A stretch of 64,000 bases of DNA from the NCBI GenBank assembly GCA_963513935.1, contig OY740777.1, positions 13,317,092-13,381,091 of the forward strand, written 5' to 3'. The position numbers and the translations under genes were made by a program. Shown piece after piece: positions 1-64,000 of this stretch. The notes under the pieces were generated by a model. It was not told where the DNA came from. It did no database searches and worked only from the letters and a program-made list of their open reading frames with translations. Numbering within the stretch: the first letter of the stretch is position 1; each line of letters begins with the position of its first letter. The DNA comes from Aphrophora alni. Lineage: Eukaryota; Arthropoda; Insecta; Hemiptera; Aphrophoridae.

Positions 1-1785
1 TATATCATCTCTGTTATGTTTATTTAAAAAAAGAAATCTTTGTAAAGTAAAATAGAACGGGGGGAGGGAATCTTAGGTTAGTTTATGCTCTATTGGTTTT
101 TTTTTTTTTTTTTGTATTTTAAGTTTCATTTTATTCGCCTAACATGGTTTTCATTAGTTCTAATTGCAATTTAAACATCTTTTTTTTCCCTATTTGGACC
201 CCAAAATGAACCAAAACATTTAATCTACAATGTAAAAATAGTGTCCCGAACATTAAAACCAACTTAAAATGTTAAATAACATATAGTCGAATTTTATTTC
301 ATTACTCGTTTCTATCCACCATTTTGTTATTTTTACTAAAAAGCAATATAACTCCAAAAGTATTATTAGATATTGAGTTCAAATTTAATAAAAGCAATTT
401 ACATGTTATGTTTTATAAGTGTAAACACACAAAGACTTTATTTTTTAATTTTCAAAACGACGGAATTTAAAATTATTTATCGTCAAATATTTCAAAAACC
501 GTTAACTTAAAAAAAATTATAAGAAGATAAAAATATTTTTCTTTCATAACGAAAAACCAACTGTTTTATCATTTCTGTAGGCTAAGTCAAAATATAACTG
601 AGATATCGACAAAAATATAAAAACACAATTTCTTGGTAACTATAAAGTTAGCGTAAATCAAATATATTTGTTCATTCTTGTCCACGGAAAACAAAACAAA
701 ACTATTATTATTTAGTTTTAGAACAAAGACTAAAACTGTGCTTTGTGTCACACGCAATGAAACTAGAAGTTGTAGTGCATTAGAAACAATATTAATATTT
801 GCTTGCATATCTCATTCCCCCTCCACTTCAAGCAATCTCTCAAGGTCGTATATTCAGCTATACCCAAATGAACAATTCCTTATCTAATGTCTACAGATAA
901 TGAGAACAGTTTGACGTACATATTATAAATAAAATTAACAAAATTTTATAAGTATACAATCTCTCAAGATAACATTTCTAAAACTAGGTTATCATTATAA
1001 TATGTCCTCATCTTGAAGTGAAGTTTCAATGCTTCAAACTTTGGTACATATAAAAATTAAAGATAGGGATTCAACAACTGAAATGTCGTCTTGTTAGTAT
1101 TGAAAAATTAAACCTAGTTTTTCTTTCTCGTGTTAATATTCAACTTTGATTTTGTTTTAATTTGTCCCAAAGATGATATCAAAACTTCAAAATAGTTTGC
1201 AAAAGTTTATTGTATTTAGTTCTTAAAAACGGAAAATGATTGAAATATTATTTCAAAACTAATTTCTCACAAGAGCAAAATCACTAATCTTTGTACGACA
1301 GGAAGCTACCATAACCTATAAAAACACAACTCAAACCGCATTGCTTGCATACAACTAAAGCAAGCGTAACGTTGACCTAGTTTTGGTTTTGTCTCAACTT
1401 TCAAAACACCCTTTGTTACCGTCATCGATCAAAATGGAGCAAAAACTCTTCTTTAACTTTCCAACAGAAATGTAAATCAACTTTCTATTCCGGTTCAGTC
1501 TGAACTGTTTTCCAGTCATTTGTGAATACAGGAAGATGTGACGACAGGTTTTTAAGTAGTGAATTCCACTTTGCGGAAGATGATTTTCCAGTAGTTTTTT
1601 TTTAAGTGTAGCTTAAGTTTTACTTCAGAAAGTGCAAGGTAAGTTTTTTAACTTTTATTAAAAATACATTTTTTAACGTAAAATAAAAAAAAATGGCTTA
1701 CTTTCTTTTTTACCTTTTCACTCAACATGTAGCCTATAAAATACTTAAAAGCATAAAACTTGAACACAAATTCTCCAAAATTACG

Positions 1786-1860
1786 TTAGTTTTAGACGCG
1801 TTTCAACGACATATTCGCCATCTTCAGTGATACACTAGGTTAATAACTAAACTATAACTC
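1786..1860 (-). repeat. Dispersed repeat with GAAACGCGT core, copy a
   Basis: On the minus strand it reads GTTATAGTTTAGTT, then CACTGAAGATGGCGAATATG, then TCGTTGAAACGCGTCTAAAA. The same order of words recurs at 3,557-3,600 (minus), 21,045-21,170 (plus), 23,445-23,600 (both orientations) and 28,465-28,545 (minus). It is a dispersed repeat family. The arrangement CTGAnGA, short hairpin, GAAAC resembles the core of a hammerhead ribozyme, a motif known from Penelope-like elements and some short retroelements, but the CTGATGA box is imperfect. Confidence 0.6.
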
Positions 1861-2848
1861 AAGGTCTAAAATATAGAGAATGTTTAATGATACGAAAATG
1901 TGATTTTGTGTTCTTCTGATTGTCTATTTTATTTTAAAAATTAAACTTCTGTGTCTCTATTTATTGGTTCATGAACATTTTCACCGATTTTGTATTTTTT
2001 TGGTTACTGAATACGAACGTAAACTCAAAAAAAATTACAAGTTCCTGTTACAATGCCATTTTTAATTGAGTAAGTGAAAAATTATCAGATTTTTTGATAG
2101 TCTGGAAACTTAGTAGGTACTTTACATTCTGAAAAATTTCGAATTCTCAAACGTTTCTTGAGTTTACTTCGTTTAATATATATAACAAACAAAAACAAAC
2201 ATTAAATATTACATTTTTATAATCATCATGGTGAACATTTTAAACTTCTAACGCCAAATATAAATTCATCTCTCTAACTAAAAACTTTTAAACCCTAGAA
2301 TTGAATACTGTGTCTAACCCTGTTATGTCTAATTATGTAAATATCTCACTGAATTCAGTAGCCATCTCTTCGCCTACTTTATTACATCCTGTTGTCAATT
2401 AACGTTCAGTTTTTATGTTAAAATATGCGATGCTCAGAGAACAACGCTGGCCAAAAAGTGTATTTCTGATTTAAATAAATAAGAAAGACAGTGCGGTGAA
2501 TTTAAATTCCATTTGGTTAAATTTACTCCTCCAATAAAAATACAATTTTATTTAAAAAAATTGTTTATAATAGTTATATCGTATTACTAAAACTGTTAAA
2601 AACCTCCTGAAGAATTAAAAAAAATATTAATACTGTTTTTTCTAAGTTACTAATGGTTTGGAGATAATGAATTTTAATTGTTGTACCCAAAATCCATATT
2701 TGCAAGATTTAATAACAAAACAGTTGGTCTGGACAAGGTTCATAATATATATTTTTAAAATTATATCAGAAAGTAATTTTAATTCACTTACAGTGTAGAT
2801 CAATAATATATTTCACTATAAGAAACTATGTATATATATTTTCATATA

Positions 2849-3500
2849 CAGGCTGTCCAAATATTACTGTACAAAATTTCATGAAATGATTTTATATAGT
2901 AAAGAATGTAATAAATTTCCCACCTCTGCAACAAAGTTGGAAGCCGCCATTTTGAACACTAATGAAATCTTTAAACTTGGAAGCAATGAGTGGTCTACTA
3001 TGTAATATTTTTTGTTCAATTTTGTTAATATTGATTTTCTTTCAATGTAGGCCTATAAGCATTATTGTAATATTAAAAATAAAAAGTATTTGATACAAGT
3101 AGCTGTTTGTTGGAATATTTATTTACTTTTCTACTAAGATTAAGTTTACGTAATTGATATTAGATCCATGGGTTTTGTAGTTGTTAATTAAAATGGTCAG
3201 AAATCAAAAATATTTTGGTTTAAGCCTAATCTTAGTTGTAGTCAATTAGGCCTACCAATAAATGTTTTATGTTTTTATCTATAATTCAAAATCTATGGTA
3301 AAAAAACAAGAATCATATTATATGTCATTAAGAAAAACTTTTTTGTCTTTTGTATATTTTTTTATAAAGTTAACGGTTTTTAAGATATTCGACGTTAAAC
3401 GTTATCAACGGCAGCCATTTTGTAAATATAAATCAATCTAATTTTAAAGTTATAACATTTTTGTAAACAGCAAAATGGCAGATGGTAAGAAAACTAAGCA
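2849..3500. repeat. Decayed fragments of the CAGGGTGTTT foldback family
   Basis: At 2,849 TACAGGCTGTCCAAATATTA resembles the TA-flanked terminus of the foldback repeats at 11,650 and 14,590. It is followed by GCCGCCATTTTGAAC. At 3,365-3,490 the words AACGGTTTTTAAGATATTCG, CAGCCATTTTG and CAAAATGGCAGATGG match internal words of the same family in both orientations. These look like old, partial copies. No TIR pair could be closed here. Confidence 0.4.
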
Positions 3501-3556
3501 ATATAGGACTAATATAATCTTTTACTAATCATATCACCTTTTAATTATTTATAATT

Positions 3557-3600
3557 TTCGACGCATTTCAGCGTCCTCCATCTTCAAAACCTAATTCAAT
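3557..3600 (-). repeat. Dispersed repeat with GAAACGCGT-like core, copy b
   Basis: The minus strand reads TTTTGAAGATGGAGGACGCT, then GAAATGCGTCG, a diverged version of the GAAGATGGCGAATATGTCG...GAAACGCGTC core seen at 1,786-1,860. Short and degenerate. Confidence 0.4.
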
Positions 3601-5089
3601 ACTCTCATTAATAAATTATTTAGACCCTATGAGACATAAATTAAATAATTTAAAGAGTGGATTTTACGTTATAGGCTACAACATTTATTGTTTTTTTTTT
3701 TTAACCAATAAGTTATTGAACTTTAGGCTATATCTGGACACTCTGTAGACCTATTAAAAAATATTATTATTATTATTAGTAAATACTTCTAACAAAAACA
3801 CAGGTAAGAATTCATAAAGGAAATAATTCAAAAACACACAAATGAAGCCAATTTAAATTAACCCCTTGTCGTAGTGTTGGCGCCGTTTTTCGTAACTTTT
3901 AGGGAGCAGAACGCACACGAAAAATTTAATCATTTATAAACCACAGAGTCACACACGCTCGCCCAATTAAATATAAATTGTCACAAATACATCAATCTTC
4001 TACCAAACAATTGTTTAACAAACTTTAAAAAATAAATGGAACAAAAACCAAAATCATTCTCTAACTTCAAATAATTGTCCAACATTGTAAAACAAAAAGC
4101 TATTTTTAATTTATAATTTAAAAACTGTAAAGTAATATTTTCTTTAATATAATTCGATATATTATTATCAAATTTAGGAGGTAAAAAGAACAGGTTTTAA
4201 TTAGTAATTTTGTGTGATTTGAAATCATAATGATGGATTCATCAAATTATTAACATTTTTAATAGTAAATTCACCATAATTTGTGTATATAACAGATAGT
4301 AGTTGTTATTTTTGTAGCGGACTCTTGTGGTTCTTTTTTTGATGACGTTTGAATTTGTTTGTTTAACTGCTTTGTTTCTTAGATTACAGTTTTAATTTTA
4401 GTCTACCAAGATGATTTCACACTACATATGTGTGTGTTTCACTTTTTTAATATTCTAGATTTATCTCTGAATAACAGAAGTTGATTTACAATCTCGAAAC
4501 TTCGTCAATTATTTTTTATATACAAAATTGATAGAAAATTTCCGACGAAACCATATTAACAATCGCTAGTAAAATTATATATCTAAAAATGTTTGAATTT
4601 TATTTATTCATCTTAAAAAATAATCACGAACAATATTATACACGTAAAGAATTTTTAAATTTTTTAAAGAGGAAAATAATTTTCTCTTCTGCCATGGCCA
4701 CATAATAAGCTAAAATAAAGTTTATAAATAAAGATTATTATATAGGTTACCCCCCTCCCCCCCAACAACTATTACCATAATTAAATTTACACTGAACAAA
4801 AGCATAATAAATCTGAAAAGACTTTCCTTAGGGGAAAAAACGTTAAAAAAACATATTTGTTTATAAATAAACACAGATTTAATAACGAAACAATTTTCCA
4901 AAAACTACCAAACTTTAAACATCACAGATAAAAACCATTAATCTCTCAAAAATAAAATAACAAGGCTATAATCTTATCCTTGAAAGTTAATTAAGACGAA
5001 ACGAAGGTCGTTTTGACTTCTACCAGCTTTCAAAACCGGTCGTCAGTTAATTTAATTACTAACCTACAAAAACAGAGTAGCTATAAAGA

Positions 5090-5770
5090 TATCTTAGATT
5101 GCATCTTTGTTATCAAATCGACCTTTAACCTTTGCGATATTTCCATATCGGATTCCAAAGTGGACATCCAAAACAAGTAGGCCAGGACGTGGAGTCTCAC
5201 AGACGGTACAAAAATAACTCGGGTATTTCATCAGCAAATAATTTAGAATGGTGTTGAATAAAAATGAACAAGTTATTCCCAAAAAGATATCGTGGGCTGG
5301 GGATAAAGATCGGATTTTATAGAAGAAATGAGAATATTTTTTTTTATTATTAAATTTTATATTAAAGAAGCCACTCCTACTTTAAATAATTTGTATAACT
5401 TTGTGGTCAGATGTCAACAGCAATGGCCACTAAGAACTGATGTTTATGTCGCTCTGCTAGTCCCACTTTCAAGTTTTTATTGAAACTTGAGCTAAGTCGA
5501 TGTAAATTTTACGCTCAAATTGTGGTAATTTTCAAAGTATGTAAAATATAAACTATTAGTGTCATATAAATTGTATCGGGGCTTGTAGGTAACGCTCGTA
5601 TAAAATTGGATTTGAAGAAAGTATCTTCAATGCATTGAACAAGTTGATTTGTTAAACGTTTTAAATAGGGTTCCATATAACGAGAACAGGGTTGTAAAAT
5701 ATGCAACCACAACTTCTTTCAGAGTAGTTTCTGTGTTGAGACAAAGTTGTTTGAGTGTGGCATGATATAT
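5090..5770 (-). other. Less AT-rich patch with two unrecognised minus-strand ORFs
   Basis: This patch is richer in GC than its surroundings and has open minus-strand frames at 5,094-5,282 (62 codons) and 5,515-5,712 (65 codons). The peptides include CETPRPGLLVLDVHFGIRYG and YMEPYLKRLTNQLVQCIEDT. I do not recognise either. A pyrimidine-rich stretch ending in CAG lies just upstream of the first on the minus strand (about 5,298-5,312), so exon remnants are possible. A decayed mobile-element fragment or chance is equally possible. Confidence 0.2.
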
Positions 5771-7823
5771 TTTTTAACGTATGTAAAATAAAATTGAAGA
5801 ATAAAACGAGAAATTAAAAATGTATTATTGTTTGATGGAGGTAAATGTGTGGTGGAGTAGAAAGATTTTTTTGAATAGTATAAGTTTTAAATTTACACAA
5901 AACGTTCAAAAATTCAAAACAATACAAAAAGAAAATATATTTGAATTATTTTTGTACGTAACTTAATAGTACAGAAAACTGTTTAAAAACAAATGATTTA
6001 AATTTAATATCGTTGAACTCATATTCTTAACCTATTTTACCACCTCAAATTTACGTTTTTTATTACTTACGACATGTAAAATAGATTTGAAGTTATAATG
6101 TTATGACCAGTAATTTAAAATACAATAAATTCTTTTTATTGGAAAGGGGGGGGGAGATAAAAAGTTCATAAAGAATATGTCAGAGATTTACAATTATTCA
6201 TTAACAATTTTTTATAAGTTTAAAAAAAGTTAAAAATACAAAACAACATAAAAATAAAATAAAATACTTTACAAAATGTAGGGTATATATTAAAAAAAGA
6301 AATTACTTATTTCTGTATTATATTGTACTTATAAACTGTTTAAAAACAAATTATTTAAATTTGATATTCTTAAAAAGTCATATCAGTTTACATATTTAGC
6401 ACCACAAATTTATGTTTTACGTTACCCACAACATGTCAAATATTTTAGAAATTATAATGTTATGACATGTAATTTAAAATACTTTCTTTTTTATTTAAAA
6501 AGTGGGGAGGAAGGGTAAAAAATTCAAAAAGAAAAGACAGAAATTTCCAATTATTCATTACAGGTTTTTTTAAGTTTAAATAAAGTTGACAAATAAAAAA
6601 CAACATAAATATACAAAACGTACTTTAAAAAATTTATATACGGTATTTGTAATTTTTTTACTTATTTCTGTATTACCTAATACAGGAATACATAAAAACT
6701 GTTTAAAAATAAATATTTTAATTTGTATAGTTAAGCTCTCGTTGGTGTATATATTTACCACCCCTTAAATTGTGCTTTAAAAAAATGAAAAATTAAGTCA
6801 AATTCGTTTATGTTATGTAAAAACAATAATAGCTCTGAATGTGCTATTTTATATTTTGAGTTCAAAAACGTAGTTCTAGGTATTAAAATAGCTACTTGAA
6901 ATACAATTCACAGTTTACATTTCAGAAATGGTCGTTTAATAGGAGATGACTTAGCTTAGAAATAATGCATTTTCTAGTATAGAAAACATATATACTAATA
7001 TAGGGTATTAAATCGAACAATTAATGATGCCAGAATATACATAACTTTGCCATAATTCAATTTTGTATACCATATGTATAACGAACAAGTAGTTTCTGCC
7101 GTTCTCCTTCAAATACAGAGTAATAGAAATATAATTTGTTAAAGCTAATATTGTGCTAGTTTTTAACCTGAATCGGTGCGTTACATTATTATTATTAGTT
7201 AACTTATTTACTTAACCGGATTATCTTAAATCGAAACCCAAAAAAAATGTGAACATCGCATTTTTTTATGGTAATATTCTTGTAATTAAAATAATAATAA
7301 TTTTAGTAATAATTAAACAAAACAAAATCACATTACATAAACTGTTTCTTATATAAAATTAATTTGTATTTATTATTAAATAATTAAAAGCAGTAATTAT
7401 TGCTTCTTTATATTTTTAATGAATTTCCTCTACGTCCTTTTCAATATTATGGGCATTAGACATTTTGTGATAGACCAATTTAATATCCATATTTGATGCA
7501 AAATACATTTAGCTAGAATTTTGTTTAGAACTTTGGTTGTAAATATTTTGTATTTTAAAACTTTCCAGTAAAATGAATTAAACTCTTGCACTAAACCTTA
7601 GTTAGTATTATTTGTGAACTTGTTTCAAGATATCAAAAATTGTTAAAAATTTTACTTAAAAACTTAAACTATATTAAAACTTATTTTTTTAGATTATTAG
7701 AAATTTTATTATAAACAAATATTTTAATATGGGAGTTATGCAGCTAGCTGAAATACAATCTCATAAATATTTTCTGTCAGTTATATTTAAAACGATACAA
7801 AAATTACTATATATTTAATTATT

Positions 7824-7985
7824 TTGGACCATCTTTCACAAACAAACTCTATCAAGCCGACGGTCGGATCAGATTTTAAAAGTAAACTGGAGGGGGAAGA
7901 AAACAAGATGTCCGACAAAGCAGCGTCCAACGGTTTTCATTCAATGATGGTTTACTTTGTTTTGCATAATTCTGTGTCCATACAT
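7824..7985 (+). CDS. Candidate short exon ending in a strong splice donor, product unknown
   Basis: An open frame starts at the ATG at 7,824 (MDHLSQTNSIKPTVG...) with a second ATG at about 7,908 (MSDKAASNGFHSMM...). It contains an unusually polar, Lys/Glu-rich stretch for this window and is locally GC-richer. It runs to ...SVSIH at about 7,985, directly before CATGTAAGT, a near-perfect insect 5' splice donor (GTAAGT). The frame stays open after the donor to 8,066, but there base composition drops to AT-rich, as expected for an intron. Composition and splice signal suggest a coding exon. I recognise no domain, and no downstream exon could be identified. About 115 bp downstream is another small GC-richer ORF (8,104-8,214, MATWEVLPNHALW...). 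A chance ORF or repeat-derived sequence remains possible. Confidence 0.22.
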
Positions 7986-8214
7986 GTAAGTACAACTGAT
8001 TTTATAATTATACAACTATATTTTATAATTACAATGTTAATAGACAAAAAAGTTAGATTATTCTGAGAGAATTTGTTTTAAATGTAAACAAAACCAATCA
8101 AAATGGCGACATGGGAGGTCCTGCCAAACCATGCCTTGTGGTTCTGTCTTCATGAATCATCTTTTAAATATTCTAACCACAGTAATTTGCTGTTTTGTAT
8201 TGTTTTAACGTAAA

Positions 8215-10619
8215 TTCTTGTTTGATAAATTACTGTTAATTATCAGCCTAAGTTGCAATTTCATAAACTTGTAGCGATTTCTGTAAAATATTATATGAAG
8301 TATAAACTTCAGGGTGTGATTTATTCAATGTTAAGGCAATGTTTTAATTTATTAATGTTGAATATTTTCTAACTACGTTTTCTCTTTTTGATACAATAAT
8401 TATTAATCACGATTATGATCATAAAACTTTTAAATATGGTAGAGATTTGATCAATAAAATTTTATTATATTTTTAGGTACATTTTAACATCACACTATAT
8501 AATTCTGCCTAAATTTTTATTTTATTTATTTACCACACTGTAAAGAAACTTTTCGTAATGATTAGCACTGAACTAGAAGCGTTAGAGGCTATAGATTACA
8601 GATTTTCAAATTTAAAAAATATTAGAAATTATTTTATGTTTAAAACATAATTTATGTTTTTTTTCAATTTTTTTACTCGGTTTTAAATTGGTGGCCAATT
8701 TTATGATTTAAACCTCTGGTATAGATTAATAAATTTTCCGCCATTTTAGTATCAATTTTATTCCAGAAGTGTTTGTTTTAACTAGTAAGAAAATATTAAA
8801 GTAAAACGATAATACAGTACCTATAAGAGTAACATTTTAGAAAAATACATAGGTTATAAATAATTATGCATAATATACATGGGGGCCTTCTAAAAATAAA
8901 GTTTGTTTAACTATACTAAAATATATATGAAATAAACAAAATCGTAAACAGGTTTACCAATTGGTTCTTAAATCCAAAACATTTGGAATAAACAAGAAAT
9001 AGAAAAACGTGTTTTAATAAATTTTCTTTTTAAGCAATTACTTAAAAATTTTGTTACAATTATTTATAAACATAACCAACAATTTTAAATAATATTTTCA
9101 TAACTTGATAATATGTTTTTCTATATCATCTGTTTATTAGAACGTTTAGGCTAAATTGATGTTATGAACATCATGTGGTACCATTTAAATATAATGGACT
9201 GTATTTATATTTATTTTTTTGATCAAGATGGTATCGAAATATTAAAATGTTTATTATATTTGAAATCATGTTTGTCCCTTTACAATTACATAGTGTACTA
9301 AAGTTATCGATAAATAAATTTGTTTTAAATTAGCTCATATTTATCTAATCCTTTGTACAGATCAGATTTGAATTTACCCTCTAATGAATAAAACTGTATG
9401 CAAAATATATCTTGCCAAGATATTAAGGGATCATACATATTATTTACAAAAATGAAAGAACACTCAAAAGCTCATTAAACTCATCTGTCACTATACATAC
9501 GTGCCAGAACCTTAGATTTATAACTTGACATAAAATTTTGCTCCAAATTAATATCTGTAAAAAAAACTTTCTATATATTTAGAAATAGCCATTGATTAAA
9601 ATCTTGTAACAACATTTGAGCAGTATCAGACGTTGTTATATTAATTTATAAGTAATTACAAATTTGTGTTTTGAGGCAGCATAAATTTCTATTTGGTAAA
9701 ACAAGATTTTTTCTTTCTTATATAGTAGAAAACAACAATTTTGAAATAGAATGAATATACAAAAAAAAAATAGAATCGTAAAAAGAGGGAAGAATGGTTC
9801 TGATGTTTATTTAAAATTCATACAACTTACGATGCTTTTATTACTGAATTAACAGTTCCTGAACAGTAATAAGTATAAATTGGTAAAATTCATTATATAT
9901 TTTTTTAACCGTGTGTTAGTGTTGTACACAAATTTTAAATTTAAAAATAAATTTCCTTAAATAATATAAAATCTTCGAGTATTTTATATTCTTAGAAGGA
10001 ATAGAAGGAATTCTATATTTTAAATTAGAAAGTCTACGTGTTTTTTTACAGAACTATAAACGGAAAAGAGAGCATATATGTCTATATCGTATTTTTTTAA
10101 CAGACGAATCCATTTTGAAGTCCTCTGACTCCAGAAAAGTAATTTTAGTCGTCTGTCTGGCTTCGATTATCTGTAGATTCTAGATTCCAATCTCAAGGGC
10201 CGAGTTTAATAAAATTTGATATGTGTTGATTTATATTTTAGCGATTTTTTTAGATTTATTTTCATTTTTTATAGCTATGAAGTTGAGAATAGCTGCAATA
10301 AGAAATAAAAAAAAATACGATTTTCTCTAATTGGTTTTAACACTTTTATCAAATTTTGTTCAACTGTAGTCTCTAGAAACACAAAAAAAACGTAGGGAGT
10401 TGTTATTAAAAAATAAATTAAATTAGACATGAGGGTGTTGAAAAAGATTAGGCGAATACGCTGTAAAACAGTGTGTAAAGTTGAAAGTAAAACGTTTCTG
10501 TCTGGGTAAAAAAGAAAAATATGCTTTGACTTCCGGCATACAAGCTTGATTTTAAATAAGATATAGCCAATGATTAAGGAACGTTTATGACAAGACGAAG
10601 CAACTTTAATATTCAAAAA
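8215..10619. other. AT-rich non-genic DNA, nothing recognised
   Basis: No ORF with coding character, no clear tandem array and no RNA gene recognised. Composition is uniformly AT-rich. Confidence 0.6.
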
Positions 10620-11612
10620 TACAGTTTTTTTTCCAAAAATCGTTACAAAACTTCAAGAGTTTATCCCTCGCATCAAAAAACAATTAAAATATTTTTTATA
10701 AACATATTTTCTAAAATGCGTATTTTACAATCTAGCCGTCATTTTCTGTTTTTAACAAAACAATTATTATCTTTTTAACGGTAAATGACGTGAAATTTAA
10801 AGTTGGATGCTACTTAGTATCATAATAAGACCTAATTTGAGAAAAATAATCAAATTTTAAAATGGTGGCTATTTAAACTTTTTAACGACGAATATCTCAG
10901 AAACTGTTATTTTTACAAAAGACAAATTTTGTTTTTTAACGACAAACAAAATGGTTTGCGTATTAATTCTGTACCTAAAAGTTACAAACTGAATATATTA
11001 GTTTTTTTCCATTGTCTAGAGCACACCAAGATTAGACTAGAATCAAAATTTGAGTATAAAAAAAATAATAATAATGAAGGCTAGAGAAAAATTAGGTATT
11101 TTAGGAAATATGTTTTTAGCCTACTTAAAATTTACCTTTAAATTTTTTTTTTTTAAAATTTATATCTCCAAATCATTTTCAGTTAAAAGGAAAACTCTAT
11201 TATCGAAACACTAAATAATAATATGTAGAAAAACTTAGAAGCTTATCTTGCTTCTTTTAGACAATTAGCCTATAAAGGATTAATGTTTTCAGTTTTGTGT
11301 CGATATCTCATATTTCCTTTAAGCAGATTGTCGTTAAAAAAAAAGTAATATATTTTGTCTCGTGTAAAGGTTGGTAAAATTAATTGTTTTTGAGATATTT
11401 AATGTTAAAAAGTTTACATACCCGCCATTTTGAAATGTGTAAAGGAAATCAATTGAATATTTTTCTTAAATTAGGTCTTTATAACACTAAGTAGCATACG
11501 AAATTTAAACTCCATATCATTTTCCTTTGAAAAGACATGTTTTTTTTTTTTAATTAAAAAAACAAAATGGGGTTAGATAGAAAACTAACCATTTTAGGAA
11601 ATATATTTACGC
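10620..11612. repeat. Foldback MITE-like element, copy 1 (right end truncated)
   Basis: The left end reads TACAGTTTTTTTTCCAAAAA, then CGTTACAAAACTTCAAGAG and a TTTATCCCTCGCATC segment that matches the CGTTACGAGCTTATTCCTCA segment of the complete copy at 14,590. The words GTAAATGACGTGAAATTTAA, TACTTAGTATCATAATAAGA and AAAATGGTGGCTATTTAAAC appear in one orientation in the left half. Their reverse complements (ATAACACTAAGTAGCATACG, CCGCCATTTTGAAATG) appear at 11,410-11,520. The element is therefore a large imperfect palindrome. The right terminal segment is missing and the next copy starts at 11,650. No transposase is encoded. Confidence 0.65.
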
Positions 11613-11649
11613 CTTAAAAGACTACAGACTCTCAAAATATAAATATATA

Positions 11650-12113
11650 TACAGGTGTTTCCAACAAATGTTCCAAAACGATAGGAGCTTATTCCTCACA
11701 TCAAAACGAATGAAAACGTTTATACAAAAACATTTCCTAAAATGGGTAATTTTTATCTAGCTGCTATTTTGTGTTTTTAACAAAAATAATCATAAGTTAT
11801 CTTTTTAAAGGTAAATGATATCGAGTTGAAATTTTGCATACTAGCCTACTTAGTGTTATAGAGACCCAACTATAAAAATTAATCAATTTATTTCTTGTAT
11901 TAGTTTCAAAATGGAGGCTTTTTAAACTTTTTAACGTCGGAAATCTCCAAAATCGTTAATTTTACAAAATAAATTCCAAGAGACAAAATAATTTCATTAA
12001 TATTTTTCTCAAATTTTCATAACACTAAGTAACATCCAAAATATCAATTTCACATCAGTTACCGTTAAACAAATAAGAATTGTTTTGTTAACAACACAAA
12101 ATGGCGGCTAGAT
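11650..12113. repeat. Foldback MITE-like element, copy 2 (right end truncated)
   Basis: It starts with TACAGGTGTTTCCAACAAAT and shows the family's ordered words: ACGATAGGAGCTTATTCCTC, GCTATTTTGTGTTTTTAAC, CTACTTAGTGTTATAGAGAC, AAAATGGAGGCTTTTTAAAC. It then turns back with CATAACACTAAGTAACATCC and ACACAAAATGGCGGCTAG. The arms are inverted relative to each other, giving a stem of roughly 150-200 bp with mismatches. It ends without the right terminus. Confidence 0.65.
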
Positions 12114-14589
12114 TAAGTTCAACGTGGGAATAGAGAAGTCGTACAATGCTGTATCTTTATATAGACTAGTAGAACGTACAAATTTAAAACACTTTACGAA
12201 CAGCTGATTTTTTTAAATTTTGTAATATAATGGTTCATAAAATTACTTGTAAAGAAATGTAGACTAGTCTTATTCAACACTTAGGTGTAGTTTCGTCTTA
12301 ACAGTTATAGGTTATGATGTGTTGAAAGCGTTTTGACTAATTGTTAAGAAATAATAACCGACATTGCAGAGCTGTGAGGAGTGATTTGGTTTCTTGCCGA
12401 GCGATTGTTGAAAATGTATTTATAGGTTATTACATGCAGTACTGTCGTTAAAATCAATAGGTTGCGTGACTTTTGGATCACTTTAGTTCTTTCTTAAACG
12501 TTAATTTATAATTATGGAAAATAGTATTTCATACGAGATCATTGCAAGTGCCAAAATGTCAAAGGTTTATTTTATTTTCTTCTTTTTTTAAAAAATCCGA
12601 AATTTTAATTTCATTTAACTTTAAAACATACAATCTACTCAAGAACAGACTCTATGTAGGCCCTACGTTATATGAGATTTTTCGAGTAGGCCCTAATCTA
12701 GTACTGTATGTGGAATGAACTCATACAAAGTGAAAATACGTTTATCCAGTTACATTTTTATTATTGAACTAGATAAATTAGTTAAAATTGTAACAAAATT
12801 ATAGATTATTCATGAAAGGGTAAAATACAAATTTAATTCCAACAACACCGTCTTTTCTATCCCATCATTAAAGTCTCCTAGTTTCAATGTACGTTTTATT
12901 AAAATAGACGAATGAGATATCCTATAATATAAAATTTCACTATGATTATTTTATTTGAACCCTTATATTCACAAATACTAAACAAAATAGTGTGTTTCTG
13001 CGATCTTTGTAAGAAATACATTATATCTTAACGGATTTCATTGAAATTTGGAACAAACCAATAAAAAGGCGCCGTTTTTCCGGCAGTGAAATCGGTGAAA
13101 TTGTGGTGAAAACTTTTGCTCAAAAATTTTAATATATTTACATCTGAAATTATTATTACGATTACATTTTGTGATATTTATATTAAATTTCGAACATACT
13201 ATTGTTGGAGTCAAGCTAGATAATATTAAATATTTCTTCTTGAATACATTATTCATCCCTGTTTATTAAAGGAGGGTTTATTCATCTCAAAAATAGAGGG
13301 GAATTAACAGATCTTAAGTCAAACCAAGACCAACTGATGCCTATTTATCAATCTAAAAAGGACCTTGCATTCTCTCACACACTGTACCTAATAACAGACA
13401 ACACATGTTCATCAAGTAACAAATCACTTCAAGGCAGCCATTTTAAACTAATGTTTCGACTTCACCATTTTGACACTCAGAAACGTAAATAGCATAACAA
13501 AGATGTTGACTGTCCAAACAGCTGAGAATTGACAGAAACGTGACTCTAATGGAGGGGATTACGCTCATTTTGAAGAGGAAATATTTATTTTTAAAAGCAA
13601 ACAACGATGTTTCGTGACTTTCCTTTACATATCATGTGTACAACTTTGTGAAAAAAAAATAAATTGTATGTTTAAACCCCCTAGTAATGGCTTACAATAG
13701 GCTATATCGCCATTTTGTTTTTATCGCTTTTACAGATATTTATTTAACTATTTGGTAAAATATATTACTTAACCTATCATCTTCAAAAACTCATTGTCGT
13801 ATAAATAGAATTTATTGTTTATACAAAGACAGGAAACGAAATAGTAATAAATAAACGAAATAAACATTTTTAAATATTTATTGCACAGCTTTTGATCAAT
13901 TCAAGTTGAGAGTTGTTTATTTCAGTATTCAATTTAAATATTGTACAAACTATCTTCACTCCCAAGGACACTTTGAATAAATCAAATCCTAAACTAGAAT
14001 CTACGTTCTTCATTCTTAATCAAGTTTTTTAAGCATGTTTTTTAAATTGTTAATAGATTAAAACAAAGCACGAAAGACATTTATATACTAATTAGTATAA
14101 GACTTTTGAGTACAAATAATTGTACAAAACATTGCACAAACTTTCTCACACGTTCGTTGAAATTCAAAGTACTGACCAATTAAAACTTTTCGTCATCAAA
14201 TATGTCAGTTCAGTTATCAGTAAAAATTGAATTCAACTGTGAGCGCCATTTTATATATTGAAGATTATTTTAAACAATAGGCCTATTTAAATAGGATCTA
14301 AACTTCTTTTACTTCTGTCATAAACCCTCAGGGCTTAATGTAGTGGGGTTAACTATCACGAGGGCCTTAAATGGATCTAGACTTTTTTCATTTAGTTTTG
14401 GATTAGATCTCACTGTTTCATTTTTTCTCTAAAGTCTCATTTAACCAACTCTTGTTGTATTTCGACTATGACGCTATTAAATTATTAGAAGGTTATGAGT
14501 TTTTATTTTATGTTTTTGTTAATTTTTTTTAAAAAAGGTGATGAACATCGAGAAGGAAAAATTCATCAAAATATAAATATATATAATTA
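12114..14589. other. Non-genic DNA with one dispersed-repeat motif
   Basis: No gene recognised. CATTGCACAAACTTTCTCAC at about 14,131 is a dispersed motif found again at 23,798 and, diverged, at 27,463 and 52,618. A TAGGCCTA palindrome lies at 14,278. ORFs here are short and composition-driven. Confidence 0.55.
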
Positions 14590-15468
14590 TACAGGGTGTT
14601 TCCAAAAATTGTTCTAAAACGTTACGAGCTTATTCCTCACATAAAAAGGAATGAAACTTTTTATATAAACACATTTCCTAAACAGCTTAGTTTTTTATCT
14701 AGCCTCTATATTGTGTTTTTAACAAAACAAATCATGTTTTTAGCGGTAAATGATATGGAGTTGAAAGTTGTTATTGTACATCTCTATTACACTAGAGAAA
14801 AATAATCAATTTCCTTTACTCATTTCAAAATGGCCGCTACTTAAAGTTTTTAACTTTGAATATCTTAAAAACCGTTAAAGATACAAAATATTTGTAAGAG
14901 ACATAATTTTTTATTTTTAATGAAAAACACTTGGAATATTGGAAGGAGTCCTCGAGTCAACGAGGAGACGGCTAGATGCTTGTAATTTCAATGTGAGCCG
15001 CTATTTTGAATATTTCCTTTAGTTTCTTTCATAAAATTTGTTTTTTAAAAATAAATTCCCATTAAAAAAAAACAAATTCATTTTGTCCTTATCCAATTTT
15101 GGTTCTAAGATAATAATGGGTGTTGTAAACTATTAACAAGAATCAATTTTTAGTTTTTTTTAAATTAACTTTAAACTTCAGAAAGAATAAAAACTTTGTT
15201 GCTAAAAAAGGATTTTTTTATAATATTTAGTAAAATTAACTTTTTTTGATATATTGGACGTTAGAATGTTTAAATAGACACCATTTTAAAATGAGTAAAG
15301 GAAATTGGTTGATTACTATTCTCAAATTGGGTATTTATAACAAATTACATGCAAGATTTAAACTACAAATCATTTACCTTTGAAATGTGTTTATATAAAC
15401 ATTTATATTGGTTTTGATGTGAGGAATAAGAATCTAAAATTTTGAACGATGTTTGCAAACACCCTGTA
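14590..15468. repeat. Complete foldback MITE-like element with TA-flanked inverted termini
   Basis: An 879-bp palindromic repeat. The left terminus TACAGGGTGTTT (14,590-14,601) is the exact reverse complement of the right terminus AAACACCCTGTA (15,457-15,468). The subterminal segments also pair: AGCTTATTCCTCACAT on the left against ATGTGAGGAATAAG on the right. Internal words occur in opposite orientations (CAAAATGGCCGCTACTTAAA against CACCATTTTAAAATGAG). If the outer TA is a target duplication, the termini are CAGGGTG...CACCCTG with a TA target, as in Tc1/mariner-type MITEs. It encodes no transposase; the 69-codon frame at 14,596 is not protein-like. Confidence 0.8.
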
Positions 15469-15697
15469 TAATGAAAGCAAGTTTAAATGGCAGGTTCAGT
15501 TTTATTTGTTTGGAAACTATTCCTTAATAGAAACTTTTATTATTTGTATTTTATCACACAGGTAATGGTCATTAATCTTCTAACATTTTAAAAATTTGAT
15601 CGATTTTAAGCAAATATATCTTTAATAACACATCCATGACTATTTTTTTCTCTTTAACCGACAACTAAAGAACGGCGTTTTTAAATATGGCGATAAT

Positions 15698-16414
15698 GTG
15701 TTTTATTTATGTACATGGGATTTAAATTTTAACAAAAATTATTTAAAAACTGGTATAGCTTATTTTAGGGTTTATCTTTTCTTATTTTTGAGTAGTTGGC
15801 CTCAAATTCTGAATCAGGAAATTACAAAAAGTCACGTGAAATCAATAAAATACGCACACATTCCGAATTTCAATAATATCGGTTTACTCTTTTGGGTTGA
15901 AAAGCAGTCACGTCGTTCCCAAAACCACGTTTTTTGGACTCAGAAAAACGACAACCAGATATTTCCGAGAAAAAAACGATATAAAAACGACAAAAAAATC
16001 AATCCCTGTCTAGCTATAATTAAAATAACATTTTTCCTTTCAAATGAAAATGGAACTCCGTCTCCAAGCACAATGGATTTAACACCTCTACACCCCCCCC
16101 CACACAGGATTATCCGACTGCCATCAGTTTTGGCGCCAATACACTGTAATCCTATTTCCTGTTTCAGGTCCTGTATCCAAGTCACGTCCATTATTTCATC
16201 TCTTTATTTATTTATTCTCCAAACTCTCTTCTATTTCCGGTCTTTCCTTCCTGTGCTTTTCAAGAAATTTAAATTTAAATTACATTTACGGATAGAGAAT
16301 TCCGTATGGTTTCGAGGAAGTTATGTCCTGTTAATTTATGATCTAGGCGTGAAATCACGCACTTTATATAGAGGTGGCGTCGACAAACCTACAGACTCCA
16401 AAACATTATTGTGA
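15698..16414 (+). CDS. Longest open frame in the window (238 codons), unrecognised and probably not a gene
   Basis: The frame runs 717 bp from ATG to TGA. The peptide starts MFYLCTWDLNFNKNYLKTGI and has no motif that I recognise: no catalytic residues, no zinc-finger spacing, no clear helix pattern. A His/Pro-rich stretch (LTPLHPPPHRIIRLP) comes from a C homopolymer at 16,090. Residues about 50-90 coincide with a minus-strand copy of the dispersed GAGTCCAAAA repeat (15,855-15,946), which argues that the frame is open by chance across repeat DNA. Amino-acid use (many Lys, Phe, Leu, Ile) follows base composition. It may be a decayed element of unknown type. I would not treat it as a gene without transcript evidence. 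Confidence 0.12.
   Translation: MFYLCTWDLNFNKNYLKTGIAYFRVYLFLFLSSWPQILNQEITKSHVKSIKYAHIPNFNNIGLLFWVEKQSRRSQNHVFWTQKNDNQIFPRKKRYKNDKKINPCLAIIKITFFLSNENGTPSPSTMDLTPLHPPPHRIIRLPSVLAPIHCNPISCFRSCIQVTSIISSLYLFILQTLFYFRSFLPVLFKKFKFKLHLRIENSVWFRGSYVLLIYDLGVKSRTLYRGGVDKPTDSKTLL
15855..15946 (-). repeat. Dispersed GAGTCCAAAA repeat, copy 1
   Basis: The minus strand reads CTGAGTCCAAAAAACGTGGT, TTTGGGAACGACGTGACTGC, then CAACCCAAAAGAGTAAACCG and TTGAAATTCGGAATGTGTGCG. The same order of words (GAGTCCAAAA, GTGnTTTTTGGAA, CAGTGCT, CCGATTTTAATnAAATTTnG, TATGTG) recurs in plus orientation at 16,738-16,870, 18,355-18,550 and 59,370-59,490, and in part at 28,225-28,262 and 56,400-56,465. Confidence 0.55.
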
Positions 16415-16737
16415 GACTATCATTTTTATAAATTAATTATCTTTACTCAAATAAGTATTATAGGACGTGGTGGTCCTTGATTTATATTACGCCAAGGATA
16501 GGCCTAACTATTATCCACCTTTCTGCGAAAGCCTGATATCCTTACAGTCAGGATCAATATCGGTAGATCGTCTCTCACGTAAAATGAGATGATACAAGAT
16601 CGTATAGGTCTTTATAAGAAGGAAATACTAAAAAAAAAAAACTTTAAACCGCTTTTTTGAAATTTTGTGACTATTTTTACGTTCCCAAGTAGGCCCTAAG
16701 CTACATGTAGTATAAGGAGAAGTTTGTATAGGTCAAA

Positions 16738-16870
16738 CGTTTTTAAATCTAGAGGTCCCCCTAAGTTCCAAAAAGTGATTTTTGGAATGGTATCTCGCTT
16801 TTGTCTGTTGGATATGAATTCAAAAACGCGTCGACCGATTGTAATCAAATTTCGTATGTGCGCGTATTTT
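16738..16870 (+). repeat. Dispersed GAGTCCAAAA repeat, copy 2
   Basis: CTAAGTTCCAAAAAGTGATT, TTTGGAATGGTATCTCGCTT, ACGCGTCGACCGATTGTAAT and CAAATTTCGTATGTGCGCG match the order of words in the copies at 15,855 (inverted) and 59,370. Open frames on both strands (16,696-16,948) fall inside this repeat and are not genes. Confidence 0.55.
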
Positions 16871-17001
16871 GACTCCTCTTTCAATCATCCTGTTGACCCA
16901 TTTGAGAAATTAAAAACTACAAAATTTAAAATGTCGTCCACTAAATAAGAATCTGGAGTAGATCTTCTTATTTAGAAATTACACAAGTCTGTAATAATTC
17001 T

Positions 17002-17148
17002 AGTTCAAGTGATGATCTACAGTTCAAGTGATGATCTACAGTTCAAGTGATGATCTACAGTTCAAGTGATGATCTACAGTTCAAGTGATAATCTACAGTT
17101 CAAGTGATGATCTACAGTTCAAGTGATAATCTACAGTTCAAGTGATGC
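17002..17148 (+). repeat. 19-bp tandem repeat, about 7.7 units
   Basis: The unit AGTTCAAGTGATGATCTAC starts at 17,002, 17,021, 17,040, 17,059, 17,078, 17,097, 17,116 and 17,135 (the last is partial). Two units have GATAATC instead of GATGATC. Near-identity between units indicates a young minisatellite. Confidence 0.95.
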
Positions 17149-17924
17149 CGAGGTCTACAACTATTCTTATTGGCTACATATAACACTCCAAAACTCCCTT
17201 CCTATAGTTTCTGGCTGCCAAATTTATCTTTCACATCCAATACATTATCATAGAAACTAGTAATACTGGATGTGCATAACTGTCAAAATGTTTCTGATAA
17301 GAGCAACAATTAATTACTGTGTTATCAGTGTTTGTTTGATTTATAGCCAGCGGAAACATCCAGTAACAGTCTGTCAGTGATTAGGCTTTCGCCGGTTCTG
17401 ATAACGTCATGAGGTGAGTTCTATGCTTTAGTGAGACTTTAGCGGTTTTTACAGTTTTTGATGCGGAACAAGTTTTTGACGCATATCATTAAAATTGCTT
17501 TGCCCACAAAATTTTACTTTGCCCACTACTTTGCTCACTCCGAATGGCAACAGAACAAAACGAAATTCAGGTTACGTTTATTTGAATTGATTTATAATAT
17601 ACAGGAAATGTCCTGTATGTAGGTTAGATTAATTCTTACATGTAAAATAACATAAATAAACAACAAAACAACGTTTTAAAGTTGAAAAAGGATGTAATTA
17701 TTCATGAAAATGATTGACAGTGTATATACACGGAGAGTATTTTTCGTTTGCCGAGTTTTGAAGTTGGCAATCCCGTTTCCTCAACAATACACCTAAGTTA
17801 TTTGTAATATTCATAAATAACCTCAGTTTTGACGTGAGAACTTCTACTCATTGGAGCACATATTTTATTATTTGCAGGTATGTTATTATATGTCACAAAA
17901 TAACAACTGTAGACAAAGTATAAA

Positions 17925-18043
17925 GTGCAATTCGTGAGCAAAGTGTCTTTTTTAAACTCGATAAAATTGACGCACGAGGCAAGCCTCGTGCGTCAACATT
18001 TTTCTCTCGTTTAAAAAAGTGCCACTTTGCTCACTAGTTGCAC
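17925..18043. repeat. 119-bp near-perfect palindrome (hairpin-forming)
   Basis: The left arm begins GTGCAATTCGTGAGCAAAGT and the right arm ends ACTTTGCTCACTAGTTGCAC, its imperfect reverse complement. The middle is TTGACGCACGAGGC / GCCTCGTGCGTCAA with almost no loop. Only a few mismatches and small gaps separate the arms (about 57 bp each). Related words (TTTTTGACGCATA, CTTTGCTCACT) occur just upstream at 17,470-17,540. It could be a small foldback element or give a long hairpin if transcribed. Confidence 0.85.
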
Positions 18044-18354
18044 AAATAACTATTTCCTGTAGATCAAAGGAAAACATTTATCAACAAAAAATAATAACGA
18101 AATTTTTTGTAACTGTCTACAACAACCAAGATTAACCAAAATATATTATGAAATAATGATTATTGTTAACAATGAAAATATTTCCTTTAAATAGCAACTA
18201 GTGTTTTAATACTAATTATTTTATTTTATATTTTCCCTTCATATGTTTTGAAATTACATATAAACATATTTACTTTAGAGTCAGATATTGAAATACTATA
18301 ATTTTGTGTTATTTTGAGCCTGTATAAATTTTGGTTACTTTGTCATTTAAGTTA

Positions 18355-18550
18355 CCCCGAGTCCAAAATAGTGGTTTTTGGAATACAATCTTTATGTCGT
18401 AAGTGCAGTGCTCGTGTGGGTTTGTGGCCATAATTTGGGTATACCTCTCTAAGTTATTTTCCATAGTTAAAAATTTTACAGTGCTTGCCATAAAAAAAAA
18501 AAAAAAAAAAATTTCAAAATCAGCTGAGACGATTTCGATCAAATTTTCTC
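18355..18550 (+). repeat. Dispersed GAGTCCAAAA repeat, copy 3
   Basis: CCCCGAGTCCAAAATAGTGG, TTTTTGGAATACAATC, GTGCAGTGCTCGTGTGGGTT and, near the end, GATTTCGATCAAATTTTCTC follow the order seen in the copies at 16,738 and 59,370. An A-run of about 20 at 18,491 lies within it. Confidence 0.5.
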
Positions 18551-18740
18551 ATATCTAGCCTATAAGGACTAGGACAAAACCATCTCCAAAAACATCTATC
18601 GTCTTTGGATCCGTCTTACCATATATGGAATGTTTTAAAGTCCAATCGCGTAGGTTTATGACTATAATTTGGTGATATAACTTCATCAAATAAGAAAAAC
18701 AAACCTACTACGGATGCTAACATAGTAAATAACCTTGGTT

Positions 18741-18743
<3 letters not shown>

Positions 18744-18770
<27 letters not shown>
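18744..18770. repeat. (TA)n microsatellite
   Basis: About 13 TA units followed by a T-run. Confidence 0.95.
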
Positions 18771-18779
<9 letters not shown>

Positions 18780-18789
18780 TGTTTTTGAC

Positions 18790-20554
<1,765 letters not shown>

Positions 20555-21044
20555 GAGTTACGATTTGTTATAAGCATTTTGTATGTTACATATTATAAGT
20601 ATTCTGAAGAAAAGACTTCATTTTGTATATTTTTAAAATGACGCACGCTTAAAATCTTTAATATTGAATAGTCTATCTTAAAAACTAAGAACTTTACAAA
20701 ATTTACAAGATAAAAAAAGAGTTTTTAAGTACAAACAAAACAGTTTTAGTTATTTTTTCTGTAGATTAAAAGATAATCGAGTTATTGGCAACAAATAGGA
20801 CACAAAATTCTCGTTAGTTGTCTACAATACCCAACATTTACCTTAAACTAACTTATTTTTGAATTGTAGACCATTACTATTAATAAAAGTTATAAAATCA
20901 AATCCTCTGAATCGCAAACAAAAATTCAAATTTTACCCATAACTATTTTAAATGGCGCCTATTTAATTTAGTTTAACCTAAATATCTCGAAACAAATGTA
21001 AATTATATTTATTAAGCAAATTAAGCACTATTTGTTTTATTGGC

Positions 21045-21170
21045 TAAACTATAAGTCAAGTTATAGTTAAGTAAATTTAACTCACACAACACTGAGGATG
21101 GCAATTATGTTGGAAGAAACGCGTTTGAATAAATAAATGTACTATTTGTGAGAGATTTCTACTTTATTCG
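21045..21170 (+). repeat. Dispersed repeat with GAAACGCGT core, copy c
   Basis: GTTATAGTTAAGTAAATTTA, then CACTGAGGATGGCAATTATG, TTGGAAGAAACGCGTTTGAA and AATAAATGTACTATTTGTGA. The same order is seen at 23,533-23,605 (GAATAAATAAAAGTACTTTT after GAAACGCGT). The core has a CTGAGGA box, a GGCA/TGTT hairpin and GAAAC, comparable in layout to a hammerhead core. Confidence 0.65.
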
Positions 21171-21507
21171 ATCAATTATACAATCTCACAACTTAGTTCT
21201 GTATTTATTTTTAAAGATAGTACATTGAAATTTTTTAAATATTTGATTTTCAATGGCTTTAAAATAAACTACAATTTGAAAGTTTTGGGTATTTAATTAT
21301 TTCTAAATTTAAGGTTTGTGGAATTAAGGGTTCTATTTACAATGTAGCTAAGTTACGTAGAATATTGCTTTAAAGTTCTTTCATTGCTTATTTTTTAATT
21401 TCTATACCATGATAGGGTACTGCATAAATTTAATATTTTAGGCATTTATTGGCGTGATTTTTCATTAATAAGAAATAATAAAGGTATTTTTCTGAAAATT
21501 GTTTAGG

Positions 21508-22293
21508 TTTAAATTGAAGCATAACACTACCCATGCTTAAATTGAAGCATAATACTACTTATGCTTAATTTGAATCATAACACTTATTATGCTTAAATTG
21601 AATCATAACACTATCTATGCTTAAATTGAAACATAACACTACCTATGCCTAAATTGAATAATAACACTACATATTCTTAAATTGAAGCATGACACTACCT
21701 ATGCTTAAATTGAATCATAACACTACTTATGCTTAAATTGAATCATAACACTACTATGCTTAAATTGAATCATAACATTACCTATGCTGAAATTGAAGCA
21801 TAATATTACCTAGCTTAAATTGAATCATAACACTACGTATGCTTAAATTGAATCATAACACTACCTATGCTTAAATTGAAGCATAACACTACATATGCTT
21901 AAATTGAAGCATAACACTACACATGCTTAAATTGAAACATAACACTAGCCATGCTTAAATTGAAGCACGTCACTACCTATGCTTAAATTGAAGCACAACA
22001 CTACATATGCTTAAATTGAAACATAACACTAGCCATGCTTGAATTGAACCACGACACTACATATGCTTAATTTGAAACATAACACTACCTATGCTTAGAT
22101 TGAAGCATAACATTATATATGCTTAAATTGAAGCATAACACTACCCATGCTTAAATTGAAGCACGTCACTACCTATGCTTAAATTGAATCACAACACTAC
22201 ATATGCTTAAATTGAAACATAACACTAGCCATGCTTAAATTGAAGCACGACAATACCTTAGCTTAAATTAAATCATAACACTACTCATGCTTA
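21508..22293 (+). repeat. 28-bp minisatellite, about 28 units, each able to form a hairpin
   Basis: The unit is ATGCTTAAATTGAAGCATAA followed by CACTACCT (28 bp). Units vary at GAAGCAT / GAATCAT / GAAACAT and at CACGACAC / ATAACAC. The consensus contains ATGCTT-AAATTG-AAGCAT, a perfect 6-bp inverted repeat with a 6-base loop. Spacing of AAATTGAA is 28 bp throughout, with one or two units shortened by 1-2 bp. No coding potential. Confidence 0.95.
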
Positions 22294-22299
22294 CGTTTT

Positions 22300-23440
22300 A
22301 AAATTTCGTTCCTGATCTCCTTATTTTGGAACAACCTGTATCCACAAATTAAAAAATAATTAGTTAATTCCCATACGTCAATTAGAGGAAATACATTTTA
22401 TTGCATCATTCATAGTCAATTGGTTTTTCTTTAACAGATATGAAGCATGTTATCAGAATCCAAAACTTATAATACTACTGAATGATAACATTTCATACAC
22501 AATAGACCTATTACTTACCCAGAAATAGGTAAATTTGGTAATCACAAAAAATTCAACAACGATTTTTTATGATCTTCAAATTACATGTCCGAACAAAACG
22601 GACCAAGTTATTTTTGCAATGCCGTCCTTCCGTCGTCTTTATCGTCAGTACGTAAGTCCGATAACGGCTAAAAAATGAAGATAGGAACATGAAATTTGGT
22701 TTAGGGGACTACAGTGAGCGCGTATATTATTATATCGTATTCAAAATGTCAAAATTGTTATTGTCTTTTTTAATATAGGCTATCGTCTGTTATTCAACTG
22801 ATAACACATTAAAGTAAATAAAAAAAGTGCAGATGTCAATTCTGCATGTCCACTTCTCTACGATGACAAAGAGCGAATTGATTATCAAAAAGGTAATTTC
22901 AAATTCTGAACTCCTAAGAAAACGTGATATTACATCCTGCAGGGCGAGTTACCTGACACATTAAGGAGACTTAAATTAGTAGGCCTACTTTGCCGACGTT
23001 AATTTTAAATATATGCCTGTATTCAATTTATAGCTGGGTAAGTACCATGATGTCCATCAGTGTTTTGTTTTGGTACTGTAATATTGTTAAATATTTAATT
23101 ATGTCTTAGGTATTCAACAGAGCTGGTGTCAAACGAGAGAGTACCGCAAGGCGCAAGTGATAAGAACATTAAGCCCAGCTGTAAATAATATCTGTATGTA
23201 AATAAACCTAAAATTTCGTCATTTACAATAAAGGTAAAGTATACATTTTTATTTATATATTTAATGATTTGAAAAATACAGTAAATAGAGTCAATTTTGT
23301 AAAATTTATTTCTAAACTTTAGGGATTTTTTAAGAAATTAAATTGATATAAAATTGTTCAATATAAATTGTTACATTTTTATCTAATCAATCAATATTAA
23401 GCTTGACTTGTGAGAAGATATATTTCATAGAATAAAATTA
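22300..23440. other. Non-genic DNA
   Basis: No gene recognised. 22,620-22,740 (CCGTCGTCTTTATCGTCAGT, ACATGAAATTTGGTTTAGGG) is less AT-rich and looks like dispersed-repeat text. TAGGCCTA occurs at 22,980. Confidence 0.5.
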
Positions 23441-23444
23441 TAAC

Positions 23445-23605
23445 GTAGGCTACTTTCTCAAAAATAGTAGGCATACGTTTACTTATTCAAACGCGTTTCA
23501 ATGACAGTTTAGTTTAGTTTAGTAGCTCTTACATCACTGAAGATGGCAATTTTGTCGATGAAACGCGTTACGAATAAATAAAAGTACTTTTTTGACAATT
23601 TTTGT
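23445..23605. repeat. Inverted pair of the GAAACGCGT repeat, copy d
   Basis: The left arm (ACTTATTCAAACGCGTTTCA, then ATGACA) and right arm (TGTCGATGAAACGCGTTACG, then AATAAATAAAAGT) are inverted copies of the same family. They are separated by GTTTAGTTTAGTTTAGTAGC and CACTGAAGATGGCAATTTTG. The outer parts also pair (TCTCAAAAATAGTA against TTTTTGACAATTTTTG). The result is a snap-back structure of about 160 bp. Confidence 0.65.
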
Positions 23606-24940
23606 TTTAGTTTTATCCTATCCATTTTCTTCTGTTCGTAATACTATATCTCGATTACTGAATGTTCCTAAATTATGAAATCGGATTGATTAAAATTTTA
23701 AGCGACGGATAAAAGAGAAACAATAATTACGCAACAACTGTATATCCATTGAAACTACCAGAGTGTACTCTTTCAATCTTTAATTCAATAAATTGTGCAA
23801 AAATATTGCACAAACTTTCTCACACAAAAATATCACTTCGGTAATTGTCAATAAAAAAATGAAAATCTGAAAAATCAGAAAGGCAGCGAGCTAACATCGG
23901 TGCAGCTACTTTGAGTACTTCTAAGCATTATCAATTTACACCGACTTTTTCTAATGACACAAAAAACGGATTCGTTCCCACCCCTAAAGTTTTGACCAGT
24001 TTTAAGCGTTTCACAGAAAATACACATTTTTTTATTATAAATTATTGTGCATCGGTTATACATCAAAACTTTTTTTTTCACAACTTTTAAATTTTCTCTC
24101 CCATATTTTTTTAACTTTTATAAATATTTAATTTGGAAACATATTAAAGCTACCTAAAAAAACGTTTTAAGGGACATTTTTTTCACAATTTTATTATTAA
24201 AGCAAAGGTAAAGATTTGAAAGTCTAAATATTTCGTCAAATTTTGTTTCGAAGTTATTATGCTGATATCTTTTTATTCATTCATTCTTAGAAATAACAAA
24301 CATTTTATTGGATTCTAATAGCAGGATCGGGGAACCTTTCACACCATCGCGTATCCAGCCTCCGTAAGAAATATCACAATATTGTAAGAGATACAAATTA
24401 ACAGTAGAATAATTCCACGTCAATAATTTTCTTCAACTTCCAATCTATGTTAAAAAGTTCTCCAGTCCACATTGTATGCAAATGAAGGGAACACTGAATA
24501 AGACGCAAAACTGTTATTACCCCCACACAACACCATCGTAGGCGTCACGGATTTCCATATAAATGGCGGCGTGTTGCACACCAATTAGGTACAAAGTAAG
24601 ACCAAAGGTCAACTATGATTTATTCATTTCTTAATTAACAATTTAAAACAGTAATCTGCTCTAAACATGTGACCCGTTCTCGTGTGAGTTGAAGTCTCAA
24701 CTCCCAACATCTGTTTCATACTATTCCCTCCCAACGTGAGTTAATAGAAATTATTTGACATGTCAGGCTGGACAGGGAGAAACCATTACCAACCCTTCGG
24801 AAATGTCAAGTGAAGTTAGTTAGTTTATGATGTAGGGGGTAGGGCGTTGGTTCAACAGGAAGGGTTGCAGGACGACAGCTTTCCACTGATTGGTTGATTC
24901 TATGACGTCCTTTCTCTTGCTAAACTTTACGTTTTTAAAA
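23606..24940. other. Non-genic DNA with one dispersed motif
   Basis: ATTGCACAAACTTTCTCACA lies at 23,799. 24,300-24,900 is less AT-rich but I found no coding frame or RNA gene. The 68-codon minus frame at 23,875-24,081 is not recognised. Confidence 0.5.
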
Positions 24941-24949
24941 CTTGAGTTT

Positions 24950-25600
24950 TTATAAACATAATATACTTTTGTAAATAGAGTCCAAATTTGGTACAGATTT
25001 TTGTTATGGAACCTTTTATTAATGTAGGACGCCCGCCATTTTTAAAACATTAAATATAAAGTATTGGTGTTGAGTACATTGTTAAAAGGTGGCATAAAAA
25101 ATATGTATAGACCAACCGAATTTGGACTCGGTAACTAATTTATTTAAAAAAATATAAATTTAAAAAACAAAAAAATTGCAGACAGACGGTAATTTTAGGA
25201 CATATTATGTTCATAGGAACGTTTTTACTTTGTAAACCAGAAACCACATCCAGAAGTTTTGGAACGGAGTTTGGAAACAACCTGTATAAATAGTATTTCT
25301 GTAAATTTATTCTCATTATAATATTTAAATGGTCGCCATTTTGAAACAAATTATTGAAACAAGTTGATTTTTTTTTATAAACAGGTGGTACCATTACTGA
25401 CTACCGCGTAAAATTTCAAATCAATAGGTCAAGTCGTTCTAGATATATATTTTATTTAGTAAAAACCAAATTGTGGAAAGCTGGTAAAAGAGGCGTTTCC
25501 GGACATATGTTTATAGGAACAGTTTATTTATTTTGACCCGTATAACCACCCCTTAAATTATCTCTGGGTATTATAGTAACACCTTGTATACAACACCTTG
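24950..25600. repeat. Composite of old inverted repeats
   Basis: GAGTCCAAATTTGGT (24,979) and ACCGAATTTGGACTC (25,117) are near-perfect inverted copies. CCGCCATTTTTAAAAC (25,034) and CGCCATTTTGAAAC (25,335) belong to the window-wide motif family. GGAAACAACCTGTATAAATA (25,273) resembles the right terminus (AAACACCCTGTA) of the foldback MITE family. ORFs here are repeat-derived. Confidence 0.4.
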
Positions 25601-27507
25601 TTGTATTGTAACACATAAGAAGATATCCATTTTGCATTAAAATTTTCGATGATCATCGTGCAAAATGTCAAAAAGCAATGAAAGAATGTTTCTCAAAATA
25701 GATATTGTAAGTTTTAAGAACCTCCCAACGTCGTATCCCGCCAGAAGTAGATGCGGGGGTGGAAAAAAAGGGAGCAGACGAACTTCTTCATTGACAACTA
25801 AATTTTTGGTGACTAATAGTTTTGGTTAGTTTAAGGATAGGCGAGTGTGAAATTTTATGCATTGTTTTAGCAAAGTTTATTTTATCATAGGATTACTTTC
25901 GTAGACTTTTAATATCCTTAACACAACCCTGATGATGATGCTCAGCACATGAAACCACGGAATTAAGACTGGAGAATATAATTGAAAAAAAAAAAACAAT
26001 ATTTTGTTAGAGTTTATTTGATTGAAATCCTTGACATTTGCGATAAAAAGAAATATAATTATTTCAAATTTTTTAATTTTTATTTTAGAAACAAAATAAA
26101 TATTTCTAAAATAAGATGCAAATTGTCGCTAAACAAAACAACATAATTTCTACCTCGTACGTACTATGAATAAAAGATTTCAATTTGAAAACCTCGTCAC
26201 ATCTTCATCCCTCCAACTTCACACCCTTTCAATGTTTCAACCCTTAGAAAAACGTGATAAAAACGAATCTCCAGAAAAATGAAAAAGCTTTTTCATGTAC
26301 AAGATATATTGCGTCTCAAATCTCAATTGTAGCCTACACTGCAGTAAACATCGCAGTCTTTTGAAATTGGGTTTCCTTTTGCGGAAATGTATTTTAGTAG
26401 AATATGATTTTACTTTTATGTTTTGAAATGTGATTACGATATATGGCAGACTGTTATTGGGTTAGAAACATAAAATTGTATAAAATATGTTTGTTTTGAA
26501 GTTATTCAAGTTGACATTTTATTGCATGGTAATATAGTTCACGGTTTTTTAGTTTTTGCTGCGCTTTTGGTTTGAATTTATAAAACAGTATTTTCGATGT
26601 AATCTTTATTGTTTATTTAGTTTCGTAGTTAATTCTTGTTGTAATCACCAACTATAAAGTTTTTCTTTTTTTATCTATGTTCACCCTATATTCACTTTGT
26701 CTTTTAATATATTTTGAAACATTTTACTACCACAAAACAAAACCCTTTTCTTTCTGGACTTCCACAAGGTCTAGTTTCATTACCGACTATACATTTTCAA
26801 ACTTTACCAAAGTTATTCCCAGTTCCATCTAACAAGTACAGATGTGTGTGTATATCTTGTAAGTGTTAAACGTCAGTTGGCAAGACTGGTAACAGACGTG
26901 TTCGTTGCCAGTTGGCAATGAATTAACAGCCAATGCAGTAAACTGAGTCGAAATATTGCTATCAACGTCCGACGGTTAAGCAAATCAAAAGGTGTTTTAA
27001 TTTCGGAACAACAAATCAGAAACGTCGCTTGAGGTAGTGGAATAATTGGGCATGGTCTAGTTTTGGATTGTTGTAAATAAACAAGCAGGAGGTTTTAGTC
27101 GAAGAGAGATTTGATGCTTAGAACACAGGTTGAAGTTTTGGAGAAATATTTAGAAGAAAGAGATGCTTGATTATGAGATTTAAAAAAATTACTGGTGGAA
27201 AAAACGCCACACGAAAGTATAAAACATGAATTACTGATGACACTATATTTGACGATGTTTCACCCACGAATTTAAGACTACACTGAATGTTTCGTCACTA
27301 AATCTCAATCTATTGGAGAAATCATCTTAGAATTACAGATAATTTCATAATTCGATTTTGACAAGGGTATCAGGTTTTTATTCATTTTTGTTTTAAAAAG
27401 CCTGGAGGAAATATCCAAACATCTCTAGATTATTAACATATTACACGGTTAAAAACTATTGCACAATTTTTATCACTCATACCAGAAGACAAATAAAAAC
27501 TAACTAA
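25601..27507. other. Non-genic DNA
   Basis: No gene recognised. CCCTGATGATGATGCTCAGC then ACATGAAACC at 25,928-25,957 has a CTGATGA box followed by GAAAC. The intervening bases do not form a convincing stem, so I do not call a ribozyme. TTGCCAGTTGGCAA at about 26,906 is a short perfect inverted repeat. Confidence 0.5.
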
Positions 27508-27606
27508 CTTAACCTTCCCTAACCTAACCTAACCTTACCTTAACCTAACCTAACCTAACTTAACCTTACCTAACCTAACCTTACCTTAACCTAACCTAAC
27601 CTAACT
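27508..27606 (-). repeat. Interstitial CCTAA/CCTTA telomere-type array
   Basis: Mixed CCTAA and CCTTA pentamers, i.e. TTAGG-type on the minus strand. The pattern starting CCTTACCTTAACC repeats at 27,533 and 27,579, so there is a 46-bp higher-order period over the pentamers. CCTAA is the insect telomere repeat. The variants and internal position show that this is interstitial, not a chromosome end. Confidence 0.9.
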
Positions 27607-28464
27607 TAATATGTCACAAATCCTATCGTTACCAAACAATGTCAGTACAATAAATTTTAGTTAAAATTAAAATTGAACCATGGACCTGTCTTTTAAAGAA
27701 ATATTAAATATTTATTATAGGTTCTAAGCTTGCTTTGCTTGGTCCTAAAACTCGGGGTTTTAATGACATCGTGTAAGATTCACTTTCTTTACCAATTATT
27801 CACAAAACATAATGTTGATTTACTATCGATTTTTCATGTTGATTTACTATCGATTATTCACGTGCAATTTGGCTAATTAATCTTCAAATTTAATCATAAT
27901 GTCTATTATAGTCTATATTACAGCTTTTCACAACAACTACCGATTTTTAAAAAATTTATTTATTTATTATCGTTATTTTTTTTATTTTTTAATTTTTTTA
28001 ATTTTTTTAACGATTCGCCTTTTGGAGAGAACACAACCAATAACGTTTTATTTAGGTCCTCAGAGACTACACTTGAAAAAACATTTATCAAAATCGCTAA
28101 TGACAATATTAATAAAATTGTAATTATTTTTTCTAACCTTCAAATTTAGGGTTACGGAAAAATGAAAAAAAAAAATCCGAGGTACCCGGTATTACTAAAA
28201 TATGACCAGATACTAAATTTAAATAAAATCGGCCCACCCGTTTGGGTTGTAAAGCACTGCACAAACAACAGACGATAGATAAACAATATTTCAAAACCTG
28301 CTTGGGGGGTGAGCCTCAATGGATTTTAAAACGGATTTATTCGCAAAATAAAAAATCATTACTAAATCATTTAAACCTTTCGAGGACTATATTAATGTTG
28401 AGCTTGACTTATGAGAAAAATTATACAGGACAACAAACAAACAGAACACAATTCTCATAAAAAA

Positions 28465-28545
28465 ATAGTATCAGACGCGTTTCAACGACAAGGTGATACA
28501 CGAGCTACACCAACCAAACTATAACTATAACTTTCGAGGACTTGT
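28465..28545 (-). repeat. Dispersed repeat with GAAACGCGT core, copy e (internal deletion)
   Basis: The plus strand reads AGACGCGTTTCAACGACAAG, GTGATACACGAGCTACACCA and ACCAAACTATAACTATAAC. This matches copy a at 1,786 (ACGCGTTTCAACGACA...GTGATACAC...ACTAAACTATAAC) but lacks the ATTCGCCATCTTCA part, so the hairpin segment is deleted. Confidence 0.6.
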
Positions 28546-28639
28546 TACGTTAAAAGAGGTAAGAGATACGTAAGTTAGTCACATCTAATTTTTTCATGTA
28601 ACCTTTGCCAGGGATGTACTAGAAAACTTTTGGAGGTGC

Positions 28640-29480
28640 CATTATTTTTCTATTGCATAGACCTTTCCTATGATATGTCACAAGATAGGGGTAGCCGTTT
28701 AAAAAATAAAAATTTCTCCTCCCCCCTCCCAAACAAATATTAGAAAAAATATTAACGCCCCTTAAACACCAGTAAAATGTTATAATACTTATGGCAGACA
28801 TTTTACGTTGATATAACAATACCACGTCTTATTTTACGCTCTGTAGCCTATATGGTAAATAAAAAAAGTAATATATTTTTATTATTGTATTCTTTTTACA
28901 GAAGTCTACAAACTTTAAAAATTGCAACACGATTTAAGAAGAATCTAAGAACGTTTTGACGTGTACGTTACCAAATCATTTTATTGTAATTATAGATTTT
29001 TTTGACATCAACAAAATTATTTTTATTTCTCGCAAATTAAAAAATTAAAATAAGATATTTCCAAAACAATATTCTGGAATTATGAACTCTAGATAAATTT
29101 GTAATCTTTTTAATTCAAAACGTTTATTTTGCAGGTTAGAAACACACATCTTGCATTCTGTCATGGTGATATTTTTACTTCTAGAAATAAGGTTCTCCTT
29201 CAAGTCCTTCTTCAAGGAATAAGTATAACTCTTGTATCATTAACAGTTCTTAAACAAAAAATTGTAATAGTTAGTTGCCTTTACAATACTTAATAGGGGA
29301 TCCATCATGGTACTCACCCAGCCAGATCATACAAACAAATCCTCTAAAATGTAATATTGGTAGATCAAGGAGTCTAATCCAGTAGGATGTTGGTTTAATA
29401 CCCCAAAAACACATTTTTTGGTTATTTAGACAGATTGACTAAAGTTCAAAATTAAAAATCCTCCTTCTTAAAGTTCTAAT
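28640..29480. other. AT-rich non-genic DNA
   Basis: No gene, RNA or tandem array recognised. The 68-codon minus frame at 28,619-28,825 carries no recognisable motif. Confidence 0.5.
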
Positions 29481-29489
29481 TAGGTGTAA

Positions 29490-30298
29490 GATATTGTCAT
29501 AATCGGTCCAATAGTTTTTAAGATAGACAGTTTGTTACATTTCTATTTCAACTCGCTGCAAACAAACCCCGGTCTATTAATAAATATGATACAATATAAA
29601 AAGTAAGATCCTAATGAAAAATTGTATCAAAATAGGTCGAATAGTTTTTAACATACACAGTTTGTTACATTTCGATGTCAACTCTCTGCAAAGAAACCCC
29701 ACTCCACTAATCCAGATTATACAATAGAAAAAGTAAAATCTAAATGAAAAATTGAATCAAAATCGGTCGAAGAGTTTTTAAGATACACGATTTGTTACAT
29801 TTCGATTCCAACTCTCTGCAAAGAAACCCCACTCCACTAATCCAGATTATACAATAGAAAAAATAAAATCTAAATGAAAAATTTAATCAAAATCGGTCGA
29901 AGAGTTTTTAAGATACACAGTTTGTTACATTTCGATTTCAACTCTCTGCAGAAAAACTTCACTTCAGTAATCCAGATTATACAATATAAAAAGTAAAATA
30001 TAAATGAAAAATTGTATCAAAATCGGTCCAATAGTTTTTAAGATACACAGTTTGTTACATTTCTATTTCAACTCGCTGCAAACAAACCCCGGTCTATTAA
30101 TAAAGACTATACAATATAAAAAGTAAAATATAAATGAAAAATTGAATCAAAATCTGTCCAATAGTTTTTAAGATACACAGTTTGTTACATTTCTATTTCA
30201 ACTCGCTGCAAACAAACCCCGGTCTATTAATAAAGATTATACAATATAAAAAGTAAAATCTAAATGAAAATTTGAATCAAGATCGGTCCAATAGTTTT
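29490..30298 (+). repeat. 130-bp tandem repeat, about 6.2 units
   Basis: TTTGTTACAT occurs at 29,531, 29,661, 29,791, 29,921, 30,051 and 30,181, exactly 130 bp apart. The unit contains AATCGGTCCAATAGTTTTTA, AGATACACAGTTTGTTACAT, TCAACTCTCTGCAAAGAAAC and AATCCAGATTATACAATA. Units differ by scattered substitutions. They fall into two subtypes: CTCTCTGCAAAGAAACCCCA and CTCGCTGCAAACAAACCCCG. The text AAAATCGGTCCAATAGTTTT resembles phrases common in decayed insect transposons, so the unit may derive from one. Confidence 0.95.
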
Positions 30299-30693
30299 CC
30301 CGCTTATTCCACATAAATTACAATATAAAAATACATTATCGCGGAACAGCACAACAAATTCGAAACAATTTTCTGCCTTATTTTCCAAAAAAAGAAATCA
30401 TTTTCCAAGAATAAAAACGAAACCTCCACAATCCGCCGCTTGAACAATCACTGAACACATCACTACAGTGTATTTTTGAAAGACGGAACGCAATTATTCA
30501 TAGAGTAGTAAATGATTCATGGAGCAACTTAACTGCCCATAAAATTTTTAATAGGTTATAAAACTGTATTTTGGTTAAGTAATCTATATAAACAGTGCAA
30601 ATACAATATTTACCCAACTGCCTTGAGTCTTGAAATGCAATAAAGGAAGGTTAATGGTGTCCGAGCCCAGCTTTTACAACTTCATTGACGGTA

Positions 30694-30714
30694 GCCTAAC
30701 CTAACCTAACCTAA
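30694..30714 (-). repeat. Short CCTAA telomere-type repeat
   Basis: Four CCTAA units (GCCTAACCTAACCTAACCTAA). Too short to mean more than a seed or insertion scar. Confidence 0.7.
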
Positions 30715-30937
30715 GTTTTACTATTGCCACTTTCGATTTCATTTGTTTTAACAGTGTAGTTAAATTTTATACTAAATGTTTGATCGTAAATATACTTCGA
30801 GTGTAATGATATGTGATGAGTTTAAAAATTGATAGTTCCTTTAATGCGGGAATAGGCTATCTGATTTCAAAAAGAATTTTTTTGTATAATGTTGTTTGTG
30901 TAGTTAAAACGTGTGAAACGATTTTGATGAAACTATT

Positions 30938-31189
30938 ATGAAAGCATATCCTGTAGGGTTTTTGATAAATAGAAATATACAAGCAGCTGTTTTAAGTAAT
31001 AAACTGATTACAAATTTATCAAAATCGCTATTTACAACTTTCATAAAATTTTATTTAATTATAGCTTCTAAGAAGCGAATCATAATATCGCAAGAATACT
31101 CTAATAGCGTCAGAGTAAAGAAAGAACAAGAGTTGGTCAAGAGAGACCTGATGGGAAAGATGAAACATTGCGATCTAAATCAAGACTAG
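30938..31189 (+). pseudogene. Short ORF sharing a peptide with 60.9 kb; probable mobile-element remnant
   Basis: An 83-codon frame. Residues about 52-68 read QEYSNSVRVKKEQELVK. A closely similar peptide, LEYFNSVRVRREQELVK, is encoded at about 60,898-60,948 in the same orientation, nearly 30 kb away, with matching DNA (AATAGCGTCAG, GAACAAGAGTTGGT). Similarity at both levels indicates a dispersed element with coding history. I do not recognise the protein family. The second copy is followed by a decayed reverse-transcriptase tail, so it may belong to the same retroelement, but the link is not shown by the sequence. Confidence 0.3.
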
Positions 31190-31300
31190 ATGAAAAAAAG
31201 GTGTCGTTTCAGCTAGGTTCCCTTGGGATTGCCAAGACTCATTATAAGTTAGTCTCTCAGAGTAAGACAAAGTTGTGGAGCAAATAAAAAAAGCTTAGGC

Positions 31301-33070
<1,770 letters not shown>

Positions 33071-36000
33071 ACTACCAATTATATGATTTGCTTGAACATG
33101 CTAATATTATAATAACTAGTACTTTATTTGTTATTGTTATTTTAAGGGTAACACAATATATCTGAGTTTTCTCCTCCTTCCTACTAGTTTTCAAATTGAC
33201 AGTAGGTGTTTTATATATTAAACAAATGCAGTTAATTTTACTATTGTTGAAATGTTGGCTATCTAAACACACAATTCTGTTTTACTCTGTAAGAAATGAC
33301 GTACAAGAAAAATACTATTAAAAATTAAAAAATGTAAAAAAGGAAAATATTTTTAGAGAGGTTTAGAGGTCATGTTAAGAAAACATGAAGAATAGAAAAC
33401 ATTCGAGATTAAATTTTGAAATGTAATTTCGTTTTGGTTTGAGAGAAACGTGTTTGTGTGTATTACACGAAAAAATTGAATAAAATTAAATAATAAACTG
33501 TAAAATGTATGTTAATTGAAAACATGTTTTGATTATATTTTAAAACTATTTGTAAACCAACAACAAAACAAAAGAAATCTATAAATTAGGCGAATTAAAT
33601 CTTGAATCCTGTTGCAATTTTTTGTAAGTCTGTTAAGTATATGATTTGAATATTTTTATAAAACAAGTTAAAAAAAAAATTTAAAATTTAATTTTAATAA
33701 AATACTTAAATGAAGGATTATTAAAGCTGTTTAAAGACTAAAAAACAAAACATATTTTTTAGTGTAACCATATAAAAATAAAATGTCAAATAAACGAACA
33801 ATTAACTAAATTGTTCGTTAAAAACATTGCCTGTATTTTAAATTTTCTTAAATGTTGTATTACAGATAGTAACTAGGCATAGCGCGCTCTGTGTAAAGAA
33901 GCTGGAACTAACTAGCTGAGCGCCGCTGCAACGCTATCTCCTCAACTCACACTACAACTATTTGGAAAATCCCAGTATCAGGAGAGCAGAATACAATAGG
34001 GCGTTGGAATAGTTTGAACAAACTATTTCTATTTCTAGTCCTTGCGCAATCTCTATGGTGCATTATTGGTTAACTTTTAGGTTAGGTGCAATTTGTTGTA
34101 AGGTAAATTGATTATTTGATATCTCTGGGTTGTTCGAACTGACCCAGTATATGCATAGAAAGCCTAATTATTATGTAAAACCAAATATTAATTGATTTAT
34201 TCAACTTAACTGATTTTACACATTCTCGTGTATAGGCTAGTAGACTGTAGAGAAATTTATATAATCGAATTTCAGATTTGTGTATAAATTCTCCTTTTTA
34301 TGTTTTCTAAGTTGAAAAAGAAGTTTTTTTTAACACTGTGTAGAGGCATTTGTACTCTAGTTGGTGAAGGGATGGACTGATTTTATAGAAATTGAGTATA
34401 TTTCAGAGGACAAGTTTTCAACATTTTAAAAATCGTTACCTTAAAAATTAAACAAACTTTAATTTCAGTTTTCTCAAAATGTATTCTACTGTTTTTGATG
34501 AAATCTTACAAATTTTCGTATTTTCGTAGGCAAATGTAACCTACTGTTTACCAAAAAATGTTTATGAGCAATAATTTTCGAAAAAACCGTTAAAATGGAC
34601 TCTTAATACCATTTTAAAATTGATATTTGGAATAACTTCCTAATGTTTGACAGGTTGATCATGAAATATTAAGAAAATTACGTTTGACATGTAAATTCAA
34701 TAGACTCTATCTAGATAACACCATTACAGTGTAACATACTAGAACATTTTAATCTGTTTAATTCAAAAAAGGTATCGCTAATAACATGACAATACATGAG
34801 TAATCACTATGATGTGTCATTAGTAGCCATTTTTGTTTTACACTAATATATTTTCAACGCCAATTAAACCAAACCTTATTTAACAACTTCTGTACTATTT
34901 CGTCTATAATTACAATACAATCTCCTATGTAGCCTCAACTTTCTCTTTTTAATCAAGCGTTCACTCTTTACCCTATTGGGCAATGCACTGTACTCTGTAT
35001 ATAGACAGCAATAGGTTACAACCTACACTAAATATATTTATTTGAAGGTTATGAAACATTAGAGTACTGCACTATACATTACTGTGATAGGTTATTTCAT
35101 AAATATCATTATTTTTTAGATAATTGCTATTGTAGTTATTTCGATCACCTTCAAGGTGAAGTCAACAAATTAGATCATGAAATGTCCACTGATTCTATAT
35201 ATTGAAGTAATTTGATGGCATTTTTTTTTACCTACTGTGTTAAGACAAGCAGTAAAGGTACCAATTTTTGATTTAATGTGGTATATAGGCTAGATTTGAC
35301 ATTCTATTGAACAAGTTGATTTAAAACATAATAGGTTGTTACATTTCAATATGGCGGCCGATTTAAAAATTAAAAAACATTTTTTGAAGATGTCCAATTA
35401 GAACGTGTAGCTTTTTCTTTTTCCATAATAGTTTATTTTGGAGAGCTTCAAAGTTTACCTCAAATGACATTCCAATAATAAAAAATAACAAGGTCTCGTG
35501 TAGCTTTAAATATTTTCAAATAAGTATTTAAACATATTTAGAAGAAAACAATTACCAATTGAAGTCGTCATGAATTATTTAAAAAAAACTATGATAAAAC
35601 AAGACCTGTCTTCTAATATATCTTATATAGAAATATCTTATGGTTAGATAACATAACAACCTGATTTTGAATCTACGTTATGTTTACTGGAGAAAAGTGG
35701 TTTTTATTAATTGTTATGAAACACAGAATTCTAACCGACAAAAGACTTCTCCAATTTTAAGGTATAAATAATTTATTTTTTGTAATTGTACATTAAAAAG
35801 TTGTTGCAGAAACCTGCATTGAATATAAAAATTAAATATTTTAGCAGATAGAAGCTCTCAAATCTGTACTTCTTTAGGCAAAAAATAAATATCTACTCTT
35901 TCAACTTAAATTTTCCAAAAAAATTATAAAAATAAGATTTTATAATCCATTAATTTTTTTAAATATTTCCACGTATATTAAAATTGTATTTCAAAATATG

Positions 36001-39000
36001 TTTTATTAATTGATTTATGTTTTAATTTGTAGGTCGACTTCATTCCTTAACATTTTAAAATAAGAAGTTAAAGTTACATACTTTAAACAAGTGGATAGTT
36101 TTAATTGCAATAAATAATGCTTCCAAAACATTGAATAATTCAATACTGAACAAAATTATCTTCTAATTTTCATTTTCTTAAAGAAGTAATTATATCAATT
36201 TAGTGTATGTTTCCTCTATCTTGAGTTTAAGATGCAAATCTCATGCAAAGAAGCAGTTCTTTAATTAAATACAAGTTCTCTAAATCAAATTTTGGTTTAT
36301 ATATTTTAACTTTTAATTATTGAAGTGGATATGAATATTTTTATTGTATATTGCCATTAATTGGTCAAATTAATAGTTTACCAAACAATAAGTGACGGCT
36401 TTGGTTGGTAATTATTTCACTAACAATATTTTAAAATTTATTTTTATGCTTTTAACTTTAAACGTTTCTTATGTTAAGTTAAAATACGTATCGACTATGA
36501 TACCCCTCTCGAATAAAAATTTTAACGTAATGTAAAAAAGATTATCTCATATCTTGTTTTAAGACTATGTGTTAAACCTAATCAAAGTATACTGTTAAAA
36601 AATATCAGACATTAATTAGTTTTTAGCTTTGTCTTTGGAGCTTCTTCTTGCAGTGTTGTAATTATTGTTTTATTTTTGATGTTACTACTGAATTATTGAC
36701 TGTTGTGATTTAAATTTAAAATCAAGAGGACAATTTATCCAAAATCTTTGTGGCTTTGAAATTCAATTATGTAGAATTTACGTTGTTAATATATCAGTTT
36801 ATCATTTATATTTATTTAAAATGTACAAATTGTAAAATGTTGGCCACAATTATTCTGAAGATAGTAATAAAAAGTCTAGCTTTACGAAAAAAACAATAAA
36901 TTGAAATTAAAAAACCACCCTATAAGCATGAAATAACAATTTCCCAATAACATAAATAATATCACATTTTAATAATGTTATAGTATATTCCAAATATGAA
37001 TTTCATAACAAATCACAGTGTAATTCAAAATTCAAAATTGAAATTATTAAAATATTCCATTGATTTATGAATATTTGTTATTTGGAAACTCAAAACTATG
37101 AGGTTTAAATATTATCTGTTATACATGTTACCAGTTTGTATTTATTATTATTTTTTTTAATGTTAACATTTAGTTATTCAAAAAGCTATGTTAAATTGTA
37201 TAGTATTTTAAGTCATAAATATTGTTTATTTTGAAAAATCAGCTGGTTAACTACGAGAGTTTATATTTTTTGAAATAAGTGACAGTAACAGGTTGTTCCC
37301 TTGAAGAATATCCTAGCTTTGAGCAATAGTGTAAACATAACCTTAATGTTAATAACAAACTTGCAAACATCTGTTCACTAAAACAATATGATGTTTTTAA
37401 GATAAATTATCAAGGGAAATAAAACTTAGGATTTGAATGGTTGATTTTATAAAAGTATTAGCATACAAGAAATTAGTTTTGTATAAGTGAAAAAAGTAAA
37501 GATTATTTGGTTTCCAAATTTTAAAAAATCATGACTTTCCAATCTTCTCGGTATAATTCCAGATATATTTGCTAATTAAGTATTCTTCATTTGTTCAACT
37601 AGAGGTGATTGTAAACTCCATTTTTCTAAATTTAGAGTAATTAAAATTTCGTATGTTTTATTAAAAGCTATTTCTTTAATTCTAAATTATAATTAATTCA
37701 AATAATGCTATTTGGAGATTCTAAAAACAATATTATGAAAATCAGTAAAATATTTTAAACGACAGTTAATCATTTAATAAATATGAAGAAATATGTAGTT
37801 CTAATAATATTCATACAATTTATTATAGACTCTTTTTAAAACTATAAGTACTAGAATTAAATATTTGAACGTTTCTATATACTCTAATTACTAATTTTAA
37901 ATAGGCCTATATATAATTTGATTTTCACAATACTTAATTTAACTAAGTAAATTTAGTGATTTTAAAATAATAAATTTCATTGTTTGATACTGACACTTTG
38001 GGAATTTCAATTGGTAAACATAATTTGTTTTAAATTATTTAAATACTCTTAAGCTTTATAACTGAGACCTGAAATTACTTCTTGTATGATTGTACAAAGT
38101 ATAAAATTGATTAAAATATGTTATTTAATTGGTAATATATTTTTCTTATTTATTTTTTTTTCAAATTTCTTATCGATAACTTTTTATTGACAAATGATTT
38201 TAATAATGTTAATGGTTAACTACAAGCACTTAATTAATTTTGAACAGTAAATATATGTTCAATTCACCTAAAATATACGATTTTAAAGTAGTATTGTTGA
38301 TATTTAGTATGTAATGTAATGCTGATAATATAAATTTGATTTCTTTATCAATTTATTAATGATATTGTTTATAGAATAATATATGATGATGTGATTTACC
38401 AGTTTAAAAATGTATGATTAACTACTGAGGTTTAATTACTTGTTTTAATGTACCAAAAGTTTTAGATCACAATTTCACAAATATTTAGCCTATGTTTTTG
38501 ATGAATATATTCAGATTCAACAAATATTACAAGTAGTGGTTAAATTGTTTTCTGTAACATTTATAAACTGAAAGGTTTTCTACTAGGTTGGACCATCAAA
38601 CTAACTCAAATATCTCACATTTTTCCAAAATGATACCAATGTGTGTTCATCCTTAAATATCTATAAATAAAAAGTTCTCTGGAACCTACACTCTCCTTGA
38701 GGACAGATATTTTGGGCAACTGTTATTTTAGACTGACATTTTAAATTGTTAAAACGAACTGAGTGATAACTATAAATACAAGAATTACTAGAAATCAAAC
38801 TGTATCATTATTAAATTAAAATATTATAATTAATGCTAAGTTAATAATTTAATACTATTATAAATTTAAAATGTTAGGTATTTAAAATTTTTAGTGTAAT
38901 TCAAATAGCAACAGCTTTAATTATATGAACTGTTAAATAATAACAATTTTAATTAGGTTATAAGGGGACAATTTTTGTTTAAATATTTAGTTGCTTCATT

Positions 39001-40100
39001 GTTTTGTAAATTTCGGTTCAATGAAAGTGTCCAAAATATTGTTAAATCTGTTTCAAAAAGAACCGATGGAAAGGATTAATGTGAACAGTTTTATTTTTTT
39101 ATTTATTATTATTTTTTTATATATATATAATTTAAATGTGTGATAAAATAGAACATAACAAACCAAATCATGTTATAAATCTATTAAATTTCATTATAGT
39201 TGAAAGTCAGTGTTAGATGGCCAAAAATTTTATATTTACTAGTAAACAGTATTTTTAAGTAAATTGTTTAAACGATTTTTGTTTAAATTTATAAAAAAAA
39301 TAGTCCATTTCACATTTTTAACATAATTTTATAAGAAACTATATATTGGATCTGTCCTTCAGGTAAGATATACTTATAAGAAAATAAAATATGCAATAAA
39401 ACTATAATTTAAAACATAATGGTATAAATTGACAAAACTGAACAATATGTATGTATGTCTTAACAATCTTTCAGGAACAATTTGTGTACAATTATGATCC
39501 CATACAGTATTCAGGTTCTTATGAAAGTACCTGGACCAAGTGTATATATAAACAAGTTCGGTCAATATGTTTTTAAAATGGCTGATATTTTAAATAGACT
39601 AGTTTTTAGTTATACGGTTTACTTTCTCAGATATATGTAGTATAATGAAATTTATGTGATGGATTAAAAAAAAACCTATGAAATGATGTTTCGAGGTCTT
39701 AGTAATAAAAAGTAGTTCTGGGAATTAAACGAATTTGGTGCGTAGATCATTTCTCGGAACATTTTTCCCTCAGTTTTTCTAAAGCTAAAAATTCAGAGAA
39801 ATACCTGCAGTAAGACAAACACTCAAAATTAAAATGATCTAAAATTGTCGATAATATTACTCAACTGTAGCATCTCCAAAAGTCTGCATCGTGAGTTATC
39901 GGTAACTGTTATTAAAAAAACGTATTTTCTAAAGATTTTATTAAAATTTTGTTAAAAAATTAAGATTATTAATAAAACCCAGTAGGCAAAAATACAAATA
40001 ATAGATACAATGTAAAGAATAATTTTGAAAATAAATCTTAACTACCATAATTTAAAATTTACTTAATTTTATAATAGTTATACTCAAGACATATTTCTAG
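33071..40100. other. Seven kilobases of very AT-rich non-genic DNA
   Basis: No gene, tandem array or mobile element recognised. One short GC-richer patch at 33,868-33,960 (CATAGCGCGCTCTGTG, GAGCGCCGCTGCAACG) stands out but has no coding frame I trust. 35,348 has ATATGGCGGCCGAT. The block 35,900-39,400 is the most AT-rich and least structured part of the window. Confidence 0.6.
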
Positions 40101-40109
40101 TTAAACAGG

Positions 40110-40214
40110 GATGTGCATCAGAGTTTGTAGGATCTGAGAATCCTTGTGTCTGGCCAAGATGACCATAAACCATGAAAAAAACCAGCAAAGATGGGGAAGC
40201 CTTAAGGTTGATTT
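40110..40214 (+). pseudogene. 5' flank of the satellite: non-LTR retrotransposon C-terminal remnant
   Basis: The frame just upstream of the satellite reads INHEKNQQRWGSLK at about 40,152-40,203. This resembles the segment between RNase H and the C-terminal zinc motif of many insect non-LTR polyproteins, where a ...H/Q-x-x-x-W... block precedes SKxxLxxPS and then GLLTGH. A stop lies about 18 codons upstream. It reads on into the first satellite monomer as LLLKNILSGRKGGRG. I infer that it is the surviving 5' flank of the coding segment that was amplified. On its own it is weak; paired with the 3' flank it is convincing. Confidence 0.5.
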
Positions 40215-42080
40215 ATTACTTAAAAACATCCTTTCAGGTAGAAAAGGAGGTAGAGGACACAAGACAAATTATAGGACTAATTACAGGACAATATGGTGTA
40301 AGAGTGCACTCTCATAGTAAATCATTACTTAAGAACATCCCTTCAGGTAGAATAGGAGGTAGAGGACAAAAGACAAATTATAGGACTAATTACAGGACAC
40401 TATGGTGTAAGAGTGCACTCCCATAGTAAATCATTACTTAAGAACATCCCTTCAGGTAGAATAGGAGGTAGAGGACACAAGACAAATTATAGGACTAATT
40501 ACAGGACAATATGGTGTAAGAGTGCACTCTCATAGTAAATCATTACTTAAGAACATCCCTTCAGGTAGAATAGGAGGTAGAGGACAAAAGACAAATTATA
40601 GGACTAATTACAGGACACTATGGTGTAAGAGTGCACTCCCATAGTAAATCATTACTTAAGAACATCCCTTCAGGTAGAATAGGAGGTAGAGGACACAAGA
40701 CAAATTATAGGACTAATTACAGGACACTATGGTGTAAGAGTGCACTCCCATAGTAAATCATTACTTAAGAACACCCCTTCAGGTAGAATAGGAGGTAGAG
40801 GACACAAGACAAATTATAGGACTAATTACAGGACAATATGGTGTAAGAGTGCACTCCCATAGTAAATCATTACTTAAGAACATCCCTTCAGGTAGAATAG
40901 GAGGTAGAGGACAAAAGACAAATTATAGAACTAATTACAGGACACTATGGTGTAAGAGTGCACTCTCATAGTAAATCATTACTTAAGAACATCCCTTCAG
41001 GTAGAATAGGAGGTAGAGGACAAAAGACAAATTATGGGACTTATTACAGGACACTATGGTGTAAGAGTGCACTCTCATAGTAAATCATTACTTAAGAACA
41101 TCCCTTCAGGTAGAATAGGAAGTAGAGGACAAAAGACAAATTATGGGACTTATTACAGGACACTATGGTGTAAGAGTGCACTCTCATAGTAAATCATTAC
41201 TTAAGAACATCCCTTCAGGTAGAATAGGAGGTAGAGGACAAAAGACAAATTATGGGACTTATTACAGGACACTATGGTGTAAGAGTGCACTCTCATAGTA
41301 AATCATTACTTAAGAACATCCCTTCAGGTAGAATAGGAGGTAGAGGACAAAAGACAAATTATGGGACTTATTACAGGACACTATGGTGTAAGAGTGCACT
41401 CTCATAGTAAATCATTACTTAAGAACATCCCTTCAGGTAGAATAGGAGGTAGAGGACAAAAGACAAATTATGGGACTTATTACAGGACACTATGGTGTAA
41501 GAGTGCACTCCCATAGTAAATCATTACTTAAGAACATCCCTTCAGGTAAAATAGGAGGTAGAGGACAAAAGACAAATTATGGGACTTATTACTTACTGGA
41601 CAGTATGGTGTAAGAGTGCACTCCCATAGTAAATCATTACTTAAGAACATCCCTTCAGGTAGAATAGGAGGTAGGGGACAAAAGACAAATTATAGGACTA
41701 ATTACAGGACAATATGGTGTAAGAGTGCACTCTCATAGTAAATCATTACTTAAGAACATCCCTTCAGGTAGAATAGGAGGTAGAGGACAAAAGACAAATT
41801 ATAGGACTTATTACAGGACACTATGGTGTAAGAGTGCACTCCCATAGTAAATCATTACTTAAGAACATCCCTTCAGGTAGAATAGGAGGTAGGGGACAAA
41901 AGACAAATTATAGGACTAATTACAGGACACTATGGTGTAAGAGTGCACTCCCATAGTAAATCATTACTTAAGAACATCCTTTCAGTAAAATAGGAGGTAG
42001 AGGACAAAAGACAAATTATGGGACTTATTACAGGACACTATGGTGTAAGATTGCACTCCCATAGTAAATCATTACTTAAG

Positions 42081-45000
42081 AACAACCCTTCAGGTAGAAT
42101 AGGAGGTAGAGGACAAAAGACAAATTATAGGACTAATTACAGGACACTATGGTGTAAGAGTGCACTCCCATAGTAAATCATTACTTAAGAACATCCCTTC
42201 AGGTAGAATAGGAGGTAGAGGACACAAGACAAATTATAGGACTAATTACAGGACAATATGGTGTAAGAGTGCACTCTCATAGTAAATCATTACTTAAGAA
42301 CACCCCTTCAGGTAGAATAGGAGGTAGAGGACAAAAGACAAATTATAGGACTAATTACAGGACAATATGGTGTAAGAGTGCACTCTCATAGTAAATCATT
42401 ACTTAAGAACATCCCTTCAGGTAGAATAGGAGGTAGAGGACAAAAGACAAATTATAGGACTAATTACAGGACAATATGGTGTAAGAGTGCACTCTCATAG
42501 TAAATCATTACTTAAGAACATCCCTTCAGGTAGAATAGGAGGTAGAGGACAAAAGACAAATTATAGGACTAATTACAGGACACTATGGTGTAAGAGTGCA
42601 CTCCCATAGTAAATCATTACTTAAGAACATCCCTTCAGGTAGAATAGGAGGTAGAGGACACAAGACAAATTATAGGACTAATTACAGGACACTATGGTGT
42701 AAGAGTGCACTCCCATAGTAAATCATTACTTAAGAACACCCCTTCAGGTAGAATAGGAGGTAGAGGACAAAAGACAAATTATGGGACTTATTACAGGACA
42801 CTATGGTGTAAGAGTGCACTCCCATAGTAAATCATTACTTAAGAACATCCCTTCAGGTAGAATAGGAGGTAGAGGACAAAAGACAAATTATGGGACTTAT
42901 TACAGGACACTATGGTGTAAGAGTGCACTCTCATAGTAAATCATTACTTAAGAACACCCCTTCAGGTAGAATAGGAGGTAGAGGACAAAAGACAAATTAT
43001 GGGACTTATTACAGGACACTATGGTGTAAGAGTGCACTCCCATAGTAAATCATTACTTAAGAACATCCCTTCAGGTAGAATAGGAGGTAGAGGACAAAAG
43101 ACAAATTATGGGACTTATTACAGGACACTATGGTGTAAGAGTGCACTCTCATAGTAAATCATTACTTAAGAACACCCCTTCAGGTAGAATAGGAGGTAGA
43201 GGACAAAAACAAATTATGGGACTTATTACAGGACACTATGGTGTAAGAGTGCACTCCCATAGTAAATCATTACTTAAGAACACCCCTTCAGGTAGAATAG
43301 GAGGTAGAGGACAAAAGACAAATTATGGGACTTATTACAGGACACTATGGTGTAAGAGTGCACTCCCATAGTAAATCATTACTTAAGAACATCCCTTCAG
43401 GTAGAATAGGAGGTAGAGGACACAAGACAAATTATAGGACTTATTACAGGACACTATGGTGTAAGAGTGCACTCTCATAGTAAATCATTACTTAAGAACA
43501 TCCCTTCAGGTAGAATAGGAGGTAGAGGACAAAAGACAAATTATGGGACTTATTACAGGACACTATGGTGTAAGAGTGCACTCTCATAGTAAATCATTAC
43601 TTAAGAACATCCCTTCAGGTAGAATAGGAGGTAGAGGACAAAAGACAAATTATGGGACTTATTACAGGACACTATGGTGTAAGAGTGCACTCTCATAGTA
43701 AATCATTACTTAAGAACATCCCTTCAGGTAGAATAGGAGGTAGGGGACAAAAGACAAATTATGGGACTTATTACAGGACACTATGGTGTAAGAGTGCACT
43801 CTCATAGTAAATCATTACTTAAGAACATCCCTTCAGGTAGAATAGGAGGTAGAGGACAAAAGACAAATTATGGGACTTATTACAGGACACTATGGTGTAA
43901 GAGTGCACTCTCATAGTAAATCATTACTTAAGAACATCCCTTCAGGTAGAATAGGAGGTAGAGGACAAAAGACAAATTATGGGACTTATTACAGGACACT
44001 ATGGTATAACAGTGCACTCCCATAGTAAATCATTACTTAAGAACACCCCTTCAGGTAGAATAGGAGGTAGAGGACAAAAGACAAATTATAGGACTTATTA
44101 CAGGACAATATGGTGTAAGAGTGCACTCTCATAGTAAATCATTACTTAAGAACATCCCTTCAGGTAGAATAGGAGGTAGAGGACAAAAGACAAATTATGG
44201 GACTTATTACAGGACACTATGGTGTAAGAGTGCACTCCCATAGTAAATCATTACTTAAGAACATCCCTTCAGGTAAAATAGGAGGTAGAGGACAAAAGAC
44301 AAATTATGGGACTTATTACTTACTGGACAGTATGGTGTAAGAGTGCACTCCCATAGTAAATCATTACTTAAGAACATCCCTTCAGGTAGAATAGGAGGTA
44401 GAGGACAAAAGACAAATTATAGGACTTATTACAGGACACTATGGTGTAAGAGTGCACTCCCATAGTAAATCATTACTTAAGAACATCCCTTCAGGTAGAA
44501 TAGGAGGTAGGGGACAAAAGACAAATTATAGGACTAATTACAGGACACTATGGTGTAAGAGTGCACTCCCATAGTAAATCATTACTTAAGAACATCCCTT
44601 CAGTAAAATAGGAGGTAGAGGACAAAAGACAAATTATGGGACTTATTACAGGACACTATGGTGTAAGAGTGCACTCCCATAGTAAATCATTACTTAAGAA
44701 CATCCCTTCAGGTAGAATAGGAGGTAGGGGACAAAAGACAAATTATAGGACTAATTACAGGACACTATGGTGTAAGAGTGCACTCCCATAGTAAATCATT
44801 ACTTAAGAACATCCCTTCAGGTAGAATAGGAGGTAGAGGACAAAAGACAAATTATGGGACTTATTACAGGACACTATGGTGTAAGAGTGCACTCCCATAG
44901 TAAATCATTACTTAAGAACATCCCTTCAGGTAGAATAGGAGGTAGGGGACAAAAGACAAATTATGGGACTTATTACAGGACACTATGGTGTAAGAGTGCA

Positions 45001-45243
45001 CTCCCATAGTAAATCATTACTTAAGAACATCCCTTCAGGTGGAATAGGAGGTAGAGGACAAAAGACAAATTATAGGACTTATTACAGGACACTATGGTGT
45101 AAGAGTGCACTCCCATAGTAAATCATTACTTAAGAACATCCCTTCAGGGTGAATAGGAGGTAGGGGACACAAGACAAATTATAGGACTTATTACAGGACA
45201 CTATGGTGTAAGAGTGCACTCCCATAGTAAATCATTACTTAAG
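42081..45243 (+). repeat. Higher-order satellite block A (29 monomers, 3,163 bp)
   Basis: Every private variant in this block recurs exactly 3,163 bp later: AACAACCCTT (42,081/45,244), ACAAAAACAAATT (near 43,205/46,368), GTATAACAGTGCAC (near 44,005/47,168), ACTTACTGGACAG (44,318/47,481), GGTGGAATAGG (near 45,039/48,202) and GGGTGAATAGG (near 45,148/48,311). 29 x 109 = 3,161, with +4, -1 and -1 giving 3,163. Identity is near complete. Confidence 0.93.
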
Positions 45244-48200
45244 AACAACCCTTCAGGTAGAATAGGAGGTAGAGGACAAAAGACAAATTATAGGACTAAT
45301 TACAGGACACTATGGTGTAAGAGTGCACTCCCATAGTAAATCATTACTTAAGAACATCCCTTCAGGTAGAATAGGAGGTAGAGGACACAAGACAAATTAT
45401 AGGACTAATTACAGGACAATATGGTGTAAGAGTGCACTCTCATAGTAAATCATTACTTAAGAACACCCCTTCAGGTAGAATAGGAGGTAGAGGACAAAAG
45501 ACAAATTATAGGACTAATTACAGGACAATATGGTGTAAGAGTGCACTCTCATAGTAAATCATTACTTAAGAACATCCCTTCAGGTAGAATAGGAGGTAGA
45601 GGACAAAAGACAAATTATAGGACTAATTACAGGACAATATGGTGTAAGAGTGCACTCTCATAGTAAATCATTACTTAAGAACATCCCTTCAGGTAGAATA
45701 GGAGGTAGAGGACAAAAGACAAATTATAGGACTAATTACAGGACACTATGGTGTAAGAGTGCACTCCCATAGTAAATCATTACTTAAGAACATCCCTTCA
45801 GGTAGAATAGGAGGTAGAGGACACAAGACAAATTATAGGACTAATTACAGGACACTATGGTGTAAGAGTGCACTCCCATAGTAAATCATTACTTAAGAAC
45901 ACCCCTTCAGGTAGAATAGGAGGTAGAGGACAAAAGACAAATTATGGGACTTATTACAGGACACTATGGTGTAAGAGTGCACTCCCATAGTAAATCATTA
46001 CTTAAGAACATCCCTTCAGGTAGAATAGGAGGTAGAGGACAAAAGACAAATTATGGGACTTATTACAGGACACTATGGTGTAAGAGTGCACTCTCATAGT
46101 AAATCATTACTTAAGAACACCCCTTCAGGTAGAATAGGAGGTAGAGGACAAAAGACAAATTATGGGACTTATTACAGGACACTATGGTGTAAGAGTGCAC
46201 TCCCATAGTAAATCATTACTTAAGAACATCCCTTCAGGTAGAATAGGAGGTAGAGGACAAAAGACAAATTATGGGACTTATTACAGGACACTATGGTGTA
46301 AGAGTGCACTCTCATAGTAAATCATTACTTAAGAACACCCCTTCAGGTAGAATAGGAGGTAGAGGACAAAAACAAATTATGGGACTTATTACAGGACACT
46401 ATGGTGTAAGAGTGCACTCCCATAGTAAATCATTACTTAAGAACACCCCTTCAGGTAGAATAGGAGGTAGAGGACAAAAGACAAATTATGGGACTTATTA
46501 CAGGACACTATGGTGTAAGAGTGCACTCCCATAGTAAATCATTACTTAAGAACATCCCTTCAGGTAGAATAGGAGGTAGAGGACACAAGACAAATTATAG
46601 GACTTATTACAGGACACTATGGTGTAAGAGTGCACTCTCATAGTAAATCATTACTTAAGAACATCCCTTCAGGTAGAATAGGAGGTAGAGGACAAAAGAC
46701 AAATTATGGGACTTATTACAGGACACTATGGTGTAAGAGTGCACTCTCATAGTAAATCATTACTTAAGAACATCCCTTCAGGTAGAATAGGAGGTAGAGG
46801 ACAAAAGACAAATTATGGGACTTATTACAGGACACTATGGTGTAAGAGTGCACTCTCATAGTAAATCATTACTTAAGAACATCCCTTCAGGTAGAATAGG
46901 AGGTAGGGGACAAAAGACAAATTATGGGACTTATTACAGGACACTATGGTGTAAGAGTGCACTCTCATAGTAAATCATTACTTAAGAACATCCCTTCAGG
47001 TAGAATAGGAGGTAGAGGACAAAAGACAAATTATGGGACTTATTACAGGACACTATGGTGTAAGAGTGCACTCTCATAGTAAATCATTACTTAAGAACAT
47101 CCCTTCAGGTAGAATAGGAGGTAGAGGACAAAAGACAAATTATAGGACTTATTACAGGACACTATGGTATAACAGTGCACTCCCATAGTAAATCATTACT
47201 TAAGAACACCCCTTCAGGTAGAATAGGAGGTAGAGGACAAAAGACAAATTATAGGACTTATTACAGGACAATATGGTGTAAGAGTGCACTCTCATAGTAA
47301 ATCATTACTTAAGAACATCCCTTCAGGTAGAATAGGAGGTAGAGGACAAAAGACAAATTATGGGACTTATTACAGGACACTATGGTGTAAGAGTGCACTC
47401 CCATAGTAAATCATTACTTAAGAACATCCCTTCAGGTAAAATAGGAGGTAGAGGACAAAAGACAAATTATGGGACTTATTACTTACTGGACAGTATGGTG
47501 TAAGAGTGCACTCCCATAGTAAATCATTACTTAAGAACATCCCTTCAGGTAGAATAGGAGGTAGAGGACAAAAGACAAATTATAGGACTTATTACAGGAC
47601 ACTATGGTGTAAGAGTGCACTCCCATAGTAAATCATTACTTAAGAACATCCCTTCAGGTAGAATAGGAGGTATGGGACAAAAGACAAATTATAGGACTAA
47701 TTACAGGACACTATGGTGTAAGAGTGCACTCCCATAGTAAATCATTACTTAAGAACATCCCTTCAGTAAAATAGGAGGTAGAGGACAAAAGACAAATTAT
47801 GGGACTTATTACAGGACACTATGGTGTAAGAGTGCACTCCCATAGTAAATCATTACTTAAGAACATCCCTTCAGGTAGAATAGGAGGTAGGGGACAAAAG
47901 ACAAATTATAGGACTAATTACAGGACACTATGGTGTAAGAGTGCACTCCCATAGTAAATCATTACTTAAGAACATCCCTTCAGGTAGAATAGGAGGTAGA
48001 GGACAAAAGACAAATTATGGGACTTATTACAGGACACTATGGTGTAAGAGTGCACTCCCATAGTAAATCATTACTTAAGAACATCCCTTCAGGTAGAATA
48101 GGAGGTAGGGGACAAAAGACAAATTATGGGACTTATTACAGGACACTATGGTGTAAGAGTGCACTCCCATAGTAAATCATTACTTAAGAACATCCCTTCA

Positions 48201-48406
48201 GGTGGAATAGGAGGTAGAGGACAAAAGACAAATTATAGGACTTATTACAGGACACTATGGTGTAAGAGTGCACTCCCATAGTAAATCATTACTTAAGAAC
48301 ATCCCTTCAGGGTGAATAGGAGGTAGGGGACACAAGACAAATTATAGGACTTATTACAGGACACTATGGTGTAAGAGTGCACTCCCATAGTAAATCATTA
48401 CTTAAG
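45244..48406 (+). repeat. Higher-order satellite block B, tandem copy of block A
   Basis: It starts exactly where block A ends and carries the same ordered variants. I noticed only isolated differences, for example GGTATGGGA near 47,672 where block A has GGTAGGGGA, and TATAGGACTT at about 47,141 where block A has TATGGGACTT. The copy is very recent, or an assembly duplication. Confidence 0.9.
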
Positions 48407-49165
48407 AACATCCCTTCAGGTAGAATAGGAGGTAGAGGACACAAGACAAATTATGGGACTTATTACAGGACACTATGGTGTAAGAGTGGACTCCCATAGT
48501 AAATCATTACTTAAGAACATCCCTTCAGGTAGAATAGGAGGTAGAGGACACAATACAAATTATAGGACTTATTACAGGACACTATGGTGTAAGAGTGCAC
48601 TCCCATAGTAAATCATTACTTAAGAACATCCCTTCAGGTAGAATAGGAGGTAGGGGACACAAGACAAATTATGGGACTTATTACAGGATACTATGGTGTA
48701 AGAGTGCACTCCCATAGTAAATCATTACTTAAGAACATCCCTTCAGGTAGAATAGGAGGTAGAGGACAAAAGACAAATTATGGGACTTATTACAGGACAC
48801 TATGGTGTAAGAGTGCACTCCCATAGTAAATTATTACTTAAGAACATCCCTTCAGGTAGAATAGGAGGTAGGGGACACAAGACAAATTATGGGACTTATT
48901 ACAGGACACTATGGTGTAAGAGTGCACTCCCATAGTAAATCATTACTTAAGAACATCCCTTCAGGTAGAATAGGAGGTAGACGACACAAGACAAATTATA
49001 GGACTAATTACAGGACACTATGGTGTAAGAGTGCACTCCCATAGTAAATCATTACTTAAGAACATCCCTTCAGTAAAATAGGAGGTAGAGGACAAAAGAC
49101 AAATTATGGGACTTATTACAGGACACTATGGTGTAAGAGTGCACTCCCATAGTAAATCATTACTA

Positions 49166-49246
49166 TGGGGCGGGAAGAGTGAAGTGACAACAGACCACAT
49201 AATTTTCAATTGTGAGGTCCTGACAAATAGAAGGTCCCAGGTGTGA
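49166..49246 (+). pseudogene. 3' flank of the satellite: C-terminus of a non-LTR retrotransposon polyprotein
   Basis: The last monomer reads VHSHSKSLL and continues in the same frame, with no break, into WGGKSEVTTDHIIFNCEVLT and then NRRSQV and TGA. This is the classic extreme C-terminal block of RNase-H-bearing insect non-LTR elements: ETxxHIIxxC with CEVL and Arg downstream, which follows GLLTGHxxLxxHLH at the right distance. The first Cys pair of the zinc motif (CxxC before the acidic stretch) seems lost at the junction, where WGG stands for the usual C-x-W/L-C-G. The frame continuity is the main evidence that the satellite monomer is retrotransposon coding sequence. After the stop I see no intact 3' UTR; a (TA)n tract follows at 49,391. 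Confidence 0.75.
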
Positions 49247-49384
49247 GTTAGTTAGTAGATTACTTAAACTCATAAGGGGAACAAATCTTCAGAACTAGAA
49301 TGTTAGTTGACAGTGATGGTTTAAAAGGCCCTTTAAATTCCAAATCAAATCAAGACATATTTATTAAACAAGTTGAATAAGTTT

Positions 49385-49390
<6 letters not shown>

Positions 49391-49436
<46 letters not shown>
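49391..49436. repeat. (TA)n microsatellite
   Basis: About 23 TA units. Confidence 0.97.
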
Positions 49437-49438
<2 letters not shown>

Positions 49439-49599
49439 TATATTGTTAACATAATTTATAAAATCTAAATGAAAATCCAAATTTTTTTCAGTTACAACAC
49501 TGAATTGACATTTTGCCGTCCAATTTTAATTTGTTTATTATTTTGATTGTAAAGGAGTGTGTAAGAACTTTTGTGTAATGTTCTTCTTAGATAGAAGGT

Positions 49600-50140
49600 G
49601 GGTTGTACAGACTGGTAGTTTCAATTGACATGTAAGTGTTCCATAATTATTTATTTTTTGTAGTGTTTAATTTACAAATTCAAACCAATTACGATTAAAT
49701 GATATCAATATATGAATATGAGTAGGCTATTATTAGCAATTTAATCGTACAAATTTTAACCCTCAACAAGACAAAGGTAAGAAATTCATATTCCAAACAG
49801 TAATTTAGATTTTGATGTCCAATATTTTAATATTTTACATAAGGAGCACAGACTGTACATGATAATAAAAGTTAGTTTCAATTGACATATTGATGTTCCA
49901 TAATTATTTCTTTTTTGTACAGTGTTTTATTTGTTATTTAAAATAATTATCAATAAAATGATAAGAATATATGTACATCAGTATTATTCCCCATTTAATC
50001 GTACTAACTACAACTCTCTACAAGACAAAGTGGCAAATTCATATTCAAAACTGTAATTTAGATTTAGATGTCAAATAATTTAAAATTTTACATAAGGAGT
50101 ACAGACTGTACATGATAATAAAAATATTGAATTGTTATTT
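49600..50140 (+). repeat. Diverged tandem duplication, period about 255 bp
   Basis: GTTTCAATTGACAT occurs at about 49,618 and 49,875. TTTTACATAAGGAG followed by ACAGACTGTACATGATAATA occurs at 49,833 and 50,086. Between them, GTTCCATAATTATTT, TTTAATCGTAC and CAAGACAAAG recur in order. Spacing of 253-257 bp indicates a two-copy, indel-bearing old duplication. Non-coding. Confidence 0.85.
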
Positions 50141-53100
50141 CCTGTTATTCCTGTGATTATTCAGTTTAGGTGCTGCATACAATTACAAGAAAACAATCAA
50201 TTTATTCAGAAATAAATAACTAGAAATTTTGTAATTACACTTCAATGAGATGAAACGTCTTCTGCGTTATATAAAATAGTAAAAAAAAAACATAACTGAT
50301 CAAATGTTTTTAAATAATTATGTTTTCAGTTTTGGTAAATAATTGTCCTTTCAGAAAAATCTATATTTCCAAAACTAAGGTAAATATTACCCTTTGATAG
50401 AACCTGATATGGTTGAAGAAATAAATTTTTAAAAGCTCAAAATTATTTCAGTACTGTTACTAGAAAATGTTACTTTTCTGAAAAATGTAGTTGGGGAGAT
50501 GATGTGACCATCCCATCTGGGATACAGATAATGATCATCGATCATAACCAATATAACAGGATTTAAAGGTAGGTTTATTTTATTAATTATATAAAGTGGC
50601 CGGTAAGTATTGTACCAAACTTTCAGTGGTGATTCTGGACTTGTAATGAAAACGATTCTATAAACAGGTGGACAAAAACTATAAGTTCGTAGTTTAACAT
50701 TAATTGTAATAATTACTCATAAACAGTTTCAAAATGGTGTTAATTAAAATTTGTTTATTCTGAACATTATTCATTTTACAAACTATTTAGGAGATATGAA
50801 ATACATAAAACTTTTAATGCTGAACATTATATTGTTTTTATTGTATATTGAAGGGTAGTTGAGGTAAATATATTCTTGTTAATATACTAAAACACAAAAG
50901 AAACAATTCTTGGTCTTCTGTCTGTTCTTAAATAGGTAAAAAGTAGAGAAAATCCTTTAACATACAATAAATGCCAAATGTTTTGTGTCTTGTAAAATGT
51001 TTTGTAGATATCTGACGTCACGTATTTTAAATGATCGCCATTTAGAAACTGTTAACGGAACATAATTTGTGAACATTACAAACTAACCGTGAAAAGATAT
51101 CTTCTGTGTTGAAAAATACAAACAGAAAGACAGACATTTTTCCACATCTGTTTACACGAGTTTTTCACTTATTTTTATGTCCAGGATCGCTTTCTGAAAT
51201 TTACATATATGTATTTTTGTTCGTGTAGGGCCTATACGCATATCAACGAGTTGTCAAATATTAGTAGAGTTAGATTGTACAAATATTGACCAACCTGTAA
51301 AAAATGAACCAAATTTTGTGTAGACGTTTAGTTTTATAATTAATTCCAGTGAGTCAAAGATAGTTTTTTTAAAAATCGACTTTTTTAAAACGTTCACAAT
51401 AGTTTAAAGATTTGATTTTACCGTCGCAAAACATTAAAATACAATTCTAACGAGGTCACATGTTTAAATAAAAAACTAGTATTCCTGTATTTTCAAAGCT
51501 AAAAAATCTAATAACAAAAAAAATCTTTAAAATGTGTTTAACATGACTAAAATAATTTATCAACATTTTTTTTTAATATAATAATTTATACCATAAAATC
51601 ATTCTAACTTTATTTAACAAATAATTATATTTATTTTGTTAAAAACTTCTTTTTTTATATAGGAAGTCTGTAATACTAAAGTGTACATTTTTGATAAAAG
51701 GTGGTTTTTTTTTTTTTTTAAATGCGATAAACGTTTATTATTTATAATTACATTCCAAATTTATAAATGTGAAATTATATTCAGAGTTTCATCAACATAC
51801 GTTTAGTAATTAACTGTAATGAGCTACGCTTGAAGAAACTTCATTACACAAATTAATTTTAAAAATCACTTTATTTGTGCAACTGTCAGTAGGGTTTGCG
51901 TGTATATAACAACTAAGGAAACTTCGTTTTGTATTTGTGTTACACAAAGTGATTTTTTTGTGGAAAATTGTATTTTAGTTCATTTCGTTAAAGTTTAGTA
52001 GTTCTTGAATAAATCTCTTGCTTGTTTTCACGATGTACAAAACTATGTAGAAGGCACTTCTTTTCAGAACTAATGTTTAAAACATAAACAAGTATTCCAG
52101 TATTTTTGGAACTAAAATAGCATAAATTAACTTCTTCATTAAATTCATTATTAGATGTTTAATGAAAACATATTCTAAAATGTATTACCATTAATTAACA
52201 AAATTTATTAATAATTCTTACAATTATTCAGATGTTTAAAAAAATAATATATTATAACGCAAATTTGTTCTTATAGTTTATCGAAACAAATAATTAGACG
52301 TATATTGTTCATATATATATTTTTTTTAAATTAGCAAGTCTGTGATAAAATGTAAACATTTGCTTTTTCAATCGCAAAATGTTCATTAATTGCAATTATC
52401 ATTCAAATCGTCAATATCTAAATTGCGAAGTTTTGAATTGGAACGCCTCTGAAGAAATTTTGAAATCTGAGGTAAACAATTTTTGACACCCAGAAATGAT
52501 CACTAGTTTTTTCTACCGTCCGGATATGTGCGTCAAAAATTTATCTTAACATTTTATAACCTAAAAAAACTATTTATTTCGTGCACAGCGATAGAAGAAG
52601 AAATAAATCGTATAAAACATTGCACAAACTGTCTCACTCACCAATCTAGAAAACCAAATAAAAACTAATCTTCACAAAAAAATATTAGTTTCGTTGTTCT
52701 TAAAATCAATCAAAAATGAATCATAGACGAAATTGATATTAAATACATATTGTATATAGCCATATATATATATATATATAAAAGGGTCTAAACTACCCTT
52801 CTTTTGTGTCATAAACGCGTCCTCAACATTTCTGATTAAAATTAAGTTGAGCGTTGAACATTTAATCACTAAAATTTGAGCGAAATTGTCAGAGCAGATT
52901 TTGAAATATTATGTAATTTTTAATCGAGAGGATGTGATTTTTTCCTTTGTTTAGAAATGGCACAACAAATATGTTCGGATGCAGAGAAATTAGATAAAAA
53001 TCCTTAAAGCTGTGTTTGATAAAAACGTATTTTTTGTTTGTTTTAAAATCTCCCCCCCCCCACGCTTTAGCTGAACACTACAGACAGAAAACTTCTTATA

Positions 53101-53590
53101 AAGTTCATATAATTTGCATACATGCATCTACAACGGAGTGATTTTACTGCACACAAAACTACTACTCTATATTTAGTAGTTTTTTTTTTATATTAACACA
53201 CAGATTATAACTCAAACCGTTTGAGATAAGACGACATTTATATAATTACATTTAATTATACGCTTAAACGTCACCGTGCATGCAAACTGATTATCATAAG
53301 TCATAAAATGATACTAAATGTTAGGTAAATATAAATTGCGTAGTTCCAACTGTCGCCGCCCGGAATATGGAGCGCTCTTCAACAAATAATGTGAAATTAA
53401 TGATGTGCGTTTTGTTTCTATAATTAATTTATGTTAATTTATAAATTAATATGCAGTGCACAAACTCTTCTATAAAACCCTTTTAATACTAATTCAAAAT
53501 TATTCGCATTAATTACATTTATCACTATAATTTCTTATGGAAGATTATTTGGTGTAGAGATTATTTGGTAGAAAGCCCCACCCTTCACAT
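50141..53590. other. AT-rich non-genic DNA
   Basis: No gene recognised. 52,618 has CATTGCACAAACTGTCTCAC, a copy of the dispersed motif seen at 14,131 and 23,798. TCGCCATTT at 51,047 is the common motif. Short (TA)n runs lie at 52,313 and 52,763. Nothing else supported. Confidence 0.55.
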
Positions 53591-54830
53591 TTTTTTTCTT
53601 TTTTTTTCAATTTGTTTTTCTCCCTAAAAGTTATTTTTGAAGTCATCTGTGGAGTTTCTTTTATTGTATTATATTTTATTACATTTATTTAAAAACTAGG
53701 CATGAGAGCCTATCTAGCAATGTACATTTCATATTAAATGTCACTATTGGCCGGAATATCACCCACTGATGCACTCCTCATAACTATACACATAATTTCA
53801 TGTGTAAATAATTACTTGCACTTATCAAAGTTCAAAAGGCTACGTTCTCTTCAGCCGGCGTATCTCCCCAGAGCAGTTGTGTAAACAATTCATTTCAGAA
53901 CTTTCATGTTGAAGTCTTTGTTTTTGCTTCTCTGCAAACCTTTTTATTTCTTCCGCGACGGTGTTCATCTTGAGATCACGATGAACCAGGGTGCATTAAC
54001 AATGCTCCGCAGAACCTTATTCTGAAAAGTTTGTATAATATTTACATTTGTCTTCTTCGTACAACCCCACAACTGTATTCCATAGGTCCACATTGGTTTC
54101 AACATTCACCCATAGAGAAGGAGTTTATTGTGTAGGTCCCAAGTAACCAGTACATCTTCCTGCATTGCATATTTAATTCTACCTTATTCTTTGTAACATG
54201 CTCCTTCCAGTGTAGCTTTGCATCAAGTGTCACACCCAAGTATGTAGCAGTATTAGCTGGAATTACTAAGTAGGAATTTATTTTAATAAGAATTGGATTT
54301 ATTTTTCTGGTTTTAAAATTAACATAGTTTGACTTATATTCGTTTAATTTTATTCTCCACTACTTTATCCAGACGCTAACTCTATCAATCGATCTTCGTA
54401 ATTAGTGTGTTGTCTCCTCCACATTGTTACCGTTCGCGAAGATTGCTGTGTCATCAGCAAAAGACGCAATAATTGTCTCATTTTCTTGAGGAATGTTGCT
54501 GGTGTATAAGAGATAGATCAAGGGTCTATGGACACTTTCTTGTGGTATCCCCGCTGAAATACTCTTCAATTCAGAATACCCTCCTTTGTGCTTAACTGTG
54601 AAACATCTTTCTGACAGATAAAATTCCAGAATCCGACAAATCAGCTCTGGAAGATCACGTTGCAGTTTAAAGATTAATCCCTTGTGCCAGACCTTGTCGA
54701 ATACTTTAGCAACATCTAAAAAACACCGGGAACATATTTTGCGTTACTCCAAAGCTTTTTTATTACATGTGTGATTCTGTGTACTTGTTCTGTAGTTGAG
54801 TGTTTATCTCTAAAGCCAAACTGGTGATAA

Positions 54831-54959
54831 GGTTAGGTTAGGTTAGGTTATGTTAGGTTAGGTTAGGTTAGGTTAGGTTAGGTTAGGTTAGGTTAGTTTA
54901 GGTTAGGATATGTTAGGTTAGGTTAGGTTAGGTTAGGTTAGGTTAGGTTAGGTTAGGTT
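54831..54959 (+). repeat. TTAGG telomere-type array inside the Jockey RT coding region
   Basis: About 26 GGTTA pentamers with three variants (TTATG, TAGTTTA, AGGATATG). On the minus strand the retroelement reads ...RIIEEKQLIS, then CCTAA repeats, then YHQFGFRDKHST. In intact Jockey proteins only one to three residues separate the equivalents of QLI and HQFGFR. The array is therefore inserted at, or expanded from, this point in the coding sequence, with essentially no retroelement sequence lost. Confidence 0.93.
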
Positions 54960-56125
54960 GAGAGATCAGTTGTTTTTCTTCGATGATTCGTTTAAGACGT
55001 TTCTTCAGTAATTTTTCAAAAATCTTTGATATAGTTGGCAACCAGGAGATTGGTCGGGATGTTGATTTATCATTGGGATCTTTTCCCGGTTTGAGAATTA
55101 TAATCACTTCTGTAATCTCTCACTGTCTTGGGAAATACCTTAGCATAAACGTGGCGTTAATAAGGTGAAGAAATTGTTTCATTGCTTTATACGGCAATCC
55201 TTTTAACACCTCATTCGTGATCAGATCATAACTTGGGGTTTTTGTATCCTTGATGTTTTAAATATCATTTTTAAGTTCATTGTATGATACTTTACAAATT
55301 TGAAATTCATTCTTGTTCTTGATTGTTGTTATATTTTTATTCACTGTCTGTCTATAAAGTGGCTGGAAGGTTTTCTCTAGGTATTCAGCAAACAAATCTG
55401 CCTTTTCTTTAACACTTTAAGCCCACGTATTGTCATTTTTCCTGATTGGTGGAACTAGGATATTAAGCATTTTAAGATTTTTAGTAGCTTGAGTTCACTT
55501 TCCTTATCATCTGAAAGGATTTCAAGGTATCTAGCATGAATTAATTTCTAATAGTTTGTAGTATATTTGTGAGTTTCGGGCTAATACGATTCAGTTCAGT
55601 TTTATGTTGAGGAACTTGAGTTTGCTGCTATTTTAGCATTTTTCTTTTACTAACAAATTCTAGCACATCAAGTGGATGGATTGCGGTATCTTTTAGTTAC
55701 TTGAGGTGTAGTCTATTCTTCCATGCTGCTTGCTGGATATTAACAACCAATAATCCAACTTCTTCCTCGAGGTGCCTTGGTGCTTTAAAGGAAACATGCA
55801 GTACAATATTATCTTCAAGTTCATCTCTGACACCTTCCCAGTTAGTCCTGATATTAGTCTCTGTGTGGTTCTTCTTTTTGTATTATGCTCTAACTAATTG
55901 TTAAAATAATAGGAGAGTGATCAAAGTCCAAATCAAAACTTCCAATCACATTAGTTGTCAGATACGCCATTTACCACAATGAAGTCAATAAAATCGGTTA
56001 TCTTTCTTGGATCTGAAGGTCATTAAGTTGGTTTACCAGTTTAAAAGAAGACGCATTTTACCTCTTTACTTGCTTCATATAACTCTCTACTCTTTGCATT
56101 AGTAAGTCGAGATCCCAAAAAAGTG

Positions 56126-56148
56126 TTTTTTTTTTTTTGTTTTTTTTT
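56126..56148. repeat. T-rich (A-rich on minus) tract inside the endonuclease region
   Basis: Thirteen T, one G, then eight or nine T. On the minus strand it lies right after GGDVNA and before the equivalent of WGSRLTN, replacing the conserved H..WGS residues with a Lys run. It is either local A-tract expansion or a small insertion. Confidence 0.8.
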
Positions 56149-56399
56149 GCATTAACATCACCTCCAAGAATGAAATTATCACCCAGCAGATCAAAAAGAT
56201 CCATGCAGTCTGCTTTCTATAAATTGTATCTTGGTGGACAATATATAGATGATACATTAAAGTGCTTATATTCTTCATGTACACATGAACAGTTGTAACT
56301 TGGATTACGTCAATTTTTATTTGAGTTTCCTCGTAGTGCTTGATACTATGTTTTATAATTACGGCAGGACTTCCCCTTGCTTTATCTGCTGGATGATTT

Positions 56400-56530
56400 G
56401 TGGAGTGCTCTACAGACTAAACGCGTGGACCGATTTTAATCACATTTGGATTTATTTTTTGGTCATATCAGAGTTATTTTTTTTAATTTTCTGACAACTC
56501 AAAAATTTAAGATATTTTAATAAAAAGACA
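56400..56530 (+). repeat. Partial GAGTCCAAAA-family repeat at the truncated 5' end of the Jockey remnant
   Basis: GTGGAGTGCTCTACAGACTA, AACGCGTGGACCGATTTTAA and TCACATTTGGATTTATTT match GTGCAGTGCTTTACAACTTT, AACCCGTGGACTGATTTTAA and TGAAATTTTGTATGTA at 59,431-59,476. The retroelement reading frame stops being recognisable just where this repeat begins (about 56,400-56,410). Confidence 0.55.
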
Positions 56531-57690
56531 CAAAATTACGATTTTTTCCTACTTTTAACGATTAGATATTCCTGAAACGTAGCGTCTAAGGAAACAAAAG
56601 GAATCTCTCCAAAAACAAAATGCTGATTTGTGACTTAATGGGGGGGGGGGTCATGGAGTGCTATAAAATACATAAATATTTTTAAATCATTCATATTTTA
56701 GTGAAATTTGAATATTTATGACCTAAACCCATAGCAAAATTGTAAGTCAAAAATTGTGTGTGTAATGAATAAATGGGAAAAAGTAAACCTCGGCTACAGT
56801 AGTTAAAAGCTGGGTTTTAATTAAATACGGTGAACTAAGGTCGTGTTCATCGAACAAGCAAAGCGAGTTTAGAATCTTTACTAAAGATTTTTTTTTTTCA
56901 CAAAGTTGTAACTTTCACTATTTATTGAGAACTATTGTAATTTTATTTTTAGTTTTGCTTTGTTCTTATTTGGTGTTCAGAAATGGCGAATGAGAAAGTT
57001 TCTGCAGTACTTTGTGCCAAATTTACTAAACAATTTATGTTTTTTTAATAAAGCCTAAGTTTGTTTCGCTTGTGGCATAAACTTTTTTAAACCTGAACTG
57101 TACTTGTTTAAACTAATTTGTTAAGCTACATTTCATCCTTTTTCAGTTATTGTGTTTTCTATTATTTCCTTAATTTTCGATTTTTACTGCTTCTGGATTA
57201 CTCTTCATTTGATCAAAATTGTTATAGCTACTTTTGAGAAATAATACTACAGCTTTACGGGCATTTTAGATATTCTTTTTACCGATAATGTTTCAACTAA
57301 TAATTTTTGAGAGATAGTAAACAATACGTTTTAATGAAACAGAATTTAATGAATGTCATTTTCAAACGGTTATAATAGAAACGTGATTAAATGTTGTGGT
57401 ACATTGCAAACTAATAATGTAAAATACTCTGAGAAATTTGATATTGATAACTCAAACTCTATTGAAATTTTTTTTTTAATTTCATATGTATAAGGGAACT
57501 ATTTAATTTTAATATTTCCTAAGTTTGACAGACTGATCGCAAAACGCCCTGTATGTGAAAAAGTAAAAGAAAGAATCTAATGCCTAACAATTTGTTGATT
57601 TCTTTTTTAAAACAGCTGATTTTATTAGTACGTATTTTTAAATAAAATTGTACACCAGATGATAAAAAAACAAATTTGCAATACACTTGT
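56531..57690. other. AT-rich non-genic DNA
   Basis: No gene recognised. A G10 homopolymer lies at 56,641. Nothing further supported. Confidence 0.5.
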
Positions 57691-57693
57691 TTA

Positions 57694-57925
57694 AAAACAT
57701 TTCTGTGACCAAGGTATCTTTATTGCTGAACATAATCGCTTAACATAGTTTTCTTGTATAAAAAAACATTTACCGGAAATGAAAGGATAATGCGAAAAGA
57801 CTTTAATGGCTGTATCAATTGTTAAGAAGACTTGAACAAGGTGTAAAAAGCGGAAATAGCATGTCGTAGAGTGCACTTCGTCACTGGAACTGAGGGGGGG
57901 GGGGTCTCTGAAGAGTGTCAATACT
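57694..57925 (-). pseudogene. Possible mariner-type transposase C-terminus, decayed
   Basis: The minus-strand frame holds LFRDPPPLSSSDEVHSTTCY, then VFLTIDTAIKVF, then GKCFFIQENYVKR. Mariner-family transposases end with a block of the type SDEEVxxxVxxWL...FFxxGIxxLxxRWxKCIxxxGDYVEK. The SDEV, FLT-I-D and KC...YVK elements appear in the right order with roughly the right spacing. A C11 tract at 57,893 (G on plus) interrupts the region before SSDEV, and the Trp residues are missing. No upstream catalytic region (DDD/DDE) could be read at 57,930-58,400. The resemblance is from memory and moderate; it could be chance. Confidence 0.35.
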
Positions 57926-59365
57926 TTACAAGTGGATATAATTTTATGTTGGACTTGAAAGATTTATTGTATTTGAGTGAAATAATAACAACATGTAATT
58001 TCTATGTGCGTAAGAAACAACATTTGTAATAGAAAATTGCAGATGTAAAGTTAGATATGGTTAATAACTTTAAATATTTCAAGGTTATGTGTTCCCACAT
58101 TTTCGTCTAATCTGCATCTAGAAAAAACTTCTGTGCAAAATATGCACTAAATTCTATGTGGGAAAAAAATGGCCAGAGATAAGATTTCAGTAAAGCTGTC
58201 GGATTTTGATAAAATAATTGTTACATATGGAGATGAAATTTTGAGTTACAGAATTGGTTTAGTTTCTTTTTAAGTAATACTCTAATTGCATATTATATTT
58301 AGAAACAAATGCTAAGCTGTTTTGGTTACAAGCTTAAAAAACTTAATTTAATGGTTTAAAAACCTTGAAAACCTGCCGGCTTTTCAGTTAGGTTATGTGT
58401 TAATTAGCAGGTAGATTTCTCGTCACCATTGTTCTAGTATACTCAACCAGATTTCCTTAACAATTTGAAATGCGGGGTCTATACTATAACTTTTTAAAGG
58501 AATGAACCTTTAACTAGTGGAGGGATGTCATTATCCTTATTGTAGCTCTTACAGACTTTAGAAATTAATTTTAAATATAGTAAGTTTACCAGAAGATTGT
58601 TAAAAAATTAGCGGCGTAAGTTCTCATAGATCAAATTTTCTTAGGCTAAAGTTTAATCGAAATTAACAAGAATGAACTAACAATTTTTTTAAGCGTTATA
58701 GAAGGGCAGTAAGAATTAAATAAATCATTTATGAGTGGGATTAGGTGAGAAAACCAGGACTACATTGTTGCATCTTTTAAATACGAGAGTCTTATTCCAG
58801 AGTCTTATTGAGAGTCTTATTGCATCTTTTTGTCTTCTTATTACAGTTAATTAAAAATTCCTTTTGGAAAAAGTCATCACATAAATTATAAATATACAAA
58901 AAGTGTCAAAATTATCATATGTAAAGGAAGGAGTGCCTGCAATGTTGCCACTTAACAGTAAACCAGACGAAAAAACATTCAAGATTCTATTATTTGTGTA
59001 ATTCTTGAAGGGGAAACATTGAACAGTTTTGAGGACCTTAAAAGGTTAGAGTATTTTGGGGACCTCTGTTATTTATTATTTTTCATTTATTTGGGAGTAT
59101 AATAAATGAAAAATATAATAAATAGGGAAATTGGTATGATTTGGTAAAAATTTTCGGTGAGAATTGGCAAAAAGACAACTTGTTTTGGAATTTAATTTTT
59201 AATAGAAATATTAGGTATATATTTTTGTTAATGTTGCCAACCTGGTTAACGATCTCTGCGTCATCCCGCAGGTATATTATTAAAATTATGAATTTTAATG
59301 TTATTTGATTTTTTACTTTAAAGTAGTACAGAGAAAATTGTAATATTAGTCAAAAAATCGTACTG
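57926..59365. other. AT-rich non-genic DNA
   Basis: No coding frame or RNA recognised. A short direct duplication of GAGTCTTATT near 58,786-58,823 is the only local structure noted. Confidence 0.5.
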
Positions 59366-59369
59366 TTTA

Positions 59370-59490
59370 AGGTCTCCTGAGTCCAAAAACTCGATTTAGA
59401 AATGATGTTTGTCGTGTGTGCAGTGCTTTACAACTTTAACCCGTGGACTGATTTTAATGAAATTTTGTATGTAAACATAGGCCTATTATT
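59370..59490 (+). repeat. Dispersed GAGTCCAAAA repeat, best-preserved copy
   Basis: CTCCTGAGTCCAAAAACTCG, ATTTAGAAATGATGTTTGTC, GTGTGTGCAGTGCTTTACAA, CCCGTGGACTGATTTTAATG and AAATTTTGTATGTAAACATA. Copies elsewhere share this order. A TAGGCCTA palindrome at 59,478 ends it. Confidence 0.6.
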
Positions 59491-59499
59491 GTTTAATCT

Positions 59500-60860
59500 C
59501 AGAACATTTCTTCATTTTTTGATACTAAAAATTTGGAGGTAAATTAAGAAAAAAACACAAAATTATGGTTATCTCAAAATTTTCTCCAACAATTCTGTCC
59601 AAGCGTTATTCAACGTAACGATGTCGGTAAACTCTCTGAAACTAATGGTTCGTGCGTTATCGGTAAAAACATAAAATTGGTCATTTGACTGTTTGTTATA
59701 AAATACGTAATTTCTCAAAATTGACTCAACCGATATCGTTCAAATTTTAGTGAAATGTCACTATTGAAAAGCAAAACTCTTAGTTTAATCACAGGTTAGA
59801 AAAATATCACTGTTAAGGATATTGATAAAAAAAAATCTGTCAGCCGCCGTAAAAACTGTCGATTTTAATGAAATACGATTAACGCTGAGAACGTGTTTAT
59901 GGCAAAAGCAAATAACGTTTTAGGTGCTATAAAAATATATAAATACTCTTTAAAGACTGAGTCTTTGGTTTATTTTCATTATTTGACAGATAACCATTGA
60001 ACCGACCTTTTAAAAGATTGGTTTATATTTGGTTTCAAGGATGGTAAATACGAAAGTTTGAGCAATATTTTTGTATAATTTATTTTCCAATCGATGATTT
60101 AAATCACATTTCCTCCCCCATAAATGACACGCGTGTTATGCATACAAAATGTCTACCAATGTCACCACACCTGACATACACCAGGATATAACAAATGACC
60201 TTGATGAATAAAAAGACATAATTAAATAAATGTTAATTAGAACTCTAGTAATAAATTTAAAAATAATTTTATCTCTGTCAGAGTAACATTTGCTATTAAC
60301 TCTCTTTTTAAAAAATTATGTCTATAAATATAATTGTTATGGACTCGAGTGACAGTATTTTCATGAGGGGAACTTAATAGATGCAATGAGTTATTCGTTA
60401 ATATTAACGAATAGTAAGATTTTATTATTTTCAATTCTTTACCCCTAATTTACATACACATAAGACAGGTCAATAATTTTATACTGTTTACCATAATGCG
60501 GAAATACTAGTTTTGTTTCGAGAATTATTAATCATATGTGTTCAACAATTTAACAAACTTGATCTAAATTTGTGGATATTTAACTTTGAAGATATTGATT
60601 TTTATGTACAACAATCTACAATCGAAGTAATTGTATTTGTAACAAAAAATGGTTTGATTAGGTTCTGCACTAAAAGATAAATTCTTCAAAAGTAAAAATT
60701 TTAAAAATACTGTCAAATGCGTGGATATGGCACATATTATTCGGGCGATAAACACCCTTAAAATGAGTGGACAAATGAAGATAGAAGCGCTAAAAATAAG
60801 GGTTTTATTTTTAATTGTTTTTCTTGTTGTTTAAAGTCGAAAAGCCTTTCAGTCATCATC
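59500..60860. other. AT-rich non-genic DNA
   Basis: Two short minus-strand frames (60,237-60,434; 60,564-60,755) have no recognisable motif. Nothing else supported. Confidence 0.5.
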
Positions 60861-60879
60861 GCCTAATAAAAAAGAAATT

Positions 60880-61515
60880 AAATACAGATCCCTAGCCCTC
60901 GAATACTTTAATAGCGTCAGGGTCAGAAGAGAACAAGAGTTGGTGAAACAAAAGTGATTATGAAAGATAAAAGGATAGGATCTAACCCAAAACTACTTGA
61001 AAATCCAGTGACGACTCCTCAGAATCTCCAAGCCGGTACTCACTATGCTGATTACTGAGCCCCTTAGGTCGGATATGAGAATATCAAAACTCATAGATGA
61101 GAAGGGCGCCGGGTGACTTCACAGTTGGAGAAATAACGTTAGAAGGAAGATTTTAGTTTCATGTCACTGGAGACAATAATATTGATTAATAATGACGTCA
61201 TTAGTACAATAAAGGAAAGGATACAGACAGGGAATCAGATATAAAATGCAATCCAGTTGTTTAGGAATCAACTTGCTACAAGAAATATTAAGCTCTAAAT
61301 GTACAAAAAGCAATTGTCACTTCTGGTTCAGAGTCTGAGTCTTGTATCACAGAAAAATACCTACAGAATCGTAAGAAAGGATGACTGGAGAGTGAAATTC
61401 AATTGAGAACTAGATAAGTTAGTCAAAGTTCATAATGTGGTTATATTTGTGAAGGATCAGCGAAGAAAGAAGTTTGGATATGTGAAGAAATGCCCACAAA
61501 GAAGCTGAAATAAGT
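60880..61515 (+). pseudogene. Decayed C-terminal tail of a second non-LTR reverse transcriptase
   Basis: Plus-strand frames around 61,168-61,510 read INNDVISTIKERIQTGNQI, then AIQLFRNQLATRNIKL, a stop, MYKKAIVTSGSESES (one frame shift), and RKDDWRVKFN, a stop, ELDKLVKVHNVVIFVKDQRR and KKFGYVKKC. This follows the post-RT block found in insect endonuclease/reverse-transcriptase proteins: YLGS-I...EIxxRIxxGNxxYxxL...LxxxTKxxLYKxxIxPxxxYGSExW...RRI...WRxRxNxEL...IxxxRLxWxGHV. At least two stops and one frameshift break it. Upstream, 60,895-60,960 encodes LEYFNSVRVRREQELVK, also found at 31,090. Whether it belongs to the same element is not shown. It is a different lineage from the Jockey remnant at 53.6-56.4 kb. 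Confidence 0.6.
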
Positions 61516-61559
61516 GCAAGAAGAACGTGCAGACTAAGACTTTAAGGTACTGATGACAA

Positions 61560-62700
61560 TAATGCACGTCTTAAGACCATGATATTAATGAATGGATAGA
61601 CAAAACTGAAGCCTGATTGTTGAGGATGTCAAGGTCTGTAGAGATAGAAAACAAGAAGGTTGGCGGTTCATTTCGTGTTATGATTGATGACGTCATACTT
61701 GGAATTTTTAGGGAGAGAGTAATGGATAGATTTTGTTCTCTGTGAGAAGTATAGTTCAATAGTTGTGATCCGTAAGATAAGAAATAGCCACGTACAGTGT
61801 TTCTATAATTTCCTTAAAATATAATTTGTATTTTCAAACAAACGTATACGTTATTAAATTATTTTGTTCCCAATAGAACTTCAATCTCAGATTTTATTTT
61901 AAATTAACTTTTTTCTGACCGAACGACATTATTTTGAACAATATGCCTAACCGTTCTAACTAGTTAAAATAATATAAATGTATTTGTAATATTATCTACT
62001 GAGAATGCTGCAAGAACGCTGGAAGCTTAAGTGGTATAGTGAAGGTTTACAAGACAGAACGAGGACATCAAGTAAGATTCCACAGGTATGGTTTGAATCT
62101 TGAAAGGGTGAAAGGGGTAGTAGCATAGTAACCGTTTGTCAAAAACTAGGTACAAGATAAGAAAACCCAAAGTTGATGGTGAAGTTGACCAAAACCTACC
62201 GGAGTAGGAAGGGATAAACGAGAGATTGTTAGGTGAGTCAGAAATGGATTCACTTTAAATGAACCCCGAGCTGTGGGAAAAGACTTTATTCCAGATCTTA
62301 ATACTGCTTGATTACAACCAGTAGAATAGAGCCGAAAAATGAAGTTCCTCGTCAGACCACTCAGGGAAGTGATAAGAAGGAAAAAATCGATGTCGCAGAG
62401 ACCTTACATGACCTGCATTCCTGACACGAACAAAGTTAGTTGATGCTCTATTTGTATGTGTTCTATGCGCGTGAGAGAGAACATTTATGCACTATATATT
62501 TCATAATTACGTCACTTAACAGCGACAGTTTAATGTCTGTTTCATAGACAAGCTAAGAATGTAGACAGAACAATAAAATAATTTACATTATAGTCATTTT
62601 AACAGAACAATGTTTTGTAATTACATGAAACTATGCTAGTATGACAAAAATGTCTGTTATGTTATTAATATGGAACTTAATATACGACTTTCTATATTAT
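61560..62700. other. Non-genic, less AT-rich DNA; probable old element debris
   Basis: 61,980-62,420 is less AT-rich and has short open stretches (such as LQERWKLKWYSEGLQDRTRT on plus) without a sustained frame. It may be further downstream debris of the retroelement at 60.9-61.5 kb. No identification. Confidence 0.35.
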
Positions 62701-62730
62701 GTAGTCTACATTCTTAATTGTTAACTTCTT

Positions 62731-62967
62731 TCAGGGTGTGCAATATCGCAGGATAAAAGAGCAGAACAGCATGTTACAGTTACTATAAAAACTTATGAAG
62801 CCATAAGGACTTATTGTGTTTTGAAATGGTGATGGTTCGATGTTCACACATTCCCAGGAACTCCAAACAGTTCCATTAACTTCAGCATCTTCGATATAAA
62901 GTTGTCTTGAGAGATCGTCTGTTATTTTGTCAGAGATCCAAGGGTTTTTCTTTACTGCGATATTCAA
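62731..62967 (-). CDS. Unrecognised minus-strand frame with coding-like composition
   Basis: A 78-codon frame. The peptide includes NPWISDKITDDLSRQLYIED and AEVNGTVWSSWECVNIEPSP. It has balanced amino-acid use with four Trp (including NGTVWSSWECVN), unlike the Lys/Ile/Phe-rich chance frames elsewhere. The plausible acceptor TATCGCAG lies at the upstream end on the minus strand. I see no clear GT donor where the coding look fades (after about SPYGF). It could be an exon of a real gene running outside the window or part of a mobile element. I do not recognise it. Confidence 0.2.
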   Translation of the reverse strand: MNIAVKKNPWISDKITDDLSRQLYIEDAEVNGTVWSSWECVNIEPSPFQNTISPYGFISFYSNCNMLFCSFILRYCTP

Positions 62968-63770
62968 ATGCGAAGATCAAAAACCCTTCAGATTCTTATT
63001 TCATCTCACTTTTAAAGAAGATCCCTAATATGACCTTTCTGTGTATATTTTTTCTCAAGTACCAGTCCCCTGTAACTTATCTTCCCTTAATTTTCCTCTG
63101 CCTAACAAGAGAAAATTAGGTGCAATTTGTTTAGGCGCTAATTAAGAGGTCATACTTAGTCCTAAGGATACATTACACATCCCCTGGTGCTCATTCTCAA
63201 ACAAAGTGCTTTGGATATATTACACAAAAGTTCAGGTTCTATGAAAAATATATTATTACCAAAGTGTCTACATTAGTTTCTACATCACAGCTTGTCAACG
63301 AACTGTAACGATTACTAATTATGCGAGACAGCAACGTTACATGAATTCCTAGCATATAATCAACAATTTTGGGAACGATACTGTTTTACTCCAAGCCAAT
63401 TTTGGAGGTCCAAAACATTCACCCCACATCTGCCCATGCACCAATAGGGTAACCGGCTTTGAAGAGCATAATTTAATATATAATGCATTACCGAATTAAA
63501 GGAAATTCTTAAGTAAACAATCACACATCACAAATTTAAGAACAGAGCAGAACCTGAGCGTAACACATCTCGTCTCGTTAAGTTAATAATAATATGTCTA
63601 GCTTGGGGATTGGGCCCCCTGTAAAGCCCTGAACCCCATGACTCAAATTATGTAACCATGCTGAAGTTTGGAAAAATATATATTTAAACCTAACCTAAAA
63701 ACTACACTGCACTGCATAGTACGTATGATTACCTGTACAGACCGAATGGCATGCTCTGTGCATCATGTCC
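62968..63770. other. Non-genic, less AT-rich DNA
   Basis: No gene recognised. 63,595-63,650 has GGGGATTGGGCCCCCTGTAA. 63,688 has two CCTAA units. No tRNA could be folded by eye. Confidence 0.4.
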
Positions 63771-63774
63771 TGGT

Positions 63775-64000
63775 GTTCCAATCAGGTGATCATTGCCATT
63801 CCGGTTCCGTGCTATTCTAAATCCGGTCGATAATCGCGGTTACGATTGCAACCAAGATTACACTGGTAAGTCAACATGCTACCAAAGATTATTTTATATC
63901 CAACCGGAATCCCAACTCCGTCGACTCGGGGTGCCTGTTACTCAGAGTAAAAATACATGATTAGCACGGAATCAGGAGGCACTGAACACCTGATTGAAAC
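63775..64000. repeat. GC-richer inverted repeat at the right edge, possibly incomplete
   Basis: GTTCCAATCAGGTG (63,776-63,789) is the near-exact reverse complement of CACCTGATTGAAAC (63,987-64,000). Further in, TGCCATTCCGGTTCCGTGCTA pairs imperfectly with TAGCACGGAATCAGGAGGCA. The arms are about 45 bp and the spacer about 140 bp. The right arm reaches the last base of the window, so the element may extend further. Confidence 0.6.

Follow-up and report, generated by a model that had tools for sequence, protein, structure and literature searches.

A 64,000-nucleotide stretch of the Aphrophora alni genome (hereafter the window) contains an array of 109-bp units that expanded inside a non-LTR retrotransposon, within the segment coding for its C-terminus, and that is still flanked by element sequence on both sides. 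This placement, first proposed in an earlier note on the DNA, was upheld by the homology of flanks and unit to dispersed copies elsewhere in the genome. We assign a probability of about 0.87 to a one-insertion history in which an element copy was inserted by target-primed reverse transcription, decayed, underwent duplication between two GCACT sites, expanded and later duplicated a 29-unit block – all without function. Tandem arrays seldom reveal how they began, as the sequence from which they grew has usually disappeared. In this case the parent insertion, a probable target-site duplication, the microhomology at the seam, the damaged edges and the later 29-unit duplication are visible together. 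With many single-unit relatives as outgroups, these visible stages allow the sequence of events to be tested at a single locus.

Array structure and the host insertion

Tandem analysis gave a period of 109 bp, with 82.1 copies and 97% matches over 40215-49164, in agreement with the 109-bp array described in the earlier note. Tandem analysis and unit alignment placed 82 units at 40214..49157 (+ strand), a length of 8.95 kb, each spanning the element from GCACTCCCATAG... to ...GAGTGCACT with 20 bp lost. Most units are 109 bp long (73 of 82), with six of 108 bp and three of 113 bp; the excised units share a mean pairwise identity of 96.4% and comprise 34 distinct sequences. Two adjacent 29-unit blocks, at 42070..45232 (+) and 45233..48395 (+), form a 3163-bp higher-order duplication and differ by 2 mismatches over 3163 bp of assembled sequence, a pattern that suggests a recent duplication later than the growth of the array. 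Because 109 is not divisible by 3 and the consensus array has stops in all three forward and all three reverse frames, the array lacks an open frame, and we ruled out a protein-coding repeat. The array codes for nothing and most likely has no function, being a neutral passenger of a dead insertion.

The left element part (40097..40213, +), defined by blastn and by alignments to 13 and 19 copies, is 5'-truncated and extends from the end of the RNase H region (NLGKRG in relative L037) through HEKNQQRWGSLK. Its 5' homology boundary at 40097 is sharp: for the 30 bp downstream, 0 of 2000 shuffles aligned as well, and upstream the alignment to the element was no better than shuffles (p = 0.97 for 30 bp, p = 0.26 for 15 bp). 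On the right, the element's 3' end (49247..49349, +) terminates in CCAAATCAAA, and aligned relatives terminate in AAATCAATCAATC-like tails. By these features, the window copy is a 5'-truncated, dead-on-arrival insertion of a non-LTR retrotransposon that shares its 3' end with its relatives; being dead on arrival, it had no reading frame to maintain.

A 13-bp direct repeat, TCAAGACATATTT, occurs at 40084..40096 (+), where element homology stops (40096/40097), and again at 49350..49362 (+). It is best read as the target-site duplication of the window copy. We rejected the possibility that the left repeat is element sequence on the basis of the upstream alignment described above. Chance sharing of a 12-mer occurred in 6 of 20000 random pairs of 30 x 30 bp and in 74 of 20000 when the paired windows were widened to 85 bp, which is closer to the width actually searched for the 13-bp repeat. 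A crude end-repeat test of 25 loci, made without a chance control, found 11-bp direct repeats near the ends of two (L026 and L028) and only 4-8 bp repeats in the other 23; the left repeat of L026 lies 15 bp outside its estimated boundary. The L010 copy resembles the left 13-bp repeat of the window over a few bases.

Element sequence is missing at both edges of the array. About 12 bp (GGGCACTCCCAT in relatives) are absent on the left. On the right, the last unit is incomplete and ends at a deletion junction, where alignment shows that the partial unit CATTACT (49158..49164, +) and the C-terminal block meet at a common ACT; by hand count on the alignment majority line, ~40 bp of element are missing here. 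The residual C-terminal coding block (49165..49246, +) reads WGGKSEVTTDHIIFNCEVLTNRRSQV followed by a stop, corresponds to CRLCGKDEETADHIIFNSEALTNKRRKVFGFQIPWELS in L015, and is missing the first Cys pair found in relatives (CRLC).

These losses bear on how the earlier note had connected the coding pieces. The peptides themselves – IMGLITGHYGVRVHSHSKS, HEKNQQRWGSLK and WGGKSEVTTDHIIFNCEVLT through to the stop (TGA 49244-49246) – are all readable where it placed them. What it took for an uninterrupted run of the last unit into WGGKSEV is the deletion junction, at which the ~40 bp that are gone include the real VHLH...CR segment. The TGA at which its reading ends follows a further ~35-bp loss relative to relatives and is not the element's own stop. 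In the window, HEKNQQRWGSLK and GLITGH are offset by one nucleotide in frame, whereas in relatives, pieced together, they share one frame. Its assignment of HSHSKS to an HLH block was ruled out by the readings of L009 and L037: in relatives HSHSKS lies upstream of GLITGH, directly after W-SLK, and the seam had been misread as HLH. Collapsing the array to one unit consequently does not restore the ancestral gene: the unit itself is short by 20 bp, and the left and right edges by ~12 bp and ~40 bp, respectively.

Dispersed relatives in the same genome

Relatives comprised 31 loci fetched from the same 1.70-Gb genome and chosen by a match to the left flank or the unit. In 30 of these, left flank, unit and right flank occur in the same single-copy order; because the choice relied on left flank or unit, the right flank is the independent part of this collinearity. 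The earlier note had proposed looking for an intact element carrying exactly one unit; single-unit relatives exist in this genome, and the copies found are decayed. The similarity of flank and unit to dispersed element copies lies far beyond chance. In the first genome search, in which 40 of 96 candidates were scored, a copy on C17 matched flank plus unit with E = 1.6e-16 and 70% identity, and flank and unit pieces matched all of the 12 first-fetched loci (blastn, E down to 9e-19). W-SLK to HSHSKSLLK lie in one frame in L037, and SKSLLK to the GHCG region in one frame in L020. Read against these relatives, the left flank, unit and right flank are consecutive pieces of one coding segment.

The relatives encode endonuclease (EN), reverse transcriptase (RT) and RNase H, domains for which the window copy is too short. 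Pfam matches exceeded the cut-off for RNase H (1.6e-7), fell just below it for EN (5.8e-6; 26.6 vs 27.4 bits) and were weak and below it for RT (E 0.012 and 0.15). Four of the eight element pieces, including the L010 RNase H-region piece, had no Pfam family match. The EN, RT and RNase H pieces occur in that order in L024 and L037. Six element pieces searched against NCBIfam gave a single match, to RNase HI, that fell far short of the cut-off, and the RNase H piece gave weak PDB matches (best E 0.0005), the 60 of 125 matches listed being retroviral reverse transcriptase RNase H domains, by name or length. The I, R1, Jockey and LOA-type elements are non-LTR retrotransposon groups with RNase H. 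The element described here resembles them in its order of EN, RT, RNase H and Cys/His C-terminus, in its simple-repeat 3' tail, and in having truncated copies.

The seam between units and the origin of the array

Aligned to relatives, the unit is a circular permutation of an element segment, with a seam that joins two GCACT sites. At the first unit-to-unit seam, GTGCACTC (40304..40311, +), GTGCACT/TG and GGGCACT/CC are joined at their common GCACT. The ancestral stretch is 129 bp long and bounded in relatives by the GCACT direct repeat, that is, by flanking repeats of at least 5 bp; the 129-bp spacing comes from L033, the sole locus of 25 fitting the strict pattern. Compared with this stretch, the unit has lost 20 bp. 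The chance of at least 5 matched bases at a random junction is ~0.011. The left GCACT site is absent from the array's left edge in the window copy, and the first duplication is therefore inferred from the seams and the relatives.

We searched the 1.70-Gb genome for a 29-base seam pattern with up to 3 mismatches, a threshold that a strongly diverged old duplicate could escape. All 82 matches fall in the array (C13), and controls gave 0; all 74 matches to the 20-bp deletion signature, at the same threshold, are likewise in the array. A second array elsewhere in the genome is thus ruled out within 3 mismatches, and the seam is confined to one locus rather than having the many loci or large genome share of a satellite family. 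A 30-bp seam-spanning pattern has at least 19 dispersed matches outside the array, and the 19 listed are among the fetched loci. All 19 carry a single mismatch at base 2 or 3, before CACTCCC, and 15 of the 19 have GGGCAC where the array has GTGCAC. Among genome matches at up to 3 mismatches, the seam with GTGCACTCCC is specific to this array. Since the seam matches are all in this array, amplification is local and probably followed insertion.

In the history that we favor, an EN-RT-RNase H non-LTR element would have inserted once, as a 5'-truncated copy, by target-primed reverse transcription, as the anatomy of the copy suggests, and left the 13-bp target-site duplication. The dead copy would have decayed, losing 20 bp in the future unit. 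Tandem duplication within the C-terminal coding region, between GCACT sites that had been separated by 129 bp until that loss, could have occurred through replication slippage or microhomology-mediated repair; the loss may either have preceded this duplication or have reached all units afterwards through homogenisation. The repeat pattern is consistent with growth to 82 units by unequal exchange or further slippage, after which the 29-unit block would have been duplicated.

The first dimer could instead have been made during insertion, if the element's reverse transcriptase made a backward jump at GCACT along its RNA template; DNA processes would then only have expanded it. A 5-bp microhomology suits such a jump as well as it suits replication slippage, and within 3 mismatches the seam was detected at this locus only. 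We nevertheless consider this route unlikely, as the 20-bp loss common to the units and absent elsewhere (up to 3 mismatches) is most simply explained if it came first in the inserted copy – a point weakened by the ability of homogenisation to explain it too. Were a template jump responsible, the insertion itself would have seeded the satellite, and the array would preserve, as a fossil, the start of tandem DNA by target-primed reverse transcription.

Much less probable is that the duplication already existed in a tandem-bearing source subfamily and reached this site as a retrotransposed copy. Internal tandem repeats do occur in LINE subfamilies (L1PA, as reported in PMC3389668), but the seam's restriction to this array in 82 of 82 matches (up to 3 mismatches) and the single-copy flank-unit-flank arrangement in 30 of the 31 fetched loci argue against it. 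An unrelated satellite and a retrotransposon fragment, adjoining by chance or because one inserted into the other, would be compatible with damage at both array edges; this reading is barely credible given that the unit aligns with the element between the flanks, in order, at 30 of 31 loci, and that unit and flanks read as one coding segment.

Comparison with documented LINE-derived tandem repeats

An expansion inside a retrotransposon ORF is less unusual than the earlier note had claimed, as tandem repeats derived from LINE ORFs are tabulated in a review (PMC9659126) and L1-associated ones are reported in human (PMC3389668). The review's table includes PROsat (Phodopus, L1 ORF2), Pvc20 (seal, L1 ORF2) and HinfI/SCR1 (chicken, CR1 3'UTR and partial ORF2). 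Like the array described here, these are tandem repeats matching a non-LTR coding part. Unlike them, as far as the review's entries allow comparison, our array occupies a single locus, still sits in its parent insertion between both flanks, and has a probable target-site duplication and a seam that can be placed to the base. The array is a new, unusually legible case of documented tandem repeats from LINE coding sequence, and no new kind of system.

PMC3389668 reports 7,276 human tandem repeats derived from transposable elements, 601 of them L1-associated besides the L1PA ones. It assigns 300 repeats with flanking direct repeats of 5-20 bp to the Haber and Louis model, which, as described there, the GCACT pair also fits. 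For the slippage model with noncontiguous repeats, also described there, the expected sign is an incomplete terminal unit; the right-end unit of the array is incomplete but stops at a deletion junction. Set beside the human minisatellites of transposable-element origin, the array in the window differs in its higher-order duplication; with 82 units over 8.95 kb, it is also a long array.

Structure and growth of the array

Tandem Repeats Finder resolved positions 40215-49164 of the window as a single array (period 109, 82.1 copies, 97% matches). Cut at the program's anchor, the array yields 82 units, which represent 34 distinct sequences with an average pairwise identity of 96.4%. Most units (73) measure 109 bp; six are 108 bp long and three 113 bp. 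No open frame crosses the array, because 109 is not divisible by three and the consensus array has stops in all six frames. When lags from 1 to 59 are compared, identity between units reaches its maximum, 98.1%, at 29 and ranges over 95.8-97.2% elsewhere, and a 3163-bp block is present twice, as units 18-46 (42070-45232) and units 47-75 (45233-48395), with two mismatches between the copies. Unless the assembly is in error, duplication of this block is the latest growth step visible in the array.

We searched the 1.70-Gb genome assembly (388 contigs, with the window on C13 at 13317092-13381091) with window positions 40150-40330 (181 bases). Among the 40 of 96 candidates that were scored, the query identified the array itself and diverged matches across many contigs. 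The best diverged match, on contig C17 (E 1.6e-16, 70% identity), spans query bases 1-160 of 181, corresponding to flank plus unit. We fetched 31 loci (12, then 19), each selected by a left-flank or unit match; the right flank was not used in choosing them and thus provides the independent part of the collinearity test. Left flank, unit, and right flank have the same order, strand, and element spacing in 30 of the 31 loci, the sole exception (L031) lacking a right-flank match. The earlier note's own test, a search of the same genome for an element with one copy of the unit, came out in favour of its proposal.

Origin of the unit and loss at the array edges

The order of peptide blocks in single open stretches of three relatives indicates that the unit is a circular permutation of an element segment. 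In L037 (...VPGHKGVEGNKKADNL...HAKYQQRWESLKGHSHSKSLLK) HSHSKS comes after the W-SLK block, in L020 (SKSLLKDIPSGSPERTIMTGGKGQLRRFTEHCG) the same frame continues towards the GLITGH region, and in L009 (...GFITGYCGLKVHVHSLGAYHGETGCRLCGKG) the real VHLH...CRLC segment comes after GLITGH. The unit runs from GCACTCCCATAG in the upstream block, through GLITGH, to GAGTGCACT, the joint with the next unit. Most relatives carry GGGCACTCCC at the first ancestral site and GTGCACTTGC at the second, with GCACT common to both; the chance of a matched run of at least 5 at the junction is ~0.011. The two GCACT sites are 129 bp apart in L033, the only one of 25 loci fitting the strict pattern, and 20 of these 129 bp are missing from the array unit.

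A 30-bp pattern, GTGCACTCCCATAGTAAATCATTACTTAAG, allowed up to three mismatches, had 162 forward and 82 reverse matches across the whole genome (controls, 0), at most 82 of the 244 being explained by the array. Among the matches listed outside the array, 19 of 19 differ from the pattern by a single mismatch, which falls on base 2 or 3; GGGCAC is the reading in 15 of these 19. A 29-base pattern extending further upstream over the seam between units matched 82 places, and a pattern for the 20-bp loss matched 74; every one of these places (82/82 and 74/74) is in the array. Within the reach of three mismatches, duplication and loss are therefore confined to the window's copy.

Both array edges are damaged. 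At the left edge ~12 bp are absent, the first GCACT among them. At the right edge a partial last unit ending in CATTACT joins the C-terminal block at a common ACT, and alignment with a hand count places ~40 absent bp here, coding LHRIGAYHGETVCR on the majority line; the in-frame appearance of HSHSKSLLWGGKSEV is thus secondary. A further ~35 bp were lost before the TGA, which is therefore not the ancestral stop.

The peptides quoted in the earlier note can be read in the window, and its derivation of the satellite from a non-LTR coding region stands. Its anatomy of the unit does not: the supposed HLH block is HSHSKS, which follows W-SLK, and the true VHLH...CRLC lies beyond GLITGH. The unbroken frame from the last unit to a stop is likewise contradicted by the ~40- and ~35-bp losses.

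The array is a new, very legible example of an already known type of tandem repeat. One review has a table of satellites, minisatellites, and microsatellites derived from LINE ORF2 or CR1 (PMC9659126). In human, a survey counted 7276 transposable element-derived tandem repeats, 601 of them L1-associated besides L1PA, and sets out two models of origin, one of which requires the unit to be flanked by direct repeats of 5-10 bp (PMC3389668). A 2025 review includes LINE untranslated regions among the sources of satellites and also treats microhomology-initiated end joining (PMC12628747). Comparable anatomy was not found in literature titles or abstract openings, subscription literature being mostly out of reach.

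Identity and insertion of the element

Open pieces from the relatives show the element to be a non-LTR retrotransposon encoding EN, RT, RNase H, and a Cys/His-pattern C-terminus. Non-LTR elements of such build occur in the I/R1/Jockey/LOA groups. A Pfam search of eight pieces identified families of interest in four: RNase_H above cut-off (L013, 1.6e-7), Exo_endo_phos_2 below it (L017, 5.8e-6, 26.6 bits versus 27.4; next piece, 0.012), and zf-RVT, weak and below cut-off (L015, 0.0047). The other four, including the L010 piece from the RNase H region, had no Pfam match. Four further pieces gave RNase_H in one (7.8e-7), RVT_1 below cut-off in two (0.012, 0.15), and no match in one. With tblastn, L024 and L037 each show the pieces in the order EN, RT, RNase H, and copies have AAATCAATCAATC-like 3' tails. 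The family has two forms, separated by a 12-bp indel inside GLITGH: judged by eye in 19 copies (L021-L039), the 12 bp are present in nine, absent in eight, and ambiguous in two (L021, L025). The array has the long form.

Homology to relatives begins abruptly at 40097, where the downstream 30 bp beat all 2000 shuffles; upstream there is no homology beyond shuffles (30 bp, p 0.97; 15 bp, p 0.26). Directly before this point lies one copy of the direct repeat TCAAGACATATTT (40084-40096), and the other follows the 3' tail (49350-49362). Random pairs of stretches from the window had a 12-mer in common in 6 of 20,000 cases (30 x 30 bp) and 74 of 20,000 (85 bp). We read the pair as a target-site duplication, and the host copy as an insertion of a few hundred bp, truncated at its 5' end and devoid of an open gene from the outset. 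In a crude boundary test of 25 loci (6 of 31 were left out, the anchor being absent), direct repeats near the ends, counted without a chance control, measure 11 bp in L026 and L028 and 4-8 bp in the other 23.

Neighbouring repeats

About 250 bp right of the insertion is a 253-bp tandem duplication (49616-50123, 81% matches). Other tandem arrays in the window are 19 bp x 7.7 (17002-17147), 28 bp x 28 (21509-22293), and 130 bp x 6.2 (29497-30298). TTAGG is the usual insect telomere motif; two oppositely oriented interstitial stretches of this type, (CTAAC)n and (AGGTT)n, occupy 27500-27609 and 54830-54959, 13 Mb inside a 51-Mb contig.

Two fetched loci carry further features beside copies of the window's element family. 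About 2 kb from one copy, L012:3903-5001 is a tandem array with a 126-bp (42-codon) unit, at least 8.7 units, and 95% matches, which continues past the end of the stretch and has one frame open over 238 codons. Adjoining another, L018:3-2737 resembles an LTR retroelement, with long open stretches that include an integrase-like one scoring below cut-off against the IS481 and IS3 models.
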